This document shows positions 1 through 64,000 of a stretch of DNA of 64,000 nucleotides, in pieces. This DNA comes from Rufibacter sp. XAAS-G3-1 (GTDB taxonomy: Bacteria > Bacteroidota > Bacteroidia > Cytophagales > Hymenobacteraceae). The stretch spans positions 62,001 to 126,000 of the forward strand of contig NZ_JABFAM010000011.1 of assembly GCF_013623775.1 (NCBI RefSeq), in the 5' to 3' direction. The notes under the pieces are model-generated. The model made no database searches, was not told the origin of the DNA, and saw nothing but the letters and a program-made list of their open reading frames with translations. Within the stretch, counting starts at the first letter, position 1. Every line of letters starts with the position of its first letter. Made by a program: the position numbers and the translations under genes.

Positions 1-197
1 TTTTTGCGGCTAACGCTCTTCTTCACATGGGTTTCGTTCCGCTTACTATGCTTGTACTTCGCTTTAGAACCTTTTTTCTTCTTAGTCAGGAACGGCAAAT
101 TTTCCATGGCCAATTCACTACCTGAAGAAGCCATGGCCACCGGAGAGAAGGATACCGCGAAAGCGCAGAACAATACAGAGAGTAAAAATCTTTTCAT
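1..197 (-). CDS. small basic secreted protein, 3' end beyond window
   Basis: Not recognised. The minus strand is open from an ATG at 197 to the window edge (65 codons, no stop). It starts with a typical signal peptide (MKRFLLSVLFCAFAVSFSP, cleavage probably after AMA at about residue 23) and continues with a lysine-rich stretch (TKKKKGSKAKYKHSKR). A second in-frame ATG lies 9 nt upstream at 206, but the start at 197 places the positive n-region directly before the hydrophobic core. It is probably a small exported, very basic protein. The function cannot be told from this fragment. Confidence 0.6.
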   Translation of the reverse strand, partial: MKRFLLSVLFCAFAVSFSPVAMASSGSELAMENLPFLTKKKKGSKAKYKHSKRNETHVKKSVSRK

Positions 198-310
198 AAG
201 AAGCATATTAGTTTGTTTATAGTTAACAACTACATACTCCTAAGGTATAGGCTTTATTTAAATTAAACAAATTATTTTTTGCACTTAGCTGCTATTATAG
301 TTTGAGACTT

Positions 311-1387
311 CTAGAATCTACGCAAGGCTTTCAGTAGAATTTCCATCTCCTGTTCAGAAATGGCCGGGAAATTGGCTATTCTAATCTGCTTTTCTTTGCA
401 CGCTCCGTATCCGCTTCCTACCACCAAACCCTGGCTTTTCAGGTGGGAAATAACGTCTGCGGCTGGTTTATCCAGCACATCGGCGACTATCACCGTGGGC
501 GAACGGTGGGCTTTCTCCTGCACAAACGGTGCAAACAGCGCACTTTCCTCCAGAAAAGCATATACCCGCTGCGCCTTCGCATCTGTTTCCTGCCTGATTA
601 CCCCTACGCCTTTGGCGAGCATGTCTTCCACCACGTGGGTGAGCAGATAAATAGCCAACACGTTGGGCGTACTAGGCGTCTGGAACTGCTGGAACTGCTC
701 CTGCAAAGAGGCAATACTGTGGTGCCCGCCGGTGTACTGCCGGCCTTCCAGGCTGGCCGCTTTCTCGCGGCAGCGTTCGTTCACCAGCCACACGCCCAAC
801 CCGGCCGGCAAGCCGAACCCTTTCTGCACCGATAGAAAAGCGGTGTCTATTTTAGAGAAATCCAACGCGGCATACGGTGCGCCAGACACCATATCCACGG
901 AAAGAAGGGGTTCTGAAAACTTTTGGCGCAGTCCATGGATATCTGCCACTGGCACACAAACCCCAGAACTGGTCTCGTTTTGGGTGATGGTCAGCAATTC
1001 CGTTCCGCTGGGCACCTGCACGTCCGCTAAGTTGAAACCCTGGCCAAACGGCATCTGCAGCATTTGCGCATCACGCCCCAGACCTTTGGCATGGTCATAA
1101 TACTTCTTGGAGAAAGAGCCGTTCACCAGATGGAAACTGTTCTGGGCCGTCAAGCTTTGCAGGCTCCGTTCCCAGATCTCGGTGGCCGAACCGGTAAAGT
1201 AGATGGCGTAGTCTGCGGGCAACTGAAACAAGGCCCGTAGCCCCGCATCTGCCCGCCGGTACAGATCTTTGAACGCCTGGCTCCGGTGCGACTGCGAAAA
1301 CACCTGTTTGTCTAAGCCAGTTTGCAAATGCCCCGCCACCGTAGGATACAGTTGCGCCGGGCCGGGAGTGAAATATACAGAAGCCAT
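311..1387 (-). CDS. serC: SerC-like class V aminotransferase (phosphoserine aminotransferase)
   Basis: A PLP-dependent class V aminotransferase of 358 residues, the usual size for phosphoserine aminotransferase. It would convert 3-phosphohydroxypyruvate and glutamate to phosphoserine in the cytosol. The N-terminus (VYFTPGPAQLYP) is the family's substrate loop. SVQKGFGLPAGLGVW contains the probable Schiff-base lysine, and the end (RIANFPAISEQEMEILL) is typical of PSAT. I chose the ATG at 1387 rather than one 27 codons upstream because the extension is not family-like and runs through a palindromic element; AAAGGAAA precedes the chosen ATG. The gene follows the fused serB-serA on the same strand, which supports a serine biosynthesis role. 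A related alanine-glyoxylate type aminotransferase cannot be excluded. Confidence 0.85.
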   Translation of the reverse strand: MASVYFTPGPAQLYPTVAGHLQTGLDKQVFSQSHRSQAFKDLYRRADAGLRALFQLPADYAIYFTGSATEIWERSLQSLTAQNSFHLVNGSFSKKYYDHAKGLGRDAQMLQMPFGQGFNLADVQVPSGTELLTITQNETSSGVCVPVADIHGLRQKFSEPLLSVDMVSGAPYAALDFSKIDTAFLSVQKGFGLPAGLGVWLVNERCREKAASLEGRQYTGGHHSIASLQEQFQQFQTPSTPNVLAIYLLTHVVEDMLAKGVGVIRQETDAKAQRVYAFLEESALFAPFVQEKAHRSPTVIVADVLDKPAADVISHLKSQGLVVGSGYGACKEKQIRIANFPAISEQEMEILLKALRRF

Positions 1388-1430
1388 TTTCCTTTGTTGA
1401 TTGAATGGTTGAATGATTGCGAGAATGAAA

Positions 1431-1477
1431 GAAGCTGTTTTTAACCTATTCTGGTAGAAACAGGCCAAAAACAGCTC
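1431..1477. repeat. palindromic element PE1
   Basis: Outer arms AGCTGTTTTT and AAAAACAGCT flank the inner core. It lies in the leader of the serC-like gene, 43 nt upstream of its ATG. Confidence 0.75.
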
Positions 1478-1539
1478 TTAAACTATCTTACTAACTAATA
1501 GGCGCCACATCTGGGAGCAATGATTAACCTGACCGTTCC

Positions 1540-1596
1540 CGGTGAGTCTGGAGACTCGCTTTATCCTTTGCCACGAGACTGGAGTCTCGCGCCAGT
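1540..1596. repeat. GAGACT hairpin pair
   Basis: Two small palindromes, GAGTCTGGAGACTC and GAGACTGGAGTCTC, are separated by about 22 nt and followed by GCGCCAG. The same arrangement recurs at 12246-12293 and, diverged, at 35650-35706. A single hairpin occurs at 12014-12032. Confidence 0.8.
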
Positions 1597-1603
1597 TGGT
1601 TTT

Positions 1604-1636
1604 AAACCTGTGAGGTCTTTAAGACCTCACAGGTTT
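1604..1636. repeat. perfect 16-bp inverted repeat
   Basis: AAACCTGTGAGGTCTT, one spacer base, then its exact reverse complement, followed by TT. It could act as a cruciform or terminator. No second copy was noticed in the window. Confidence 0.8.
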
Positions 1637-1680
1637 TTACGTTTCCGGCCTATTTTCCGTGATACCGCTTGCTCCAAAGA

Positions 1681-1719
1681 CCTCGTAGTGCGCGCAGCTC
1701 CTACGAGTGTCTACGCCAG
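1681..1719. repeat. part of composite dispersed repeat (copy 1)
   Basis: A stretch centred on TAGTGCGCGCAGCTCCTACG, with an internal CGTAG/CTACG dyad, recurs almost unchanged at 35753-35790. In both places it is preceded by GAGACT hairpins and followed directly by a palindromic element. Confidence 0.75.
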
Positions 1720-1762
1720 TGCCGTTTCAAGCCTGTTTTCCGCAAAACAGCCCCAAAACGCA
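1720..1762. repeat. palindromic element PE2
   Basis: GCCGTTTCAAGCCTGTTTTC, CGC loop, then AAAACAGCCCCAAAACG. It lies about 60 nt beyond the serBA stop and forms the end of the composite repeat shared with 35.8 kb. Confidence 0.8.
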
Positions 1763-1823
1763 TCAGCCCCCCTCTTCGCGGGAGAGGAGCCGGGGTGAGA
1801 TCTCCCCCCACGGAAGGCCATGG

Positions 1824-3710
1824 TTAATAAAGCGTCCGGGATTTGATGGTGTCTGGGATCTGCTTCAGGTGCTTAATCACCGAACGGTCATACTTGGTAT
1901 CTACGTCCGTGATCACGTAGCCAATGGTTTCGTTCGTTTTCAGGTACTGGCCCAGAATGTTAATTTGGTTATCGGCGAGCGTGTTGTTGATTTTGGCCAG
2001 AATACCCGGTACGTTGCGGTGAATGTGGATGAGCCGGTGCGCGTTGCGAAGGGCCGGAAGCTGTAGGTTAGGGAAGTTCACGCTGTTGTAAGACCCGCCG
2101 GTATTGATGTAGTCAATCATCTTGGACGGCACGTATTGGGCAATGTTTTCCTGGGCTTCCTCGGTGCTACCGCCCACGTGCGGCGAAAGCAACGTATTCG
2201 GCAATCCGCGGAGCGCCGATTCAAAGGTTTCCTGGTTGTTCTTGGGCTCATACGGGAACACGTCTACCGCGCAGCCTCTAATTTTGCCATTTTTTATGTT
2301 TTGAGCCAGGGCCTCAATGTCCACCACGTGGCCGCGGGCCAGGTTCAGGAACAAAACGCCGGGCTTCATCAATTCAAATTCCTTCGGGCCGATGATGTTC
2401 TTGTTGCTGGCGCGGCCGTCTACGTGCAGGGTGACAATGTCTGCCAAAGCCAGCAGTTCGGCCAGCGAGTGACAGACTTTGGCGTTGCCGAGGGCCAGTT
2501 TGTCTACCACGTCATAGAAGTACACTTCCATTCCAAGGCTTTCGGCCAGCACAGAGAGCTGAGAACCTATGTTGCCGTAGCCAATGATGCCCAGTTTCTT
2601 GCCCCGTATCTCGTTAGAACCCTTCGCCGATTTATCCCACTCGCCTGCGTGCAAGCGGTTGCTTTTCTCCACCAAGCCACGGGAAAGCATGATAATCTCG
2701 CCAATGGCCATTTCCACCACGCTGCGGGTGTTGCTGTACGGGGCGTTGAAGACCACAATGCCGCGTTCGGTACAGGTCTGCAAATCTATCTGGTTGGTGC
2801 CAATGCAGAAAGCGCCCACCGCCATCAGGCGCGGGGCGTGCGCCAATGCTTTGGCGGTTACCTGCGTTTTAGACCTGATGCAGAGAATGGCCACGTCATG
2901 CAGTTGGGCGCACAGTTCATCTTCTTCCAGCGCCCCGGCCATGACCTCTACCTGGTAGCCTTCCTGCCGGAACATGTTGATGGCCCGCTCATGAATGCCT
3001 TCCAGCACCAGCACTTTGATGCGGTTTTTGGGGTAAGAAAGCGCGCTGGGCAGTTTGTTCACGTACAGGAATTCGTCCAGGCTGGGGGTTACGTGGTCTG
3101 CTTTGTTGACTACGCTGTCGCGGCTCACGTTTTCGGTGAAGGCGTAGAATTTATCGGCGATGCCGGCTTCCTTGATTTCCCAGTCGGTGTAGCCGTCGCC
3201 AATGACGTACACTTCACCGGCCAGTTCCAGGCTTTTGATCTGTTTGGCTTTGCCCTGGTTCTGGGTGAGCACGTTGGCGCGGTCAAACCCGGTAATGTTG
3301 CCCGCCTGGTCATAGGTAAAGCTGTTGGCGAACACGTTTTCGGGCTTTACGCCCAGTTCCTGCACAATGGGCACAATGAATTCTTTGAACCCGTTGGAGA
3401 TAATGTAAATATCGTCTTTGAAGGCCTCAAAGAAGGCGCGGTTATGTTTGAACGACTCGGAAATCTGGCCGCGCAGGTGCTCAATAAGGGTGGCTATGTG
3501 GTCTTTGTTGGCCTGGAGCAGGGCCAACCGCTGTTCCAGGGAATCTACCAGGGGAATTTCGCCCTCCATGCCCAGGTCGGTGATGCGTTGAATCTCGGCG
3601 AGCACTTTTTGCCGCTTGGCGGGGTCTGGGATGCAGATAGCGCAAAGTTCGTCCAAGGCTTCTACCTTGGTGAAGGTACTGTCAAAATCAATGATGAAGT
3701 GCTTGTGCAT
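1824..3710 (-). CDS. serA: fused phosphoserine phosphatase / D-3-phosphoglycerate dehydrogenase (SerB-SerA)
   Basis: One 628-residue protein carries the first and third enzymes of serine synthesis. Residues 1 to about 210 are a HAD phosphatase of SerB type: catalytic DFDST (Asp8, Asp10), IISNGF for motif II, a lysine in GKAKQ, and VIGDGYTDWE for motif IV. Residues from about 232 to 545 are a D-2-hydroxyacid dehydrogenase with LGIIGYGNIGSQ (NAD-binding), LARGHVVD (catalytic Arg) and LSPHVGGSTEE (catalytic His). Residues from about 556 are an ACT domain close to that of E. coli SerA. HIHRNVPG and NILGQYL keep the His and Asn residues that bind inhibitory serine there, so feedback inhibition is expected. 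The serC-like gene is next downstream. All active-site motifs of both halves look intact, so this is a real fusion and not an assembly join. The separate start is the ATG at 3710. Confidence 0.95.
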   Translation of the reverse strand: MHKHFIIDFDSTFTKVEALDELCAICIPDPAKRQKVLAEIQRITDLGMEGEIPLVDSLEQRLALLQANKDHIATLIEHLRGQISESFKHNRAFFEAFKDDIYIISNGFKEFIVPIVQELGVKPENVFANSFTYDQAGNITGFDRANVLTQNQGKAKQIKSLELAGEVYVIGDGYTDWEIKEAGIADKFYAFTENVSRDSVVNKADHVTPSLDEFLYVNKLPSALSYPKNRIKVLVLEGIHERAINMFRQEGYQVEVMAGALEEDELCAQLHDVAILCIRSKTQVTAKALAHAPRLMAVGAFCIGTNQIDLQTCTERGIVVFNAPYSNTRSVVEMAIGEIIMLSRGLVEKSNRLHAGEWDKSAKGSNEIRGKKLGIIGYGNIGSQLSVLAESLGMEVYFYDVVDKLALGNAKVCHSLAELLALADIVTLHVDGRASNKNIIGPKEFELMKPGVLFLNLARGHVVDIEALAQNIKNGKIRGCAVDVFPYEPKNNQETFESALRGLPNTLLSPHVGGSTEEAQENIAQYVPSKMIDYINTGGSYNSVNFPNLQLPALRNAHRLIHIHRNVPGILAKINNTLADNQINILGQYLKTNETIGYVITDVDTKYDRSVIKHLKQIPDTIKSRTLY

Positions 3711-3826
3711 ACGCGTGTGAATGATGTTGCGAGGCCCTGGAAGATGTATCTGCCGCCACCTCTGGTTACTGTTGTGCCTCCCCTCCCGGATTGGTGCCCT
3801 AATATTGGGGAGGATATGGGGAAATG

Positions 3827-3875
3827 AAAAGCGTTTTCGGGTTGTTTTGTGAAAAACAGCCCGAAAACGCTTTTT
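3827..3875. repeat. palindromic element PE3
   Basis: Perfect 15-bp outer arms: AAAAGCGTTTTCGGG pairs with CCCGAAAACGCTTTT. It begins 16 nt past the asnA stop and ends in a T run on both strands, so it can serve as an intrinsic terminator for asnA. Confidence 0.85.
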
Positions 3876-3890
3876 AAATGGCTGCTTCCC

Positions 3891-4847
3891 TTAAAAAAGG
3901 GCGGGCATACCCGGACGACGTGAGAAGGGAGTCACGTCATTGATGTCTTTGATGCGGCAGATAAACCGCGCCATGCGCTCTACGCCAAACCCTGCCCCGG
4001 CGGAATAGGGCAAGCCTTGCTGTTTGGCTACTTGCAGGTAATGTTGGAAGGCTTCTTTGTCGGCGCCGGTTTCTCCCATGCGTTTTAATATCTGGTGGTA
4101 CTCGTTCTCGCGCTCTGCGCCAGACAAGCCTTCGCCAAAACCCTCGGGCCAGATGAGGTCATAGTTGAGGTACGTGCCCGGTTGCGCAGGGTCTTCCTTG
4201 TCATAGAACTCGCGGCGGTGGTTCAGGAGCCAGAAAGGGGCGGTGGCCTCCCTGGATTTGAGGTGCTCAAAGTCTGGGCCGTACTGCGCCTCCAGTTCTT
4301 CGGTGCGGTACACGTCCAGTTTACCAAACTCCGGCAGAGACTGGGGGCGGTACTTGGCTACCACCTCCGGCACGTCTCTTTTCACGGCGGCAAAGACGTA
4401 GTTAATCAGGTCTTCCATGAAGGAGCGCACAAAGGCTCCGTCTTTGTTTCGGAACTCAAAGTCTATCTGCGTGAACTCAAACAGGTGACGCCCCGTAAAT
4501 GCACGGTCAGCAAACTCTAAACGAACGTTAGGTGACACAATATACAGGGCCTCTAACGCGGGGTTCAGCAAAGCCAACTGCTTATGGAAAATCATGGATT
4601 TGGTGAGGCTCCAGCGGCTACCGGCATACGAGATGGCCGCATCTACCACGCCGTGGTTCAAGGGGTCTGTGATGGGCGAAAGCATGAGGGGCATAAGTTG
4701 CACCAAACCACGCTCAAACATAAACTGGTGGGCAGCCCTTACAATGGCCTGCTGCACCTGGAGCACATCTACGGTAGAGGGGCTCTGTAACTGGGCTAGC
4801 GTAGCTTCTAAACTTACCGCTATCTCTTCAACCAAATCGGCTTGCAT
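3891..4847 (-). CDS. asnA: asparagine synthetase, archaeal AsnRS-like type (AS-AR)
   Basis: A 318-residue class II aminoacyl-tRNA-synthetase catalytic core with no anticodon-binding domain. It matches, as I recall that family, the archaeal ammonia-dependent asparagine synthetase derived from AsnRS: LMPLMLSPITDPL near residue 52, LTKSMIFHKQLALL, YIVSPNVRLE, RHLFEFTQIDFEF (motif 2 region), NYDLIWPEGFGEGLSGAERE, and GAGFGVERMARFI (motif 3) followed by PFSRRPGMPALF. It would make asparagine from aspartate, ATP and ammonia. It is not related to E. coli AsnA beyond the fold. The gene is divergent from an Lrp/AsnC regulator across 162 bp, the same arrangement as asnA/asnC in enterobacteria. A tRNA-independent AsnRS paralogue with another amide-forming role is the main alternative. 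Confidence 0.85.
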   Translation of the reverse strand: MQADLVEEIAVSLEATLAQLQSPSTVDVLQVQQAIVRAAHQFMFERGLVQLMPLMLSPITDPLNHGVVDAAISYAGSRWSLTKSMIFHKQLALLNPALEALYIVSPNVRLEFADRAFTGRHLFEFTQIDFEFRNKDGAFVRSFMEDLINYVFAAVKRDVPEVVAKYRPQSLPEFGKLDVYRTEELEAQYGPDFEHLKSREATAPFWLLNHRREFYDKEDPAQPGTYLNYDLIWPEGFGEGLSGAERENEYHQILKRMGETGADKEAFQHYLQVAKQQGLPYSAGAGFGVERMARFICRIKDINDVTPFSRRPGMPALF

Positions 4848-4892
4848 AGAAAATTTTATAAATATGTTAAACTTTATCTCATTTAGTTATCA

Positions 4893-4900
4893 CAAATATA
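4893..4900 (-). promoter_or_regulatory. candidate -7 element for asnA
   Basis: TATATTTG on the minus strand fits the Bacteroidota -7 consensus TAnnTTTG and lies about 45 nt upstream of the asnA ATG. No clear -33 TTG was found at the expected spacing. Confidence 0.4.
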
Positions 4901-4971
4901 ATACTTGGCATTATAATTTAATAATTTCGTAAATATATTTTTCGTATCTTAGCACATCTTTAAAAAGAGAA

Positions 4972-4979
4972 TATATTTG
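4972..4979 (+). promoter_or_regulatory. candidate -7 element for the Lrp/AsnC gene
   Basis: TATATTTG on the plus strand, 30 nt before the ATG at 5010. It mirrors the motif on the other strand at 4893-4900. The two bracket an AT-rich spacer where the regulator could bind and control both genes. Confidence 0.45.
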
Positions 4980-5009
4980 TTGTTGAATTGCTAAATATAG
5001 ACCTATAAA

Positions 5010-5474
5010 ATGGCCCAAGTTTCAGAAATTGATAATCTTGACAGAAGAATTCTTTCCATGCTCATGCTAGATGCCACCAGAGCCTACACAGACATAGCGA
5101 AGGAATTACAGGTTTCTGGGGGTACCGTACATGTGCGCATGAAAAAGTTGGAGGACTTGGGCGTGATCAAAGGATCGCACCTGTTCATCAACCCCAACGC
5201 GGTAGGATATGATATTTGCGCCTTTATTGGTATCTACCTGGAGAAAGGCTCTGCGTACCAGACGGCGGTTACCGCCATGCGGCAAGTGCCCGAGATTGTG
5301 GAAATGCACTACACTACCGGCCAGTGGAGCATGTTTGCCAAAATCATCTGCCGTGACACCCTGCACCTGCGCGAAGTCCTGAATGAGAAAATACAAGCCA
5401 TTGAGGGCGTGGAGCGCACAGAAACCTTTATTTCACTGGAAGAGAGCATTACCCGCCAGGTAAACATCCTGTAA
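5010..5474 (+). CDS. Lrp/AsnC family transcriptional regulator
   Basis: 154 residues, the standard length. The N-terminal AsnC-type winged helix-turn-helix runs from about residue 6 to 60 (NLDRRILSMLMLDATRAYTD then VSGGTVHVRMKKLEDLGVI). The C-terminal RAM ligand-binding domain follows, with an IGIYLEKGS start and an IEGVERTETFISLEE end. Such proteins form octamers that sense amino acids. Its position divergent from the asparagine synthetase suggests it controls that gene and itself in response to asparagine, as AsnC does in E. coli. The ligand is an inference from context; many Lrp paralogues respond to other amino acids. Confidence 0.92.
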   Translation: MAQVSEIDNLDRRILSMLMLDATRAYTDIAKELQVSGGTVHVRMKKLEDLGVIKGSHLFINPNAVGYDICAFIGIYLEKGSAYQTAVTAMRQVPEIVEMHYTTGQWSMFAKIICRDTLHLREVLNEKIQAIEGVERTETFISLEESITRQVNIL

Positions 5475-5571
5475 TTCCTGTAAATGCGTAAATGCGCTCA
5501 TCGGCCATTGGCCGAAAACGAAAACTGTATTATCTTTCATCGCTGAAGTCTACAGATAGGCCAGCGCGTTT

Positions 5572-6453
5572 ATGACCGAAAGATATGGTACCCGTAAGAG
5601 TCAAAAATGGATGAGGCAGGCAACCCTGCCTTTCCTGTTTCTTTTTTTATGGGCCTGCGGCGATTCTGAAACTCCTGAGAAAGGGATTACCCTCAAGAAG
5701 ACTGCCCGCAAAGTAAGTGTGATTGCTCACCGGGGCGCTTCTGGCCTGGCCCCCGAAAACACGTTACCCGCGGTAAAGAAAGCGCTGGACACCTCCGCAG
5801 ATTTCATTGAGATAGACGTTCACCAGAGCAAAGACGGCGAGGTAGTCGTAATCCATGACCCTACCGTTGACCGCACTACCAACGGCACCGGCCGCGTGGC
5901 AGACCTCACCCTGGCGCAACTGAAGAAACTGGATGCCGGCATCAAGCACGACTCTTCCTTTGCAGGCACCCGCATTCCTACCCTGGCGCAGGTCTTGCGC
6001 GCCGTGAAAGGCAAAAAGAAGCTGCTCATTGAACTGAAAAAGGGCGCAGAAGGCTACTATGAGGGTTTAGAGGAAAACACTCTCCGGATCATAAAGGAAC
6101 ACCGCGCCCAGGAATGGTGTGTGCTGCAATCTTTCCATGACCCCATTCTGGAGCGCATCTGGAAAGCCGATTTTGTGATCCAGACCCATAAACTGATGGT
6201 AGGCAAGATTCCGTTCCTGCCCATTTTCATTGACCATGAGCTGAAATTCGGCAGTTTTGACCGTTATTCAGAGGCTACTGCCATAAACATACACCGGTAC
6301 TTCGCCTCCAAAGCCTTTATCAAGCTCCTGCACAGCCAAGGCTTTAAAACCTTTATCTGGACGGAGGACGAACCCCAGAACATTCAGCGGCTCTTTGAAC
6401 TAGGGGCCGATGGTGTCATGACCAACCACCCGGAGCTGATCAATTGGGAATAA
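5572..6453 (+). CDS. glycerophosphodiester phosphodiesterase, lipoprotein
   Basis: A GDPD-family TIM barrel of up to 293 residues. VIAHRGASGLAPENT (catalytic His and Arg, metal ligand Glu), FIEIDVHQSKDGEVVVIHDP (metal and catalytic His) and FIWTEDEP near the C-terminus are all present, so it should release glycerol-3-phosphate from deacylated phospholipids. A lipobox (LFLWAC) near residue 28 indicates a lipid-anchored envelope protein. The start is uncertain. The ATG at 5611 would give a compact signal peptide (MRQATLPFLFLFLWAC), while the ATG at 5572 adds a 13-residue polar extension; neither has a strong ribosome site. It follows the regulator gene by about 100 nt. Confidence 0.9.
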   Translation: MTERYGTRKSQKWMRQATLPFLFLFLWACGDSETPEKGITLKKTARKVSVIAHRGASGLAPENTLPAVKKALDTSADFIEIDVHQSKDGEVVVIHDPTVDRTTNGTGRVADLTLAQLKKLDAGIKHDSSFAGTRIPTLAQVLRAVKGKKKLLIELKKGAEGYYEGLEENTLRIIKEHRAQEWCVLQSFHDPILERIWKADFVIQTHKLMVGKIPFLPIFIDHELKFGSFDRYSEATAINIHRYFASKAFIKLLHSQGFKTFIWTEDEPQNIQRLFELGADGVMTNHPELINWE

Positions 6454-6456
6454 GCG

Positions 6457-6495
6457 GCGTTTCTGGCCTGATTTAGGGAAAACAGGCGTGAAGCA
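6457..6495. repeat. palindromic element PE4
   Basis: GCGTTTCTGGCCTGATTTAG then GGAAAACAGGCG. It starts 4 nt after the GDPD stop, a terminator-like position; the right arm is degenerate. Confidence 0.65.
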
Positions 6496-6584
6496 TAGGT
6501 TGGCTAATATCCTCTATCGGCCTATTTTTAGCCTCTGCCTGTAACTGGGTTCTTCAGGAAGATTGATAGGTGAATGCCTTTTGC

Positions 6585-6735
6585 TGTTGTCCTGGGTTGT
6601 CTGCTTTTTGCGTGGGTATGAGCAGGCGCACACCTTTTGCTATTCCCTTGGCATGTCCGCTTTTCGCGTGGGTGCAGCGTCTCTTTGCATAGCTTCTGGT
6701 AAGCGCTCAGGGAAGACTGGAAACGGGGAAAGGAG
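6585..6735. repeat. CTTGGCTTGTCCGC dispersed repeat
   Basis: Contains CACACCTTTTGCTATTCCCT, TGTCCGCTTTTCGCGTGGGT and, further on, GCGCTCAGGGAAGACTGGAA. Related strings occur at 35345-35430 (with 35532-35565) and 47225-47455, always in gene-free DNA. Confidence 0.65.
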
Positions 6736-6740
6736 CAAAA

Positions 6741-6827
6741 CCCTTTTTCTATGGCGCGGATTTACTTCCGCAACTTGCTTTTCGGGTAATCTTAAGTCAC
6801 GGAAGTAAATCCGCACCATAGAAGGGG
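6741..6827. repeat. long inverted repeat with 29-nt loop
   Basis: The left arm (6741-6770) contains CTATGGCGCGGATTTACTTC. The right arm (6800-6827) is its reverse complement apart from one substitution and a 2-3 nt gap near the end. The perfect inner part is about 15 bp, extended to about 28 bp with the mismatch. It has no coding content. It could be a miniature mobile element remnant or a structured RNA. Confidence 0.75.
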
Positions 6828-6887
6828 CTGCAACGGTAATTAGTTGCATTACCTGTATTCCCCTGCAAAAGCGTATTCCCCTCCTTG

Positions 6888-6953
6888 GCTAATCTTGTAG
6901 GGAAAATGAGCGGCTATTTAGTTTCTAAAACTTCCATAAAACCAAGCCGTTCT
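6888..6953. repeat. 66-bp dispersed repeat, copy 1
   Basis: Contains AATCTTGTAGGGAAAATGAG and CGGCTATTTAGTTTCTAAAA. A close copy lies at 16766-16830 and a diverged partial one at 16928-16972. In both islands it is followed by GGAGT hairpins. Confidence 0.75.
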
Positions 6954-6982
6954 TACCCGCTCTCCCGTGGTTCCCGCTCTTT

Positions 6983-7096
6983 CGGAGTTCCACTCCGGAA
7001 GCAAGCTGCCGGGGAGTTCTACTCCCCTTCTTTTGCCCGTGGTTCCCGGCGGAGTAGAACTCCGCAGCAGGCAGGTTCGGGAGTTCTACTCCCGAA
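6983..7096. repeat. array of four GGAGT hairpins, cluster 1
   Basis: Four short perfect palindromes at 6983-6997, 7011-7027, 7049-7065 and 7076-7096 share the core GGAGT-NNN-ACTCC but have different locus-specific outer bases. The three-base loop reads TCC or TCT in copies 1, 2 and 4 and AGA in copy 3, so copy 3 is inverted. A parallel cluster lies at 17129-17246. Confidence 0.85.
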
Positions 7097-7214
7097 CAGC
7101 AAGGAAATAATTTTTCCCTATAAGATTCCCTCTCCGGAGGGGTAGGGGTAGGTTCTGGCTTTCCACCATCTCCTGCAAAGGCGCACCAATCATGCAGTGG
7201 GGGAATAACTTCTG

Positions 7215-7252
7215 TTTTAGCGCTGTTTTTGGCAAAATACTTCTAAACGCTG
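7215..7252. repeat. palindromic element PE5 (degenerate)
   Basis: AGCGCTGTTTTTGGCAAAAT followed by TTCTAAACGCT. It retains the outer AGCG/CGCT pairing and the inner spacing but has lost much of the core. Confidence 0.45.
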
Positions 7253-7629
7253 GGGCCGCTTCTTTTACCGGAAGAAGTTTTTCCTACTGCTGGTTCTTCG
7301 CCTGGATGGTTGTGCACAAGAGCAGGGAGAAACCAAGCTGCAGCACCTTACTTTTGCCAGTTGAGCTTACGAATCCCAAATTTAAGCAAGCCCCTAAAAC
7401 GGGTCATAGAGGGAAAGGATAAAAGTAAGGCAACAGAGCAGATTCATTTCCACCTGCAAAAGGCGGGCGCGCTTCAGTACCTCAAGGAAGACCACCGGGG
7501 AAACAGTTACGCCTATAAAACAGTTAACTCTAGGCATACTTTCTTATATTTAAGAAGAACGGGCAGGCCCGCAGACTTTTCGATCTCTAACATCTGGCCT
7601 GCGTATGTCTATGTACCAACCCTTACCGC

Positions 7630-8826
7630 ATGATTTTAGACGCTTATACTTTTCTGATCATCCTTAGCAGCCTTATTGTTCTCTCCTATGTGTTTGACAT
7701 TTTGGCCAGGAAGTCCAAAATTCCTTCCGTTATCTTACTGCTCATCACCGGCATTCTTCTGCAGCTAGTAGCCAACTATTTCAATGTGAGGCTGCCTGGC
7801 CTGCGCAACATTCTGGAGTTGTTTGGCATTATCGGGTTGATCTTGATTGTGCTGGAAGGCGCTTTGGATCTGGAACTGAGCCGCGACAAGCTGCCGGTCA
7901 TCAGAAAAACGTTGCTTACGGCTACCCTTACCTTGCTCATCACGGCGGCACTCATTGCGTGGTTCGTGAACTTCTGGCTACAGGTGCCCTACCAGGTGGC
8001 CATTGTGAATGCGATTCCGCTGGCGGTGATCAGTAGCGCTATTGCCATTCCCAGCGTGAGCAACCTAACACCGCAGAAGCGGGAATTCATTGTCTACGAG
8101 GCCACGTTTTCAGATATCATTGGGATTGTGGCCTTCAATTTTGCGGTGCAGAATGAGCAGATTGGCGTTGGTTCCTTTGTTTCCTTAGCCCTTGACCTCA
8201 CCAGCATTTTCCTGATTTCTATTGTGTGCTGCCTTGTGCTGCTGTTTTTTGTGGACAAGATCAAAAGCCACATCAAATTCTTCCTGATTATTGCGTTGCT
8301 CATTCTACTTTACTCGGTGGGCAAAAAGCTGCACCTGTCTTCGCTCTTGATGGTGCTGTGTTTTGGCCTGATGCTGAACAATGCGGCTCTGTTTATCAAA
8401 GACCGGCTGGGCAAATACATCAGCCTGACCTCTCTGCAGTCTGAGATTGTGCACCTGAAGCAAATTAATGGCGAGAGCGCCTTCGTGATCAGGACTTTCT
8501 TTTTCCTGCTGTTCGGGTTCTCCATCAACCTACAGGAACTGTACCAGCTAGATGTGTGGGTGCTGGGTTTCACCATCTTCAGTATTATCCTGTTGGTGCG
8601 GTTTACGTACCTGCAGTACATTGCGCGGGTGCCGCTTATTCCGGAACTCTTCATCGCCCCCAGGGGGCTTATCACCATCCTGCTCTTCTACAGCATTCCG
8701 GCTCAATATGACATTGCCGGTATGAATGAAAGTGTGCTCTTCTTTGTGGTGTTGCTCTCCAGCCTGCTTATGATGATGGGGCTCCTGCTCACTAAAAACA
8801 AGGTGAATGACATTCCTGATTATTGA
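7630..8826 (+). CDS. cation:proton antiporter (CPA family)
   Basis: A 398-residue integral membrane protein with about 12 hydrophobic segments over its whole length and no cytosolic regulatory domain. The fold is that of the monovalent cation/proton antiporters. VILLLITGILLQL lies near residue 35, LIVLEGALDLEL near 75, and AIPLAVISSAIAIPSV near 130 in the position of the ion-binding crossover helix. PRGLITILLFY near 345 matches the conserved helix-10/11 region. It likely exchanges Na+ or K+ for H+ across the inner membrane. It stands alone; the upstream 1.2 kb is repeat DNA. Substrate and direction cannot be read from the sequence. Confidence 0.85.
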   Translation: MILDAYTFLIILSSLIVLSYVFDILARKSKIPSVILLLITGILLQLVANYFNVRLPGLRNILELFGIIGLILIVLEGALDLELSRDKLPVIRKTLLTATLTLLITAALIAWFVNFWLQVPYQVAIVNAIPLAVISSAIAIPSVSNLTPQKREFIVYEATFSDIIGIVAFNFAVQNEQIGVGSFVSLALDLTSIFLISIVCCLVLLFFVDKIKSHIKFFLIIALLILLYSVGKKLHLSSLLMVLCFGLMLNNAALFIKDRLGKYISLTSLQSEIVHLKQINGESAFVIRTFFFLLFGFSINLQELYQLDVWVLGFTIFSIILLVRFTYLQYIARVPLIPELFIAPRGLITILLFYSIPAQYDIAGMNESVLFFVVLLSSLLMMMGLLLTKNKVNDIPDY

Positions 8827-8939
8827 GAGACGGGACGTTCCCGGCAAAAAGACAACTGCTTCGTAAGAGCATGTTTGCTTTCTCCAGATGAAACAGACGC
8901 ATGATGGCGTTATTTCATAAAAATCTATAGCTTAGCTAC

Positions 8940-9497
8940 ATGAGAAAAGTACTGGCGGTTATCATATTGGTTACCCTCGGTCCGGTAACGGGTTGGAGCC
9001 AATTCCTGTCTGATCCATTATTGCCTTCTTCCGGAGCAAGACCTAAGCCCATGCCACGACTTGCCGTAGTCACCACGGGTTCTCATGAACCGTTGCTGCT
9101 TCTGGGCTCCCAGAAAACCGACTTCGCCTCAATGGTGGTAGACCCTAAGGAAATCAAGGTGGTGAAAGCTTATAAAGACTCGGCCATTTTGGCCAACATG
9201 GGTTATGAGGCCCGGCACGGGGTGTTGCTTATTGAGCTTAAAAGCAAGAAACCGCTCCTGAACTTAGAGCACGTGCTGGACTACTTTGAAGTACCGCCCA
9301 CCCAACGGCAACTGCGTGTTCTGCTGAACAGGCAACCGGTCAACGAAAGCCGTTTTCTGGCCGATGTTAAACGGATTGTGAAGATAGAAGTGATTACGCT
9401 GGACAAGATAAGCCCCTACCGGATCAGTTGGGACGAAAACGAGCAGTTCCTGAACATTGTAACGGTACAGCCACCCAGCCAGAACAGTAAACCATAG
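8940..9497 (+). CDS. small secreted protein with TonB plug-like segment
   Basis: 185 residues with a signal peptide (cleavage near VTGWSQ, residue 21). The middle resembles the end of a TonB-receptor plug domain: DPKEIKVVKAYKDSAIL then GYEARHGVLLIELKSK, where the plug motif normally ends in a GxxGVILITTK-like string. No beta-barrel follows, so it is not a receptor. The second half (VLDYFEVPPTQRQLRVLLNR) is unfamiliar. Similar stand-alone plug-like proteins exist in Bacteroidota, but I do not know a function. It may be periplasmic. A terminal palindromic element follows between it and the convergent sdaA. Confidence 0.75.
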   Translation: MRKVLAVIILVTLGPVTGWSQFLSDPLLPSSGARPKPMPRLAVVTTGSHEPLLLLGSQKTDFASMVVDPKEIKVVKAYKDSAILANMGYEARHGVLLIELKSKKPLLNLEHVLDYFEVPPTQRQLRVLLNRQPVNESRFLADVKRIVKIEVITLDKISPYRISWDENEQFLNIVTVQPPSQNSKP

Positions 9498-9562
9498 GGG
9501 CAACCCCTTGTGGTTGCCCCTAGTGAGAAACGTAAAAGGGCAACCACAAGGGATTGCCCCTA
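9495..9562. repeat. two GGGGCAACC hairpins in opposite orientation
   Basis: TAGGGGCAACC, six-base loop, GGTTGCCCCTA (9495-9522), then a second copy (9538-9562) reading GGGCAACCACAAGGGATTGC. Related copies lie at 36153-36180 and 36311-36338. Strings of this kind are, to my knowledge, widespread intergenic repeats in several phyla. Confidence 0.75.
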
Positions 9563-9588
9563 CCTCAATATCCTATAAGGCAAAAATG

Positions 9589-9642
9589 CGAATCCCCGTT
9601 TACCGGCTGCTTTTCAGAAAACAGACCTTAAACGGGGATTCG
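9589..9642. repeat. palindromic element PE6 (terminator position)
   Basis: Perfect 14-bp outer arms (CGAATCCCCGTTTA and TAAACGGGGATTCG) unlike those of any other copy enclose the usual core. It lies between convergent genes. Confidence 0.85.
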
Positions 9643-9675
9643 TCACTCACTCACTCACTCACTCACTCACTCACT
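9643..9675. repeat. tetranucleotide tandem repeat (TCAC)8 at the sdaA stop codon
   Basis: Eight uninterrupted TCAC units plus one base. Read on the minus strand as AGTG units, the run begins inside the last codons of sdaA (Asp-Ser-Glu-stop). Because the stop arises in the second unit, changes in copy number would leave the protein unchanged. Confidence 0.9.
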
Positions 9676-10572
9676 ATCTTCGTCTGGGAGGATCTCTACA
9701 TCCTGCACCAGCACCAGTTTCTCTATTTCACGGCCTCTGGGCGTATTGGCGAGGCCACCTAGGGCGGTTTCTTTGTACTTGGTTTCCATGCTTTGCCCTA
9801 CCTCGCCCAGCGCCAGCACGCATTGGTCTACCGGAATGACTGGGTTTACGCCGGCAATGGCAATCTGGGCACTGGAAAACGCGATGGCTGCCGCGCTGGC
9901 ATTGCGCACAATGCAGGGCACCTCTACCAAACCCGCTACGGGGTCACAGATCAAGCCCAACATGCACTGGATGGTGATGGCTACGCCCGCAAACGCCTGC
10001 TCTACGGTGCCGCCCAGGCAGTACACAATGGCTCCGGCACCCATGGCTGCCGCGCTCCCGGTCTCGGCCTGGCAACCACCTACGGCTCCGGCCAGAGAAG
10101 CGTTGGTTTCAATGATAAGCGCAATACCGGCAGCCACCAACAGGCCCTCCAGAATTTTGCGGTCTTCTAAGTGGTGCAAGTCCTGGATGGTGGTCAAGAT
10201 GCCGGGCAGAATCCCGGAGGCCCCGGCGGTTGGCGCGGCCACCACCCGGCCCATGCACGAGTTCACTTCCTTGGCTCCCAAAGCTCTACTGATAAGCTGC
10301 TGAAACTCGGGCGACAGAACTGTTACCGGGGCGGCGGCTACTTTCTTGGCTCCGTTGTTCACCATGCCCGAGCGGGACGTCATGTCCTGGGTCAGTCCGG
10401 TTTTCACGGCATCACGCATAACGTCATACGCCCGCTGCAGGCCGTCCCAGATTTCTTCTTCAGAGCGGCCTTTCTGCTCTATCTCATACGCCAGTACTGC
10501 TTTGTACAACGGTTCTCCCGTAGCCCGGCAATGCTGCTCCCAACTCGCGAAATCATTAAAAAGTAATGCCAT
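9667..10572 (-). CDS. sdaAA: L-serine ammonia-lyase, iron-sulfur type, alpha subunit
   Basis: 301 residues, the length of the alpha subunit of the two-subunit, Fe-S dependent L-serine dehydratase, which converts serine to pyruvate and ammonia in the cytosol. The conserved cluster-binding segments are present: NSCMGRVVAAPTAGASG near residue 104, GGCQAETGSAAAMG near 164, and CDPVAGLVEVPC near 208. No beta subunit gene lies in the window. The protein ends in Asp-Ser-Glu encoded by the start of a tetranucleotide repeat. Its presence a few kilobases from the serine synthesis genes is noted, but a shared transcript is excluded by the intervening genes. Confidence 0.93.
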   Translation of the reverse strand: MALLFNDFASWEQHCRATGEPLYKAVLAYEIEQKGRSEEEIWDGLQRAYDVMRDAVKTGLTQDMTSRSGMVNNGAKKVAAAPVTVLSPEFQQLISRALGAKEVNSCMGRVVAAPTAGASGILPGILTTIQDLHHLEDRKILEGLLVAAGIALIIETNASLAGAVGGCQAETGSAAAMGAGAIVYCLGGTVEQAFAGVAITIQCMLGLICDPVAGLVEVPCIVRNASAAAIAFSSAQIAIAGVNPVIPVDQCVLALGEVGQSMETKYKETALGGLANTPRGREIEKLVLVQDVEILPDEDSE

Positions 10573-10734
10573 CGTTTATTTATATCTACACGTTCAGAAA
10601 CCTTCTGCCTTTCTCATCAAAGTTCCCGTTCACCTCTGTCTAAAGGCTGTTTGGAAAGGGTTCAGTCTTTAAAATTACGAGAAATAAAAGAGAAAGCAGC
10701 AACTCTTGTATACGGCCAGAGGAAAAAACCCAAC

Positions 10735-10793
10735 GGTAGTTCTTCTTCTGTTTTTCACTTATTTTTAAGAAATCAGCCCTAAAACAAACTACC
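10735..10793. repeat. palindromic element PE7 abutting a start codon
   Basis: Outer arms GGTAGTT and AACTACC flank a core ending GAAATCAGCCCTAAAAC. The right arm ends one base before the ATG of the Crp-type regulator, so the structure would cover its ribosome-binding region. Confidence 0.7.
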
Positions 10794-10794
10794 T

Positions 10795-11346
10795 ATGTTG
10801 GCCGCCTTACTTCAGCAAGTTCCGCTTTTCACTCCAGATGACGTGGAGGCTTTCCTGCCTCTCTGGAAAAAGCGATATACTGTGAACCGAGGCGATTTTC
10901 TGATACGGCAGGGACAGGTGGAGCAATATCTGTATTTTGTGGAGAGCGGGACACTGCGGCTGTATTTACCTACTCCGCAGGAAGAAATTTGCGTGGGTTT
11001 CGCTTACCCTAATACCTTACTCACTTCTTTTCCCTCATTAGTCACCCAAACGCCTTCGCAGTACTGCATCCAATCCCTGCGGAGAAGCGAATTACTAGCC
11101 ATCAGCAAAACTGATTTTGACCAGATTCAGGAAAAACGCCCTGTAATAGGGAAGTTCTGGCGGCTGGAGTTGGAAAAGGCTTTGGCAGGAAAGATTGAAC
11201 GCGAAGTGGATCTTCAGCTTCCCGATCCGGCCCAGCGTTTGGAAAGGCTGCTGCGCCGAAGTCCGCACATCTTTCAGTTGGTGCCCAGGAAGTACATTGC
11301 CTCTTATCTGCGCATGACCCCGGAAACCCTGAGCCGCATCATGTAA
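10795..11346 (+). CDS. Crp/Fnr family transcriptional regulator
   Basis: 183 residues. The N-terminal cyclic-nucleotide-binding fold (residues about 10 to 125: NRGDFLIRQGQVEQYLYFVE, SGTLRLYL, SFPSLVTQTPS) lacks the Arg and Ser pair typical of cAMP binding, as in many Bacteroidota homologues. The C-terminal helix-turn-helix is VPRKYIASYLRMTPETLSRI. The protein stops two residues after SRI, a few residues earlier than usual, so the recognition helix is complete but the wing is short. The start lies against a palindromic element. The target is unknown. A DinB-like gene follows 66 nt later, a common pairing. Confidence 0.88.
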   Translation: MLAALLQQVPLFTPDDVEAFLPLWKKRYTVNRGDFLIRQGQVEQYLYFVESGTLRLYLPTPQEEICVGFAYPNTLLTSFPSLVTQTPSQYCIQSLRRSELLAISKTDFDQIQEKRPVIGKFWRLELEKALAGKIEREVDLQLPDPAQRLERLLRRSPHIFQLVPRKYIASYLRMTPETLSRIM

Positions 11347-11412
11347 TTCTTGATTTCAATCAAGGATTTAGCTGAAAGTGGCTTCTACCTTTGGCAAAAA
11401 AGGATAACAACC

Positions 11413-11982
11413 ATGGACACAGCCACTTTTCTCCCTCAACTTCACCAGCAAGCCCAGATTCAGAAAGATATTATCTGCTCTGAGTTCATGGAGTTGCCCC
11501 TTGCCACCCTCAATTTCAAGCCGCACGCCACTGGCTGGAGCATTCTGGAATGCGTGGAGCATTTGAACCGCTACAGCCGTTTCTATCTGCCTCATTGTGA
11601 ACGCACCCTTGCCTCTACCTCTACACCACCCACTCTGCAGCCTGTACGGTACTCCTGGCTAGGCAAAAAGTCTTTAGACTTGGTAAACCCCAGCAGTACG
11701 AAGAAACACAAGACCCTGAAACATATGAACCCGCACAACAGTCAGCTCACCCCAAACGTGTTGGACGAGTTTCAACAGCACCAGGAAACCCTATTACGCC
11801 TTTTAAATACCGCCACTACCGCAGACCTCAACAAGAAGTCTGTTCCGGTTGAGTTTCTCAAGTTGCTCAAGATGCGGCTGGGAGAAGCATTGGAGTTCCT
11901 TGTCTTGCACCAACAACGCCACCTGCAACAAGCCCTACGCGCGAAAGAGCAGGCTCTTCAGCCTATTGGCTTGGTAATTTAA
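11413..11982 (+). CDS. DinB-like four-helix protein
   Basis: 189 residues resembling the DinB/YfiT superfamily of putative metal-dependent enzymes. FKPHATGWSILECVEHLNRY carries the first conserved His region, and LEFLVLHQQRHLQQA near the C-terminus carries the two spaced His residues of the metal site. The frame is open upstream to a TTG at 11350, but the ATG at 11413 fits the fold start (MDTATFLPQLHQQAQ). It is probably cotranscribed with the preceding Crp-type gene. Reaction unknown; some relatives use thiol cofactors. Confidence 0.8.
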   Translation: MDTATFLPQLHQQAQIQKDIICSEFMELPLATLNFKPHATGWSILECVEHLNRYSRFYLPHCERTLASTSTPPTLQPVRYSWLGKKSLDLVNPSSTKKHKTLKHMNPHNSQLTPNVLDEFQQHQETLLRLLNTATTADLNKKSVPVEFLKLLKMRLGEALEFLVLHQQRHLQQALRAKEQALQPIGLVI

Positions 11983-12301
11983 GGAAGGAGGGATGGAGGG
12001 GTTAAATGCTGGCGCGAGTCTGGAGACTCGCGCCTACAGATGATGGGTAGTCTCCTGACTGTCCTCGCTGCCCAGCAGCGACACGGCGCATTGCCGGTCA
12101 TCCACGTCTATACGACTATACCGCCTGCTTAAATGACCTTGTAGTGTCTGAAAGACCCGCGAGCGTCTGTATTGCACGCCAATCAGGAGATTGGCTGCCC
12201 AAGGGTGCGTAGAACGCTGCCGCTAACTCTACGCACAACAATAAAGTCTGGAGACTCGCATCACCCCTCGTCACGAGACTTTAGTCTCGCGCCAGTATTT
12301 T
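11983..12301. other. gene-free region with GAGACT hairpins
   Basis: Holds a GAGTCTGGAGACTC hairpin (12014-12032), a diverged version of the composite repeat (CCTTGTAGTGTCT near 12130), a TGCGTAGA/TCTACGCA dyad (12206-12236) and a GAGACT hairpin pair (12246-12293) just past the 3' end of the thioredoxin-NHL gene. No coding content is seen. Confidence 0.6.
12246..12295. repeat. GAGACT hairpin pair, copy 2
   Basis: GTCTGGAGACTCGC and CACGAGACTTTAGTCTCGCG, followed by CCAG. Same order and spacing as at 1540-1596. It may act as the terminator of the minus-strand gene that ends at 12302. Confidence 0.7.
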
Positions 12302-13738
12302 CTACCTGCCTGCTCCCGCAACAACGCCTTTGATGGTCACTATCTCGCGCTCACCGGTTTTCAGGTTTACTTTCCAGAGTTCGTGGGCATTGGTGTTGGT
12401 GATCCAGAGGAGATCCTGGTGGAAGTGGACATCATTGGGCTCTTCCAGTCCTGCCACTACGGTGCGGATGCGCTTTTTCTGGAGGTTAAGTTCTTTGACT
12501 TTCCCGTTGTAAGTATCGGCTAGGTAAAGGGTACCGGCGTGGGCGGTGATGCCCATGCAGTGCTGGAGGTAGGCTTCGTCAAAATCGCCGTCTTCGTCGC
12601 CAAACTCAAAGAGGCCCCGCCCAATGAGGGTGGTCACGGTGCCTTTGTCTAGGTGCAGGGCCCGCACGGCGCTGGCCTCGGGGTCTGCAATGTAGAGCGT
12701 ACGCTCCAGCAGGGCCAGGCCGCTGGGTTGGTTGAAGGCCGCCTCAGGAAAGGTGCCGTCGGCGAGGGCTTCGCGGCCGGTACCCGCAAACCGGTACGCT
12801 TTCTCCGTCTCAAGATCCAGGCGCAGGATCTGGTGATTTCCGGCACTGGCTATGTAGAGTTGGTTTCCGTCTATGGCTAGATCCCAGGGGCTGTTGGGGT
12901 TGACGGGAACGCCCACCTCTTCATGGAAAAAATAGTAGCTCAGCTCCCCCGTTCCGACACTTGTTGTTACCTGCCTCTGGTGGAGGTTCACTTTTCGGAT
13001 GGCATTGTTCTTCGCGTCAGCTACGTACAGGAAAGATCCGTGGAGCGCCAGGCCGTGCGGCTCCTGGAAACTGGCCTCTTCAAAAGAGCCATCGGTGAAG
13101 CCGCGCTGGCCGCTGCCAATGATTTCCAGTAACTGCCCGGTGGTGTCTAGTTTCAAGATCCGGTGGTGGCCGCTGTCAGAAAGGTACAGGTTGCCTTCTT
13201 CGTCAAAGATCAGCTTGGAGGGAAACTTGAGGGCCGAGGTTGGCGCAGGTTCGGCTTTAAAGCGGAAGGGCTCCCGGTTCAACTTATCGGCGAAGGTTGC
13301 TATCAGGTTATCCAGGTGGGGTTTGATGATGTCATAGATGCCTTCGCCGGGCTTCTGGCCTACTACTTTGCCATCGGGGTCAATGAGGGTAACGGTGGGC
13401 CAAGCGTTGATGGCGTATTGTTTCCAGACCTCAAAATCGGCATCGTTCACCACCGGGTGCTCTATCCCGAACTTGAGAATAGCCTGCCTTATGGCGTTCT
13501 GCCGTTTTTCGGCGTCAAACTTAGCGGAGTGCACCCCAATGATGACCAATTCACGGGCGTATTCCTTTTCCAGCCGCTTCAAATCTGGCAGAATGTGCTG
13601 GCAGTTGATGCACCCAAACGTCCAGAAGTCCAGCAAGACAATCTTTCCTCTGAAATCTTTCAGGAAATAGGAACGGTCTGTGTTTAGCCAACCGTGGCGG
13701 GTGTTTATTTCAGGAGCATTGACGCGGCCGGTAAGCAT
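12302..13738 (-). CDS. thioredoxin-like domain fused to NHL-repeat propeller
   Basis: 478 residues without a signal peptide. Residues about 10 to 150 form a TlpA/thioredoxin fold: IVLLDFWTFGCINCQHILPD carries a CxxC-type site, and NAWPTVTLIDPDG supplies the cis-proline. From about residue 170 there are about six NHL blades, each with a pattern like FPSKLIFDEEGNLYLSDSG or PHGLALHGSFLYVADAKNNA. The domain order is that of NHLRC2-type proteins, which occur from bacteria to animals and whose bacterial substrates are unsettled. It is probably a cytosolic redox or scaffold protein. It is transcribed alone; the upstream region is shared with a divergent PAP2 gene. Confidence 0.88.
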   Translation of the reverse strand: MLTGRVNAPEINTRHGWLNTDRSYFLKDFRGKIVLLDFWTFGCINCQHILPDLKRLEKEYARELVIIGVHSAKFDAEKRQNAIRQAILKFGIEHPVVNDADFEVWKQYAINAWPTVTLIDPDGKVVGQKPGEGIYDIIKPHLDNLIATFADKLNREPFRFKAEPAPTSALKFPSKLIFDEEGNLYLSDSGHHRILKLDTTGQLLEIIGSGQRGFTDGSFEEASFQEPHGLALHGSFLYVADAKNNAIRKVNLHQRQVTTSVGTGELSYYFFHEEVGVPVNPNSPWDLAIDGNQLYIASAGNHQILRLDLETEKAYRFAGTGREALADGTFPEAAFNQPSGLALLERTLYIADPEASAVRALHLDKGTVTTLIGRGLFEFGDEDGDFDEAYLQHCMGITAHAGTLYLADTYNGKVKELNLQKKRIRTVVAGLEEPNDVHFHQDLLWITNTNAHELWKVNLKTGEREIVTIKGVVAGAGR

Positions 13739-14128
13739 AAGTGGTATTTACTTGTAAATTGGTCAGTTAATGGGAGACTAGTACGCGGTGCATCATCTGT
13801 TTTTAAGCCGAAACCTGAATTTTAAGCCAGAAACAGATGGTGTTACTTTGGCCTGAAGGAGCTACGCTAAATTAACCCATGACCAGCTATGCGCCGTGAA
13901 GAAAATGCAAGCCCTCTTTTACGTATTCTGAAACGGGTGGTTAGCCTTTTGCAAATCCAGCACGGGCCAATTGGTTTAGAAGGGTAAAACTATCTCTGGG
14001 CAAGTTGCGTTTTTATGCTTGTTTCTGAAAAGTAGGCTTACATTACCGAAGGGCTTGGTTTACGGGCTGGGTAGTTTGTCTACGCATGTGTCACCTTTAT
14101 TTTTCGCTATTACATAACTCTACCCACC
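13739..14128. other. divergent intergenic region
   Basis: 390 bases between the divergently oriented thioredoxin-NHL and PAP2 genes. It contains element PE8 (13791-13842) and a weak relative near 14010-14050. No clear TAnnTTTG promoter pair was identified. No small gene is supported. Confidence 0.5.
13791..13842. repeat. palindromic element PE8
   Basis: Outer arms CATCATCTGTTT and AAACAGATGGTG pair along 12 bp with one G-T. It lies in a divergent region, 52 nt upstream of a start codon, where a terminator is not expected. Confidence 0.7.
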
Positions 14129-14911
14129 TTGAACATCAAACTTTTTCTGACCACCTCTCTCCTGTGGATTTCTTTGTCTACGGGAGTAGTAGCCCAGACG
14201 TCTACCCCAGATATCCTTCTCACCCAACCGGTGCCTGCGGCGGTGTCACCGGCAGCAGAAAAGCCTAAAACGGGCAAGTACCTAAAGCGGGCGGTGCTGC
14301 CTTCAGCCATTTTAATTGCGGCTGGTATTGCCACCATCAAAGACAACGGCCCTTACAGTAGCTATGATGCCCGCCGAGACGCCCGCCGGGCTTTCCCCAA
14401 TTTCAGCAACAACCTAGATGATTATCTTTTCTTTGTGCCCATTGTGGGGTTGTACGGCTTTGACCTGTTCTCTTCCCAGAACAAGCATGACATAAGAAGG
14501 CAAACCGGACTGTTGCTAGCCTCTGGGGCACTGACGACCCTGGTCATTTACCCTACCAAAATCCTGACGGCGCAAGAGCGGCCCAACGGAAAACCGCGGG
14601 CTTTCCCCTCGGGCCACACTGCCTTCGCGTTTACTATTGCCACTTTGGTGGACAAAGAGTTCAGAGGCAAAAGCAAATGGATCAGCGTGGGCAGTTACAC
14701 CATCGCCTCGGCCACGGGCGTGATGCGGGTGCTGAACAATGAACACTGGATGGCCGATGTGCTGGCCGGGGCCGGCATTGGCATTCTGTCGGTGAACACC
14801 GTTTACTTTTTGCATGACCGGCTCCTGCGCAACAAAGGGCTGAACGCCTCCCTTACCCCCACGGTTCTGCCCAACGGACAAATGGGCCTGGGCTTCGGCT
14901 TGCAGTTTTAG
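14129..14911 (+). CDS. PAP2-family phosphatase, exported
   Basis: 260 residues with a signal peptide (cleavage after VVAQ) and PAP2 phosphatase signatures: KILTAQERPNG (motif 1), FPSGHTAFAFT near residue 162 (motif 2, with catalytic His) and NEHWMADVLAG near 207 (motif 3). It probably dephosphorylates a lipid phosphate such as undecaprenyl or phosphatidylglycerol phosphate at the periplasmic face. The last residues (GQMGLGFGLQF) end in aromatic Phe like an outer-membrane strand. The apparent start is TTG at 14129; no in-frame ATG fits. The stop codon lies inside an AGTTGTCAG-type repeat. Confidence 0.87.
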   Translation: MNIKLFLTTSLLWISLSTGVVAQTSTPDILLTQPVPAAVSPAAEKPKTGKYLKRAVLPSAILIAAGIATIKDNGPYSSYDARRDARRAFPNFSNNLDDYLFFVPIVGLYGFDLFSSQNKHDIRRQTGLLLASGALTTLVIYPTKILTAQERPNGKPRAFPSGHTAFAFTIATLVDKEFRGKSKWISVGSYTIASATGVMRVLNNEHWMADVLAGAGIGILSVNTVYFLHDRLLRNKGLNASLTPTVLPNGQMGLGFGLQF

Positions 14912-14955
14912 TTGTTGGTTATCAGTTGTCAGTTGTTGGTTGTCAGTTTTAGTTG
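14903..14955. repeat. AGTTGTCAG repeat tract, left
   Basis: Units such as AGTTGTCAGTTGTTGGTTGT cover the PAP2 stop codon. The complementary tract lies at 15074-15122, so the 220-bp intergenic region can fold back on itself. Confidence 0.7.
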
Positions 14956-15073
14956 CTGAAATGGTTGATGGCTGATTATTGCTTGTTTTTATCAAAACGA
15001 ACCCAAAACAGCGTACAGAACAACACCAGCGCTTCGGGCCACCCGTACCAAATAAACGCTCTTCTAAAATCAC

Positions 15074-15122
15074 CAACAATCTGACAACTAAAAACTGACA
15101 ACTAAAAACTAACAACTAAAAA
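15074..15122. repeat. AGTTGTCAG repeat tract, right (inverted)
   Basis: Three units of the type TGACAACTAAAAAC in the opposite orientation to the left tract. The tract runs directly into the ATG of the NAD(P)HX repair gene and so forms its whole proximal leader. Confidence 0.7.
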
Positions 15123-16631
15123 ATGAAACTGCTCACCGCCGCCCAGACCCGCGCCGCCGATGCCTATACCATTGCGCACGAACCCCTCTCTTCTCTGGCG
15201 TTAATGGAGCGCGCCGCGGGCGCCTTGGTGCGATGGCTACAGCAAAAGTATTCCCCTGAACCCCCTTTCTATATCTTCTGCGGCCCCGGCAACAACGGCG
15301 GCGATGGCTTGGCCGCGGCCCGCCTGCTTCACCATGACGGGTATGACGTACAGGTATTCCTGGCCGATACAGGACAGAATGCCTCTGGAGATTTCACCCA
15401 GAACCTGGAGCGTTTGCCCCAAGCCATTCCCGTGACCAGAATACAGAGCTTGGCAGACATCACTTTTCAGTTACCGGCGCAGGCCATCGTGCTGGATGGG
15501 CTGTTCGGCTCTGGTCTTTCCAGACCACTGGAGGGGCTGTATGCCCAACTTGTCACGTACCTGAACCAACAGGCTGCCACCATCGTCGCCATTGACATTC
15601 CCTCCGGCTTATTCGCAGATGCGCCAACCGCGCCCGGGAACACCAGTATACAGGCAGACATCACCCTCACCTTTGAACGGCCTAAGCTTGCCTTCCTGCT
15701 ACCCTCCTCAGGAGCCTACGCGGGGGAATGGCACGTGCTCCCTATTGGGCTGCACCAAGACTTTTTAGCGCAGGTGGCCTCTCCGTACCAACTCTTGCTG
15801 CCCGGCACCATTAAACGCCTTTTACGTCCCAGATCAAAGTTCTCCCACAAAGGCACGTTTGGGCACGCCCTGCTGGTAGGCGGAAGCTACGGAAAGATGG
15901 GAGCCATTACCATGAGTGCCCACGCGGCCTTGCGGTCTGGAGTAGGCTTATTAACGGTACAGGTGCCTAAAATTGGCTACGGCATTCTCCAGACGGCCGT
16001 GCCCGAGGCGATGGTGCTCACAGATGCACACGAACTGCACCTCTCCCAGTTCCCCGATGATCTGGCGAAGTATCAATGTCTTGGCATAGGCCCAGGATTG
16101 GGGCAGGCCGAGGATTCCAGATTGGCGTTGGAAACATTATTCCGGCAGAAACTACCGCCCTTGGTGCTGGATGCCGATGCCCTTAACCTACTGGCCTCTG
16201 ACCGTTTGCTACGCCAGCACTTGCCCGCAGACAGCATCCTCACCCCGCACCCCAAGGAATTCGAGCGGCTCACCGGCCCGGCCACCGATGATTTCCACCG
16301 CCTGCAACTCCTGCAAAGTTTCTGTGCCGAGCATGCCTGTTACGTGATTCTGAAGGGTGCCCACACCTGCATAGGAACCCCAACCGGCGAGTTTCACTTC
16401 AACACCACCGGTAACCCAGGCATGGCCACCGGTGGTACCGGCGATGTGCTTACCGGCATCCTAACCGGATTACGGGCCCAGGGGTATGCTGCTTTGGAGA
16501 CATGCCAGCTAGGGGTTTACCTGCATGGCCTGGCCGGAGATCTGGCCGCAGAAGTAGAAGGGGAAACCTCGCTCATCGCCTCTGACCTGTACAAATACTT
16601 AGGTGCCGCCTTTCAAAAAGCAAAGCAGTAA
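15123..16631 (+). CDS. nnr: bifunctional NAD(P)H-hydrate repair enzyme (epimerase and dehydratase)
   Basis: 502 residues with both expected domains. Residues 1 to about 215 form the YjeF_N epimerase (FCGPGNNGGDGLAAARLL, VLDGLFGSGLSR, VAIDIPSGLFAD). Residues about 230 to 502 form the ADP- or ATP-dependent dehydratase (KGTFGHALLVGGSYGKMGA, GIGPGLGQ, VLDADALNLLA, LTPHPKEFERL and GNPGMATGGTGDVLTG, the last binding nucleotide). It restores NADH and NADPH from their damaged hydrates. The length is normal. It is monocistronic as far as can be seen, with a leader made of repeat units. Confidence 0.95.
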   Translation: MKLLTAAQTRAADAYTIAHEPLSSLALMERAAGALVRWLQQKYSPEPPFYIFCGPGNNGGDGLAAARLLHHDGYDVQVFLADTGQNASGDFTQNLERLPQAIPVTRIQSLADITFQLPAQAIVLDGLFGSGLSRPLEGLYAQLVTYLNQQAATIVAIDIPSGLFADAPTAPGNTSIQADITLTFERPKLAFLLPSSGAYAGEWHVLPIGLHQDFLAQVASPYQLLLPGTIKRLLRPRSKFSHKGTFGHALLVGGSYGKMGAITMSAHAALRSGVGLLTVQVPKIGYGILQTAVPEAMVLTDAHELHLSQFPDDLAKYQCLGIGPGLGQAEDSRLALETLFRQKLPPLVLDADALNLLASDRLLRQHLPADSILTPHPKEFERLTGPATDDFHRLQLLQSFCAEHACYVILKGAHTCIGTPTGEFHFNTTGNPGMATGGTGDVLTGILTGLRAQGYAALETCQLGVYLHGLAGDLAAEVEGETSLIASDLYKYLGAAFQKAKQ

Positions 16632-16765
16632 CAAAGCGCCTTTTCACCAACTACTAACGGGAACTCGGGAACGGCAAGAGCTATACAGAAATAGCAAAGG
16701 ACGCTTAGAAGCACCCGTTCCGTCTTGGGGCCCACCATCAGGCTGGTATCTCGTCCCCCTTCAAA

Positions 16766-16830
16766 GCTGATCTTGTAGGGAAAAATGAGCGGCTATTTAG
16801 TTTCTAAAAATTCCAGAAAACCAAACCGCT
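16766..16830. repeat. 66-bp dispersed repeat, copy 2
   Basis: Contains GATCTTGTAGGGAAAAATGA and CGGCTATTTAGTTTCTAAAA. It differs from the copy at 6888-6953 at a handful of positions and is followed 15 nt later by a GGAGT hairpin. Confidence 0.75.
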
Positions 16831-16844
16831 CCGCCGCAGACAGG

Positions 16845-16865
16845 TTCGGGAGTGGAACTCCCGAA
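16845..16865. repeat. single GGAGT hairpin
   Basis: TTCGGGAGTGGAACTCCCGA, identical to the fourth hairpin of the cluster at 17226-17246 and preceded by the same CGCAGACAGG string. Confidence 0.8.
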
Positions 16866-17066
16866 CAGCAAGGGAAGGGATTAAGGTTCTACTAGCTGTA
16901 TAGCCCCTGCTCCTCCGCAAAACCTACCCCTCCTGGGCTCATCTTATAGGGAAAAGAGCGGCCGTTTGTTTCCTTGGCTTGCCCCCTGACAAGCCAAGGT
17001 AGGTGAAGGACAGCTTGAACCGCTTTTCTCCCGTCCTGTCGGGAGACAGGCCGGGGAAGCAGGTTG

Positions 17067-17110
17067 GTGCGTTTTAAGTCCGTTTTCTGCAAAACAGGCT
17101 CAAAACGCGC
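17067..17110. repeat. palindromic element PE9
   Basis: GTGCGTTTTAAGTCCGTTTT, CTGC loop, then AAAACAGGCTCAAAACGCGC. It lies directly before GGAGT array 2. Confidence 0.8.
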
Positions 17111-17128
17111 AAAACACCATCCCCGCTC

Positions 17129-17246
17129 TTTCGGAGTTCCACTCCGAAAGCATTCGGTTGGGGGAGTTCCACTCCCCTTCTCTTGCCCGTGGCTCCCGGC
17201 AGAGTGGGACTCCGCAGCAGACAGGTTCGGGAGTGGAACTCCCGAA
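17129..17246. repeat. array of four GGAGT hairpins, cluster 2
   Basis: Hairpins at 17129-17149, 17161-17177, 17199-17215 and 17226-17246 match cluster 1 in order and outer bases. In cluster 2 the fourth hairpin has loop GGA where cluster 1 has TCT, meaning it is inverted relative to its counterpart. Confidence 0.85.
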
Positions 17247-17319
17247 CAGCGACATCAGCCAAAGTTTCCCTACCAGAGGAGCTTCAAAAGGGACGGAGAT
17301 TTAGTATAATAGCTTATCA

Positions 17320-17363
17320 AGCTGTTTTCGCCCTGTTTTCAGGAAATCAGCCCTAAAACAATC
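17320..17363. repeat. palindromic element PE10
   Basis: AGCTGTTTTCGCCCTGTTTT, CAG loop, then GAAATCAGCCCTAAAAC. It lies 76 nt past the 3' end of the UbiA-like gene. Confidence 0.75.
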
Positions 17364-17438
17364 CTTCGGTTTCAGGCACGTTTTTGGCTTCCTTTTTCGA
17401 AATCTGGCAGAAAACAGGCAATTCGGCTTTACCGGGGT

Positions 17439-18287
17439 TTACATCAGGAGCCATACCAGCAGGAACTGTAGCAGCATCATACCATCGGCGAGCACCATGA
17501 AGTAGTACTGGGATCTGTATTCGTGGGCATTCCAGACGACCAGGGCCGCTCCTATTCCGGCTGCCCCTAACGCAATCCGCAGGTGGGGCGCGGTTCCGGC
17601 GGGTACCAGCAACGCGTACAGCAGCAAGATGACCAAGGCCAGCCTTTTGGTATTCTGCACGCCCCATTTGGTGGGGAAGGTGACGGTTTGGGTGAGTTTG
17701 TCTTTGTGCACGTCGCGTATGTCAAAGACCAGGGTGAGGGAGAAAAGGAACAGGAAACGCCGCAGGAAAAGGATAAGGCTGTCAGACGCGAACAGGTCAT
17801 GGTCTACTTCCATGAGGGGCAACTGCACGGTGATCGCCGACCAGACGTAGGCGATCAGGAAAACTTTGAGCAAGGGAATATCGCGCAGCGGAATATAACG
17901 CTCGCCTTCCGGCACCACCGGAACGGAGTAGAGCCCGGCCACCACCATCAGGTGCAGCAAAAACCAGAAATTCAACTCGAAAATAGCCGTCCAGTAAAGG
18001 AAAATGGTGCACAAGGCACTGGCCAGCGAAATGAAGATCAGCTCCAATCTGTTGGCTTTCACCCATTTCATGCGAGAACCCAGGGGCACGTTTTGGTTGA
18101 ATTTGTAGGGCACTAGGCTGTCTGCATTGTAGACAAAAAGGGTGGCAAAGAAAACAATGCCCGCCAGGCGCAGGGAAACCGGAATCCCGCTCAGCAAATA
18201 CGTCTCCAGCACCAGCACGGCGGCGCACAGCGAGATGAACAGGTTGCTGTACAGAATAAAATCCAGGGTTTTCCGGGGGACGTTCAT
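17439..18287 (-). CDS. UbiA-like polytopic membrane protein
   Basis: 282 residues, nearly all hydrophobic, with about 8 to 9 membrane helices. The layout suggests the UbiA prenyltransferase superfamily. LFVYNADSLVPYKFN near residue 52 stands where the first Asp-rich motif (NDxxD) should be, and LVFDIRDVHKDKLTQT near 190 matches the second (DxxxD). The first motif is degenerate, so catalytic competence is uncertain. If active, it would attach a prenyl chain to an aromatic or polar acceptor in the inner membrane. No quinone or chlorophyll genes are nearby. Confidence 0.7.
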   Translation of the reverse strand: MNVPRKTLDFILYSNLFISLCAAVLVLETYLLSGIPVSLRLAGIVFFATLFVYNADSLVPYKFNQNVPLGSRMKWVKANRLELIFISLASALCTIFLYWTAIFELNFWFLLHLMVVAGLYSVPVVPEGERYIPLRDIPLLKVFLIAYVWSAITVQLPLMEVDHDLFASDSLILFLRRFLFLFSLTLVFDIRDVHKDKLTQTVTFPTKWGVQNTKRLALVILLLYALLVPAGTAPHLRIALGAAGIGAALVVWNAHEYRSQYYFMVLADGMMLLQFLLVWLLM

Positions 18288-18406
18288 GCTTCTTCGGGGT
18301 CAATGGCTTTCCGCTCCATCTCTCTGGCAAAGTACGTCTGCGGGAAACATAGGTGCAACACTATTCTTCTGTTTCTGAAACGGCGTTTGCCAAAGGCCCT
18401 AAACTG

Positions 18407-18442
18407 AAAGCGCCGCTTTCCTATACGGGAAGCGGCGCTTTT
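18407..18442. terminator. intrinsic terminator of ppa
   Basis: AAAGCGCCGCTT and AAGCGGCGCTTTT form a 12-bp GC-rich stem 20 nt beyond the ppa stop, ending in T runs on both strands. Confidence 0.8.
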
Positions 18443-18461
18443 GTATAAATCTTTTTACCTC

Positions 18462-19022
18462 TTACTCTTTATCTCTGAAAGTGGTGTTGTACAGCTCTAT
18501 GCTCTGCTCAATGATTCTGTAGGCATCTTCGCGGCCCAGGAAGTTCTCCACAATCACTTCTTTGTTTTCCAGTTTCTTGTAGTCTTCAAAGAAGCGCTGG
18601 ATTTCCAGCAGGGTGTGGGGCGGTAACTCAGAAATATCATTGATGTGCTTCACAGACATGTCATTGGCGGCTACGGCAATGATTTTATCGTCTTCCTCGT
18701 TGTTGTCAATCATCTGCATCACGCCAATCACTTTGGCATCAATGAGGCACATGGGAGCTACGTCAATGGAGCAGAGCACCAGAATATCCAACGGGTCTTT
18801 GTCATCGCAGTACGTCTGCGGAATGAAGCCGTAGTTGGCCGGGTAATGTACCGCCGAAAACAATACGCGGTCTAGCTTCAGTAAGCCACTATCTTTATCT
18901 AATTCGTATTTAGCCTTTGATCCCTTCGGAATTTCAATGATACCCGTTACTATCTTGGGAGCTTCCTCTCCAAAGCTTACATCATGCCAAGGGTTGCTGG
19001 CGTTTTTAGTGGTCTCTAACAT
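18462..19022 (-). CDS. ppa: inorganic pyrophosphatase, family I
   Basis: 186 residues. It hydrolyses pyrophosphate in the cytosol and so drives biosynthetic reactions. Family I metal and substrate residues are visible: [37 protein letters not shown] (a DxDPxD-like metal motif), [20 protein letters not shown] and DNNEEDDKI. The length is typical of bacterial hexameric enzymes. It lies 39 nt after the pafA stop on the same strand and may be cotranscribed with that phosphatase; a clear hairpin terminates it. Confidence 0.95.
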
Positions 19023-19061
19023 GTTACTTTCTGTATCTAATTAATTTTTCTGGCAGATTGT

Positions 19062-20729
19062 CTACCGCACATATTCCAATAAAGCCCGCCCCATGGTTCC
19101 GTTTGGCTCCTGAATACGCAACCATGCCGCTAAACTTGGCGCAATATCCGTAATTTCTGTATGAACTGTAGACTCCCCGGCCGGAATCTGCCAGCCGTAC
19201 CACAACAAAGGAATGTGGGTGTCATACGCCCAGGGGCTGCCGTGGGTAGTTCCTTTGGGCAAGGAGCGGCCAGAGCCCCCATACCAGCCCGGCTGAAACA
19301 TGACCATCACGTCTCCTGAACGGTAAGGCATGTACCCGTTCCCTACCAACATGCCCAGTCCTTTCTGCCAATGGGTGCTCATGAGCGCATGGGCGGTGAA
19401 AGAGCGTAATACCCCCGGAAACCGCTGCATGAACCGGGCGGTCTCTTCCTGTAACTCGGTCAGATTCGCTTTCTTGCTTTCCACCACGGCATGGTTGAAA
19501 TACACCTGCTGATTCATGAAGGAACTCACCCAGTCTGCCGTCCCAAACCTGGTGTTCAGGTGTTTTTTGAGCGAGTCGGCCATCATGCCGTTGTTGGTGT
19601 TCCCCGCCGGAATACGCAGTTGCTTCAGATAAGTTGGGTTGTGGGCGGCACCATGGTCGGCGGTAAGAAAGATAAGTACGTTTTCTTTGCCCAGTTGTTT
19701 ATCCAGAAACTTCAGAAAATCGGCCAGATCCAGGTCTAACCGAAGATAGTTGTCTTGTACTTCAATGGAGTTAGGCCCGTACTGGTGCCCAATATAATCT
19801 GGCGTAGAAAAACTCATGGCCAGAAAATCGGTAACCGTGTTTTTGCCCAGGTTCTCGGCCTTGATGGCCTCTATGGCGAAGTCTTTGGTGTACGTATTGC
19901 CCGCCGGGATGGAGCGCAACAGGTCAAACGTCTTGCCACGGTACGCGGGGATGTTGTGCGGAAACACGGGCTTTGCCTCTCCCGCGAAAGTACCTTCAAA
20001 GGATTGGTCATCGGCGGTGCTCTCTGTGTATTGCTCAATGGGCAATAACGTAGTCCAGGGTTGGCTCAGGTACTGATCGGCCAGTTTGCGGTTGTTGAAA
20101 GCCTGTACCCAGGCCGGTAACTCCTTCATGTAATACGTGCTGGTGATCATGCTTCCGTTGCTGCCGTCATACCAATAGGCGGCATCGGCGGCGTGGCCCG
20201 CCGGAAGAATGGAGCCTCGGTCTTTGAGGCTCAGGCCAATCACTTTGCTCTTCTGGTTGGTGGCCAATTTCAGTTCATCGGTAATGGTAGAGGCAATCAT
20301 GTTCACCGGCGACATCTGCCCCGCACTGGAGTTACTGCCCACCGTGGCAACAGTTTTATCTTCGGCGCAGTAAATGTTACGTCCGGTGGCGCGGTTATAC
20401 CAGTCATTGCCTACAATGCCGTGCATAGCGGGCGTGGCACCGGTGTAGATGGAAGCGTGCCCCGGGCCTGTGTAGGTGGGAACGTAATTGTAATGGTTGT
20501 TTCTAAAGTTGAAGCCTTCACCCATTAACCGTTTAAAGCCATCTTTGGAATATTTGTCCCAATACCGGTATAAGTAATCATACCGCATTTGGTCTACCAC
20601 TATTCCTATGACAAGCTTTGGTTTGTCGGGGCCTTTTGTTTTGGACTTCTTGCGCTGTGCCATTCCGGGGGGGATGCCCACCAGAAGCGCCAACATCAAG
20701 GCCCAACCCAGCATTGCTACTTTTTTCAT
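19062..20729 (-). CDS. PafA-type alkaline phosphatase, exported
   Basis: A 555-residue phosphatase with a signal peptide (MKKVAMLGWALMLALL, cleavage after GMAQ). VIGIVVDQMRYDYLYRY carries the first Zn ligand, YTGPGHASIYTGATP the nucleophile Thr, YIGHQYGPNS and LTADHGAAHNP further Zn ligands, and GTTHGSPWAYDTHIPLLWYG the C-terminal ligands. This is the calcium- and phosphate-insensitive PafA phosphomonoesterase type common in Bacteroidota. A longer frame begins at 20789, but the ATG at 20729 gives a proper signal peptide and has AAAGAG upstream, while the extension runs through palindromic element PE11. Confidence 0.93.
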   Translation of the reverse strand: MKKVAMLGWALMLALLVGIPPGMAQRKKSKTKGPDKPKLVIGIVVDQMRYDYLYRYWDKYSKDGFKRLMGEGFNFRNNHYNYVPTYTGPGHASIYTGATPAMHGIVGNDWYNRATGRNIYCAEDKTVATVGSNSSAGQMSPVNMIASTITDELKLATNQKSKVIGLSLKDRGSILPAGHAADAAYWYDGSNGSMITSTYYMKELPAWVQAFNNRKLADQYLSQPWTTLLPIEQYTESTADDQSFEGTFAGEAKPVFPHNIPAYRGKTFDLLRSIPAGNTYTKDFAIEAIKAENLGKNTVTDFLAMSFSTPDYIGHQYGPNSIEVQDNYLRLDLDLADFLKFLDKQLGKENVLIFLTADHGAAHNPTYLKQLRIPAGNTNNGMMADSLKKHLNTRFGTADWVSSFMNQQVYFNHAVVESKKANLTELQEETARFMQRFPGVLRSFTAHALMSTHWQKGLGMLVGNGYMPYRSGDVMVMFQPGWYGGSGRSLPKGTTHGSPWAYDTHIPLLWYGWQIPAGESTVHTEITDIAPSLAAWLRIQEPNGTMGRALLEYVR

Positions 20730-20748
20730 TCTCTTTGTTTTCCCGATT

Positions 20749-20786
20749 CGTTTTGAGGCTCTTTTCTTGTAAACACCCCTAAAACG
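20749..20786. repeat. palindromic element PE11
   Basis: CGTTTTGAGGCTCTTTTCTT then AAACACCCCTAAAACG. It lies in the leader of the pafA gene, about 20 nt upstream of its ATG. Confidence 0.7.
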
Positions 20787-20940
20787 CAAATATAGAGGAT
20801 ATATGGTTTTGATGCCCTTTTCTTAAAAGAACGCCGAAAACTTAATCTGCCGGTAACACTAACTTTTCCAAAGCTACTTCCATCGTCCAATAGTCATTTC
20901 CTGGCGTAAGCTCCTGTTTGAGTTAGATCTAAAACGGAAT

Positions 20941-20983
20941 ACCCGTTTTTGGCCTGTTTTCAGGAAAACTGCCAGGAAACACG
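20941..20983. repeat. palindromic element PE12
   Basis: ACCCGTTTTTGGCCTGTTTT, CAG loop, GAAAACTGCCAGGAAACACG. The core is well kept but the right outer arm is degenerate. Confidence 0.7.
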
Positions 20984-21052
20984 CAGCCCCAGCCAGACGC
21001 TCGCGCCGGTTTCTATGGAAGGTAATGTAGCCGATTGTGACAAGATACCTCC

Positions 21053-21088
21053 TACAAAAACAAAGCGCCCATTTCTCAATGGGCGCTT
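21053..21088 (-). terminator. intrinsic terminator of the ATP synthase operon
   Basis: On the minus strand AAGCGCCCAT, six-base loop, ATGGGCGCTT, then a T-rich TGTTTTTG run. It begins 23 nt after the atpG stop. Confidence 0.88.
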
Positions 21089-21110
21089 GGACAATAAGGT
21101 ATGATAAAAC

Positions 21111-22001
21111 CTATCTGCTGGCGGCAAGTGCTTCGGCACCACCCACAATCTCCAGGATCTCGGTAGTGATGGCGGCCTGACGCGTTCTGTTATAGGTCAG
21201 TTTTAACTGCTTCAACAGTTCACCGGCGTTTTCAGTGGCTTTGTCCATGGCGGTCATACGGGCACCGTGCTCAGAGGCATTGGATTCCAATACCGCTTTG
21301 TACACCTGAATCTTCAGCGACTTAGGAATCAATTGCTCCAGAATCTCTTCTTTGGAAGGTTCAAAGATGTAATCAGACTCCATGGGGCTGGCGTTCTGCT
21401 CGCCTGGGGTCTCCTGGATGGGCAGGAACTGCTCTGTCCGGATAACCTGGGTAGCTACGTTTTTGAACTCGTTGTACACAAGATCCACTTGGTCGTACAG
21501 TCCAGTCCGGAAACCTTCCATGGCTTGCTCAGCCGCTACGCGAACCCTTTCAAACGTCAGGTTCCCGAAGATGGTGGTGTAGTCACCGGCAGTAGGCACG
21601 TTGCGCTTGGTGAAGTACTCGTGCCCTTTCTTCCCGATGGCCATGATCTCAATGTTCCCTGCCGCCGCTTGGGTGCTGTAACGCTCATTGATCAGGTTGT
21701 TCACGGCTTTCATCACGTTAGAGTTGAAAGCGCCGCACAAACCACGGTCTGAGGTAACGGCAATAATCAATACCCGCTGCACATCACGTTTCTGCGCGTA
21801 CACATTCTCTCCGCCTTCACCGCTTACATTGGAAAGGTTAGACAGAATGCTGTTCAGGCGTTGCGCGTACGGACGCATGCGCATAATATTATCTTGGGAA
21901 CGACGCAGTTTAGCCGCTGCCACCATTTTCATGGCTTTGGTGATTTGTTGCGTTGAGCCTACCGAGACAATGCGGTTACGTACTTCTTTTAAACTAGCCA
22001 T
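21111..22001 (-). CDS. atpG: ATP synthase gamma subunit
   Basis: 296 residues, the rotor shaft of F1. The N-terminus (MASLKEVRNRIVSVGSTQQITKAMKMVAAAKLRR) and the C-terminus (LTYNRTRQAAITTEILEIVGGAEAL) are the two coiled-coil helices that sit inside the alpha-beta ring. VTSDRGLCGAFNSNV is the conserved central motif. It is the last gene of the operon, 75 nt after atpA, and a strong hairpin follows. Confidence 0.97.
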   Translation of the reverse strand: MASLKEVRNRIVSVGSTQQITKAMKMVAAAKLRRSQDNIMRMRPYAQRLNSILSNLSNVSGEGGENVYAQKRDVQRVLIIAVTSDRGLCGAFNSNVMKAVNNLINERYSTQAAAGNIEIMAIGKKGHEYFTKRNVPTAGDYTTIFGNLTFERVRVAAEQAMEGFRTGLYDQVDLVYNEFKNVATQVIRTEQFLPIQETPGEQNASPMESDYIFEPSKEEILEQLIPKSLKIQVYKAVLESNASEHGARMTAMDKATENAGELLKQLKLTYNRTRQAAITTEILEIVGGAEALAASR

Positions 22002-22076
22002 TAATAGTTAGTTATAGATGAACAGAAAAAGAAGAGCACACGAATACCCGTCCTGCTCTTCCCCTGTTTGGTTTAA

Positions 22077-23657
22077 TTAGTTACGATATCTGGCGGTGAT
22101 GTCACGCGCAACTTGCTTCAGCGTGTCGGTCACCTTATCATCAATCTTACCAGCCCTCAAGGCATCCAGAACCGGACGGTGCTGCGCATTCAACGTGGCG
22201 GTGAAGTCTCTCTCAAACTGACGTACCTGGTTTACCGGCACATCATCAATAAGACCGTTGGTACAGCAGTAAATCATGGCTACCTGGTCTTCTACCGCTA
22301 CCGGAGAGAACTGGGCTTGCTTTAACACTTCCAGGTTTCTACGTCCGCGCTCAATGGTCAATTTAGTAGAGGCATCCAGGTCAGAACCAAACTTAGCAAA
22401 GGCTTCCAATTCACGGAACTGCGCCTGATCCAGTTTCAAGGTACCAGCCACTTTCTTCATGGACTTGATCTGAGCGTTACCACCTACGCGGGACACCGAG
22501 ATACCTACGTTGATAGCCGGACGGATACCAGAGTTGAACAAGTTGGTTTCCAGGAAGATCTGACCGTCTGTGATGGAAATCACATTGGTTGGGATATACG
22601 CAGAAACGTCACCTGCTTGCGTCTCAATAATAGGAAGAGCGGTCAAAGAACCACCACCTTTTACTAAGTGACGGATAGACTCCGGCAAGTCGTTCATTTC
22701 TCTAGCGATAGCATCAGAAGCATTGATCTTAGCCGCCCGCTCTAATAGACGGGAGTGCAGATAGAACACGTCTCCTGGGTAGGCCTCACGTCCGGGCGGA
22801 CGACGAAGCAACAGAGACACCTCGCGGTACGCTACGGCTTGCTTAGACAAGTCATCATACACGACCAAGGCAGGACGACCGGTATCCCGGAAGAACTCGC
22901 CAATGGCCGCACCAGTAAATGGTGCGTAGAATTGCAATGGAGCCGGGTCAGCAGCCGGAGCGGCAACTACCACAGTGTACCGCATGGCACCCGCGTTCTC
23001 CAACGCATTTACAATCTGCGCTACGGTAGAAGCTTTCTGCCCAACCGCTACATAGATACAGAAAACCGGCTCACCACGGTCAAAGAATTCACCTTGGTTG
23101 ATGATGGTATCAATGGCCACAGCAGATTTCCCGGTCTGGCGGTCACCAATGATCAACTCACGTTGACCACGGCCAATCGGAATCATAGAGTCAATGGCTT
23201 TGATACCAGTTTGCATCGGCTCATTTACCGGCTGACGGTAGATTACGCCTGGTGCTTTTCTTTCAATCGGCATTTCGTACAGTTCACCCACTAATGGGCC
23301 TTTGCCGTCTATGGGGTGACCAAGGGTATTTACCACACGGCCAACCATGCCTTCGCCTACGCGAACGGAGGCAATTTTATTTGTTTTCTTAACGGTGTCG
23401 CCTTCTTTAACGTCGCTCCAGTCACCCAACAATACCGCACCCACGTTGTCCTCTTCCAAGTTAAGAACAAGGGCTTGCAGACCATTTTCGAACTCTAACA
23501 ACTCACCAGACTGTGCCTTGGATAAGCCGTAGATACGAGCAACACCGTCACCCACTTGCAGCACCGTACCAACTTCTTCCAGTTCAGCTTCGGTTCTGAA
23601 GTTTGACAGCTGTTCTCTTAAAATCGCTGATACTTCATCAGGTCTAACTTCTGCCAT
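22077..23657 (-). CDS. atpA: ATP synthase alpha subunit
   Basis: 526 residues, non-catalytic nucleotide-binding subunit of F1. [15 protein letters not shown] near residue 175 is the P-loop. [21 protein letters not shown] contains the conserved SVSRVGG with the arginine finger, and the [15 protein letters not shown] stretch belongs to the C-terminal helical domain. It begins 2 nt after the atpH stop, so translation is probably coupled. The beta and epsilon genes are not adjacent. Confidence 0.98.
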
Positions 23658-23659
23658 GA

Positions 23660-24220
23660 TTATAGTTTAGTAATGTATGGATTTTCTTTAAAATTATTTT
23701 TCAATCGCTGCACCTTGGTTTTCACGGTATTATCTACCTGCTGATCTCCAATGCGCAGTAAATACCCGCCAATAACGGCTGGGTCTACCACTTCTTTCAA
23801 CTCTACCTTCATACCGCCGGTACGTTCTACCACCATTTGCTGGAAAGTAGCCCGCAGGTCTGGGGTGAGGGGAACGGCAGTGGTTACCGCTGCTTTCTGA
23901 ATGCCGCTTATCAAGTTGTACTGGTTCACGAACTCACGGGCCACAGATTCCAGAATAGCTTCCCGGTTCTTACGGGTCACAATCTTGAAAAAGGCCATGG
24001 TTAGCTCGGTCATGTTCGCGCCGAAAACGGCGGTAATGATGGAGAGCTTCTTATCGTGCTTTATAATCGGGTTGCGCAGTACTAAGCTCAGGTCACGGTT
24101 CTCGTTCAACGTCTTGGTGAAGGAAAGCATATCGGCGTATACTTTCTCCAGCGAGCCTTGTTCCTGAGACAGTTCCAGCAGTGACTTGGCGTACCGGGAG
24201 GCAACTCTTTCGTCTGACAT
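23660..24220 (-). CDS. atpH: ATP synthase delta subunit
   Basis: 186 residues, the peripheral stalk subunit joining b to F1. The start ([20 protein letters not shown]) and the conserved C-terminal pattern ([30 protein letters not shown]) match the OSCP/delta family. It lies between atpF and atpA in the usual order. Confidence 0.95.
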
Positions 24221-24289
24221 TTTTTTCTCTTGCGTGTTTAAAACGATTCGCTTCCTTTTCCGGGGCGGGAAGCAGCTCGCCAGTCTTTT

Positions 24290-24787
24290 CTAGCTCAGGT
24301 GCGTCTCTTGCAGATAGCTTTGCACCAACGCACGTTGCGCGGGCTCATCTTGCAGTTCACGTCTGATAATTTTCTCAGCAATGTCAATAGACAACGTAGC
24401 CGCCAGGTTCTTCACCTCGGTCAACGCCGCTTTTTTCTCGTTCTGGATAGACTCACGGGCCTGCTCCACCAAACGTTGGCCTTCTTCTGTGGCTTTGGTG
24501 CGGGCACTTTCCACTAGATTGGTCGCCACGTCATTAGCATCTTTCAAGATACGGTCACGCTCCACACGGGCTTCTGTTAAAAGGCGCTCATTGTCTGCTT
24601 TCAAAGCCTGCATTTCCAGCTTGGCTTTCTCGGCCATTCTCAAGGCAGAGTCAATGTTGTCTTCGCGCTCGCGCAAAGCTTTCATGATCGGCTTCCAGGC
24701 AAACTTTGACAAAAGGAAAAGTACCACCAAAAAGGTGACCACTTGCCAGAAAAGTAATCCGAGACTAGGGGTTACTAATGGATTCAT
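24290..24787 (-). CDS. atpF: ATP synthase b subunit
   Basis: 165 residues. One N-terminal membrane helix (LGLLFWQVVTFLVVLFLLSK) is followed by a long charged coiled coil (KPIMKALREREDNIDSALRM onward) and a final helix that contacts delta. It anchors the stator. It is 69 nt upstream of atpH and 114 nt downstream of atpE; the latter gap holds a CCCGTCC/GGACGGG hairpin. Confidence 0.95.
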   Translation of the reverse strand: MNPLVTPSLGLLFWQVVTFLVVLFLLSKFAWKPIMKALREREDNIDSALRMAEKAKLEMQALKADNERLLTEARVERDRILKDANDVATNLVESARTKATEEGQRLVEQARESIQNEKKAALTEVKNLAATLSIDIAEKIIRRELQDEPAQRALVQSYLQETHLS

Positions 24788-24843
24788 GTTGTAGGATTTT
24801 TAACGAAAGTACTTTTTTTCAACGTCTATATAGGCTACTGGCT

Positions 24844-24895
24844 CTTTTACCGCCCCGGCCCGTCCAGACCAATCGTCAGGACGGGCGAGGCGATA
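24844..24895. promoter_or_regulatory. hairpin in the atpE-atpF gap
   Basis: CCCGTCC and GGACGGG enclose an 11-nt loop between atpE and atpF. Such a stem may limit read-through or protect the atpE transcript, which is needed in excess because c is a multi-copy subunit. No T run follows on the minus strand. Confidence 0.5.
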
Positions 24896-24901
24896 GTTCA
24901 T

Positions 24902-25156
24902 CTACTCGATGAAAGAAATCAGAAGGCAAACTACCACCCCAAAAAGGGCAACACCTTCAATAAGAGCAGAAGCGATAATCATCGCCGTCTGGATCTGTCC
25001 ACCAGCCTCTGGTTGTCTGGCAATAGATTCCATGGCAGAGCCACCGATTCTACCGATACCCAAACCAGCACCAAGAGCCACTAAACCTGCGCCAATACCG
25101 GCACCCATGATCGCGTAGCCTGAGCCAAGAGACAATGCAAGCAATAATCCTAACAT
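24902..25156 (-). CDS. atpE: ATP synthase c subunit
   Basis: 84 residues, a two-helix hairpin that forms the membrane rotor ring. Glycine-rich helix 1 (GAGIGAGLVALGAGLGIG), polar loop RQPEAGGQ, and helix 2 with the ion-carrying Glu67 in ALIEGVALFG. The neighbourhood of Glu67 lacks the Ser/Thr and Tyr residues of known Na+ c-rings, and helix 1 has no matching Gln, so proton coupling is expected. Confidence 0.96.
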   Translation of the reverse strand: MLGLLLALSLGSGYAIMGAGIGAGLVALGAGLGIGRIGGSAMESIARQPEAGGQIQTAMIIASALIEGVALFGVVVCLLISFIE

Positions 25157-25196
25157 AGTAGTATATATATAGTTAAAAAAAAGGAATTCAGGTTAA

Positions 25197-26282
25197 TTAA
25201 TGGGTTGCGGGTACGGCGTGGGGCGCATCGCCATGCCCTAAGTCACTGTGGTGATCATGCTCTTCTACCGCGCCGCCAAAGTACATGGCAGACAACAAGG
25301 TGAAGATGTACGCCTGCAATAAAGCCACAAACAGCTCTAAAAAGTTCATAAAGGTAGCAAATGCCACGCTCAACGGCCCTATGGCGATACTCTCAAAGAT
25401 AAAGATCAAACTGAACAAACTCAGGATAATGATGTGGCCCGCCGTGATGTTGGCGAACAACCGAACCATTAAGGAGAACGGCTTGGTGAAAATCCCGATT
25501 ACCTCTACCAACGGCATAATGGGAATACCCCACTTCAACCACCACGGAACGCCCGGCGTGTTAAAGATGTGGCCCCAGTAAGATTTGTTCCCGCTGAACA
25601 CCGTGATCAGCAACGTCATCACCGCCAATACTAAGGTAACTGTAATGTTACCGGTAAGGTTGGCCCCACCCGGGATCAAGCCCAGCAGGTTGTTAAACCA
25701 GATAAAGAAGAACACGGTCAACAAATACGGCATAAAACGCTCATACTTAGGCCCAATATTGGTCTTAGCGATATCATCTCTCACGAAAACGATGATCGGC
25801 TCAAAGAAAGACTGAATACCTCTGGGTGCCTTACCGCGGTTCTTTTTGTAAGCACTGGCAATGGACAAGAACACCAGGAACAGCAGAATCACGCTCACAA
25901 ACAGGGATGCCACGTTTTTGGTGATAGAGAAATCCATTGGCCCCACATGCTCTTCTTCGCCTTTCTCATTTACACGGGTACGCGGATGGCCTTCTTCATT
26001 GGCATAATAAATATGCCCGTGCTCATTCACGTAGCCGTTATACGGCTGCAGTTCATGTTGCTCATTATAGAAATTAGAGGAAGAAAAAATATCCAGGCCA
26101 TTTTCCCCGTATAATATAACCGGCAAAGGCAAGGTGACCCCATGCGCGAATTCCCACACATAGTCATCGCCTATGTGGTGCATGATCATGTCTCCGGGAC
26201 TGAATTTACCTTCCTGGGGAGATTCTGCCGCCTGGGCTGAAAAAGTAAGTACAGTAAGCAGGAAAACGAGTATCTTCTTCAT
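25197..26282 (-). CDS. atpB: ATP synthase a subunit with exported N-terminal extension
   Basis: 361 residues, longer than the usual 230-270. The core from about residue 115 holds the proton half-channels, with the essential Arg in FSLMVRLFANITAGH. In front is a signal-peptide-like start (MKKILVFLLTVLTFSAQA) and a polar stretch of about 95 residues rich in His, Glu and Tyr, expected in the periplasm; this is a known trait of Bacteroidota a subunits. The C-terminus is His- and Asp-rich (EEHDHHSDLGHGDAPH). It precedes atpE by 40 nt. Confidence 0.95.
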   Translation of the reverse strand: MKKILVFLLTVLTFSAQAAESPQEGKFSPGDMIMHHIGDDYVWEFAHGVTLPLPVILYGENGLDIFSSSNFYNEQHELQPYNGYVNEHGHIYYANEEGHPRTRVNEKGEEEHVGPMDFSITKNVASLFVSVILLFLVFLSIASAYKKNRGKAPRGIQSFFEPIIVFVRDDIAKTNIGPKYERFMPYLLTVFFFIWFNNLLGLIPGGANLTGNITVTLVLAVMTLLITVFSGNKSYWGHIFNTPGVPWWLKWGIPIMPLVEVIGIFTKPFSLMVRLFANITAGHIIILSLFSLIFIFESIAIGPLSVAFATFMNFLELFVALLQAYIFTLLSAMYFGGAVEEHDHHSDLGHGDAPHAVPATH

Positions 26283-26326
26283 TAAGAGCTAATTAAAAGC
26301 AATGGTTTTTGTGTAACCTTATTGCC

Positions 26327-26710
26327 CTATGCATGCTTTTTTGAATTTTGGCGCAAGTTACTCAACAAAGCGTAGATTTCAAATCCGGCATAAATAAAAT
26401 AAAGGGCGAAAAAGTTTAGCACAAATTGCACCAGTTGCTGGGCATGGAAATATCTGTATACAAAAACTGCAATTACAGAGAAAACCATGCGCACCCCCAT
26501 AGAGGCAAAAAAGTAGGCGTGCAGGTTCTCTGAATCATGCGCAAGCCCCAGATTTGACACGTAATGGGCAAAACAGGTCAAAAACACAAAGAAGCCCAGC
26601 ATGTACCAAATATAAGAATGAATCAACTGGTCTCCGGTAGCTATGCTAAGTACGGTTACCAACAGCACTAGCAGCCCGGTGAGCAAAAGCATGCCTCGTA
26701 TAAACTTCAC
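26327..26710 (-). CDS. AtpI-like membrane protein of the ATP synthase operon
   Basis: 127 residues with four predicted membrane helices, between atpZ and atpB. The pattern of four helices with a central Arg (FASMGVRMVFSVIAVF) and its position suit the AtpI/subunit I assembly factor that aids c-ring formation. The sequence is too short and hydrophobic to be certain. It starts 6 nt after the atpZ stop. Confidence 0.75.
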   Translation of the reverse strand: MKFIRGMLLLTGLLVLLVTVLSIATGDQLIHSYIWYMLGFFVFLTCFAHYVSNLGLAHDSENLHAYFFASMGVRMVFSVIAVFVYRYFHAQQLVQFVLNFFALYFIYAGFEIYALLSNLRQNSKKHA

Positions 26711-26716
26711 TTTGTC

Positions 26717-26956
26717 TTAATTCTTACGGGTAAGGGTCACAATCACAGAATACATACTGGCAAACACCGCCACCATCAGCAAACCCAACGTCCACCAGGA
26801 GGTCTTGTTCCCAAAATAGGCGTCCAGCTTCCGGCCGCCAATGGCCGCCACCGTCATGATGGCAATCATCTGGAACGCCAGGCCCGAATATTTCAGGTAG
26901 GGCTTTACCGCAGGTTTCTTCTCTGGCTCAGTTGGCTGCTTGGGGGTAGGTTCCAT
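26717..26956 (-). CDS. AtpZ/AtpI-type small membrane protein
   Basis: 79 residues. Two membrane helices (YLKYSGLAFQMIAIMTVAAI and WWTLGLLMVAVFASMYSVIV) with the family pattern GGxxLD between them, following a polar, proline- and lysine-rich N-terminus. Proteins of this type open ATP synthase operons and may help Mg2+ uptake or rotor assembly. The frame is open upstream, but the ATG at 26956 gives the normal length. It is the first gene of the operon. Confidence 0.85.
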   Translation of the reverse strand: MEPTPKQPTEPEKKPAVKPYLKYSGLAFQMIAIMTVAAIGGRKLDAYFGNKTSWWTLGLLMVAVFASMYSVIVTLTRKN

Positions 26957-26977
26957 ACGCGTTTGCTCCTGTTTGTA

Positions 26978-26985
26978 CAAAGGTA
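26978..26985 (-). promoter_or_regulatory. candidate -7 element of the ATP synthase operon
   Basis: TACCTTTG fits TAnnTTTG and is the only match close to the operon start. The missing -33 TTG keeps confidence low. Confidence 0.35.
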
Positions 26986-27020
26986 AGCATACGGGGCGCA
27001 CGGTGGGCAGAAAGATTTCA

Positions 27021-27062
27021 CCTGTTTTCGCCCTACTTTTAAGAAAACGGGCTAAAAACGGG
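27021..27062. repeat. palindromic element PE13
   Basis: CCTGTTTTCGCCCTACTTTT then AAGAAAACGGGCTAAAAACGG. It lies just upstream of the candidate ATP operon promoter. Confidence 0.7.
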
Positions 27063-27322
27063 AGGGTTCGCCTAAGATTGGATTCTGTTCGTTTTGGAGG
27101 CTGGCAGAAGCGTAGAAACTGGCCGCGCTACAAATTGACCGGGCCCTATTGCCTAATGAATAGCTGACACCCCATTCAATTGGATGAAAAAGCAAATAAA
27201 AGCCCACCCAGGAGATTGATTGAGAAGGAAAGCGGGGAAAAGTCCTTTCATAAGGAAGGGTAGGCAAAAGGTTAAAAATGCGACCAATGGGTACTTAGGG
27301 GATTGCTGTTGGGGCCGTTCAC

Positions 27323-27363
27323 TCTGTTTTCGGCCTGTTTCCCGAAGAAGAGCCCCAAACGCT
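27323..27363. repeat. palindromic element PE14
   Basis: CTGTTTTCGGCCTGTTTCCC then GAAGAAGAGCCCCAAACGC. It overlaps the stop codon of the lipoprotein gene. Confidence 0.7.
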
Positions 27364-27919
27364 AGTCGCACTCGCAGGCACCGAACTTATAGTCAAAGCG
27401 GCCGTTGCTGAGCGTGATGGTGCGGCTGCCGGATGACTCCTTCAAGATGAAGTGGAAGGTGCCCGAGATGATTTGGTTCTTGCGGTCGAAGCGGGTGATC
27501 AGGAAGCTGCTGCCCGGCTGAGGGAAGGCGTATTCGGTCCAAGGGGAGCCGTCAGTAACGAAAGTTACCGTGAGCGAGTCAATCTTCTCGCCAGTGCTGT
27601 TTACCGAACTGGTCCTGTTGTTTCTGATTGAGAGAAAATCGCTTTTGTCTTTCACATATTTACTAAATGACAGCCCTATTCGCCTTTGCGTATTTGCCAG
27701 CGGGCTGACGTTTACACTTGCCTTCCCGCAGGGGTCGTCCAGCAGGGCACACTCGTAATATGGCACCCACACCTGGCCGTCCTCAAGGGTGAAGCCCACC
27801 GTGTTCTTTCCCTCCTGCGTGGCGGCGGGCAGCTTGGCGTTCCTGGTGGGGTCTTTGTCCTTGTCGCAGCCGGAGAGCAGGAGCAGGCCGATGAGGGAAA
27901 TGGCAAGCAGTGGCTTCAT
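27362..27919 (-). CDS. Bacteroidota lipoprotein, DUF6252-like
   Basis: 185 residues. A lipoprotein signal (MKPLLAISLIGLLLLSGC) is followed by a polar linker and a compact beta-rich domain. The phrases NTVGFTLEDGQVWVPYY near the start and IISGTFHFILKES near the end fit the small Bacteroidota lipoproteins grouped as DUF6252 or DUF5025, which I recall only in outline. Paired cysteines (YECALLDDPCG and FGACECD at the C-terminus) could form disulphides. No enzymatic motif is visible. The ATG at 27919 was preferred to one 12 codons upstream because it starts the signal peptide. Confidence 0.75.
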   Translation of the reverse strand: MKPLLAISLIGLLLLSGCDKDKDPTRNAKLPAATQEGKNTVGFTLEDGQVWVPYYECALLDDPCGKASVNVSPLANTQRRIGLSFSKYVKDKSDFLSIRNNRTSSVNSTGEKIDSLTVTFVTDGSPWTEYAFPQPGSSFLITRFDRKNQIISGTFHFILKESSGSRTITLSNGRFDYKFGACECD

Positions 27920-28190
27920 AACGGAAGAACCTTTTAAAGGGCAAAGGAGGCACATGGATCACTCAAGAAACCCACCCCACTTTCTACCAGAAAGATAAAG
28001 CTTTACAAGCATATACAAAAGCTATATAGCACCTTTATTTTACGTGCCACCACCTGTGCCCGGAGGTCAGGGAGAGAAGAAATCCCTCCTAAAACAGAAA
28101 TAGTAATCTTCTGATAGAAATGAGGTGACCCATCTGCTGAATGATGTGCACCAAGATCACAAGACATTTTGGGGAAGGCTGTTGCCAGGA

Positions 28191-28234
28191 CACCCGTTTT
28201 AGCCCTGTTTTTTGGAGAATCGGCTCAAAACAGG
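28191..28234. repeat. palindromic element PE15
   Basis: CACCCGTTTTAGCCCTGTTT then GAGAATCGGCTCAAAACAGG. It lies in a divergent region. Confidence 0.7.
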
Positions 28235-28368
28235 CATTTCTTCAGATCTTTTGTTCCACAGGCACTTTATTCGGGTGCTTGCGGGTTGCGTATAAGTGCG
28301 GTAAGAACCTAAAATAATGTAAATTTGCTTCTTAGTCTTAAGAAAGACTGAACCTTGAGTGCCTACGC

Positions 28369-28409
28369 GTACGTTTCCGGCCTGATTTCGGGAAAAGAGG
28401 CGTAAAATA
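28369..28409. repeat. palindromic element PE16
   Basis: GTACGTTTCCGGCCTGATTT then CGGGAAAAGAGGCGTAAAAT. It lies 48 nt upstream of the porW start, probably within its leader. Confidence 0.7.
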
Positions 28410-28457
28410 AAAAGGCCCTAGTGCAGTTCTAGTAGTATTCCATCATTTGACTTTCCG

Positions 28458-31037
28458 TTGAAGCTGACACGTTTTCTCCTTATCCTTCTTTTTCTGGGCA
28501 CCTTGGCGGGCTGTTCCTCAGATAAGCCTTTGGGCCGGCTGTACCGCAACGTGAACGCCCGGTTCAACGGGTATTTTCTGGCGTACACCAAAATGGAAGA
28601 GGTAGAAGCGCGGCTGGCCGCTGCCAACGTCAATGACTACAACCGCGTGCTGGACATTCTGCCGCCGCTGGACACCACGGTGCTGAAAACCCTGGCCCCT
28701 AACCTGGACGAGGTCATCAAACGTGCTTCCTTCCCCATTGCGCGCCACCCCAAGTCCCGGTGGATTGATGACTGCTATGTCTTGATTGGCAAGGCCCGGT
28801 ACTACCAGGGCGAAGACGCCGAGGCGATGAAGACGTTCCGGTTTGTGCAGACCACCAGCCCAGACCGCCACGCCCGCCACGAGGCCATGATCTGGATGAT
28901 GCGCCTGTACCTGCGGCAAAAAGACTATGACAGCTTCACCTCCCTTTCTGAGCAGTTCCGGAAAGAGCGCATGAACGAAGACAACGGCCGCGAATTGCTT
29001 TTGACCAGGGCCCAACTGGCCAGCCTCCAGAACAACCTGCCGCTCGTGATTGAGAACCTGGAGCAGGCCATCCCCTTCGCCCGTAAAAGAGACCAAGAGT
29101 CAAGGCTCAGGTTTATTCTGGGGCAGTTGTACCAGGCCACCAATCAAGACGCCAAAGCGTATGAGCAGTTCGCGACGGTCTTGAAGAAGCGGCCGCCCTA
29201 TGAACTAGGCTTCTACGCCAACCTCAGCCTGGCCCAGGTAACGGAGCTGAAAGATGCCACGGATCAAACCAAAGTGAAAAACTTCCTCCAGAAACTGGCC
29301 CAGGACGAAAAGAACAAAGAGTACACCGACAAAATCTACTATGACCTGGCCAAACTGGAGCTTCGGCAGAAAGAATATCCAGAGGCTTTGAAGCTGCTGC
29401 GCCAATCTACGGCCACTTCCACCACCAATAGCATCCAGAAAGCATATTCTTATCTCTTGGCCGGGCAGATCTACTATGAGAACCTGCAGCAGTATGGGCT
29501 GGCGCAGGCGTACTATGACAGCACCCTCCAGTATTTGCCGCCCACCACGCTGGGGTATGAAGAACTGGCTGACAGGCGCACGGTGCTCACGGCGTTTACC
29601 CAGCAGTTGGAGATCATCCGGTCAGAAGACAGTTTGCAGGTCTTGGGCCAACTAAACCCTACTGAGCGGGCCCAGCGGGTAGCCCAGCAGATAAACCGGG
29701 AACAGGAACAACAAGCCGCCGCCGCTCTAGCCGCCGCCAATGCCCCCGCCGGGTTAACCCAGCAGACGGCCACGTTGCCCATCGGCGGAGCCGGAACCCA
29801 GGGCAGCACCTGGTATTTTGACAACCCCGTGGCCCTCGGGAGCGCCCGCAATGACTTCCTGCGCACCTGGGGAGACCGCCCCTTGCAGGATAACTGGCGC
29901 CGCAGCACGGCCATCTCAGGAGCAACTCCGCTTACGGCAGGGATAGTGACCAGCACGGGGGTAGACAGCAGTGCCCTGGCCGCCGCCGTAGTGCAGAAAC
30001 AGCAAGACTATCTGGCCGCTATTCCGGTCACGCCAGAGCAGCGCCAAGCCTCAGACAAACGCATAGAGGAAGCCCTGTTTACCTTAGGCAATATCTACCA
30101 GCAGCGCCTGCGAGAACCCCAGAGAGCGGCCCAGACGTTTCAGAAGCTGTTAGAGCGGTTCCCCGCCTCTCCCCATGCCTCTGAGGCCTACTACAGTTTG
30201 TATGTGCTCTCGCAGAGTTTACAACAGACCGAGAAAGCAACTGAGTACGCCCGGGCCCTCAAAGAGCGTTTCCCTACGTCTAAGTACAGCAAACTCATTG
30301 ACCAACCAGATTTCCTGCGGACGTATTCGGCCGAGAACCTGGCGGCGCACGCCCTCTATGATTCGGCGTATGTGCTGTATGAAGATGAAAAGTACCCCGA
30401 GACCTTAGCCGTTTTGGCGTCCCTTTCCCAAAAATACCCCCAAAACGACATTCAGGATCAGATCGCTTTTTTGCAGGCCTTGGTAGTGGGCCGCACGCAA
30501 CCGGCGGTCACGTTCAGGGCGGCCATGGAACAATTCATTATCCGGTACCCCGAAAGCCCTTTACAATCCAAAGCGCGGGACTTCATGAACCTGTACCTGC
30601 GGTATGAAACCGGTGAGTTGGCCAAAGCCCCCGTGGCAAGCGCGCCCATTGTCCCCAAAGAAGAGATTCCTACGTACAAAGCAGAGCAAAGCTTGCCGCA
30701 TTCCTTCGTGATTGTGCACACCGGCGACAGCGTGGCCCTGCGGCAACTTACCACGGCCTTCGGCACGTACAATGCCCGGTTTCACCCTAAAAAGCAGTTG
30801 AAGCTGGAGCCGGTGCCTTTCGGGAACGACACCACCCTCCTGCTGATCCAGGCGCTGCCCGATTTTAAAGCCGCCCAACAGTACGCCAAACTGCAAACCA
30901 CCCGCAATTCTCCCCTAGCCAATTTAAAAGGCTCGAATTTTGCTACCTTTGTCATTACTGATGCAAACCTGGCTTTACTTAGAAAGCTGGGCGATTTAGC
31001 AGAGTATCTAGCTTTCTTTGAAAAAAATTACCAATAG
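28458..31037 (+). CDS. porW: PorW/SprE-like T9SS lipoprotein with TPR repeats
   Basis: 859 residues. A lipobox (LFLGTLAGC, Cys19) follows a short signal, then the SprE/PorW hallmark YRNVNARFNGYFLAYTKMEE and a long series of TPR-like helices (for example WIDDCYVLIGKARYYQGEDA near residue 93). Residues 400-540 include a Gln- and Ala-rich low-complexity linker. In the type IX secretion system this periplasmic lipoprotein links the outer-membrane translocon to the GldKLM/PorKLM trans-envelope ring. Its start is TTG; no in-frame ATG is available. A possible diverged palindromic element occurs in frame near residue 651. PBP1A begins 1 nt after its stop. Confidence 0.88.
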   Translation: MKLTRFLLILLFLGTLAGCSSDKPLGRLYRNVNARFNGYFLAYTKMEEVEARLAAANVNDYNRVLDILPPLDTTVLKTLAPNLDEVIKRASFPIARHPKSRWIDDCYVLIGKARYYQGEDAEAMKTFRFVQTTSPDRHARHEAMIWMMRLYLRQKDYDSFTSLSEQFRKERMNEDNGRELLLTRAQLASLQNNLPLVIENLEQAIPFARKRDQESRLRFILGQLYQATNQDAKAYEQFATVLKKRPPYELGFYANLSLAQVTELKDATDQTKVKNFLQKLAQDEKNKEYTDKIYYDLAKLELRQKEYPEALKLLRQSTATSTTNSIQKAYSYLLAGQIYYENLQQYGLAQAYYDSTLQYLPPTTLGYEELADRRTVLTAFTQQLEIIRSEDSLQVLGQLNPTERAQRVAQQINREQEQQAAAALAAANAPAGLTQQTATLPIGGAGTQGSTWYFDNPVALGSARNDFLRTWGDRPLQDNWRRSTAISGATPLTAGIVTSTGVDSSALAAAVVQKQQDYLAAIPVTPEQRQASDKRIEEALFTLGNIYQQRLREPQRAAQTFQKLLERFPASPHASEAYYSLYVLSQSLQQTEKATEYARALKERFPTSKYSKLIDQPDFLRTYSAENLAAHALYDSAYVLYEDEKYPETLAVLASLSQKYPQNDIQDQIAFLQALVVGRTQPAVTFRAAMEQFIIRYPESPLQSKARDFMNLYLRYETGELAKAPVASAPIVPKEEIPTYKAEQSLPHSFVIVHTGDSVALRQLTTAFGTYNARFHPKKQLKLEPVPFGNDTTLLLIQALPDFKAAQQYAKLQTTRNSPLANLKGSNFATFVITDANLALLRKLGDLAEYLAFFEKNYQ

Positions 31038-31038
31038 C

Positions 31039-33336
31039 ATGTCGTCTACGCCTGATAAGAAGTACCGGAAAACCATTTCGGCGCTTTGGCTACTTTTTGC
31101 CGGAGGATTTGTGTTCTTCCTGCTGTACGTTTTTGCCGTTAGCATCAATTTCCTGAACCTCTTCGGTGATATGCCAGACCTGAAAACGCTGGAAAACCCC
31201 AAGAGTGAGCTGGCGTCTGAGGTGTACTCAGAAGACGGCCAGCTCCTGGGCAAGTATTTCCGCGAAAACCGGACTCCCGTTACTTATGAGCAGTTGCCCA
31301 AAACGCTGGTAGACGCTCTTATCGCCACTGAAGACATTCGGTTTGAGGAACACTCCGGCATCGATTTTAAAGGTACTTTGGCGGTTCCGTATTATAAACT
31401 GACTGGCAAGCAAGACCGGGGCTCCAGTACGCTCACCCAGCAGTTGGCCCGTAACCTCTTCCGTACCCGCGATGACCTGAACAACGGCTTCCTCAGCGAT
31501 GTGCCCGGCCTACGCATGCTCATCATCAAGACCAAAGAATGGATCATGTCTGTGAAACTGGAACGTTCTTACACCAAGAAAGAGATCCTGCTCATGTACC
31601 TGAACACCGTGGACTTCGGCAGCAACGCGTTCGGGATTAAAGTAGCCGCCAAAACCTTCTTCAACAAAGAGCCCGAGCAACTCACCCTGGAGGAAAGCGC
31701 CACGCTGGTGGGCGTCTTGAAAGGCCCTTCTTTCTACAGCCCGGTTTTAAGGCCTGAGCGTTCTATGGGTCGGCGGAACACCGTACTAGACCAGATGCTC
31801 AAATACGGCTTCATTGACGAGCCCGTTCACCAGGTAGCCAGTGCCAAACCCATTAAGCTGGATTTTAACGTGGAGAACCAGAACAAAGGCCTAGCCCCTT
31901 ATTTCCGGACTGAAATTGGGAAATCCATCGCGCAATGGTGCCGTGACAACGGGTATGACCTCTATTCTGACGGCCTTAAAATCTACACCACCATTGATTC
32001 GCGCATGCAAAAGCACGCCGAGGCGGCGCTGGAGCAGCACATGAAAGTGATGCAGAAGGAGTTCTTCCAGCAATGGAAAGGCCGCAACCCCTGGATCAAT
32101 GACAACGGCAAAGAGATCAAGGGCTTTTTGATGGATAGGATGAAGACCACGGCCCGGTACAAGAGCCTGGTAGAGCAATACGGCAATGATGAAGATTCCA
32201 TCAAATACCACCTCAACCACAAGGTGCCCATGAAGGTTTTCTCCTGGAAAGGCGAACGGGACACCATCATGAGCCCCATGGACTCGCTGCGGTACTACAA
32301 GCATTACCTGCAGGCGGGCTTCATGGCCATGGACCCGCTCACCGGCAAAGTGAAAGCCTGGGTAGGCGGCACCAACTTCAAGTATTTCAAGTACGACCAC
32401 GTGAAGCAAGGCGCCCGCCAGCCCGGTTCCGTTTTCAAGCCGTTCGTGTACACCGCCGCCATTGAGAAAGGCTTCTCTCCCTGCTATACCGTTACCGATG
32501 CGCCGGTTACCATCATCAACCCAGACGGCAAGCCCTGGACGCCTAAAAACAGCGATGGCAAATACTCGGGCCGCCGCCTGACCTTGCGCGAAGCCCTGTC
32601 TTTTTCGGTGAACAGTATCACCACGTACCTCATGAAGAAGCTGGGCCCCGAGGAAGTGGTGGCTACCGCTAAACGCCTGGGCATTACTACGCCGCTAGAC
32701 CCCGTTCCTGCCCTGGCTTTGGGTTCCAGTGACGTGACGCTGTATGACATGGTGGGCGCTTACGGTACTTTCGTGAACAAAGGCACCTGGACTCAGCCCC
32801 AATACCTGATCAGGATTGAAGACAAGAACGGCACCATTCTACATGAATATGCGCCCAAAACCGTAGAAGCCCTCAGCGAAGAAACCGCGTACCTCATGGT
32901 GAATATGTTGCAAGGCCCCGCCGATACGCGGGGTGGCACTGCTTATTACGGGCTGCGCCACCGCTACGGCTTAAAAAACGAGATTGGCGCTAAAACCGGG
33001 ACTACCTCCAATTACTCAGATGCCTGGTTTATGGGAATTACCCCAGATCTGGCCGCCGGGGTTTGGGTGGGCGGTGAAGACCGCAGTATCCACTTCCGGA
33101 GCGCCGCCTATGGGCAAGGAAACAAACTGGCCATGCCTATTTATGCGCTGTTCATGAAGAAAGTGTACGCCGACAAATCGTTGAATGTCTCTAAAGCCGC
33201 TTTCCCGAAGCCGTCGCAGCCGCTTTCCACCAATATCAACTGCGGAGGCACAGGCTTTGCACCTACCGTGGCTGATTCCGTAAAACAGGAGCAAACGCTT
33301 ACCTTACCGCAAAAGGTGGAGGAAGACCAGTTTTAA
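31039..33336 (+). CDS. mrcA: bifunctional penicillin-binding protein 1A
   Basis: 765 residues with one N-terminal membrane helix (ISALWLLFAGGFVFFLLYVF). The glycosyltransferase domain shows ATEDIRFEEHSGID (catalytic Glu) and RGSSTLTQQLARNLF. The transpeptidase domain shows RQPGSVFKPF (SxxK nucleophile), SFSVNSITTY (SxN) and GAKTGTTSNYSDAWF (KTG). It polymerises and cross-links peptidoglycan. The ATG at 31039, just after the porW stop, is preferred to one 7 codons earlier that overlaps porW. Coupling to porW is unusual but may reflect the need to fit T9SS through the cell wall. Confidence 0.95.
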   Translation: MSSTPDKKYRKTISALWLLFAGGFVFFLLYVFAVSINFLNLFGDMPDLKTLENPKSELASEVYSEDGQLLGKYFRENRTPVTYEQLPKTLVDALIATEDIRFEEHSGIDFKGTLAVPYYKLTGKQDRGSSTLTQQLARNLFRTRDDLNNGFLSDVPGLRMLIIKTKEWIMSVKLERSYTKKEILLMYLNTVDFGSNAFGIKVAAKTFFNKEPEQLTLEESATLVGVLKGPSFYSPVLRPERSMGRRNTVLDQMLKYGFIDEPVHQVASAKPIKLDFNVENQNKGLAPYFRTEIGKSIAQWCRDNGYDLYSDGLKIYTTIDSRMQKHAEAALEQHMKVMQKEFFQQWKGRNPWINDNGKEIKGFLMDRMKTTARYKSLVEQYGNDEDSIKYHLNHKVPMKVFSWKGERDTIMSPMDSLRYYKHYLQAGFMAMDPLTGKVKAWVGGTNFKYFKYDHVKQGARQPGSVFKPFVYTAAIEKGFSPCYTVTDAPVTIINPDGKPWTPKNSDGKYSGRRLTLREALSFSVNSITTYLMKKLGPEEVVATAKRLGITTPLDPVPALALGSSDVTLYDMVGAYGTFVNKGTWTQPQYLIRIEDKNGTILHEYAPKTVEALSEETAYLMVNMLQGPADTRGGTAYYGLRHRYGLKNEIGAKTGTTSNYSDAWFMGITPDLAAGVWVGGEDRSIHFRSAAYGQGNKLAMPIYALFMKKVYADKSLNVSKAAFPKPSQPLSTNINCGGTGFAPTVADSVKQEQTLTLPQKVEEDQF

Positions 33337-33352
33337 GGCTTAAGACTTGTAT

Positions 33353-35152
33353 ATGGCTTTTGAGGAATCATTGAAAGAGCAGTTAAAGCACTTGCCCCAT
33401 CGCCCTGGCATCTATAAGTATTATGATGACAAAGGCATTATTTACGTGGGCAAGGCCATAGACATCCGCAAGCGGGTAAGTTCTTATTTCAACTCCTCCA
33501 AGCAGCACAACAAGAAAACCCTGAAGCTGATCTCCCAGATCAAGCGCATTGAGTTCACCATTGTAGACAGTGAGGCCGATGCTTTTTTGCTGGAGAACAA
33601 CCTCATCAAGCAGCATCAGCCCAAGTACAACATCCTGCTGAAGGACGGCAAGTCGTATCCGTTTCTCTGTATCACCAATGAGCGGTTCCCCAGGGTGCTA
33701 AGCACCAGAAACAAGCTCAACGACGGCTCGCGCTACTTTGGCCCGTACCCCAGCGTCACCAGCATGTACGTGGTGCTGGAACTCATCAGGACACTGTACC
33801 CGCTGCGCACCTGCAGTTACAACCTGAGCCCGGCCAACATTGAGGCCGGCAAGTTCAAGGTCTGCCTGGAGTACCACATAGGGAATTGCAAAGGCCCCTG
33901 TGAAGGTCTCTATGACGAAACCCAGTACAATGAGCACATCCAGCAGATCAGGAACATCCTTTCGGGAAACCTGACCGTCGCCAAAAACTACTTCAAGGAA
34001 GCCATGTCTGCGGCGGCCGCCGATTTTCAGTATGAACTGGCGCACCAGTACAAACAGAAACTAGACCTGCTGGACGATTTCCAGGCCAAGTCTACGGTGG
34101 TGAGCCACACCCTCACCAACATAGACGTTTTCACCATCACGTCCAATGAGAAATGCGCGTTCCTCAACTACCTACGGGTGATGAACGGCTCTATCATTGG
34201 TACCCAATCATTGGAACTGCAGAAGAAACTGGAAGAGACCGACCAGGAGATTCTGGCTTCTATGATCATGCAGTTACGCCAGGACTTTGAAAGCTCCTCG
34301 CGGGAGATTCTGGTGAACATTGATGATCTGGTGCTGCCGCTGGAAGGCGTGACCGTCACGGTTCCGCAGATTGGTGACAAACGGAAGCTCCTGAACCTGT
34401 CTTTGAAAAACGCTTTGTACCTGCGCAAGGAGAAAGAAAGCATGCAGGACAAGTCTAAGGACAGCAACGAGGTGCGCATCATGGAAACCATGAAACGCGA
34501 CCTGCGCCTCACTGAGCTTCCCAAGCATATTGAGTGTTTTGATAACTCCAACTTCCAGGGTGATAATCCGGTGGCTTCAATGGTCTGTTTCCGGAACGCG
34601 AAGCCTTCCAAGAAGGATTACCGGCATTTCCACATCAAAACTGTGGTGGGCCCAGACGATTTTGCGTCTATGTACGAGGTAGTGACCCGCCGCTACCGCC
34701 GGCTGATGGAAGAAGGCGCGTCCCTGCCCCAACTGATCATCATTGACGGCGGCAAAGGCCAGCTAGGCATGGCCGTGAAAGCCCTGAAAGACCTGGGCAT
34801 CTACGGCCAGGTCGCCATTGTGAGCATTGCCAAGCGCCTGGAGGAAATCTTTTACCCCGGCGACACCCTTCCGCTCTACATAGATAAGAAATCTGAGACG
34901 CTCAAGCTGATCCAACGGCTTCGGAACGAAGCGCACCGCTTCGGGATCACCTTCCACCGTTCTCTGCGGGATGCGGGCACCCTGCAAACGGAGTTAACCA
35001 AGGTGAAAGGCCTGGGGCCTGCCACTGCCGAGAAGCTGCTGAGCAAGTTTAAATCTGTGAAGAAGATCTCTGAGTTGTCTCAGCAGGAACTTGAAAGTGA
35101 GATTGGCAAGAGTAAAGCCAAATTGCTCCTGGACTATTTCGCTCAAAAGTAA
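33353..35152 (+). CDS. uvrC: excinuclease ABC subunit C
   Basis: 599 residues. GIY-YIG nuclease domain (PGIYKYYDDKGIIYVGKAID), UvrB-binding UVR segment near residue 210, RNase H-like endonuclease domain (HIECFDNSNFQGDNPVASMV, IIDGGKGQLGMA, FHRSLRDAGTLQTEL) and C-terminal helix-hairpin-helix (LTKVKGLGPATAEKLLSKF). It makes both incisions in nucleotide excision repair. It lies 16 nt after the PBP1A gene and its stop codon overlaps palindromic element PE17, which probably ends the porW-mrcA-uvrC transcript. Confidence 0.97.
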   Translation: MAFEESLKEQLKHLPHRPGIYKYYDDKGIIYVGKAIDIRKRVSSYFNSSKQHNKKTLKLISQIKRIEFTIVDSEADAFLLENNLIKQHQPKYNILLKDGKSYPFLCITNERFPRVLSTRNKLNDGSRYFGPYPSVTSMYVVLELIRTLYPLRTCSYNLSPANIEAGKFKVCLEYHIGNCKGPCEGLYDETQYNEHIQQIRNILSGNLTVAKNYFKEAMSAAAADFQYELAHQYKQKLDLLDDFQAKSTVVSHTLTNIDVFTITSNEKCAFLNYLRVMNGSIIGTQSLELQKKLEETDQEILASMIMQLRQDFESSSREILVNIDDLVLPLEGVTVTVPQIGDKRKLLNLSLKNALYLRKEKESMQDKSKDSNEVRIMETMKRDLRLTELPKHIECFDNSNFQGDNPVASMVCFRNAKPSKKDYRHFHIKTVVGPDDFASMYEVVTRRYRRLMEEGASLPQLIIIDGGKGQLGMAVKALKDLGIYGQVAIVSIAKRLEEIFYPGDTLPLYIDKKSETLKLIQRLRNEAHRFGITFHRSLRDAGTLQTELTKVKGLGPATAEKLLSKFKSVKKISELSQQELESEIGKSKAKLLLDYFAQK

Positions 35153-35201
35153 AATGCTGTTTTTAGGCTGTTTTCCTGAAAAGAGCCTTAAAACAGCATT
35201 T
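35152..35201. repeat. palindromic element PE17 (terminator of uvrC)
   Basis: Perfect 12-bp outer arms AAATGCTGTTTT and AAAACAGCATTT, specific to this copy. The left arm begins at the last base of the uvrC stop codon. Confidence 0.85.
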
Positions 35202-35639
35202 CACTTTTGCTAGATTCTCAAGCAGTAGCGCTAAGCTTTTCAGGCGTTTCCGCTAGCGTTAAATCCTTATTGGTTTCTTTCTGCGCTTTGTCCTTTGCCT
35301 GGAACCGGCTTCTGTAGAGAGATCGGCAGGAGAGAGATCGGCAGGTGCACGTCTTGCGCTGTTCCTTGGCTTGTCCGTTTGTTGCGTGGGTGCAAGTGCT
35401 GCATTGCTTCATCCCTGGCGATATGCGCTCACGGCCGCGAGGCCCCGTCTTCCCCTCTCGCACTGCCCTTTCGGCCTGAGCCGTTTGCTTCTCTTAGCTG
35501 ATGCCTGTCCAGGGCCAAAAGCGAGGCGCGCTCGGGGAAGACTGGAACTGGGGAAAGGAGTAAGAGCAGCAGGTAGTTACTCCCATTCTCCTGTAAGAAT
35601 GCTACCCCTACATTTAAACCAGACGTTCCGCCCTCCGGC

Positions 35640-35790
35640 TGGAGGTTCCCGGCGATTCTGGAGACCCGCTTCCTCCCATGTCACGAGACTGGAGTCTTGC
35701 GCCAGTAGATTCTAAAGCTTGTTTTCGCGATGCCGCCCGCTCCCAAGGCCCCGTAGTGCGCGCAGCTCCTACGAGTGTCTGCGCCGATGC
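35640..35790. repeat. composite dispersed repeat (copy 2)
   Basis: GTTCCCGG, a degenerate GAGACT hairpin pair, CACGAGACTGGAGTCTTGCG, GCGATGCCGCCCGCTCC and TAGTGCGCGCAGCTCCTACG follow in the same order as at 1528-1719. Here too the unit is closed by a palindromic element (PE18). Confidence 0.75.
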
Positions 35791-35829
35791 CGTTTATAGC
35801 CTGTTTTCCCTAAAACAGCCGCGAAACGC
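35789..35829. repeat. palindromic element PE18
   Basis: GCCGTTTATAGCCTGTTTTC, CCT loop, AAAACAGCCGCGAAACGC. It is part of the composite repeat, like PE2. Confidence 0.8.
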
Positions 35830-35972
35830 TATAGCAAGGTGAGGATGTCTGCCCCGCAGAAAAAACCAACCGTAGAAAGCGATGCGTGCCGCAGACAAGG
35901 CAGTGCCTGGTCTCTACCGTTATCTAATTTACCCGGATAACTTCTCCCTAATGGGAGATTAGCAGCATCCCT

Positions 35973-36013
35973 GCCGTTTTAGGCCTGTTTCTCGCAAAAC
36001 AGACCTAAAACGC
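35973..36013. repeat. palindromic element PE19
   Basis: CGTTTTAGGCCTGTTT and AAACAGACCTAAAACG pair over 16 bp with one mismatch, close to the consensus of the family. Confidence 0.85.
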
Positions 36014-36152
36014 TCAGCGGGGCTCCCCCTCCGTTGGAATAGGGCTAGCTTTCTGCTGAGGTTAGATTACCCTATCGCAAGTTTGGCACTAGCGTAAATG
36101 TGGTGGAAATTTATAGGAGAATGGGAGTAATATTCACCTTTCTCATTAAACT

Positions 36153-36338
36153 GTAGGGACAATCCCTTGTGGTTGCCCTTGTATTTGCGGGAGAACTATA
36201 TTTTCTCGCAAATCAAGGCCTCATAGACCATCACTATTCCATTTTATCCATCTCTCGCCTTTATGGTGGTTCCTTGGTAAGAGCCAATTGCTTGGGGCAC
36301 CACTATCAATATAGGGCATCCACAGGGATTGCCCCTAT
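36153..36338. repeat. two GGGGCAACC-type hairpins
   Basis: GTAGGGACAATCCCTTGTGG (from 36153) and ATAGGGCATCCACAGGGATT (from 36311) are in opposite orientation, 130 nt apart, like the closer pair at 9495-9562. Confidence 0.6.
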
Positions 36339-36466
36339 TGGAAGGCGAGCATTCTCTCAGCATATTTGAGTGAAATGGATTCGCCGGCCTAGGGGTGAGC
36401 GCCTCCAATGCTATTGATTGGGTGAACATTATTAATAGAAGAAATGAATGACAAGAAGGAAGATAC

Positions 36467-36500
36467 AAAAAAAGGAGACCGTTTCTGGTCTCCTTTTTTT
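36467..36500. terminator. bidirectional intrinsic terminator of gldN
   Basis: A7-GGAGACC, six-base loop, GGTCTCC-T7: a 14-bp stem counting the A/T flanks, 21 nt after the gldN stop. Confidence 0.9.
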
Positions 36501-36520
36501 GTAATGTGCTTAAAACAAAT

Positions 36521-37546
36521 CTAATAGCTCCACAAGCTGTACTCAAACTCAATGAGTTCTTCCATGGCTTGCTGGGCAGCTAATAAGCCTTTTCTACCGG
36601 CACCATACTGCTCTTCCAGGCGGGCGTCAGCTACGTTAGAAACCTTGGTGATGTAAGAGCTGAACAACCATAAGTCAAAGGCATCGGCCAGGTTCTTGTG
36701 CTGGGCATCGTTCTGGGAGTTGAACCAGAGGGCTTCCTCTGGGTGCGCTCTGAATACCCTTGCCAGGTCACTGTATTTGAAAGAGGCAATCGGCTTCTCA
36801 AAACCAAGGCTGTTGTACTTGGCTGGCATGATCAACGTGATGGCCTGGATATCATGATAAAGCCTTGAACGCTTTTTATCAAATACCACGTCTTCTTTGA
36901 TCTCTAACTTGTAGAGTTCATTAGGAAGCAGCTCGTTCCCTGAAGTTACCACAGCCGTTGAGGCAGCCGTGCTCTTGGTAGCGGTTTTCTTTGGGGCTGG
37001 GGCAGGTGTTCCCCAGCCATCATCTTCTACTGCCGCCGGCGCATCAAAACCTGCCGCTTTTTCTGCCTCTGTTAATCCGCCACTGGTTTCCGCAGGGGTC
37101 ATGTTGCCGAAAAATTCCTGCGCAGAGATAGGGGTGTTCAGCGTATCTGAACGGTAGGGCTGTAACTCACCGCGTTTTACGGCTTCCGTGATCAGCTTTG
37201 TGATTTGCTTTCCGCTGGAAAACATAGGAAGGTTCTGCTTTTCGCGCAAATCAACCGCTCTCCAGACAGTCTTCTTGAACATCACGTCAGACGGTGGAAT
37301 TGGCCTGGTAGATGGGTTCGCTGCCGCAGAAGTAGTCATTAGTTGCTGGGCCTGCTCAGATTGTTTCTGAAGTGCCTGCTGCTGCTCTAACTCTGCCTGA
37401 CGCGCTTTCTCTGCCGCAGCCTGGGCAGCCGCATTCTGCTTCGCTTTCTGGGCTGAGGTAGTTGACTTAGTGGTACGCTTTTGCGCCGTACTTACTACAG
37501 GTATGCTAAGCAAACCAGCTAAACCCAACACAATTAACTTCTTCAT
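36521..37546 (-). CDS. gldN: gliding motility / T9SS protein GldN
   Basis: 341 residues with a signal peptide (MKKLIVLGLAGLLSIPVVSTA). A Lys-, Ala- and Gln-rich linker (residues 25-75) leads to the conserved GldN/PorN domain: VMFKKTVWRAVDLREKQNLP, then IKEDVVFDKKRSRLYHDIQA near residue 222. GldN/PorN pairs with the lipoprotein GldK/PorK in the periplasmic ring of the type IX secretion system. It is last in the gldKLMN order, 18 nt after gldM. Confidence 0.95.
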   Translation of the reverse strand: MKKLIVLGLAGLLSIPVVSTAQKRTTKSTTSAQKAKQNAAAQAAAEKARQAELEQQQALQKQSEQAQQLMTTSAAANPSTRPIPPSDVMFKKTVWRAVDLREKQNLPMFSSGKQITKLITEAVKRGELQPYRSDTLNTPISAQEFFGNMTPAETSGGLTEAEKAAGFDAPAAVEDDGWGTPAPAPKKTATKSTAASTAVVTSGNELLPNELYKLEIKEDVVFDKKRSRLYHDIQAITLIMPAKYNSLGFEKPIASFKYSDLARVFRAHPEEALWFNSQNDAQHKNLADAFDLWLFSSYITKVSNVADARLEEQYGAGRKGLLAAQQAMEELIEFEYSLWSY

Positions 37547-37564
37547 GATACTATGGATAACGTA

Positions 37565-39154
37565 CTAGTTAAGCTGAAAAGTGATACTTGAGTTATCAGA
37601 AGGAACAACTTCCTGCTGATCACGATAGTTCATTCTACGTATTTCTTTTACGTCGATGGCAATTCTATCGCCCGGACGGGCCTGAGCCGCTAAGTTTCCT
37701 AAGCTAACGGATGGGCCTGTTCCTTGCACCTGACCAACCGGACGGTTACCACGCACCAGGTACACTGTGTATTGGGTTACTCTGTAACGGGCATCTTTCG
37801 GTAACTGGTTCTTGAAGCTTTCGTCAGGGATAGCCTGTACAGATAAGGTACGAGGGCCAGGCGCTGGCATGCCTTTCACAACATCTACCGGGCGTCCGTT
37901 GGCAGAAGCTACCACCCGTGGCCTTGGCACCAGTTTCACGGTGAAATCTTGTGAGCCAATCGCGTTTCCGCCGCTGCTCACATTTAATTTCACTTGTCTT
38001 GAGGTTGGAATGATAGTCAGGAAGCCTTTTTTAGCTCCTTTTACCACCGTTGCGCCATTCGCTGAGAACGAAGGATCATATACGGCACCTAAAGCAGGCA
38101 CCTGTACACTCAGTTCATTTCCGCAGTTAAAGTACAAAGAGTTGATAGAGGCAGACTGGATTTGCATGACCGGTTTAGCCACTACGTAATCTTGTGTTAC
38201 CGTGAAAGTGGTGTCACGCCCGCTTGACTGACGGAAACGCACTTGACCTTTCCAAGTCTTTTTCGCATTACCTTCAGCGTCATAGTTACCAGCGGTAGCC
38301 GTAAACTCAATCTGACCTTTTCCACCTTTCACAGAGATAGGTCTGCCGTCAACTGACATGGTAGGGGTTACGGCATCAGATGAAGCAGCCAGGAACATTT
38401 CTGCTTTGTATTTGGTGCCAGCCGCTACAGTTTTAGACTCAGCACTCGCCATGGCGAAGATGTTCTCAAACTTGATGATGTCTGCCCCAACTTTTTGAGC
38501 TAGTTGCGATAATGTCTCTGCTTCATACTTCAACACTTCAGATTCTTTCTGGGCTAACGTGGCCAAAGCAGCCACCATGGGCGTTTCTTCAAAGTTCAAC
38601 TGAGCAAAGTTCTTTCTACGTTGATCCTTGTTTTTAGCTACCCGTGGATCTTCAGAACCACTCACGGCAATCTTTTCAGGAACTCTAGGATTGTACTGGC
38701 GCAGAAAACCGGCATACTGGTTTAACTTAGCCTCTAACTCATATCCCTTCCCATTTTTAGAACCGCCCAGCATTAACTCGTTTACAATCTCGTTGGCTTC
38801 TGGGTTTTTATAGTTTCCTGCTTCATCGGTACCACCGGTTCTGTCCTGAAGCTCTTTCCGCACCCCATGGATGTACTCCACTAATTGGGCGGTTTGTGCC
38901 CGAACTTCATTCGCTTGCTCCACTACTCTTGCATCCTGTGCTCTGTTGCCATTTTCAGCAACCGCCGCCGCAATTCCTTTAACTGTCCCGTTGTTGTCGC
39001 TCACCGTATTGCGGTTAACGCCCATTAGGCTTTCATCAATGAATTGGAATTTTAAAAGTATTGCAGAGCTTACATTCAATGCCAACAGCGCCGTCAAAAC
39101 GAGATACATCATCCCGATCATCTTCTGCCGTGGCGTCTCTCTTCCTCCAGCCAT
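37565..39154 (-). CDS. gldM: gliding motility / T9SS motor protein GldM
   Basis: 529 residues. The N-terminus (GGRETPRQKMIGMMYLVLTALLALNVS) is the single membrane helix of GldM, which threads through the GldL pentamer. A large periplasmic rod of four domains follows, with the conserved end domain VVASANGRPVDVVKGMPAPG. GldL-GldM convert proton flow to rotation that powers type IX secretion and gliding. Its length is typical. Confidence 0.97.
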   Translation of the reverse strand: MAGGRETPRQKMIGMMYLVLTALLALNVSSAILLKFQFIDESLMGVNRNTVSDNNGTVKGIAAAVAENGNRAQDARVVEQANEVRAQTAQLVEYIHGVRKELQDRTGGTDEAGNYKNPEANEIVNELMLGGSKNGKGYELEAKLNQYAGFLRQYNPRVPEKIAVSGSEDPRVAKNKDQRRKNFAQLNFEETPMVAALATLAQKESEVLKYEAETLSQLAQKVGADIIKFENIFAMASAESKTVAAGTKYKAEMFLAASSDAVTPTMSVDGRPISVKGGKGQIEFTATAGNYDAEGNAKKTWKGQVRFRQSSGRDTTFTVTQDYVVAKPVMQIQSASINSLYFNCGNELSVQVPALGAVYDPSFSANGATVVKGAKKGFLTIIPTSRQVKLNVSSGGNAIGSQDFTVKLVPRPRVVASANGRPVDVVKGMPAPGPRTLSVQAIPDESFKNQLPKDARYRVTQYTVYLVRGNRPVGQVQGTGPSVSLGNLAAQARPGDRIAIDVKEIRRMNYRDQQEVVPSDNSSITFQLN

Positions 39155-39214
39155 AGTATTTTTAGATGTTTACCTTTTTATGTGATCTTATAATTTAAAG
39201 AGGAATGGCAGAGA

Positions 39215-40018
39215 TTATCCTCTCATGGCATTTAACATGTTGCCATACACGTTGTTCAAAGAATGCAGGTTTTTGGTTAGGTTAGTTACCTCATCTTTAA
39301 ATTGTTCTGTTTCGCGGCTTGCCTGGGTCAGATTTTCCATGGCACTTCCAATGCTACCGTAGAACTTGTTAATGGTTTTCAGGTGATTGTTGGCATCCTG
39401 AAGCTCCATTTCATACACCGCATTGAGAGCACCCAAGTTTTTGGTTACTTGCTGCACCTGGGCATTGTACGCCTGGGTATCTGCAGTTGCACTGGCCATC
39501 TGAGACACCACTTGTAACGTAGTACCGTAGGCTTCATTGATTTTATCCAGTGATCCGGTAGCAGTTCTTACGCGGGCGGCATACTCTTTAGTAGCTACCG
39601 TAGCGTCTGTCAAATCAGAGATTTGAGCAGTTGTTTCGCTTAATCTGTTTAGGCCTTGACCTAAAGAACTGATAGTGGCAGGAGTTACGTTCGCATCACG
39701 CAGCATTTTGTCTAGATCGCCAGTGATTGATGGGCCAGCTGCAGCAGCGGCTACTGGCACAGTTGGAAGCGGGCCATCATAATCGTCACGTAACTGCGGG
39801 TAAACGCGCTCCCACTCTGGCTCATGGGGTGGGTTTGGCTGGAAGGCACTCAGGAAGAAAATGACAGCTTCGGTACCAAGGCCAACTATAAGCATTTCAT
39901 TCGCTCCAGGTAAGTGGAGAATTTTGAACAATGCTCCAACAATTACCACTGCAGCACCAATACCATAGATTTTTGGCATCACCTTATCGAAGAAGAAGTT
40001 GCCTCTTGATTTACTCAT
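39215..40018 (-). CDS. gldL: gliding motility / T9SS motor protein GldL
   Basis: 267 residues. Two membrane helices near the N-terminus (KIYGIGAAVVIVGALFKILH and EMLIVGLGTEAVIFFLSAF) and a long coiled-coil cytoplasmic part. Glu50 in the second helix corresponds to the membrane glutamate shown in GldL homologues to be needed for proton coupling, and Lys32 and His35 in the first helix are also family-like. It forms the stator with GldM. It is 60 nt upstream of gldM. Confidence 0.96.
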   Translation of the reverse strand: MSKSRGNFFFDKVMPKIYGIGAAVVIVGALFKILHLPGANEMLIVGLGTEAVIFFLSAFQPNPPHEPEWERVYPQLRDDYDGPLPTVPVAAAAAGPSITGDLDKMLRDANVTPATISSLGQGLNRLSETTAQISDLTDATVATKEYAARVRTATGSLDKINEAYGTTLQVVSQMASATADTQAYNAQVQQVTKNLGALNAVYEMELQDANNHLKTINKFYGSIGSAMENLTQASRETEQFKDEVTNLTKNLHSLNNVYGNMLNAMRG

Positions 40019-40082
40019 TTTTTAAAGGATTTAGAATGTAAGTATTCGGGTTAAGAAATAAATTATAAAGGGTCTTTTAAGA

Positions 40083-41105
40083 CTATCTTCCCAAGTCAAA
40101 GTCAGAAGAACGGCCTATGTAAATCATGGCGCTGCGGAACCCGATGAAGGAACGGGCAGAATCCTGGTATTCAAAGTTGCGAACTCCAGTTTCCAGGAAG
40201 TGGGCAATGTCTTTCCAAGAACCGCCGCGTATTATTTTACGAGGTTCATTGTCATCATCATAAGTAGGGTTCAAATCCCATACTAAAGGCACAGTAGCCT
40301 CAGCGTAAGCATCTTCGCACCACTCTGCCACGTTACCAGACATATCATACAAACCAAAATCGTTGGGGTAATATTGCCCTACCGGAGCAGTATATGTAAA
40401 TCCATCGCTGTAATAGTCGCCACGGCCTGGTTTGAAGTTAGCCAGCATACAACCTTTGGCGTTACGCAGGTAAGGGCCACCCCAAGGATAGGTTGCCAAA
40501 TCACGGCCTCCACGGGCCGCATACTCCCACTCGGCCTCAGACGGCAGACGGAAACTTGGCATAGGAGCCATGCCGCTCTCTACGTTGTAGTTGTTCTTGT
40601 GCTTGGTTCTCCAGTTGTTAAAATACTTGGCAGCAAACCAGTCTACCCCTACCACCGGGAAGTCATCAAACGCCGGGTGGGAGAAGTAATACTCCATCAA
40701 CGGGTCGCCCATGTGGTAGGTGAAGTCTTTCACCCATACCGTGGTATCTGGATACAACTGGGTCATCACGAACTCTTCGCCTAGAATATCCAATGAGTCC
40801 TGACGGATGGCGTCTATGAACTGACGGTATTCATTATTGGTGATCTCGGTTTCGTCCATGTAGAAGCCACCAATGGTTACCTGCTTGTTCATGTTAGACA
40901 TGCTGGCCGCAATGTCCTGGTCTGTCTGGCCCATATGAAAAGTACCACCCGGGCAGGCAACCATTCCGTAAGGAATCTCCTGCGGATTGAATTCTGGGCG
41001 GTCTTCTGCCCCAATCACATCGCCCTGTGAATCTCTACCCATACCACAACCTGCCATTAAGACTACGCTTAGAGCAATGGCAGAAAACTGTAAAAACTTA
41101 ATCAT
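40083..41105 (-). CDS. gldK: gliding motility / T9SS lipoprotein GldK
   Basis: 340 residues. A lipobox (LSVVLMAGC) and a formylglycine-generating-enzyme-like fold: CPGGTFHMGQTDQD, YMDETEITNNEYRQF, FRLPSEAEWEYAARGG and MSGNVAEWCEDAY. In GldK/PorK this fold is structural and forms the outer-membrane-attached ring with GldN. The ATG at 41105 was preferred to one ten codons upstream because it begins the lipoprotein signal. It is the first gene of gldKLMN, with its own promoter. Confidence 0.95.
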   Translation of the reverse strand: MIKFLQFSAIALSVVLMAGCGMGRDSQGDVIGAEDRPEFNPQEIPYGMVACPGGTFHMGQTDQDIAASMSNMNKQVTIGGFYMDETEITNNEYRQFIDAIRQDSLDILGEEFVMTQLYPDTTVWVKDFTYHMGDPLMEYYFSHPAFDDFPVVGVDWFAAKYFNNWRTKHKNNYNVESGMAPMPSFRLPSEAEWEYAARGGRDLATYPWGGPYLRNAKGCMLANFKPGRGDYYSDGFTYTAPVGQYYPNDFGLYDMSGNVAEWCEDAYAEATVPLVWDLNPTYDDDNEPRKIIRGGSWKDIAHFLETGVRNFEYQDSARSFIGFRSAMIYIGRSSDFDLGR

Positions 41106-41186
41106 ATTCTTGGACTTGAAAAAAGTAGCGTTCACGCTAAGCAGTTATAATTTTTAAGATAGCAACTAAATGTCCTAATCGAAAAA

Positions 41187-41215
41187 CAAAATTAGTGTTT
41201 TTTCTTGAAGTTCAA
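41187..41215 (-). promoter_or_regulatory. promoter of the gldKLMN operon
   Basis: On the minus strand TTG (41215-41213), 18 nt, then TAATTTTG (41194-41187). Both parts fit the Bacteroidota sigma-A consensus with correct spacing. The -7 is about 82 nt before the gldK ATG. Confidence 0.65.
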
Positions 41216-41302
41216 TATCCTAACGAGGCAAACAAAATAATATTTTATTTTGTTCACAATTCCCTCCTCGCTGGAGATATGCGTGTTACTTAAAACTAAT
41301 AT

Positions 41303-42271
41303 TTAAAAGAAGTAACGTGGGGTTCTAACAGGAGGCTTTGTATTATTCTTAGGTTTAGGTAGTCTATACCCCAACATTACCTCATGAGAGGTGGCTCTTT
41401 TAGCATCTGTGCCTACGGCGGTATAGTCAAAAGAGTATCCAAAGCTCAGTGCGTTGTCCTTTAAAAGATAAACACCCAACATGCCCGTGATGGCTTCTCC
41501 AAATCTGTAGCCGGCCCCACCCCAGAATTTATCATTGAAAGTTGCCCTGGCCCCAGCCTCCAGAGAGGTAACGCTGGCATTAAGATCTTGCTTAAGCAAG
41601 ACCGTTGGTGTTACGTCTACAACATCAGAAAGTTCTACTTCATACCCGCCGGTCACCATCAGATGCTTCTCACCGGTCACTGTCCCTAAGTTCCCATCCT
41701 GAGCCTCATTCTCAAACTGATAGTTAGCTCCCAAAAGATTCACCAGACCGGCTCCGGCATACCACCTGTCATGCTGGTACCAAAGCCCACCCCCCAGATC
41801 AAACTTACGGTCAGAACTGTTAAAAGGTATACGGGTATCATCTATTTCGTTTGGCCGATACCCTCCTTTGCTCATGTTGGTTAAACCTCCCTGCACTCCT
41901 ATGCCCAGGGTTCCGCCTCCAATAGACAAATGGTAGGAGTAAGACAGTTGGGCATTGAAGATATCTACGGCCCCAATCTCGTCCTTCATCACCACCAACC
42001 CAATACCACCCTTTAAGGCATTGACAGGGGCGGAAATAGTGAACAAGGCGGTCTTGGGGGAGCCTCCGGCATCAAAGGTACCGTCATAGCCCAGCCACTG
42101 GTACCTGTAGAGCACATTCAGCTCGGTCTGGCCTTTCACGCCCGCGTACCCGGGGCTTATGAACTGACCGTTAAAACCATAATGGCTAAACTGCGGTAGC
42201 TGCTGCGCCTGCGTAAAAAAAGGACACAGGAGCCCCAGGAAAAAAATCAGGAAACCAGATTTGTGCATCAT
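41303..42271 (-). CDS. porP: T9SS outer-membrane protein PorP/SprF
   Basis: 322 residues with a signal peptide (MMHKSGFLIFFLGLLCPFFT, cleavage near TQAQ). The family start QLPQFSHYGFNGQFISPGYAG is clear, followed by alternating amphipathic strands expected of a beta-barrel. PorP/SprF proteins carry type B C-terminal-domain cargo or anchor adhesins such as SprB to the rotating gliding apparatus. It is upstream of gldK on the same strand, separated by 197 nt and the gldK promoter. The start at 42271 drops a non-signal-like 15-residue extension. Confidence 0.93.
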   Translation of the reverse strand: MMHKSGFLIFFLGLLCPFFTQAQQLPQFSHYGFNGQFISPGYAGVKGQTELNVLYRYQWLGYDGTFDAGGSPKTALFTISAPVNALKGGIGLVVMKDEIGAVDIFNAQLSYSYHLSIGGGTLGIGVQGGLTNMSKGGYRPNEIDDTRIPFNSSDRKFDLGGGLWYQHDRWYAGAGLVNLLGANYQFENEAQDGNLGTVTGEKHLMVTGGYEVELSDVVDVTPTVLLKQDLNASVTSLEAGARATFNDKFWGGAGYRFGEAITGMLGVYLLKDNALSFGYSFDYTAVGTDAKRATSHEVMLGYRLPKPKNNTKPPVRTPRYFF

Positions 42272-42411
42272 GTACAGCAATGAAATACCCTTGCTTGCGC
42301 AAGAGTCGTTTGGCAAAAGCTAGCAAATTATCTATTAACTACCAAAAGCTAATTCTGATCTTCAAGCTCTAGCCATGCTACGCACAAACCAATTAAAAAG
42401 TAACGCCTGGT

Positions 42412-43203
42412 TTACTTTTTCTTAGAATGGTGTTGGATATAAACCTCAATTGCCCCTGTCATGGAAGGCGCGTTGGGCATAGGAGCCTCAATATCTAGTT
42501 CAAGACCAGCATCACGCACCGCCTGGGCTGTAGTTGGGCCAAAGGCGGCAATACGGGTGCCATCTTGCACAAAGTCTGGGAAATTGGTGAACAAGGAGTG
42601 TACGCCAGAGGGGCTAAAGAAGGCAATACAGTCGTACTTCACCTCAGCCAGGTCAGACAGATCTGAGGCCACGGTTCTGTACATGGTGGCCTCTGTGAAC
42701 GTAAAGTTGTTCGCCCGCATAAACTCCGGAATATCTTCCTTTCTGATATTGGAGCAAGGGTATAAGAACTTTTCGGTCTTATGTTTCTTCAGCACATCAA
42801 ACAGGTCAGAAGAGGTCTTGCCGCCAATAAATAATTTCCGCTTCCGTAGAACGATGTATTTCTGCAGATAGTACGCGGTCTGGTCAGAAATACAGAAATA
42901 CTTCATTTCAGCCGGCACCTCTATCTTGCCTTCGGCACAGATCCTAAAGAAATGGTCTACCGCGTTCCGGCTGGTGAAAATAATAGCGGTATGATCCAGG
43001 ATGGAAACCTTGTCTTTTCTGAAATCTTTATAGGAGACGGGTTCAATATCAATAAAAGCCCTGAAGTCTACTTTGATGCCATATTTCTCAGCAATACTCA
43101 AATACGGAGAATTATCGTTTGCCGGCTTTGGCTGCGTGACTAGAATACTAGAAATTTTCTTTGAATGTCTATCAGCACCCAGCTCTTCTTTACCGTCAGC
43201 CAT
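42412..43203 (-). CDS. hemD: uroporphyrinogen-III synthase
   Basis: 263 residues of the HemD fold: ILVTQPKPANDNSPYLSIAE at the start, DHTAIIFTSRNAVDHFF, YPCSNIRKEDIPEFM, YDCIAFFSPSGVHSLF and RIAAFGPTTAQAVRDAGL. The sequence is divergent, as is usual for this enzyme, and would close the tetrapyrrole ring in heme synthesis. No other hem gene is nearby. It follows DUF4271 and precedes porP. Adjacency of this gene pair to gliding genes is, as far as I recall, conserved in Bacteroidota, which raises the possibility of an additional role. Confidence 0.88.
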   Translation of the reverse strand: MADGKEELGADRHSKKISSILVTQPKPANDNSPYLSIAEKYGIKVDFRAFIDIEPVSYKDFRKDKVSILDHTAIIFTSRNAVDHFFRICAEGKIEVPAEMKYFCISDQTAYYLQKYIVLRKRKLFIGGKTSSDLFDVLKKHKTEKFLYPCSNIRKEDIPEFMRANNFTFTEATMYRTVASDLSDLAEVKYDCIAFFSPSGVHSLFTNFPDFVQDGTRIAAFGPTTAQAVRDAGLELDIEAPMPNAPSMTGAIEVYIQHHSKKK

Positions 43204-43266
43204 ATTTAGAAGGTAGTTTAACAACTTATAATCTAAAATCTGTAATCATTCCTATTTGCCAGAGCT

Positions 43267-44394
43267 TTACACAAAAACGATCAGTTTAAGTAAAATCATC
43301 AGTGGAATCACCTCTGTGGCGCAAAGGTAGGAAAATAAATGTAGATTTTTAAGGGAATATTTTTTACTAACTGTATGGAAAGTCCTTATTACAGTAAAAA
43401 CCAGCACGGCTGTAATGCTCACATTAGCAATCCAATACACCACCTGCGGGGTAGAAGACCACAACCCCAGATACAGCAGCAGCACGAACGGCAAGAACAA
43501 CCCCATCCCCAACAAGGTACGCAAGAATTCACGGTATTGCGAAAGCACCATTTCTCCCACCCCAAAAATAAACCCCATCAGCCGCAGAAAGAGGTACTTA
43601 AAGATGACGAACAGGAAAATAATGAGGGAATACAGCAAGATTTTAGAGATGAGATCTGCCTGCGTAGCGGTGAACAATTGGTTTAGAAGTGCCAGATCCT
43701 CCAGATTGGTATGGATAGCCACAATCAACAGCGCAAAGGACAAGGCAAACGCCAGCACGAACAGAATACTTGACCAGTTCCCAATGGGTTTGGCCAGCAA
43801 ACCTTCTTCCAGGGTAGAAAGTTTTGTAAAACTGCTCCACCTGAAAATACTGGTGAAATCTGAGTAGAACGTCATCCGTAAGGCACCATAGATTAGCCCT
43901 ACCACTACCATGAAAAAGATGAGGGCACTCCGGTGCGCGTCTGGTTGCTTGGGTATGGGCCTGTACGCGGCAATGGGCCTGGAGCTTAAGGAGGGCATTT
44001 GCTCCTGGGGCACTTTGAAGGACGGATAGTTGGGCTGCTGATCTGGGTGCCAAACGGAGAGCAGGTACTTCTTTCCGGGTTTCAGGAACGGAGATAAATC
44101 AATGGTGTAGCGCGCGGTAGAATCTGCCACAAAAACCAACCGGTTGTCTAGGAAAAGGCAAAGCTCCCGGCGGGCAGCAAACTCTATCTTCGGGTTCGTG
44201 AACTTGTCTATGCTCACCCATTGGTACAAGGCCTGGCGCTCCCCATGAAACTCAGGAAGGTAAGGCACCAACTTGTTTTGACTGGCTTTGTAGATCAACC
44301 AGTCAGAAGACAGCAAAGGCTTTAAGGTGCCCGATTGCCCTAAAACAACGCCGCACCACAACCAAAGACCTATCACTACCCCCCAGAATCGCAT
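43267..44394 (-). CDS. DUF4271 membrane protein
   Basis: 375 residues. A signal sequence (MRFWGVVIGLWLWCGVVLGQ), an extracytoplasmic domain of about 140 residues with a lectin-like beta pattern (FLDNRLVFVADSTARYTIDL), then about 6 to 7 membrane helices from residue 150. The closing segment (FRTFHTVSKKY to LILLKLIVFV-type helix) matches DUF4271 as I remember it. Function unknown. It begins 4 nt after the WecA-type gene and is followed by hemD, so the three are likely one transcript. Confidence 0.85.
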   Translation of the reverse strand: MRFWGVVIGLWLWCGVVLGQSGTLKPLLSSDWLIYKASQNKLVPYLPEFHGERQALYQWVSIDKFTNPKIEFAARRELCLFLDNRLVFVADSTARYTIDLSPFLKPGKKYLLSVWHPDQQPNYPSFKVPQEQMPSLSSRPIAAYRPIPKQPDAHRSALIFFMVVVGLIYGALRMTFYSDFTSIFRWSSFTKLSTLEEGLLAKPIGNWSSILFVLAFALSFALLIVAIHTNLEDLALLNQLFTATQADLISKILLYSLIIFLFVIFKYLFLRLMGFIFGVGEMVLSQYREFLRTLLGMGLFLPFVLLLYLGLWSSTPQVVYWIANVSITAVLVFTVIRTFHTVSKKYSLKNLHLFSYLCATEVIPLMILLKLIVFV

Positions 44395-44398
44395 GCAT

Positions 44399-45433
44399 TT
44401 AGGTGCTTGAGGTAGATTTAGAGGAATATTGGCCCAGCACTAGGCTTAGCACCAAGGAGAAACCCAGGAGGCACAGCAACAGAGTCAGGGTACCCCAGTG
44501 TGAGAAGTTAAAGACGAACAGAATCACCAACACATTGAGGAGCGCTAAAATAAGCACGGTGGCTACCTGGCTAAAACCCATTGCCAGAATGCGGTGGTGG
44601 ATGTGGTTTTTATCTGGCGAGAAAGGTGACACCCCGTTCAGTACTCTAATAAGAGAAACCCTTACGGTATCAAACAAAGGGACAAAGAGCACGCCTAAGG
44701 CCACTACCGGAGCAGACTGCACCGCCCGCATCTCTATGAATTGGATGGCCATGATGGAAACCACAAAGCCACAGAGCAAAGAACCGGTATCACCCATGAA
44801 GATCCTGGCTTTGTAAAAATTATACCGCAGAAAGCCCAGCAAACCACCAATCAAGCAAACCGCCACCCCAGCATAATTAGAATAGGCCTCTATGTGCGCG
44901 TACCAGAAAAAGAAACCGAACGTGGACACTACTATGGTCACAATGGTGCCGGCCAGGCCATCTAAACCATCAATCAGGTTAATGGCATTGGTGATGCCTA
45001 TTATGGTAAAGAAGGTAAAACCATAACTCAAGCCATCGGGCAGTTCATGGATTCCAAAAATACCCTGGAAACTGGTGACCCTGATATCAGCAATGAACAT
45101 GACCACGCCGGTGGCCAGTACCTGCATAAAAAACTTCTTGAAAGCAGATATGGAAACCAGATCGTCTTTTAAGCCGCCAAAGAAAAGAATAATGCAACCC
45201 GCCAGGACTTGCTGTACCCCATTGGACAAATCCCCGAAAATGGTGAGTGCCGACATGAAACCAGCGAATACCCCCAGGCCGCCCAATCTTGGCGTAAGCG
45301 ACACGTGCACCGTGCGCTTATTGGGCTGATCCAGGATGTTCTTCAAGTGCGCCACATACACAATGGAAGGGATCGCAAATAAAGCAATAAAGAAAGACCA
45401 GCTAAAAGAAAGGAGGTATGTGAAAAATTTCAT
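44399..45433 (-). CDS. WecA/MraY-family undecaprenyl-phosphate sugar-1-phosphate transferase
   Basis: 344 residues with about 10 to 11 membrane helices. Catalytic signatures: FGGLKDDL (DDxx), NAINLIDGLDGLAGT, FMGDTGSLLCG and DKNHIHHRIL (the HxHH loop of WecA/TagO, not of MraY proper). It should transfer GlcNAc-1-phosphate or a related sugar to the lipid carrier, starting O-antigen or other surface polysaccharide. The next gene is 4 nt away. Confidence 0.92.
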   Translation of the reverse strand: MKFFTYLLSFSWSFFIALFAIPSIVYVAHLKNILDQPNKRTVHVSLTPRLGGLGVFAGFMSALTIFGDLSNGVQQVLAGCIILFFGGLKDDLVSISAFKKFFMQVLATGVVMFIADIRVTSFQGIFGIHELPDGLSYGFTFFTIIGITNAINLIDGLDGLAGTIVTIVVSTFGFFFWYAHIEAYSNYAGVAVCLIGGLLGFLRYNFYKARIFMGDTGSLLCGFVVSIMAIQFIEMRAVQSAPVVALGVLFVPLFDTVRVSLIRVLNGVSPFSPDKNHIHHRILAMGFSQVATVLILALLNVLVILFVFNFSHWGTLTLLLCLLGFSLVLSLVLGQYSSKSTSST

Positions 45434-45511
45434 GCCATCTCTAAAGTAAATATATAATTCTGCGCCTGATCCTATTTATTCGTCCTGGCAGCAATTCCGC
45501 GATGCAGGCCG

Positions 45512-45916
45512 TTAAGAGTGGAGAATACCTTCTTTCTCCAGAATGGAAATATGAATAAGGTTTTCCTCCACCACGCTGCCCGGCACAAACACAAACCGTT
45601 TGTCATGAATGTTGCGGCCAATGTAGTAGCTCACCCAATACTCATTGGTGAGTTGAAACAAAGCGGGGTCAATAGGTTCTACCTGCAAAACGCTTTTAGG
45701 GCTCATTTGGTCAAACATGTGCCGCAGCACCGATGTTTTTACTTCCTGCCCGTCCTGTTCTCCATATCCTTTGGAGGAGATAAGCACATTCTCCAGGTAA
45801 AAATCATTGTTGTTGATAAAGTAGACATTCCACTCCTCAAGCCCTAACTCATTCAACTCACGGGCAATGGCTACCGATACGCCCTCTACCTGATGAAAAT
45901 CAATGTCTTTCTTCAT
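45512..45916 (-). CDS. conserved small protein overlapping lipB
   Basis: 134 residues, no recognised family. It has no signal peptide and no membrane helix. It is acidic (VSVAIARELNELGLEEWNVY, then NNNDFYLENVLISSKGYG) with a compact alpha/beta pattern. The ATG at 45916 lies inside the last codons of lipB, a 17-nt overlap in another frame, which suggests translational coupling and perhaps a shared physiological role. It is probably cytosolic. Confidence 0.7.
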   Translation of the reverse strand: MKKDIDFHQVEGVSVAIARELNELGLEEWNVYFINNNDFYLENVLISSKGYGEQDGQEVKTSVLRHMFDQMSPKSVLQVEPIDPALFQLTNEYWVSYYIGRNIHDKRFVFVPGSVVEENLIHISILEKEGILHS

Positions 45917-46634
45917 ACTGATGCGCCAATAATTTGGCCTCAAATAATCGTTCAAAATGATGAAGCAGTTTCTCCTCTACCTCTTCCATAGGTACTACGC
46001 GCCCTACTTCCTTCTCCAGGGAGGTCACGGCTTTGTCTGAGATTCCGCAGGGCACAATGTTGTCAAAATAATCCAGGTCTGTGTTCACGTTAAGGGCCAG
46101 GCCATGCATGGTTACCCAGCGGCTGCATTTCACGCCCATGGCACAGATTTTTCTGGGATTGCGCTGTTCTTCAAAATCCAGCCATACGCCGGTAAGTCCC
46201 ACAATTCTACCTGCCCGCAAACCATACTCGGCCAGCGTCTGGATCACCGCCTCTTCCAACAAACGCAGGTACTGGTGAATATCTGTGAAAAAATTCTCCA
46301 GATCCAGAATAGGGTACGCCACCAACTGCCCGGGGCCATGATACGTGATGTCACCGCCCCGATTGATCTTATAGAAGGCAGCCTTCTTCTCGGCCAACCC
46401 TTGCTCGTCTAAAAGCAAATGTGCTTCGTGCCCGCTTTTTCCCAACGTGTACACATGCTGATGCTGGCAAAGCAGCAGGTAATTAGGAGTCGTCAACTTC
46501 CCTGTTTCGGGCAGGGCCCTGTTCTGGGTCTTGACGGCTACTATTTCTTTTAAAAGCTGCTCCTGGTAATCCCATGCCTGCTGGTAATCTACCAGGCCCA
46601 TTCTCTCATACAAAATGCTCCTGTTCTGCTTCAT
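45900..46634 (-). CDS. lipB: octanoyltransferase LipB
   Basis: 244 residues. Transfers octanoyl from acyl carrier protein to lipoyl domains, the first step of lipoate synthesis. RGGDITYHGPGQLVAYPILD is the substrate loop, AMGVKCSRWVTMHGLALNV contains the catalytic Lys, and VPCGISDKAVTSL the catalytic Cys. The C-terminus extends a little past the usual end and overlaps the start of the next gene. Confidence 0.96.
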   Translation of the reverse strand: MKQNRSILYERMGLVDYQQAWDYQEQLLKEIVAVKTQNRALPETGKLTTPNYLLLCQHQHVYTLGKSGHEAHLLLDEQGLAEKKAAFYKINRGGDITYHGPGQLVAYPILDLENFFTDIHQYLRLLEEAVIQTLAEYGLRAGRIVGLTGVWLDFEEQRNPRKICAMGVKCSRWVTMHGLALNVNTDLDYFDNIVPCGISDKAVTSLEKEVGRVVPMEEVEEKLLHHFERLFEAKLLAHQYEERH

Positions 46635-46793
46635 GGTTCTGCGGGGCTACCTTTCTCTATTATATATATAATGTTACTCTGCCTTGCAGCACTGTCTCTC
46701 TCTTGTCCTATACAGAAGGCTACTTTTCCCGTATAGAAAGCTTTGTTATCAGAAAACTGTGCAAATTACTCATTAAACCAGCACCTACCAAAA

Positions 46794-47147
46794 ATGGCGC
46801 ATAATACTACTTTAGGTAAGCTGGGCGAACAGGCCGCCGAAGCGCATCTGACCGCGCTGGGGTACCTGGTTCTGGAAAGAAACTACCGGTACAAGCGCGC
46901 CGAAGTGGACTTGATAGTCACGAAGGGAAAGACCTTGGTCTTGGTAGAAGTCAAGACCAGGAGCACCCACCAATACGGGTTCCCCGAAGAGGCGGTTTCT
47001 GCCCGAAAAGAGGCCATGCTCCAGCTGGCGGCAGACTATTACATAGAACAGCACCAATGGCAATATGACGTCCGGTTTGATGTCATCTCTGTTTTATGGC
47101 AACAGGGCAAGCCTAAGATTCTGCACATAGAAGACGCGTTCCATTAG
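46794..47147 (+). CDS. YraN family protein (UPF0102)
   Basis: 117 residues of the restriction-endonuclease-like YraN family: LGKLGEQAAEAHLTALGYLV, RYKRAEVDLIVTKGKTLVLV and EVKTRSTHQYG, where Asp and Glu-Val-Lys form a PD-(D/E)xK-like site. The family is widespread but has no settled function; a link to DNA uptake or repair has been suggested. I chose the ATG at 46794 because the frame upstream lacks family features. Divergent from lipB. Confidence 0.88.
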   Translation: MAHNTTLGKLGEQAAEAHLTALGYLVLERNYRYKRAEVDLIVTKGKTLVLVEVKTRSTHQYGFPEEAVSARKEAMLQLAADYYIEQHQWQYDVRFDVISVLWQQGKPKILHIEDAFH

Positions 47148-47224
47148 CTGCCTCCGTTTTGGCATTCGCTTATTGGTTCTTACCGCGTTTTGGGCTCTGC
47201 TTGGGATTGGCTTCTTGAGAGAAA

Positions 47225-47455
47225 TTGGCAGAGATGCACGCCTTCCGGTGTTTCTTGGCTTGGTTGTTTGTTCCGTGGGTGCAAGTGCAGTCTCATGCTG
47301 TTCCCCTTGGCTTGTCTGCTTAGAGCTTGAATATTAGTTTGTGCACGCCTTTTGCTGTTCCCTTGGCTTGTCCGCTTTTTCCGTGGGCGCAAATACTTTG
47401 CTGTTTCATCTGTTCCGCTAAGCGCTCGGGGAAGACGGGAACTGGAAATGTAAGT
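47225..47455. repeat. CTTGGCTTGTCCGC dispersed repeats
   Basis: GCACGCCTTCCGGTGTTTCT at 47235 and TGCACGCCTTTTGCTGTTCC at 47342 begin two tandem, diverged units. GCGCTCGGGGAAGACGGGAA closes the second. Related units lie at 6585-6735 and 35345-35565. Confidence 0.65.
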
Positions 47456-47486
47456 AGCAGTGGTGATGAGAACCCGTAGAGCCGAA

Positions 47487-47538
47487 GTTTCCACGTTTTG
47501 GGGCTGTTTTTCGGAAAACAGGCCATAAACGTGGAAAC
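47487..47538. repeat. palindromic element PE20
   Basis: Outer arms GTTTCCACGTTT and AAACGTGGAAAC pair over 12 bp; the core appears in reverse orientation (GGGGCTG left, ACAGGCC right). Confidence 0.85.
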
Positions 47539-47779
47539 CCGCTTCCCGGCCCTGTCCCCCCGACAGACGGAAGAAAAGCCTGCCATTCATGTATTTTTGC
47601 TTGTCAGGGGACAGGTCAGAGAAAGGACTTCCTTTTTCCCTACAAGAGAAGCTCCTGGGAGGCGTAGGGTGGGTTCTAGCGCTTCAGCCTCCCATTTTAA
47701 ATCTTTCAATAGAGGTAAAAGTACCAGAATCAAACAGATCTATCATATAGCACCAACGCAGAACACAGTATCATAAATC

Positions 47780-47833
47780 AAGGAACCCGTTTGGGGCCTG
47801 TTTTCTGAAAAACAGGCCCCAAACGAGTTCCTT
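47780..47833. repeat. palindromic element PE21
   Basis: A 25-bp stem with a single mismatch: AAGGAAC, CGTTTGGGGCCTGTTTT, four-base loop, then the complement. It ends 14 nt from the stop of the YwqK-like gene and serves well as its terminator. Confidence 0.9.
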
Positions 47834-47846
47834 TTAAACAAGCGCC

Positions 47847-48770
47847 TTAACGGCTATTATTTTTTTTCTCAAATACCAGCGTGCCGTGCCGGTCATATTG
47901 TTTCACCAGCACCGGCTCAACCGGTTTGTCAAACGCAGACTCGGCGTACTCGAACTCAAACTGGCGGCGGCCCCTGAAATCATAGAAATTGATCCAGGTG
48001 CCAACTTTACGGCCTTTGTCGTAAGTGCCTTGCCATTCCAGTTGACCGTTCTCGTAGAACTTGTAGTACTCGCCCTGCACTTGGCCATATTGGTAGGGAA
48101 TCACTTCTTTGATCTTGGTTTTGGCGGCATCATAGTAAGAAATGACCGCATCGCGCAGGAAGCCTTTCTCATAGTGCTGCCGCTGGGTAAGGGTGCTGTC
48201 TGGCCTAAAGGTTTCCCACCGCAGGTGCTTGGTTCCTACAAAGAAGTAGCCTTGCTCAATGACCACCTCGCCCCGCATTTTGGTGTACGGCCCGTGCAGA
48301 ATAAGCATCTGGGTTTTGGAAGGGTCTAGGGCGGCGGCCCTGAAAATCTTGCGCTTTTTTACGTCAAAATAATGCTTGTCCCGCACATAAGGGTTCGGCT
48401 CTTTGTACTCGCGCAGGTAGTAAAAGGTCTCCACTATCTGGTTGTTGCCTTTCCCCTGCCGGGCAAAGCCTTTTTTAACCCGATAACCGAAGTAGGTCTT
48501 CTTCTTTTTAGACTCCTTTTTCTGGTCTTTTTTGTTTTTGGCCTCTAAAGCGCTGTCTGCCGCCGCAGTGGCCAAAGACGGTTTCGCCAGGGAGTCGTTC
48601 AGAAGGACTGTGTCTATAGGGCCAGACACCAGAGCGGCTTTGTCTTTCTGCCAGAAAAACAGCTTCTTTTTTTCCTTGCCTATAACTTGGGCTTGGCTCA
48701 CTTGCGGCAGTCCCCAGAAAATCCCCAGGCCGCACAGCAGCACCTTTGCCCAGATTCTCAACTTACCCAT
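47847..48770 (-). CDS. secreted YwqK/MORN-like repeat protein
   Basis: 307 residues with a signal peptide (cleavage near VSQAQ). A lysine-rich stretch (KNKKDQKKESKKKK, residues 77-90) precedes a domain of short beta repeats: MRGEVVIEQGYFFVGTKHLR, TQRQHYEKGFLRDAVISYYD, GEYYKFYENGQLEWQGTYDKGRKVGTWINFYD. Such MORN-like repeats are annotated as the YwqK antitoxin family, but no toxin gene is near and the export signal argues for an envelope role. Function unknown. Confidence 0.82.
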   Translation of the reverse strand: MGKLRIWAKVLLCGLGIFWGLPQVSQAQVIGKEKKKLFFWQKDKAALVSGPIDTVLLNDSLAKPSLATAAADSALEAKNKKDQKKESKKKKTYFGYRVKKGFARQGKGNNQIVETFYYLREYKEPNPYVRDKHYFDVKKRKIFRAAALDPSKTQMLILHGPYTKMRGEVVIEQGYFFVGTKHLRWETFRPDSTLTQRQHYEKGFLRDAVISYYDAAKTKIKEVIPYQYGQVQGEYYKFYENGQLEWQGTYDKGRKVGTWINFYDFRGRRQFEFEYAESAFDKPVEPVLVKQYDRHGTLVFEKKNNSR

Positions 48771-48907
48771 AGCAGACTTCTACTTTCTGAATTTTAATCA
48801 TAACGCCTTTGGCTCCTCAAATGGTATACAGCACCCCATGACCGGAATTACCTTTCTGAGGCTGCTTTGTAAAGAAGAACAAATCACGGAAAATAAAATT
48901 CAGTGAC

Positions 48908-48954
48908 AGCTGTTTTTAACCTGATTTTCTTAAACCAAGCCAAAAATACGAGCT
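48908..48954. repeat. palindromic element PE22
   Basis: AGCTGTTTTTAACCTGATTT, CTT loop, AAACCAAGCCAAAAATACG and AGCT. It lies 50 nt past the rlpA stop, with a degenerate core. Confidence 0.65.
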
Positions 48955-49004
48955 ACAGATTTGCCGTGTAAGAGGAATGAAGCCGAAGCACAGCCGGATG
49001 GAAT

Positions 49005-49832
49005 CTACGCAGCAGGTACCGCACTGGCCAGCAAAGTAGGCTCTGCCATCACAGGCCGCACCACGCCCTTCCGCGCCTTCCTGCCTAAATCCTTACGGGC
49101 CTGCTCAGCCGTGGCTTGGGATACGAAACGACCCACCAAAACGCGGTGCACCGTTTGGCCGTTGACGCTTTCCTCCACCAGAGCAATAGGCATCTTCTGG
49201 TCAATTCTGCGCAATTTCTCTACCTGATCCTCGGCATTGTCCAGATTCTGGAACGAGCCAGCCTGAACCGCGAAGAATTGGGTTTGCGCCAAGGTAGGAG
49301 TTACAGAACTTGTAACAGAGATGGCAGAAACTGAACCCAGCTTGGCTGGCACTACCAACGAAGCGGTGGGGGCTAGTTTGGCGGGAACCGCTGCGGCCAT
49401 GGCTTCCTCTGAGGCTTTCCGTTTGGCTCTGCTGGCTAAAAACGATGCTGGCAGGCCTATGACTTCTACGGTCACCTTGGCTAAACCGCTCCGGCGGTAG
49501 TTGATTCTACGGGCAGCGGCCTCTGAGAGGTCTATGATGCGGGCTCCGCTGAATGGGCCGCGGTCGTTGATTTTGACCACCACGCTTTCGCCGGTGGCCA
49601 CATTGGTAACTCTAACTTTACTGCCTAATGGCAGTTCATTATGCGCTGCCGTAAGTTTATGACGATTGTAGATTTCTCCGCTGCTGGTAGGCCGGCCATG
49701 GTATTTGGCTCCATACCAGGAAGCCATGCCCTTTTGTTTATCACCTATTTCCTGCGCACTGGCAGTTAGCGTAAAACCGAAGAAAAAGATTGAAAGAACG
49801 GTGAGCGTATAGCAAATTTTCTGTATCCCCAT
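49005..49832 (-). CDS. rlpA: RlpA-like protein with SPOR domain
   Basis: 275 residues. Signal peptide (cleavage after ASAQ), double-psi beta-barrel of RlpA (GMASWYGAKYHGRPTSSGE, LPLGSKVRVTNVATGE, VKINDRGPFSGARIIDLSEA), an Ala-rich linker and a C-terminal SPOR domain (FFAVQAGSFQNLDNAEDQVE). SPOR binds denuded septal glycan, and RlpA enzymes can cleave such strands, so a role in daughter-cell separation is likely. There is no lipobox, unlike E. coli RlpA. Confidence 0.92.
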   Translation of the reverse strand: MGIQKICYTLTVLSIFFFGFTLTASAQEIGDKQKGMASWYGAKYHGRPTSSGEIYNRHKLTAAHNELPLGSKVRVTNVATGESVVVKINDRGPFSGARIIDLSEAAARRINYRRSGLAKVTVEVIGLPASFLASRAKRKASEEAMAAAVPAKLAPTASLVVPAKLGSVSAISVTSSVTPTLAQTQFFAVQAGSFQNLDNAEDQVEKLRRIDQKMPIALVEESVNGQTVHRVLVGRFVSQATAEQARKDLGRKARKGVVRPVMAEPTLLASAVPAA

Positions 49833-50252
49833 TTCAGGATTTGTTGGTGGAACATCAATTTCAAGAGCACAAAATTAGGCGTAATTTCTTTACCACCAAG
49901 CTTCCCTAGGTCAACAGGGTATTACCAAGGGCTCATAAACAAGGCATAATCCTATGTTTATTTTAAAATATCCTAATATATTTTTTACTTATATAATTTA
50001 TTTCATAAAATCTGGTATGCCAAATTTACAATATTAGGAACAGCAAATTTATAGCTATAAACGCCATAGGGCTAATTTTTGAACCCCAATAGGATTAAAA
50101 TAACACCCCACCCCACCTGTTTCTGCCTTAGAAAAATAGAAAGCCGAAAATAAAAATATTTTTTTTCTTAAAAACTTAGCGTTCCCCTTTAAAAACAAGT
50201 AAAATGCTTACTGAATTAGCAGTTATATAGATAGAAACTAATATTTAACTGT
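49833..50252. other. AT-rich divergent intergenic region
   Basis: 420 bases between the divergent rlpA and DUF72 genes, much more AT-rich than the surroundings (49980-50040 and 50140-50230). TAAATTTG on the minus strand (50028-50021) is a candidate -7 for rlpA, though the leader would be long. No palindromic element and no gene are seen. Confidence 0.5.
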
Positions 50253-51161
50253 ATGGATTTCGGCCGTCTTCCAGACATCAAGAACGTAGACTTCCGCTTG
50301 CCTCCAGACCATCCGGCTACGCCGCAGGTACTGGCCAGAACGGCGCGGCCTACCCGTCCAAACCTCTACCTGGGCTGTCCTACCTGGTCAAACAAACCCT
50401 GGATTGGAACCTATTATCCGGCAGGGGCCCAGGATGCCCAATTGCTGTATTGGTACGCCCGGCAGTTCAACACGCTGGAGATGAACACCACGCACTACCG
50501 CATCCCAGACGCCACCGCCATTGCCCGCTGGAAACAGGCGGTACCGCCCGGGTTCGTGTTTTGCCCCAAGCTGCCGCAGATCATCAGCCATGACCAGTTA
50601 CTGCAGAACGTGGGTGAGCCCACCAAGCGTTTCTGCGATGCCATCTTAGGCCTGGGTTCTAGCCTGGGAATGGCCTTTTTGCAGTTGCCTCCCTTCTTCG
50701 GCCCAGAAGATTGGCCAGTGTTGGAGAAGTTCCTGCTACAATTTCCCGCAGAGGTGCCGCTGGCCGTTGAGTTCAGGCACGAGAACTGGTTCAAGGAATC
50801 TAAGGTGACGCAGAAAGCATTTGACACGCTGGAGGAAAGACAAATCACCACCATCATCACCGATGTGGCGGGCCGAAGAGATGTGCTGCACATGCGCCTC
50901 ACTACTGCCACGGCCATGATCCGGTTTAACGGCCACGGCCTGGTGCCTTCAGATTACACCCGTTTACAGGCCTGGGCCAACCGGCTGCACCAATGGCTGG
51001 AACAGGGTTTGCAAACGGTTTATTTTTTCATGCACCAGAAAGACATCATGGATGCGCCACCGGCATTAGTCTACTTGATGGAGGAACTAGAGAAACGGAC
51101 TAGCCTTACGCTTGCCCGTCCGCAAAAGGTACAGCAGTTTGTTCAGGGGCAATTGTTTTAA
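50253..51161 (+). CDS. DUF72 family protein
   Basis: 302 residues of the DUF72/YecE TIM-barrel family: YLGCPTWSNKPWIGTYYPAG, YARQFNTLEMNTTHYRIPD, FCPKLPQIISHD and VPLAVEFRHENWF. TAMIRFNGHG is the usual WxRxHG-like end motif in altered form. Widespread and structurally known but without a firm function; metal-dependent nuclease or isomerase activity has been proposed. Monocistronic. Confidence 0.9.
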   Translation: MDFGRLPDIKNVDFRLPPDHPATPQVLARTARPTRPNLYLGCPTWSNKPWIGTYYPAGAQDAQLLYWYARQFNTLEMNTTHYRIPDATAIARWKQAVPPGFVFCPKLPQIISHDQLLQNVGEPTKRFCDAILGLGSSLGMAFLQLPPFFGPEDWPVLEKFLLQFPAEVPLAVEFRHENWFKESKVTQKAFDTLEERQITTIITDVAGRRDVLHMRLTTATAMIRFNGHGLVPSDYTRLQAWANRLHQWLEQGLQTVYFFMHQKDIMDAPPALVYLMEELEKRTSLTLARPQKVQQFVQGQLF

Positions 51162-51180
51162 GCTCAAGCGTTCCTCTTAT

Positions 51181-51223
51181 ACCCGTTTTAGGCCAGTTTT
51201 TAGAAAAACAGTTCCGAAACGCA
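51181..51223. repeat. palindromic element PE23
   Basis: ACCCGTTTTAGGCCAGTTTT then GAAAAACAGTTCCGAAACGC. It lies between convergent genes and is followed by a CCCCTCTCC/GGAGAGGGG hairpin (51230-51250). Confidence 0.8.
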
Positions 51224-51260
51224 AACCGCCCCTCTCCCACGGAGAGGGGTTGGGGTGAGG

Positions 51261-52559
51261 TCAAAAAGCAATCTGAAACGTAGTCAGCCCATCGGCCCCG
51301 CTTTGTAGGGTAAACCGGAACCCGTGGTGCAGCAGAATCTCCCGCACCATGGTAAGCCCGATGCCCTGTCCGTTGGCTTTGGTGCTGAAGAACGGCGAGA
51401 ACAGCTTTTCCTGCACCTCTGGGGTGATGGGCTTCCCGTTGTCCTGAATCAGCAATTGCAGGGGCGAGGCGGTGGTTTTTACACATACCCAACCGCCTTC
51501 CTCCGTTGCCTCCAGCGCATTCTTCACCACGTTAATCAACACCTGTTCCATCTGCTGCACATCCAACTCTACAAACGGTATCTGCTCTGCCAAATCCCAC
51601 TCCCATTTCACTTGCTTCCGTTCAAAACTGGGCAACATTAACCGATGGATGCTGTGCAACAACTGATGTAGGTCGGTGGGGTGCTTCACCGGTGGCGGAA
51701 TCCGGACTACATTGGCGAAATTAGCCATGAAACCGGCCAGGTTCTGATTGCGCGTAATGCAGACTTGCAGCGCCTCGTCAAAGTCTGGGCGGGAGTCTGC
51801 AGTGAGCTGGCGCGAGAAATACGAGAAAGAGTGCAGGATGGAATTGACGGCCCCAATGGAGTTATTAATCTCATGCGACATCATCCTGATCAGTTTCTCG
51901 TAGGCGTTGCGCTCTTTCTCCAGCAGTTCCTGCGTAAGTTCCTCCACCAGAATGAAGTAGCGGTGGTAGCCTCGGTCCAGGAACCGGATTTTGCGGCAGC
52001 GGTACGTCTGGATGCCGTTGGGCCTAATCACGCGCTGCTCGTCCTTGGGTAGTTTCCCTAGGGAGCTTCCCCAGTGACTGGGCAATTCCTCCAGCGGTTT
52101 GCCCACTACTTCTTTCCCCGAGGTTTGTAGCAGCACGGCCGCCGCGGGGTTCAGGCCCGCCACTCGGTCATGCGTGTCCAGCAGAATGATGCCGGAGGGC
52201 GAGGCTTCAATCAGGCGCTCCAGCAGGAAATGTTTCTCGGTTTGGGTGACGCGCTGTTGCCGCAGCTCGTCCATCATCTGGTTATACACGGCAATGAGTT
52301 GGTCTACCTCTTTCTGGCCCGTTTCCAGGAATTTGATGGAAAAATCGCGGTCTCTGATAGATTCCACGCCCGCGGCGATGAGGTGGAGCGGCCGCACAAA
52401 CGCGGTGAAAAGCCGGGCCGTGAGCACCAGACTGACCAGAATCAGCGCCTCGGCGGCCACAAACATGGCTTTGTTGTACGCGAGCAGTTGCCAGGCCAAC
52501 ACGAACATAGCGGCATACAGCAGCGCCGCCGTTAAAATAAACTTACTCCGCAGCGTCAT
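51261..52559 (-). CDS. membrane sensor histidine kinase of the export locus
   Basis: 432 residues. Two N-terminal helices with almost no loop between them (FILTAALLYAAMFVLAWQLL and FVAAEALILVSLVLTARLFT), so it probably senses within the membrane or cytosol. Then HAMP (PLHLIAAGVESIRDRDFSIK), PAS (ASPSGIILLDTHDRVAGLNP), HisKA with MMSHEINNSIGAV and HATPase with NVVKNALEATEEGG and GQGIGLTMV. It overlaps the response regulator gene by 17 nt in another frame, so the two are made together. The ATG at 52559 was taken because it precedes the first helix. Confidence 0.92.
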   Translation of the reverse strand: MTLRSKFILTAALLYAAMFVLAWQLLAYNKAMFVAAEALILVSLVLTARLFTAFVRPLHLIAAGVESIRDRDFSIKFLETGQKEVDQLIAVYNQMMDELRQQRVTQTEKHFLLERLIEASPSGIILLDTHDRVAGLNPAAAVLLQTSGKEVVGKPLEELPSHWGSSLGKLPKDEQRVIRPNGIQTYRCRKIRFLDRGYHRYFILVEELTQELLEKERNAYEKLIRMMSHEINNSIGAVNSILHSFSYFSRQLTADSRPDFDEALQVCITRNQNLAGFMANFANVVRIPPPVKHPTDLHQLLHSIHRLMLPSFERKQVKWEWDLAEQIPFVELDVQQMEQVLINVVKNALEATEEGGWVCVKTTASPLQLLIQDNGKPITPEVQEKLFSPFFSTKANGQGIGLTMVREILLHHGFRFTLQSGADGLTTFQIAF

Positions 52560-53925
52560 ACGGGATATTGAACTTCTCCAGCCTACGGTACAGCGAACCA
52601 CGGCTCACGCCCAACGCTTTGGCTACCTTGCTCACGTTGTTGCTATAATGCGCCATGGACTTCTTGATCATATTGGCTTCCAACTCATCCAGGGTCATGG
52701 CTCCTACCGAGGGGAGCAGTTTCTCGTCCAGTTTTCTAGAACCGCCCTGCAACTGGTTCTGGAAATCCTCTACCTCCAGCAGACTTTTCCCCGAGACCAG
52801 CACCGTACGCTCCACCAGGTTCTTCAACTCCCTAATGTTGCCCGGCAAAGGAAGTTCACGCAGCCATTTCAGGGCTTTGGTGCTCACCTGCAGTTCCTGT
52901 TTATGGTACGTTTTTTTCAAATTGTTCACAAAATGCTGCACCAGCCGCGGAATGTCCTGGCTCCGCTCGCGAAGCGCGGGCAACTTCACCGTAATCAGGT
53001 TGATTCTATAATATAGGTCTTCCCGGAACTTCCCTTCGGCCACCATTTCCTGCAGGTGGCGGTTGGTGGCGCAGACCACGCGTATGTCCAGGTTCTTGGA
53101 ACGGCTGTCGCCGAGGACTTCATAGGTGCGGTCTTGGAGTACGCGCAACAGTTTCACCTGGCTGCTCATGTCCAGTTCACCAATCTCGTCCAGGAAAATG
53201 GTGCCTTTGTTCGCCATCTCAAAGCGGCCCACCCGGTCGGTCTTGGCATCAGTGAAGGCGCCGCGGCGGTGCCCGAACATCTCGCTCTCAAACAAGCTCG
53301 CCGAAATTCCGCCCAAGTTCACTTTCACAAACGGCGCTTTCCGGCGATGGCTGTTCCGGTGGATGGCTTCGGCGATGAGTTCCTTGCCCGTACCGCTATC
53401 GCCTTCAATGAGCACCGAGGCGTCTGTGGCACTGATTTGGCCGATGTTGCGGAGCACCTGCAACAGGCCGGGGTCTTCGCCCACTAGCATGGAGAAATCG
53501 TACTGCTCATCCAGCTGCTTGCGGGTTAATTTTCCGGAAGGAACCTCGGCTATGGGCTGTGCCAGTTCCAACGCGGTTTTGATGGATTGCAGCAGATGCT
53601 CGTTGTTCCAGGGTTTGGTGATAAAATCGGCCGCGCCGCCTTTTAAGCCTTCCACTGCCAGGTTAATGGAACCCCAGCCCGTGATGAGAATAACCGGAAG
53701 GGCCGGGTACAGTTGCTTCAGTTTGCCTAGTAGTTGCAGGCCGTCTTCTCCGGTGGTTTCCATGGAGAAGTTCATGTCCATGAGGGCCAATTGGGGCATC
53801 TGCTTGGCGGCAAGTTGCAAGGCTTCCACGGGGCCGACCGCTTGGGCCGTGGCGTACCCGGCTTGTTTGAGCAACAAACTTAAAGAAGCCCGTACGGCTA
53901 CGTCATCGTCAATAATCAGGATCAT
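52543..53925 (-). CDS. NtrC-family sigma-54-dependent response regulator
   Basis: 460 residues. Receiver domain (MILIIDDDVAVR, phospho-acceptor Asp in LALMDMNFSMETTG, Lys in FITKPWN), AAA+ domain (GDSGTGKELIAEAIH Walker A, FLDEIGELDMSSQVKLLRVLQ Walker B) and Fis-type helix-turn-helix (VSKVAKALGVSRGSLYRRLEKF). The sigma-54 contact loop reads GAFTDA in place of GAFTGA, a variant I have seen often in Bacteroidota. It should activate sigma-54 promoters when phosphorylated by the adjoining kinase; the best target in the window is upstream of the adaptor gene at 60.18 kb. Confidence 0.95.
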   Translation of the reverse strand: MILIIDDDVAVRASLSLLLKQAGYATAQAVGPVEALQLAAKQMPQLALMDMNFSMETTGEDGLQLLGKLKQLYPALPVILITGWGSINLAVEGLKGGAADFITKPWNNEHLLQSIKTALELAQPIAEVPSGKLTRKQLDEQYDFSMLVGEDPGLLQVLRNIGQISATDASVLIEGDSGTGKELIAEAIHRNSHRRKAPFVKVNLGGISASLFESEMFGHRRGAFTDAKTDRVGRFEMANKGTIFLDEIGELDMSSQVKLLRVLQDRTYEVLGDSRSKNLDIRVVCATNRHLQEMVAEGKFREDLYYRINLITVKLPALRERSQDIPRLVQHFVNNLKKTYHKQELQVSTKALKWLRELPLPGNIRELKNLVERTVLVSGKSLLEVEDFQNQLQGGSRKLDEKLLPSVGAMTLDELEANMIKKSMAHYSNNVSKVAKALGVSRGSLYRRLEKFNIPYDAAE

Positions 53926-53950
53926 GGGTTTGGGAGCGGATAGGTGAAGG

Positions 53951-53991
53951 TAGCGTTTTTAAGCCGTTTTTGAAAAAACAGCCACTAAACG
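53951..53991. repeat. palindromic element PE24
   Basis: TAGCGTTTTTAAGCCGTTTT then GAAAAAACAGCCACTAAACG. It is the first of a pair between the permease and regulator genes, 25 nt upstream of the regulator ATG. Confidence 0.75.
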
Positions 53992-54035
53992 ATATGGACA
54001 GAGAGATTGGGAGGAAACTGCGCGCGACAAGATAT

Positions 54036-54079
54036 TGGCGTTTCGGAACCGTTTTTCAGAAAACGGCCCCGAAACGCCG
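54036..54079. repeat. palindromic element PE25
   Basis: GGCGTTTCGG and CCGAAACGCC pair perfectly outside, CCGTTTT and AAAACGG inside. It lies 9 nt past the permease stop. Confidence 0.85.
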
Positions 54080-54088
54080 AAACGCAAA

Positions 54089-55273
54089 TTACTCCTCGTG
54101 CAGGGCCACCGCCGGATGTATTTTAGCCGCTTGCCAGCTGGGGTACACTGCGCAGACAATGACCAGCAGGAAGATAAGGAGGGCAGCTGCGCCGATGCCT
54201 TGCCAGTAAATCTCTGCCGAAAGCTGAAACACGTGCAGCAGCGGGAACTGCGCCGCCAGCAGAAGCCCCAGCAGCAGCCCGAAGGTGGCCATCACCAGCA
54301 CCTCGCCCACAAACTGGTTCCGGATTTGTCTGGTGGTAGCACCCAGCGCCCGGCGCAGGCCAATCTCTGAGTAGCGGCGGTTGATATTGTACCAGAGCAC
54401 CCCAAATAATCCCAGGGCCACGTTGAAAATCAAAAAACCGCACACCACGGCCATGGCCATCATGGGCACCCACGTCAACTTGGCTTTGCTTTGGCGCATT
54501 TTCTCCAAGGTGGTCACCTCAATAGTCCAGTCTTTGGCGATGCGCGAGAGGTCTTTCACCATCTTCTCCTCAAAAACCACGTCGGCGCCCGGTTTCACCT
54601 TGATGAGCAAGCTGGCATACAGCTGATCGGGCTTGGCTTTCTCCAGATTGATGCGCCGGAAAAGCGCGGGTTCCTCCACGGCAAACTCGCTGTCGGCGCG
54701 GTAATGGGGCATCACGCCCACCACGGTATAACTGGTAGAATCATCCCCCTTGATTTGTTTGCCCAGCGCTTCTTCCTCGCCAAAAAGCTGGTCTTTCAAC
54801 ACCTGGTTGATGACTACGGAGGCATGGAGCGCAGCGGCATCCTGCGGCCCGAACCACCGCCCCTGGTCTACCGACAACTGGAAGACGTCTTTGTAGGCAT
54901 CCTGCACCTCGTAATTGTTGGTTTCCACAGATTCTTTGTTCCCGTAAGAAACATCTATGCTCCAGCTGCTAAACGCAAAGGGCACGTTGTTGTGGGCCAG
55001 AGAAGCCGCCTCCACCTCAGGGAAAGATTTAAGGCGTTGTATCATCTGCTCCTGTATGGCCTTGGCCTGCCCCACTGAATCTGCATTGGGCCGGAAGGAT
55101 AGCTGCCATACGTTCTGGTGGTTAAGGCCCAGCGGTTTCTTATAGTTATGGTAGTTGTAGAGCACAAAGCTGATGACCGCAAACAGCACCATGAACGAAA
55201 AGAACATTTCAGTGATGAGCAGGAAGTTGCTTTTCTTCCGGTTCCAGATCAGTTTAAATAAATGGCGTATCAT
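54089..55273 (-). CDS. ABC transporter permease, MacB/FtsX type (second copy)
   Basis: 394 residues. One N-terminal helix (FLLITEMFFSFMVLFAVISF), a large periplasmic MacB-like core domain and three C-terminal helices with the FtsX pattern (NRRYSEIGLRRALGATTRQI). It begins 4 nt before the end of the first permease gene (ATGA-type overlap), so the two are translationally coupled and probably form a heterodimer instead of the usual MacB homodimer. Confidence 0.92.
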   Translation of the reverse strand: MIRHLFKLIWNRKKSNFLLITEMFFSFMVLFAVISFVLYNYHNYKKPLGLNHQNVWQLSFRPNADSVGQAKAIQEQMIQRLKSFPEVEAASLAHNNVPFAFSSWSIDVSYGNKESVETNNYEVQDAYKDVFQLSVDQGRWFGPQDAAALHASVVINQVLKDQLFGEEEALGKQIKGDDSTSYTVVGVMPHYRADSEFAVEEPALFRRINLEKAKPDQLYASLLIKVKPGADVVFEEKMVKDLSRIAKDWTIEVTTLEKMRQSKAKLTWVPMMAMAVVCGFLIFNVALGLFGVLWYNINRRYSEIGLRRALGATTRQIRNQFVGEVLVMATFGLLLGLLLAAQFPLLHVFQLSAEIYWQGIGAAALLIFLLVIVCAVYPSWQAAKIHPAVALHEE

Positions 55274-56511
55274 TTGGAGCCTCCTCTCAATGCCTCAACG
55301 GCGTGTAAACGTGACATTTTAAAAGCGGGGTACACCCCAGAAATCAACCCGAACACCAGGCACAGGAACAGCCCCCAGGCAAACACCCGCAGATTCAACC
55401 CCAGTTGCGCGTAGATGATAATGCCGCTGTCATTGATCAGCGCCAGCACCCCCGCCGAGAGTAGAAAGCCCAGCAAGCCCCCTAAGAGCGTCAGGAAAAC
55501 GTTCTCCACCACAAACTGCCCGATGATGGTATTGGACGAGGCCCCAAACGCCTTGCGCACGCCAATTTCAGAAGCCCGTTCCATGATGCGGCTAATGTTG
55601 ATGTTCACCAAGTTGATGGTAGGCAAAAGCATGAACAGAAAGGCCGCCAGCGCTAACATGGTGTACAGAAAACCTACTTTGTCTTCTTTGCCGCTGCCTA
55701 AGAAGTTACGGGCGAAACTTTCCAGGATGGTATCTGGGTAGGAGTGCACCTGCTTCTTTTCTTTGGGGTTCAGTTGGCTCACCTGCTGGATGATGCGGGC
55801 GTATTCTTCCTTTATCTTAGGAATGTCTGCCGCTTGCCGGGCTTTGATGGTGGCAAAATAACCGCCTCGCAGCCCGGTGTCTTTAAAATCCTGGCTTTTG
55901 AGGGTGATGGGTACCCAGACATCGGCGTACGATTGTATTCTCAGTACCGGCACGTCTTCCACCACGCCTATGACCCGGTATTTCACCTGGTCTACCTCAA
56001 TGGTCTGCCCCAGGGCCGGGCCCGTCCCGAAGTAGTTCTTGCGGGTAGTTTGGTTGATCACGGCCACCCGGCTGGCGTTCTTCACCTCCAGCGCCCCAAA
56101 AGGGTTCCCCTCCAGAAAATGGAAGTCTAGAATCTCCCAGAACTGCTGGTCTGTGTGCTTAATGTCCAGCGCCAGCTTTTTGTTATGGATGTAGCTGTTC
56201 ACCGGATTGAACACTGAATTGATGGAGACTTTCTCGGGCGTTTGCATGCGCCGCACATACCGGTCCAGGAAATAATAGCTGGGCGGGCCGCTGCTGGAGT
56301 AGCCTTCGCCCTGTTCTTCGCGAAGATTGTTCACAAACAGCAACCGGTCGGTTCCCCGCTCCGGCATCTGCGGCCCGAACACGTGATCAAAAAGCGAAGT
56401 CACCACCATGAGCACCATCAAGGTGAAACTGATGCCGAAGAGGCTGATAAAGGTGAAGAACTTGCGGCGTTGCAGCACCGCCCAGGCTATTTTGAAGTAA
56501 TTTTTTAACAT
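55270..56511 (-). CDS. ABC transporter permease, MacB/FtsX type (first copy)
   Basis: 413 residues with the same architecture as its neighbour: N-terminal helix (FFTFISLFGISFTLMVLMVV), extracytoplasmic core, and three C-terminal helices after MERASEIGVRKAFGASSNTI, ending in VYPAFKMSRLHAVEALRGG. It starts 11 nt after the ATPase gene. Type VII ABC systems of this kind do not pump through the membrane but drive periplasmic substrates toward TolC by mechanotransmission. Confidence 0.92.
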   Translation of the reverse strand: MLKNYFKIAWAVLQRRKFFTFISLFGISFTLMVLMVVTSLFDHVFGPQMPERGTDRLLFVNNLREEQGEGYSSSGPPSYYFLDRYVRRMQTPEKVSINSVFNPVNSYIHNKKLALDIKHTDQQFWEILDFHFLEGNPFGALEVKNASRVAVINQTTRKNYFGTGPALGQTIEVDQVKYRVIGVVEDVPVLRIQSYADVWVPITLKSQDFKDTGLRGGYFATIKARQAADIPKIKEEYARIIQQVSQLNPKEKKQVHSYPDTILESFARNFLGSGKEDKVGFLYTMLALAAFLFMLLPTINLVNINISRIMERASEIGVRKAFGASSNTIIGQFVVENVFLTLLGGLLGFLLSAGVLALINDSGIIIYAQLGLNLRVFAWGLFLCLVFGLISGVYPAFKMSRLHAVEALRGGSK

Positions 56512-56522
56512 GGCCGTACCGG

Positions 56523-57215
56523 TTAAATCTGTGCTTCCAATACCAATGAATCTGCCACCTGCTGGCCGTCAAAGAACCGGATGAGCCGGTTGGTCTTGTG
56601 GGCCATGTGCTCATCATGCGTCACCATCACAATAGTGGTGCCTTCCTCGCGGTTCAGGCGCAGCAGAATCTCCATGATTTCCTCGCCCATCACGCTGTCC
56701 AGGTTCCCGGTAGGCTCATCCGCTAAGATAATCTCCGGGGCACCGGCCAAGGCCCGGGCAATGGCCACCCGCTGCCGCTGTCCACCCGATAACTGACTCG
56801 GAAAATGCCGCGTGCGGGTACTCAGACCCACTTTCTCCAGCGCCGCCAGAGCCCGCTTGCGCCGCTCCCCGCCCGATATGTTGCGGTACAGCAAAGGCAG
56901 CTCCACGTTGTCCACTACAGACAAATCATGAATCAAATGGTAACTCTGGAACACAAACCCAATCTTCTCATTGCGCAGTTTGGCCAGTTGCTTGTCTGAA
57001 TGCGTTTTCACCGGCTGCCCGTCTATGGACACCACCCCGGAAGTAGGTTCATCCAGCAGGCCCATGATGTTGAGCAGCGTAGATTTCCCGCAGCCCGAGG
57101 GGCCCATGATGGACACAAACTCGCCGCGCTCTACGTGCAGATTCACGCGGTTGAGGGCTACCGTTTCAATGGTCTTGGTGCGGTAGACTTTTTCAATGTC
57201 TTGTAACTGTATCAT
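56523..57215 (-). CDS. ABC transporter ATPase, LolD/MacB type
   Basis: 230 residues. Walker A GPSGCGKSTLLNIMG, Q-loop FVFQSYHLIHDLS, signature LSGGQRQRVAIARAL, Walker B IILADEPTGNLDS and H-loop VMVTHDEHMA. It powers the two permeases encoded after it. The gap to the upstream TolC gene is 191 nt and contains two palindromic elements. Confidence 0.95.
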   Translation of the reverse strand: MIQLQDIEKVYRTKTIETVALNRVNLHVERGEFVSIMGPSGCGKSTLLNIMGLLDEPTSGVVSIDGQPVKTHSDKQLAKLRNEKIGFVFQSYHLIHDLSVVDNVELPLLYRNISGGERRKRALAALEKVGLSTRTRHFPSQLSGGQRQRVAIARALAGAPEIILADEPTGNLDSVMGEEIMEILLRLNREEGTTIVMVTHDEHMAHKTNRLIRFFDGQQVADSLVLEAQI

Positions 57216-57256
57216 AGTTATAATGTGCTGATGTTTTAAGATGCTGATTTCTTTTT

Positions 57257-57297
57257 CCGTTTAGCGCCCGTTTTTCCAAAAACAAGCCTAAACTAGG
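57257..57297. repeat. palindromic element PE26
   Basis: CCGTTTAGCGCCCGTTTTTC then AAAAACAAGCCTAAACTAGG. It lies between the TolC and ATPase genes, 42 nt upstream of the ATPase start. Confidence 0.7.
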
Positions 57298-57317
57298 TTT
57301 GATCTAAGGTACTCCTT

Positions 57318-57343
57318 CGTCCCCCTTTGAAGGGGGACGGAAT
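57318..57343. repeat. GTCCCCCTTTGAAGGGGGAC hairpin
   Basis: A perfect 9-bp stem between the two palindromic elements PE26 and PE27. A similar CGTCCCCCTTCAAAG string is at 16752. Confidence 0.7.
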
Positions 57344-57360
57344 GCGTGCTCTCCGATATT

Positions 57361-57401
57361 TAGGTTTTAAGCCTGTTTCCCTCAAAACAGCCCCGAAACG
57401 C
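57361..57401. repeat. palindromic element PE27
   Basis: TAGGTTTTAAGCCTGTTTCC, CTC, AAAACAGCCCCGAAACG. It begins 6 nt past the TolC stop. Confidence 0.8.
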
Positions 57402-57406
57402 ATTTC

Positions 57407-58888
57407 TCATTTCTCCGCCAGCAGCGGCACGCCGCGTTCAAAGTCATATAAAGTAAGGGCCCGGAGGCGGTAATAGGCTATCCAGAAATCCTGCAGGGCG
57501 GCAATATAGGCGCGGCGGGCCTGGTCTTTTTCCTGGAGCGCGATGTTCAGGTCGGTGATGCTGATGCGGCCTACCAGGAAGGTAGCCTTGGTGATGTCAT
57601 AGCGTTCTTGGGCAATGGAATCGGCGGAGGCGGTAATCTGGAGGCGCGTTTTGAGGAGGTCTATCTGGTTTACCTGCGTGAACACGCTCTGCTCAAAGGC
57701 GGTCTGCTCCTGCTCCACGGTGTACTGCGTCAATTGCAGCTGCGCCTGGGCTGTTTTCACGCTCGCCTTCTGCCGGCCCCAATCCACGATAGGCACGTTG
57801 AAGCCTAACATGACTTGCTGCTGGTTTTCGGGTTGGGCGTAGCTTTCAGAGAAGTTGCTGGCGCTTTTCGTGAGCCCGAAGGTGGCGTACAAATCGGCGT
57901 TGAAGCCGCCTTTGCCACGGGCTTGGGCTACTTCCTGCTGGGCCTGCAGCACTTTTCGCTCGTACAGGAAACGTTCTTTTCGGTTCATACGGGCCTGCTC
58001 CAGGGCGGCTTGTTCGTTCACTTCCAAAGCCGGAACATGGTTGGGCGCCAGCACCGCTACTTTTTCGCCCTGCGGCAAGCCCACATAAGCGGCGAACTGC
58101 AGGACTACGGTTTTCAGCTCCGTAGAAGCTTGCGCCTGGGCTAGTTGCGCGTTCATCAGGCTGAGTTGCAGTTGCAGGAGTTCGTTTTTGGATAATCGGC
58201 CCAGCCGAAACTTTTCTTCGGCCACCTTGAACAGGGCCTGGTTGTTTTCCACGTTTTTGGAGGCAATCTCATAATTCACCTGTTGCAGCAGCACGTCAAA
58301 GAACCGTTGCGTAGCGGTGGTCGCCAGCGTTTCGCGGTCTTCCAGGTACTGCCGCTCCGATTCCTGAAAGCGCAAGGGCTCTACTTTCTTGTTCCAGGCC
58401 AGGGCATTGTAGCCGAAGATGGGTTGCTTGAACCCGATGACGGCCGGGAAAGAATTGTAGCGCCGAACGCCTTGGTTGAAATCATCGAACCGCTGGCTTT
58501 GCGAGGAGATGAACACCTGTCCGCCCGTAAGCCCCACCGCCTGGCTTACCGACAAAGCCAAATCAGAATTACTGATAGACACGGCCCTGAAATCGGTGGT
58601 GCCATCGGGCTGAATCACGGGTACAATGCTGCGGGAGAAATCTGGCAAAGTGCCGCTGAGCGTAAGGTGCGGCCGGTAATCTGCTTTGAACGTGCGGTAC
58701 TCCCAATAGCGGCTGGTTTTGTTCGTGCTGGCCTGCTTGGCGGCTATAGAGGAAGAAAGCGCGAGGTCAATGGTTTCCTGCAGCGTTAGTTGGCGGGCAA
58801 ATTGGGAGTTGGAGGAGTTGGTTTGGGCCTGCGCCAGAGGTGCGCTGAACAAACTCACCCACACTATATATAATAGAGTCTTTTTCAT
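57407..58888 (-). CDS. TolC-family outer-membrane efflux protein
   Basis: 493 residues with a signal peptide (cleavage after LAQAQ). Two outer membrane efflux repeats are recognisable: LTLQETIDLALSSSIAAKQA at the start and the second with LNIALQEKDQARRAYIAALQ near the end, with long helices between. It forms the trimeric exit duct. It lies 12 nt after the adaptor gene. Confidence 0.93.
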   Translation of the reverse strand: MKKTLLYIVWVSLFSAPLAQAQTNSSNSQFARQLTLQETIDLALSSSIAAKQASTNKTSRYWEYRTFKADYRPHLTLSGTLPDFSRSIVPVIQPDGTTDFRAVSISNSDLALSVSQAVGLTGGQVFISSQSQRFDDFNQGVRRYNSFPAVIGFKQPIFGYNALAWNKKVEPLRFQESERQYLEDRETLATTATQRFFDVLLQQVNYEIASKNVENNQALFKVAEEKFRLGRLSKNELLQLQLSLMNAQLAQAQASTELKTVVLQFAAYVGLPQGEKVAVLAPNHVPALEVNEQAALEQARMNRKERFLYERKVLQAQQEVAQARGKGGFNADLYATFGLTKSASNFSESYAQPENQQQVMLGFNVPIVDWGRQKASVKTAQAQLQLTQYTVEQEQTAFEQSVFTQVNQIDLLKTRLQITASADSIAQERYDITKATFLVGRISITDLNIALQEKDQARRAYIAALQDFWIAYYRLRALTLYDFERGVPLLAEK

Positions 58889-58900
58889 GGTCAGCGCGGG

Positions 58901-60151
58901 TTAGTCTTCAGACAAGTGAATTTCCTTCAGTTGCGCGTACTCCTTGGTGTTGGAGAGGATAATCTGCTCGCCCGCGGCGATGTCGCCCTGCAGTTCCACG
59001 AAGTCGAGGTTGGAGGCTCCAGTTTTCAAGGTTCGGCGGATAGCCTTGTCACCCTGCACCACAAACACCGCCTGCTCTGGGGCTCCGGTAAAGAAAGGGC
59101 CGTTTTTCACACGCCGCACGTTGGGCTTGAAATCAGTGAGCACGAACACTTCTACCCGCAGGTTGGAGCGCAAGGCTTGGTGATTTTTCTCCTGCAGGCG
59201 CACATAGAAGGTGATGATGCCGTTCTCCACTTTGGGCTGCACGTTGGCTACTTCGCCGCGCAAATCAACGTCATTCACCCGCACCGTAACGGGGCCACCT
59301 ACTTTCACTTGCTCGGCGTAGGTGTCTGCGATGGTGGCTTTGATTTTGAAGCTGCTCAGGTCGGCTACGCGAGCCAGCGGGTCACCGGCGTTCACGGTGG
59401 CGCCCACTTCTTCGTTCACCCACGTGACTACGCCTTTGCGCACGGCTTTGACATCGGCCTGGGCCAGTTGCCGCTCTAGTTGCCCGATGTCGCGGCGTTG
59501 CATTTCCAGCTCAAAGCCTACCTCTCTTCGGCCAATCTGGGCGGCGGCTTGTTCATCTTTGATTTGGCGTTGCAGTTGGGCCAGTTCCAGGGTGGCTACT
59601 TTCAAGTCCAGTTCGGCTTTTTTCACGTTTTCCTGGGTGCCGCCGCCAATGGAGAGCAGGTATTGTTCGTCGGCGAGCGCCGCCTGCAGGCTTTTCACGC
59701 GCACTTCCTGCACGGCATAGCGGGAGCGGAGTTGGTTCACGTTCTTTTGGAGGTCGTTTTCCAGCTTGGCCGTTTTGTTTTGCTTCAACTGCTGCTCATC
59801 GCGGAGTTTCTCAAATGCCGTCTGGGAAGTCTGCTTGTCCAGCAACAACAGCGGCTCACCGGCGGCCACATGGTCGCCGGGGGTGTGCAGCACGCGCTCA
59901 ATCTGCGCCTGGATGGGGCTGGCGATGACCTCTTCGTTTTCTGGCACCACGGTTCCCGTCGCCGTCAGCGAAGCTTCTACCGCTCCCACTTCCACCGTCG
60001 CGAACCGCAGCTCAGATTTGGACACCCGGGTCTCCAGCACCGACCGGAACGCCAGCACGCTCAGCAGCACCGCTACGGCAACCATGCCACCTTGTATCCA
60101 GCGGCGGCGCTCGGCTTTCTGTACTACGGCTTGGGATAATTCTCTGTCCAT
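58901..60151 (-). CDS. periplasmic adaptor (HlyD/MacA-like) of the export locus
   Basis: 416 residues. One N-terminal helix (GGMVAVAVLLSVLAFRSVL), biotinyl-lipoyl half motifs (ATGTVVPENEEVIASPIQAQ with PGDHVAAGEPLLLLD; then KGVVTWVNEEVGATVNAGDP), a long coiled-coil hairpin (residues about 115-225) and a beta-barrel domain. It bridges the inner-membrane ABC part and TolC. I chose the ATG at 60151 since the upstream 27 codons lack family features and include the sigma-54 promoter. Confidence 0.92.
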   Translation of the reverse strand: MDRELSQAVVQKAERRRWIQGGMVAVAVLLSVLAFRSVLETRVSKSELRFATVEVGAVEASLTATGTVVPENEEVIASPIQAQIERVLHTPGDHVAAGEPLLLLDKQTSQTAFEKLRDEQQLKQNKTAKLENDLQKNVNQLRSRYAVQEVRVKSLQAALADEQYLLSIGGGTQENVKKAELDLKVATLELAQLQRQIKDEQAAAQIGRREVGFELEMQRRDIGQLERQLAQADVKAVRKGVVTWVNEEVGATVNAGDPLARVADLSSFKIKATIADTYAEQVKVGGPVTVRVNDVDLRGEVANVQPKVENGIITFYVRLQEKNHQALRSNLRVEVFVLTDFKPNVRRVKNGPFFTGAPEQAVFVVQGDKAIRRTLKTGASNLDFVELQGDIAAGEQIILSNTKEYAQLKEIHLSED

Positions 60152-60179
60152 TTTCTTACACGTTTGACAGCAGAGGTTA

Positions 60180-60196
60180 TCCAAGCGACGTGCCAA
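60180..60196 (-). promoter_or_regulatory. sigma-54 (-24/-12) promoter of the export locus
   Basis: Minus-strand TTGGCACGTCGCTTGGA matches the TGGCACG-N4-TTGC consensus at every position but the last C of the -12 part. It lies 29 nt upstream of the adaptor ATG. Confidence 0.75.
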
Positions 60197-60248
60197 TATG
60201 TAATAAATTGATTTACAAGTGTTTACACACAAGAATCACAATCAAAAC

Positions 60249-60280
60249 TGTCCAGTTGTGGACACCTATTCCAGTTGTGG
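60249..60280. promoter_or_regulatory. tandem dyad, probable enhancer site of the NtrC-type regulator
   Basis: A perfect dyad TGTCCA-GTTG-TGGACA (60249-60264) is followed by a half-conserved one, CCA-GTTG-TGG (60271-60280); the centres are 19 nt apart. They lie 50-85 nt upstream of the -24 element, where enhancer-binding proteins usually act. Confidence 0.6.
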
Positions 60281-60317
60281 TCAGATTTCATCGGCTTTGA
60301 TTCAATAGGTTTGGAAA

Positions 60318-60358
60318 AGGTGTTTTGGGCCTGATTTTGCAGAAACTGCCTTGAAAGG
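60318..60358. repeat. palindromic element PE28
   Basis: AAGGTGTTTTGGGCCTGATT, TTGCA loop, GAAACTGCCTTGAAAGG. It lies between the enhancer-like dyad and the SpoU gene in a divergent region. Confidence 0.65.
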
Positions 60359-60420
60359 AACCCGGTACTGCTATCTTTGCCTCGGTCTTTGGCAGCTACA
60401 TTTTGCGGAGGCACAGCAGT

Positions 60421-60906
60421 ATGGCGCGAAACAAGGCACAGTATGAAGGGTACTTCGGGATTGGGATTATGGAACCGAAGACCGAGGAAAACGTGGGCAC
60501 GCTCTGGCGGTCGGCTTCTATCCTGGGGGCCAGTTTCCTGTTCACCATAGGCCGGCGGTATAAAAAACAGGCCTCAGACACGGGCCGAAGTTGGAAGGAG
60601 ATTCCGCTGTTCCACTACACAGACTTTGCCGATTTCTACCGGCATTTGCCTTACAGTTGCCAGCTGGTAGGCGTTGAGTTAGACGCGAAATCCGTCTCCG
60701 TAGAGCAGTTCCAGCACCCGGAGCGGTGCATTTACCTGTTGGGTTCTGAAGACCACGGCCTTTCCAATGCGGTGCGGGCGCGGTGTCACCACCTGGTGCA
60801 ATTGCCCGGCACCAACTCTATGAACGTAGCCTCAGCGGGTTCCATCATGCTGTATGACCGCCACCTCAAAATCTATCAGCAGCAGGGGAATCCTCTGTCC
60901 ATTTAA
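60421..60906 (+). CDS. SpoU/TrmH-family RNA methyltransferase
   Basis: 161 residues. SPOUT fold with YFGIGIMEPKTEENVGTLWR at the start (the N-terminal conserved Asn-Arg), YLLGSEDHGLSNAVRARC, and LPGTNSMNVASAGSIMLYDR, the knotted SAM-binding end. It would 2'-O-methylate a ribose in tRNA or rRNA; the exact target cannot be told. GCGGAGG lies 9 nt before the ATG at 60421, a good ribosome site, so that start was preferred to a TTG six codons earlier. Confidence 0.9.
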   Translation: MARNKAQYEGYFGIGIMEPKTEENVGTLWRSASILGASFLFTIGRRYKKQASDTGRSWKEIPLFHYTDFADFYRHLPYSCQLVGVELDAKSVSVEQFQHPERCIYLLGSEDHGLSNAVRARCHHLVQLPGTNSMNVASAGSIMLYDRHLKIYQQQGNPLSI

Positions 60907-61010
60907 CTGCAGCTTTTATCCTAGCTAGGATATTCAGCCGGTAGTCTCTATCTTGGGGAAGGCAGACCAGCTCTGTTTTATGTCTTACGCTTTGAATCTT
61001 CTTCCCTAGT

Positions 61011-62558
61011 TTGTTCCAGTTCCTGAACCCGGCGTGGTGGTGGGCCGCCGCCAGCGTGGCAGTGCCCATTGCCATTCACTTGTGGAATAAAAGGCCGCCC
61101 CGTACGGTTCTGGTAGGCAGCATCCGGTGGCTCCAACCTTCAGAGAGCCGGAAACTGAGCAGGCTGCGCCTTACCCAACCTTGGCTTTTGCTCCTGCGCT
61201 GCCTGCTTCTGGTTTTGCTTGCCGTGGTGTTAGCCAGTCCTTTTTGGAAGCACCAAGTTCCCGCCGTTCCGGGGAAACACGCCTACCTGCACCCCGAGCT
61301 GCTGCACTCCCGCTACCTCCCAGACATTGCCGCCACCGTAGATTCTTTAGCCCTGAAAGGCTGGCAAGTCCACCGTTTACAGCCTGGTTTCCCAAAACTG
61401 CCTCTAAACGTAGAAACCTCTATCCAAAACTTTCAAGCCGATAGGCTGCCTGCTGACACCACCAACGCCTGGGCCATGCTGCGCGTGCTTAACCGCAGCC
61501 TACCCGCCAACGCCCAAGCCTGGCTTTTCACCACCAATCTGCTCCGGCACCACCGCGGTGAACTTCCTACCATGCGCCCCGGCATCACCTGGGTTCCCGT
61601 AAGCGTACCCCAAACCAATACCTGGCTACAGGAAGCTTATTACACTACCTCGGGACAACTGCTGCTGCGTTTCGGGCAGAGCGATGGTCAAAACGTCACG
61701 TTTTCGGAAAGAAGAGTCCCCAAACCCGTCGCCGGACAAACCATTTCAGTGCCTGATGCACCCGCCGTCCGGTTTACTTCCCACGCCGCTGCGGATTCCC
61801 TGACCTTGCTAGACGGTGCCCGAAATTCTCTTCCGCTGGACAAACAGCCGCTGCGAGTGCTGGTACGTTTCTCAAAATTACGGCAAGCCGATGTCCGGTA
61901 CCTGCGGGCTGCTTTGCAAACGGCTCTGGACTACAAAGGCATCGCGTATAAACTGATCTCTTCCGCTGAAACCCAGCCGCTCCCGGCCTCGGCCCCGAGT
62001 TGGGTTTTCTGGCTAACCGATGAACTGCTCGCTCCCTTTTTGGCCCGTTTTCCGGAAAAGAGGCTGAAAACCCTGCAAGATGCCCCCACCGGTGACCGTA
62101 TCCAGAAAACAGAAAGCTGGCTGCAAATTCCCGGCATTTCACAGCCCGTGCCGCTGCACCAAAGGACTTCCGCCCCAGAGAAAGTCACCGCAGACATTCT
62201 CTGGCAAGACGGCGTCGGGAACCCCATGCTCACCCAGGAGCAGGACTCCCTTCAAACCCATTACCGTTTCTACAGCCGCTTTCACCCCACCTGGAACGAC
62301 TTGTCCAACAATGGACACTTCCCAGAACTGCTCCTGCGTCTGCTCTTCCCGGAAGAAACCTTCTGGCGCACGCGTTTTGACACCCGTACGCTGTTGCAAG
62401 AGATGGAACAGCCTCGGGCGTTTACCGGCTCCATTTCAGAAAACAGCCCTAAAACAGAGGAGATGCTGGATTTGAAGCCGTGGCTGGTGGCATTGTTGGC
62501 GTTTTTGCTGGGATTGGAACGGTGGTTGGCGGGAAGAAGAGCAAGGATTAATGCTTGA
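61011..62558 (+). CDS. BatA-type membrane protein carrying three in-frame palindromic elements
   Basis: 515 residues. The N-terminus (FLNPAWWWAAASVAVPIAIH, then RLTQPWLLLLRCLLLVLLAVVLAS) is the BatA N-terminal domain with two membrane helices; a final helix lies at LKPWLVALLAFLLGLERWL. The middle resembles the extracytoplasmic part of similar Bacteroidota proteins. No von Willebrand MIDAS motif was found. Palindromic elements lie in frame at residues about 121-133, 341-354 and 470-482, giving short basic peptides such as RFPEKRLKT and SISENSPKT. The start is TTG. The next gene is a DUF4175 protein, its usual neighbour. Function unknown. Confidence 0.82.
   Translation: MFQFLNPAWWWAAASVAVPIAIHLWNKRPPRTVLVGSIRWLQPSESRKLSRLRLTQPWLLLLRCLLLVLLAVVLASPFWKHQVPAVPGKHAYLHPELLHSRYLPDIAATVDSLALKGWQVHRLQPGFPKLPLNVETSIQNFQADRLPADTTNAWAMLRVLNRSLPANAQAWLFTTNLLRHHRGELPTMRPGITWVPVSVPQTNTWLQEAYYTTSGQLLLRFGQSDGQNVTFSERRVPKPVAGQTISVPDAPAVRFTSHAAADSLTLLDGARNSLPLDKQPLRVLVRFSKLRQADVRYLRAALQTALDYKGIAYKLISSAETQPLPASAPSWVFWLTDELLAPFLARFPEKRLKTLQDAPTGDRIQKTESWLQIPGISQPVPLHQRTSAPEKVTADILWQDGVGNPMLTQEQDSLQTHYRFYSRFHPTWNDLSNNGHFPELLLRLLFPEETFWRTRFDTRTLLQEMEQPRAFTGSISENSPKTEEMLDLKPWLVALLAFLLGLERWLAGRRARINA
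61373..61410. repeat. palindromic element PE29 inside a coding sequence
   Basis: CCGTTTACAGCCTGGTTTCC then CAAAACTGCCTCTAAACG, full length. It is read as HRLQPGFPKLPLNV in the BatA-like protein. Confidence 0.75.
62032..62072. repeat. palindromic element PE30 inside a coding sequence
   Basis: CTCCCTTTTTGGCCCGTTTT then CCGGAAAAGAGGCTGAAAAC. It is read as PFLARFPEKRLKTL; the left outer arm is degenerate. Confidence 0.7.
62418..62457. repeat. palindromic element PE31 inside a coding sequence
   Basis: GCGTTTACCGGCTCCATTTC then AGAAAACAGCCCTAAAACAG. It is read as AFTGSISENSPKTE, in the same frame relative to the element as PE30. Confidence 0.7.
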
Positions 62559-62750
62559 AACCCAAAGAATGAAAATATCATGTCATCCTGAAAGGATCTT
62601 GTGAGCGAACGGCAATGACTTTTATTGCGAGGCTTTTCTAGCTCGCCCACAAGGTCTTTCAAAAATGACAAATGAGAGAATGACATTACGTTTCAACTAG
62701 ACTTATTCTGTACATTTAACTCTATTCATTAACCAATTCAACTAAAACTT

Positions 62751-64000
62751 TTGCCCCACCTCACCTCCCATATCACCCCATCTACTACCGTCTTGTCACA
62801 GGTACAGGCGCAGTACCTTCGCCGGAAGGCGGGAATATTAGCGCTACAGGAACTAGGCATGGTAGTACCCTTGCTGGTCTGGATGTACCGCGACTGGGGC
62901 GGAATTGGGGGCGGAACTGCGGCTGTCCTTTTAATTTTGCTTACCCTTGGGTTACAGGCCATGCGGTGGCGGGAACTCCAAAAGAGAACCGACCTGCCTA
63001 AAATAGCGCGGCACCTGAACCGGAAGTACCCGCAACTGGAAGAAAGCGCGGAGTTACTACTACAGCCCGAGGAACAATTAGGCTTGTTGCCGCAACTGCA
63101 ACGACAACGGACAGCCTCGGCATTAGAACAGATTTCGCCAAAGGAGGCTTCTTCAGTCAGTTTCAAGAGGGGCTGGATAATGTTGTTTGCCGGAATAACT
63201 TTAGCTGCAGGCCTCTGGTTTCTGCCCGATTTCACCCAAACCCAAGCAAAAACCGCTACCACCAGGCCCGGTACCTCGGCCAACGTGAACGAACCGGTGG
63301 CGCAACCTAAAGCCATTCTACCGGCCATTGAGCAAATGCACCTGCGCATTTCGCCGCCAAGCTACACGCGCAAAGCCCCTTACGCGGTGACTACGCCCTC
63401 CTTCAAAGTAGAGGCGGGCGCGCAGGTCACCTGGACGGTGCAGACAAACCAAGCCGTGGCTTCTTTGCAGCTGTTGCTGAGTAATCAGAAACCCATTCCG
63501 TTGCGGCAAGTGCCGAGGCAGAAGAACACCTACACGGCTTCCCTCACCGTAACGCAAGCTACCCTGTATCATTTGCGCCTGAACGGGCAGGCCTCTGACT
63601 TTTATTCCATTGAGGTCATCCCAGACGAGGCGCCGGCCATTACGGTACAGAAACCGAAACAGTACACTGAGATTCTGTTTGGGGAGCCGCAGCGGGTAAC
63701 GGTGCAAGCCAGCCTTCGGGATGATTACGGACTTCAATCTGCGGAACTGATTGCCACGGTAGCCAAAGGTGAAGGGGAGGCCGTGAAGTTCCGGGAGCAG
63801 CGCATTCCGCTGAACCTTTCCTTTAGCGGGCAGCCCCGGCAAGTACAGCTGAACCAGACGTTGAACTTGCAACAATTGGGCATGACCTACAGCGATGAAC
63901 TGTATTTTTACCTTCAGGCCCAGGACAATCATCGGGGCTACACCCGCACCGAGGCGTTTCTGGTAGAGATTGAAGACACTACGGTGGTGGAAACCATGGA
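62751..64000 (+). CDS. DUF4175 family protein, 3' end beyond window
   Basis: An open frame of 416 codons reaches the window end without a stop. The probable start is TTG at 62751 (MPHLTSHITPSTTVLSQVQA when read with Met); an upstream stop at 62730 limits it. There are two early membrane segments (LGMVVPLLVWMYRDWGG and TAAVLLILLTLGLQAMRW), one at about residue 148 (WIMLFAGITLAAGLWFLP), and then a beta-rich extracytoplasmic part with FYSIEVIPDEAPAITVQKPK. This matches DUF4175, which usually follows a BatA-like gene in Bacteroidota. Function unknown. Confidence 0.8.
   Translation, partial: MPHLTSHITPSTTVLSQVQAQYLRRKAGILALQELGMVVPLLVWMYRDWGGIGGGTAAVLLILLTLGLQAMRWRELQKRTDLPKIARHLNRKYPQLEESAELLLQPEEQLGLLPQLQRQRTASALEQISPKEASSVSFKRGWIMLFAGITLAAGLWFLPDFTQTQAKTATTRPGTSANVNEPVAQPKAILPAIEQMHLRISPPSYTRKAPYAVTTPSFKVEAGAQVTWTVQTNQAVASLQLLLSNQKPIPLRQVPRQKNTYTASLTVTQATLYHLRLNGQASDFYSIEVIPDEAPAITVQKPKQYTEILFGEPQRVTVQASLRDDYGLQSAELIATVAKGEGEAVKFREQRIPLNLSFSGQPRQVQLNQTLNLQQLGMTYSDELYFYLQAQDNHRGYTRTEAFLVEIEDTTVVETM

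Follow-up and report, generated by a model that had tools for sequence, protein, structure and literature searches.

A conserved sigma-54 promoter module and a linked NtrC-type two-component system predicted to control an exporter operon in Rufibacter and related Hymenobacteraceae

An exporter operon of Rufibacter sp. XAAS-G3-1 is, with high probability, driven by a dedicated two-component sigma-54 circuit, in which the NtrC-type regulator and sensor kinase encoded at the end of the operon would act on a conserved module in front of its first gene. The window, i.e., the whole 64,000-nt stretch analyzed here (contig C72, positions 62001–126000, of a 5.3 Mb genome), carries the seven genes of this locus on the minus strand, in the order adaptor, TolC channel, ATPase, permease 1, permease 2, regulator, and kinase:

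58901–60151, minus strand: HlyD/RND-type periplasmic adaptor, operon gene 1 (HlyD_3, HlyD_D23; DarC-like but below cut-off)
57407–58888, minus strand: TolC-family outer-membrane channel (OEP, 1.7e-41)
56523–57215, minus strand: ABC ATPase of the LolD/MacB/DarD type (domain/profile matches)
55270–56511, minus strand: MacB/FtsX-type permease 1 (MacB_PCD and FtsX)
54089–55273, minus strand: MacB/FtsX-type permease 2 (MacB_PCD and FtsX)
52543–53925, minus strand: NtrC-type response regulator (receiver, AAA+ with a GAFTDA loop, Fis-type HTH)
51261–52601, minus strand: sensor kinase (two TM helices, very short loop, HAMP, PAS, HATPase)

An earlier, sequence-only reading had placed an NtrC-type activator and its kinase at the end of this strand, which direct reading bore out; the likely true start of the kinase is the ATG at 52556. 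The seven-gene order is kept in nearly all family loci, with the regulator and kinase at the operon end in every congener with a complete region and in nearly all other loci of the family.

The operon has the features of a MacAB-TolC type exporter, namely an adaptor, a MacB-like permease with a periplasmic core, an ATPase, and a TolC channel. It resembles both MacAB-TolC and the darobactin exporter DarBCD in its adaptor, LolD-like ATPase, MacB/FtsX permeases, and TolC channel, but differs from them in that the ATPase and the two permeases are separate genes here, and in that the matches to the curated Dar models fell below their cut-offs (DarD, 262 vs. 375 bits; DarC, 54 vs. 450; DarB, 18.5 vs. 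700). The permease pair (54089–56511) exists in two allele classes among the congeners (L037–L051), with 93–97% identity to the window in L037, L038, and L049 and about 75%/62–70% in the others, while the neighboring ATPase and regulator are 85–94% identical in nearly all congeners. Two identity classes of permeases beside such uniform neighbors suggest allelic replacement. A palindromic repeat about 45 bp long, CGTTTnnGGCCTGTTTTnnnnAAAACAGGCCnnAAACG, is also dispersed over the window in roughly a dozen copies (positions 1735, 3844, 17082, 20956, 35803, 47506, 47800, 51196, 53966, 54051, and 57270), several of which fall in gaps of the exporter operon.

Upstream of the adaptor gene lie four putative regulatory elements:

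60178–60195, minus strand: predicted sigma-54 promoter, TGGCACG-N4-TTGG-ATA, written TGGCACGTCGCTTGGATA (−24 perfect, −12 = TTGG)
60201–60213, minus strand: candidate IHF/HU-like site, AATCAATTTATTA (9/9 match to WATCAANNNNTTR)
60249–60264, minus strand: promoter-proximal activator dyad, TGTCCA-N4-TGGACA, written TGTCCACAACTGGACA (perfect 16-bp dyad, center about −88)
60268–60283, minus strand: distal, weaker activator dyad, TGACCA-CAAC-TGGAAT, written TGACCACAACTGGAAT, core CCANNNNTGG (imperfect)

The minus-strand promoter letters were read directly (TTGGCACGTCGCTTGGA at 60196–60180). The predicted promoter sits 27 nt 5′ of the adaptor ATG (at 60151), and since initiation is expected ~12 nt past the −12 element, the start is predicted near 60169. 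The −24/−12 promoter had been described as near-perfect, which is accurate for the −24 element and the standard spacing, but needs qualifying given the −12 element reads TTGG where the consensus is TTGC. The rpoN gene was sought in the genome and is present, with the RpoN box ARRTVAKYRE, and one HU/IHF-family protein is encoded as well.

Both of the tandem dyads reported upstream of the promoter are present, forming probable NtrC-type symmetric enhancer sites; the proximal dyad is perfect, whereas the distal one, centered 19 bp further upstream, is imperfect, with CTGNCCANNNNNNGGA conserved in congeners. Tandem dyads spaced 19 bp also occur in L128, L129, and L132. A search of the genome for the dyad paired with a −24/−12 promoter, as proposed in the earlier reading, recovered only this locus: the exact dyad occurs in three copies in 5.3 Mb, and the promoter adjoins only the copy here, with no comparable dyad-plus-promoter module at the other two (one on contig C36, one at window positions 62302–62317). 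The one-mismatch dyad sites in the genome likewise showed no comparable module, one of them having a promoter-like match just 18 nt away.

The conservation of these elements was followed by phylogenetic footprinting over a family set of 70 loci, in which adaptor identity goes as low as 43%. The loci are related to one another and non-independent, but the DNA around the sites has diverged. An adaptor homologue was found in 69 of 80 genomes in the family search. All 16 genomes of the Rufibacter group have one adaptor orthologue each, preceded by both dyads and the promoter, equally spaced throughout, and the mean column identity within Rufibacter was 0.93 in the dyad and 0.96 in the promoter, compared to 0.66 between them and 0.53 upstream. 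Across the family set, TGGCAY-N5-TTGG is exact in 67/70 loci and within one mismatch in 69/70, with TGGCA at −24 in 69/70. The TTG of the −12 element is invariant (70/70) at exact spacing and is followed by G instead of C in 69/70, and the distance from promoter to adaptor ATG is near-constant (23–34 nt). The proximal dyad shows a full 12/12 motif match in 65/70 loci (vs. 0.0003 of dinucleotide shuffles), at a distance from the promoter of 53 bp in Rufibacter and of 53, 55, or 65 bp in nearly all family loci. Between dyad and promoter, the IHF-like site stands at a fixed position, beginning 18–19 nt 5′ of the TGG in 46/70 loci, and scores at least 8 of 9 in 41/70, against 7.4 expected from shuffles, which points to an IHF/HU site.

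Outside the family, orthologous operons with a regulator and kinase were found in L174, L178, L185–L188, L191, and L192, where a dyad lies some 50–65 bp before a −24/−12 promoter; two of the homologous promoters in other families have the classical TTGC −12 element. The joint dyad–gap–promoter pattern gave 11 matches in 9 of 395 Bacteroidota genomes, compared to none for the reversed control. In about 18 Hymenobacter-type relatives, a second copy of the module stands within the operon, ahead of the ATPase gene, and the operon is often interrupted at this point by other genes inserted behind TolC. A second copy is what would be expected if both operon halves must obey one activator.

The gap between the TolC and ATPase genes is an insertion hot spot in Hymenobacter-type genomes (L098 to L126), holding up to 8.6 kb of unrelated inserts, including TonB receptors, sensor kinases, and a TIR-like domain protein (functions assigned by eye). 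A secreted lipoprotein of 350–380 a.a. with a GYWKNH motif recurs there in L111, L112, L113, and L122; the one examined (L112) had no Pfam match, and the protein could be an accessory or substrate of the exporter. The inserted genes were also considered as a clue to the substrate, which was dropped due to their varied contents.

Given that rpoN is present, that the regulator and kinase stay with the operon, and that the module tracks the operon into other families, it is very probable that the operon answers to the adjacent regulator via sigma-54, and the earlier proposal to this effect can be rated very likely from these comparisons. The description of the circuit as self-contained was too strong, as it depends on rpoN and probably on IHF/HU encoded elsewhere, and the regulator and kinase may have a housekeeping promoter of their own:

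53938–53954, minus strand: candidate housekeeping promoter element before the regulator gene, TACCTTCA (proposed from conservation)

Here, GYTACCTTCA is kept in most congeners while the rest of the gap diverges; the element reads TACCTTCA in most Rufibacter loci and TATNTTTATAC in another genus.

The regulator has the layout of a group I bEBP, with a receiver, an AAA+ sigma-54 domain, and a Fis-type HTH, and is paired with a kinase. Its sigma-54 contact loop reads GAFTDA in 62/63 family regulators and GSFTDA in one, in place of the standard GAFTGA. The same Gly-to-Asp change in NorR (G266D) kept open-complex activity and lost repression by the regulatory domain (PMC2941729). GAFTDA and the −12 G were examined for co-variation and showed none, with GAFTDA and TTGC found together in L185 and L186, and GAFTGA and TTGG in L178. 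The recognition helix contains SRAAL in one genus, where both dyad arms are altered symmetrically (TGTCCA to TGTTCA), and SRGAL or SRGSL otherwise in the family. A corresponding helix code (SRG with TGTCC, SRAAL with TGTTCA) holds within Hymenobacteraceae except for a few mixed dyads and fails outside, where SRAAL regulators lie near TGTCCG-type dyads; there is thus no general code, and a single clade event probably accounts for the SRAAL/TGTTCA pairing within Hymenobacteraceae.

The genome encodes six proteins that match sigma-54 activators strongly (the adjacent regulator and five others), and two of the others are kinase-paired, adjoin exporter or permease genes, and have related dyads. The first (L180, C25:143000–162999) comprises a regulator, a kinase, and a divergent adaptor–ATPase–permease set, with TGGCACAGCAATTGGCAG and the dyads TGTACGCCAGCGGACA and TGTTCAGCGGTGAACA; at the second (L181, C73:35000–54999), the regulator and kinase are joined by a divergent permease, and TGGCACTTCATTTGAC and TGTACGGAACCGTGCA are present. 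Each locus has its own dyad type, and both paralogues also have D in the contact loop. With two paralogous activators and related dyads, cross-talk is possible, and the module, while real, could be bound mainly by a different activator, e.g., the C25 paralogue, with the adjacent regulator acting elsewhere or jointly. The recognition helix of the C25 regulator is indeed similar (LSRASLYRRLE), as are the dyads at its locus. However, the C25 paralogue lies with an exporter and a module of its own, the exact TGTCCA dyad is paired with a promoter just once in the genome, and it is the adjacent regulator that accompanies the operon and module throughout the family and also in other families, which makes control by a paralogue improbable.

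We give still less credence to a reading of the dyad as an RNA hairpin (a terminator or attenuator) instead of a site for protein binding. In favor of a hairpin, GTTTTGATTG follows the dyad, which was listed as terminator-like, and the symmetric arm changes are compatible with RNA pairing as well; however, the hairpin would have six pairs and a poor T-run, the dyad is located upstream of the predicted start, and, as the upstream neighbor gene is divergent, a terminator would have no transcript to end, while the fixed spacing to the −24 element and the tandem 19-bp array suit dimers on DNA. Lastly, chance consensus matches can be set aside almost entirely: the −24/−12 pattern by itself is no commoner than its control in the genome (51 matches to TGGCAY-N5-TTGS vs. 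48 when reversed, most of those sampled inside ORFs, and genome-wide counts were dropped as a measure of the promoter for this lack of enrichment), but the conservation across 70 loci in the phylogenetic footprint, with the spacing and joint pattern, excludes a chance origin of promoter and dyad.

In the proposed circuit under the adjacent regulator, the kinase would phosphorylate the NtrC-type regulator, dimers of which would fill the tandem dyads, centered about 88 and 107 bp before the start, and build an AAA+ ring. Helped by a putative IHF/HU bend at 60201–60213, this ring would remodel the sigma-54 polymerase held at TGGCACG-N4-TTGG, turning on the adaptor gene and, presumably, the downstream TolC, ATPase, and permease genes; read-through would perhaps also switch on the regulator and kinase. 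The signal would most likely be a membrane-active or exported compound, sensed in the absence of a periplasmic domain.

In the kinase, a pair of predicted TM helices separated by few residues precedes HAMP, PAS, and kinase domains, a topology common to 9 of the 10 sequences checked (the tenth is a fragment). The suggestion in the earlier reading that an envelope signal induces export found no support in the kinase: no periplasmic sensor domain was found by domain and TM prediction, and the very short loop between the helices means that an extracytoplasmic ligand-binding domain is absent, so the signal may enter via the membrane, the PAS domain, or the transporter. Such a helix pair around a minimal extracytoplasmic loop also characterizes BceS-like intramembrane sensing, and Bce-type systems set a precedent for sensing through a transporter (PMC3023708). 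Like BceRS-BceAB of Firmicutes, the locus encodes an ABC transporter with a two-TM, very-short-loop kinase; unlike it, the regulator is a sigma-54 activator and the permeases are MacB-type, and transporter-based sensing by the kinase is proposed here by analogy.

The circuit follows a known style of gene control, of which it is a well-conserved case, and represents no new kind of system. As in the group I bEBP systems NtrC-glnA, ZraSR, and QseEF, a receiver-AAA+-Fis HTH regulator with a paired kinase is combined with tandem dyads about 90–110 bp upstream, a −24/−12 promoter, and an IHF-like site between, whereas the family-wide TTGG −12 element (69/70), the GAFTDA loop, and the exporter operon as target set it apart. 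No direct study of this circuit turned up in our literature searches. According to a 2025 PLoS One survey, sigma-54 promoters are predicted before COG0577 ABC permeases in Bacteroidia, a link for which the survey is, by its own account, the first evidence (PMC12316311). The survey, as far as its account of these permeases goes, concerns the same promoter class, the same bacterial class, and very likely the same FtsX-like permease family; what it gives is enrichment, whereas here the activator, dyads, spacing, IHF-like site, and operon are linked together. An earlier comparative study tied sigma-54 to the bacterial exterior generally (PMC3162934), and in Flavobacterium psychrophilum, the sigma-54 promoter of a gliding-motility operon was verified by mutagenesis and the predicted sigma-54 set includes envelope-stress genes (PMC9723704).

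A wider generalization, which we regard as doubtful, is that Bacteroidota have widespread dedicated exporter circuits, several per genome and with dyads that diverge; in each, the kinase, lacking a periplasmic sensor, would read the state of its MacB/FtsX-type transporter in a Bce-like manner and answer via a sigma-54 activator that, with its natural GAFTDA loop, would function at TTGG promoters. The circuit described here turns a statistical prediction, that of sigma-54 over Bacteroidia ABC permeases, into a concrete proposal with a named activator, operator, bend site, and promoter, and is conserved enough for genetic testing in culturable Hymenobacteraceae. With its conserved TTGG −12 element and GAFTDA loop, it also presents natural variants at the activator–sigma-54–DNA contact, a site that has mostly been explored through laboratory mutants. 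If the kinase does report on the transporter, Bce-like sensing would be extended to sigma-54 control.

Follow-up and report, generated by a model that had tools for sequence, protein, structure and literature searches.

Within the window (the whole 64-kb stretch of DNA analysed here), a BatA-like gene carries three palindromic elements, PE29, PE30 and PE31, in a single open frame. How did these palindromes come to lie within a protein-coding sequence? A sequence-only reading had proposed that they interrupt the gene by in-frame insertion and add short peptides to its product, in the manner of the palindromic elements of Rickettsia. The gene and its three elements are as follows:

61011–62558, plus strand: BatA-like gene, an open reading frame of 515 amino acids with a TTG start; residues 3–77 match Pfam BatA (PF07584) with 63.6 bits.
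61374–61410, no strand: PE29, 37 bp with a 3-nt spacer, encoding RLQPGFPKLPLNV (residues 122–134).
62035–62072, no strand: PE30, 38 bp, encoding PFLARFPEKRLKT (residues 342–354).
62419–62456, no strand: PE31, 38 bp, encoding AFTGSISENSPKT (residues 470–482).

The gene is flanked by a SpoU-type methylase gene on one side and a DUF4175 gene on the other, and its orthologues in 15 congeners share 59–82% identity. We first defined the palindrome family from 12 other palindromes in the window, mostly clear intergenic copies, and built a covariance model (R1) from those 12 copies alone, leaving out PE29, PE30 and PE31. Searched against the 64 kb, R1 recovered PE29 with 27.4 bits (E 8e-5), PE30 with 30.6 bits (E 1e-5) and PE31 with 19.9 bits (E 0.0085). 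From 864 kb of this genome (800 kb in stretches, plus the window), we collected 407 copies to train a pair-aware matrix, which gave 35.0 bits for PE29 with a 3-nt spacer, 39.9 bits for PE30 and 34.5 bits for PE31; its training set includes PE30 and PE31, and the independent 12-copy covariance model agrees with it. The reversed 864-kb sequence contained no match of at least 20 bits to the matrix, and none of at least 15 bits to the form of the motif with a 3-nt spacer. Together, the scores and the empty control identify all three palindromes as true family members rather than chance matches, at the positions first assigned to them. PE30 and PE31 do share one frame of the element, and PE29 is read in another. 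For PE30 and PE31, the peptides originally attributed to them (ARFPEKRLKT and SISENSPKT) take in no more than the right-hand part of the element; each of the three elements spans about 13 residues.

The family consensus in this genome is CGTTTTnrGSCTGTTTTnnnnAAAACAGSCynAAAACG, a dyad-symmetric motif of 38 bp. Each half-site consists of two GTTTT boxes 11 bp apart, and the halves face each other across a 4-bp spacer. Scanning of the 864 kb returned about 410 copies of at least 28 bits, of which 386 are intergenic, 10 lie at gene edges and 14 lie within genes, an in-gene share of about 3% as delimited by a simple home-made gene finder. Extrapolated from this density, the 5.3-Mb genome would hold about 2,500 copies. 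Three intergenic copies in the window serve as points of reference:

47788–47825, no strand: strong intergenic copy, 56.9 bits with R1 and 48.8 bits with the matrix.
47494–47531, no strand: intergenic copy, 51.8 bits with R1 and 53.0 bits with the matrix.
60321–60358, no strand: upstream of the BatA-like gene, the closest copy outside coding sequence, 31.4 bits.

The in-gene copies showed no clear preference for copy-poor regions, the median distance to the nearest copy being 1238, compared with 969 for random coding positions.

To trace the origin of PE29–31, we compared the BatA-like protein with its orthologues from 15 Rufibacter-group congeners and 14 outgroup genomes (30 proteins). The clean gaps of 12–14 residues that an insertion would leave in orthologues were found in none of these genomes at any of the three blocks. 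Across PE30, 28 of the 30 proteins have an anchor-to-anchor span of 27 residues, with outgroups ranging from 23 to 28. Across PE29 the span is 44 residues in all congeners and 38–51 in outgroups; across PE31 it is 31 in the window's protein, 31–32 in congeners and 29–33 in outgroups. In every one of the 16 genus members, PE30 (29.8–52.7 bits) and PE31 (19.1–49.8 bits) each lie at corresponding codons; no outgroup has either, and the palindrome-free orthologues carry homologous residues in their place. PE29 is found in seven species (10–35 bits), which form one nested, monophyletic clade in a four-gene tree, and is absent from nine of the genus's 16. The sister lineages that lack PE29 have equally long stretches of homologous residues written in different codons, for example CGG CTG CAG CCG GCC TTT CCT GAG TTG TCT TTG ACT in a neighbour versus CGT TTA CAG CCC GGT TTT CCC AAA CTG CCC CTA AAC. 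Since the residues are homologous and the difference lies in the codons, PE29 arose within the genus by substitution, a good part of it synonymous. The colinear orthologues rule out insertion for all three elements, which therefore neither interrupt the frame nor add peptides to it.

A check proposed with the sequence-only reading was whether the encoded segments fall in surface loops. In the predicted structure of the protein (mean pLDDT 80), the PE29 residues form the end of a strand and the coil after it, those of PE31 lie in a low-confidence linker ahead of the last helix, and those of PE30 span a helix, a turn and a strand in a confidently folded part. Judged from this model, PE30 is no extra loop on the surface. 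The palindromic elements of Rickettsia are reported to be in-frame insertions of ~150 bp with a conserved encoded peptide (PMC10969869). Like them, the Rufibacter family is found both between genes and in frame inside them. In contrast to those elements (about 100–150 bp), the Rufibacter motif measures 38 bp and is used in all three reading frames across its in-gene copies, yielding different peptides; moreover, its copies in the BatA-like gene are not inserted, their residues being homologous to those of outgroups. As a parallel for insertion, the Rickettsia elements thus do not apply to PE29–31.

In all, six genes with in-gene copies were traced into relatives: the BatA-like gene and five more. 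In the five further genes, most or nearly all congeners in which the gene was found carry the motif at corresponding codons; it is absent from the outgroups, whose residues are alignable in four of the five. Three of the sites are gapless, one falls in a variable-length loop (in a MurF/alanine-racemase fusion) and one in an unalignable linker. One of the gapless sites is in the window:

30410–30447, no strand: in-frame copy in a TPR gene (28530–31037), 34.3 bits, gapless against outgroups.

This copy scores 24.9–36.3 bits in 13 of 15 congeners and 15.5 bits in one, and is absent in one; all outgroups score below -13 bits. The motif is also carried by a CorC-like gene and by an AsmA-like gene, where four of the more distant congeners lack it. 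Finally, all 16 species have kept the motif in an outer-membrane beta-barrel gene (C14:243813), where it sits in a linker that otherwise aligns poorly. The motif is clearly under selection in this gene, although the copy may have originated by insertion.

The codons themselves bear on whether the motif or only the protein has been conserved. Wherever a site reached 10 bits or more in a species, we recoded its residues synonymously 200,000 times. The recodings reached the observed score with P between 0.035 and <5e-6 in every species and at every site tested, and for PE29 in the window's gene (L001) none of the 200,000 did so. Since the motif is rarely regained by synonymous recoding, selection must act on the DNA sequence itself. 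The idea that the residues merely happen to use motif-like codons, through chance or pure protein constraint, draws on PE30, whose residues lend themselves to the motif (their synonymous recodings average 12.5 bits). It is refuted by two nulls, the empty reversed sequence and the synonymous recodings, which seldom attain the observed scores in any of the 16 species, and we regard it as scarcely credible. Comparison between species gives change rates of 0–0.06 at pairs 4, 5, 15 and 16 and of 0.15–0.75 at spacer positions, and in three of four species pairs the conservation of the copies exceeds that of nearby flanks. We propose that the in-gene copies formed where they now stand, as pre-existing codons took up synonymous changes and tolerated missense ones, and are now maintained by selection on DNA as well as protein, so that a DNA-level function appears to shape protein sequence in the genus Rufibacter.

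One congener, G009, stands apart: its copies are far weaker and A/T-shifted, with 15 copies of at least 28 bits in 120 kb versus 29 in the 64-kb window, and they show no excess conservation over their flanks. In this genome, the motif or its putative reader may be in decay or changing its specificity.

Could the family nevertheless be a REP-like selfish palindrome that a Y1 (RAYT) transposase has spread, the in-gene copies being old insertions that have since become conserved? REP elements are palindromes of 20–40 bp, and the Rufibacter motif resembles them in its size, its high copy number and its mostly extragenic distribution with few copies in genes. REPs inside genes have been reported (PMC3733652), and Y1_Tnp (RAYT-like) genes are present at one to six per genome in 15 of the 16 Rufibacter-group genomes; flanking motif copies were inspected at one such locus. 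Anchored comparisons between species give a different picture. Counterparts exist for 41 of 42 copies from G007 to G013 and for 34 of 39 in the reverse direction, for 22 of 22 from G004 to G014 and 20 of 23 in reverse, and, among the window's copies, for 21 of 22 in G010 and 12 of 22 in G009. No clean 38-nt empty site was found among the missing counterparts in these pairs, where 'absent' copies have decayed by point changes, been altered by larger indels or been lost when a deletion joined two copies. In addition, G007 yields no family-level Y1_Tnp match, yet its copies are abundant and strong, and the consensus, unlike those of REPs, lacks a GTAG or CGTC terminal tag and inner stem covariation (see below). 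Insertion is already refuted by the gapless sites for in-gene copies with alignable outgroups. For the family as a whole, with no clean empty sites and a link to Y1_Tnp that G007 does not support, we consider spread by such a transposase quite unlikely.

A separate observation concerns a stretch of G013 contig 1 (L111–L120 joined), in which copies at 62058 and 62148, 90 bp apart, match a single chimeric copy in G007. From its sequence, the chimera looks as if recombination had deleted the DNA between two copies.

The family had further been described as both an intergenic hairpin and a source of protein segments. It is borne out that one family supplies abundant intergenic palindromes and also protein-coding DNA; the term 'hairpin' is doubtful. 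An RNA hairpin selected in transcripts as a terminator, attenuator or stabiliser would account for the palindromy, for the copy present in 70% of convergent intergenic regions, for the longer perfect stems of some intergenic copies and for one site whose stem persists in G007 and G013 although its sequence differs. Such a hairpin should leave covarying pairs. Among 371 copies, however, Watson–Crick pairing at the inner pairs 9–17 equals the independent-column expectation: pair 10, where G and C are about equally frequent on either side, is paired in a fraction of 0.44 versus 0.46 expected. Covariation is weak and confined to the outermost pairs and pairs 6–8, and compensatory changes slightly exceed expectation (20 versus 13.5). 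G.T and A.C mismatches on the sense strand number 279 versus 231 in tandem intergenic copies and 25 versus 53 over the PE30 and PE31 copies. Copy density is also alike in convergent, tandem and divergent intergenic regions (2.3, 2.2 and 1.6 per kb, respectively), and some copies lie in the middle of genes. The spacer measures 4 bp in almost all copies; beyond the 410, three copies of at least 30 bits, PE29 included, have a spacer of 3, and none of at least 30 bits has a spacer of 2, 5 or 6. The tests of inner-pair covariation and G.U asymmetry thus came out against an RNA hairpin, which we judge to be a very unlikely basis for the family, and some intergenic copies may also work as hairpins. 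The missing inner covariation, the lack of a clear G.U preference, the near-fixed spacer and the similar densities are instead as expected if duplex DNA were bound by a protein complex with a fixed geometry, and we infer that the motif behaves as the binding site of such a complex rather than as a hairpin.

The motif is restricted to the genus. A covariance-model search (E ≤1e-5) found it in none of 40 genomes of other genera, and the same search gave at least 144–150 matches in each genus member searched, among the matches listed. In the literature, titles and abstracts offered nothing relevant on palindromes in Rufibacter, and we found no report on repetitive extragenic palindromic sequences in Hymenobacter.

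Genus restriction and copy numbers in the thousands are also features of DNA uptake sequences, such as the neisserial DUS and the Pasteurellaceae USS, where biased uptake and recombination would multiply a motif by point mutation (molecular drive). Like these, the Rufibacter motif is conserved at orthologous sites, arises within genes by substitution, as in the PE29 clade, and constrains the proteome. Its copies are spaced slightly more evenly than random (CV 1.07 versus 1.18, P 0.01), and DUS are likewise conserved and frequent in permissive locations (PMC2397512). However, known uptake motifs comprise 8–12 bases, and 65% of H. influenzae USS are located in ORFs (PMC2346458), whereas the Rufibacter motif is a 38-bp dyad with ~3% of its copies in ORFs. 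We therefore think it unlikely that the motif is itself an uptake tag. DNA uptake sequences, rather than the Rickettsia palindromic elements, are nonetheless its nearest evolutionary parallel.

In its architecture, the motif recalls the dyad sites of chromosome-organising and nucleoid proteins, with which it shares dyad symmetry, fixed half-site spacing, column-specific conservation, genome-wide distribution and conserved positions. Those sites are shorter and far fewer than the copies of the Rufibacter motif. Returning to the binding-site reading, we consider it probable that PE29–31 are coding copies of a genus-specific dyad motif that evolved in situ and are sites of a putative DNA-binding protein. 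Such a protein would be sequence-specific, dimeric or tetrameric, and would act genome-wide; its role could be, for example, in chromosome organisation. More tentatively, and at somewhat less than even odds in our estimate, Rufibacter may hold a previously undescribed genome-wide DNA-tagging system. It would comprise ~2,500 sites of 38 bp for a putative genus-specific protein, and the need for them would have been strong enough that copies were point-mutated into genes and then fixed in position while the proteins adapted.

The BatA-like gene allows two routes by which a repeat can enter a protein to be told apart: here, no residues were brought in, and the existing codons changed to approach a long DNA motif. 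Because this rewriting has been held across the genus, dated, gene-by-gene tests of dual coding become possible. The motif also points to a putative DNA-binding activity in a genus of the Bacteroidota, with sites numbering in the thousands. A note of caution follows for other genomes, as in-frame palindromes in genes do not by themselves prove the insertion of a mobile element.

Several minor observations accompany the family. Among the roughly 230 copies between tandem genes of this genome, 33 start no more than 10 nt past the upstream stop codon, and gene ends may have shifted into motif copies. A second palindromic repeat, GAGTCTGGAGACTC, occurs at 1544–1557 and 12016–12029, that is, twice in the window with 0.00 occurrences expected; units resembling it sit between motif copies in G013. 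At 1607–1633, a near-perfect palindrome of 27 bp, CCTGTGAGGTCTTTAAGACCTCACAGG, lies between copies of the 38-bp family.
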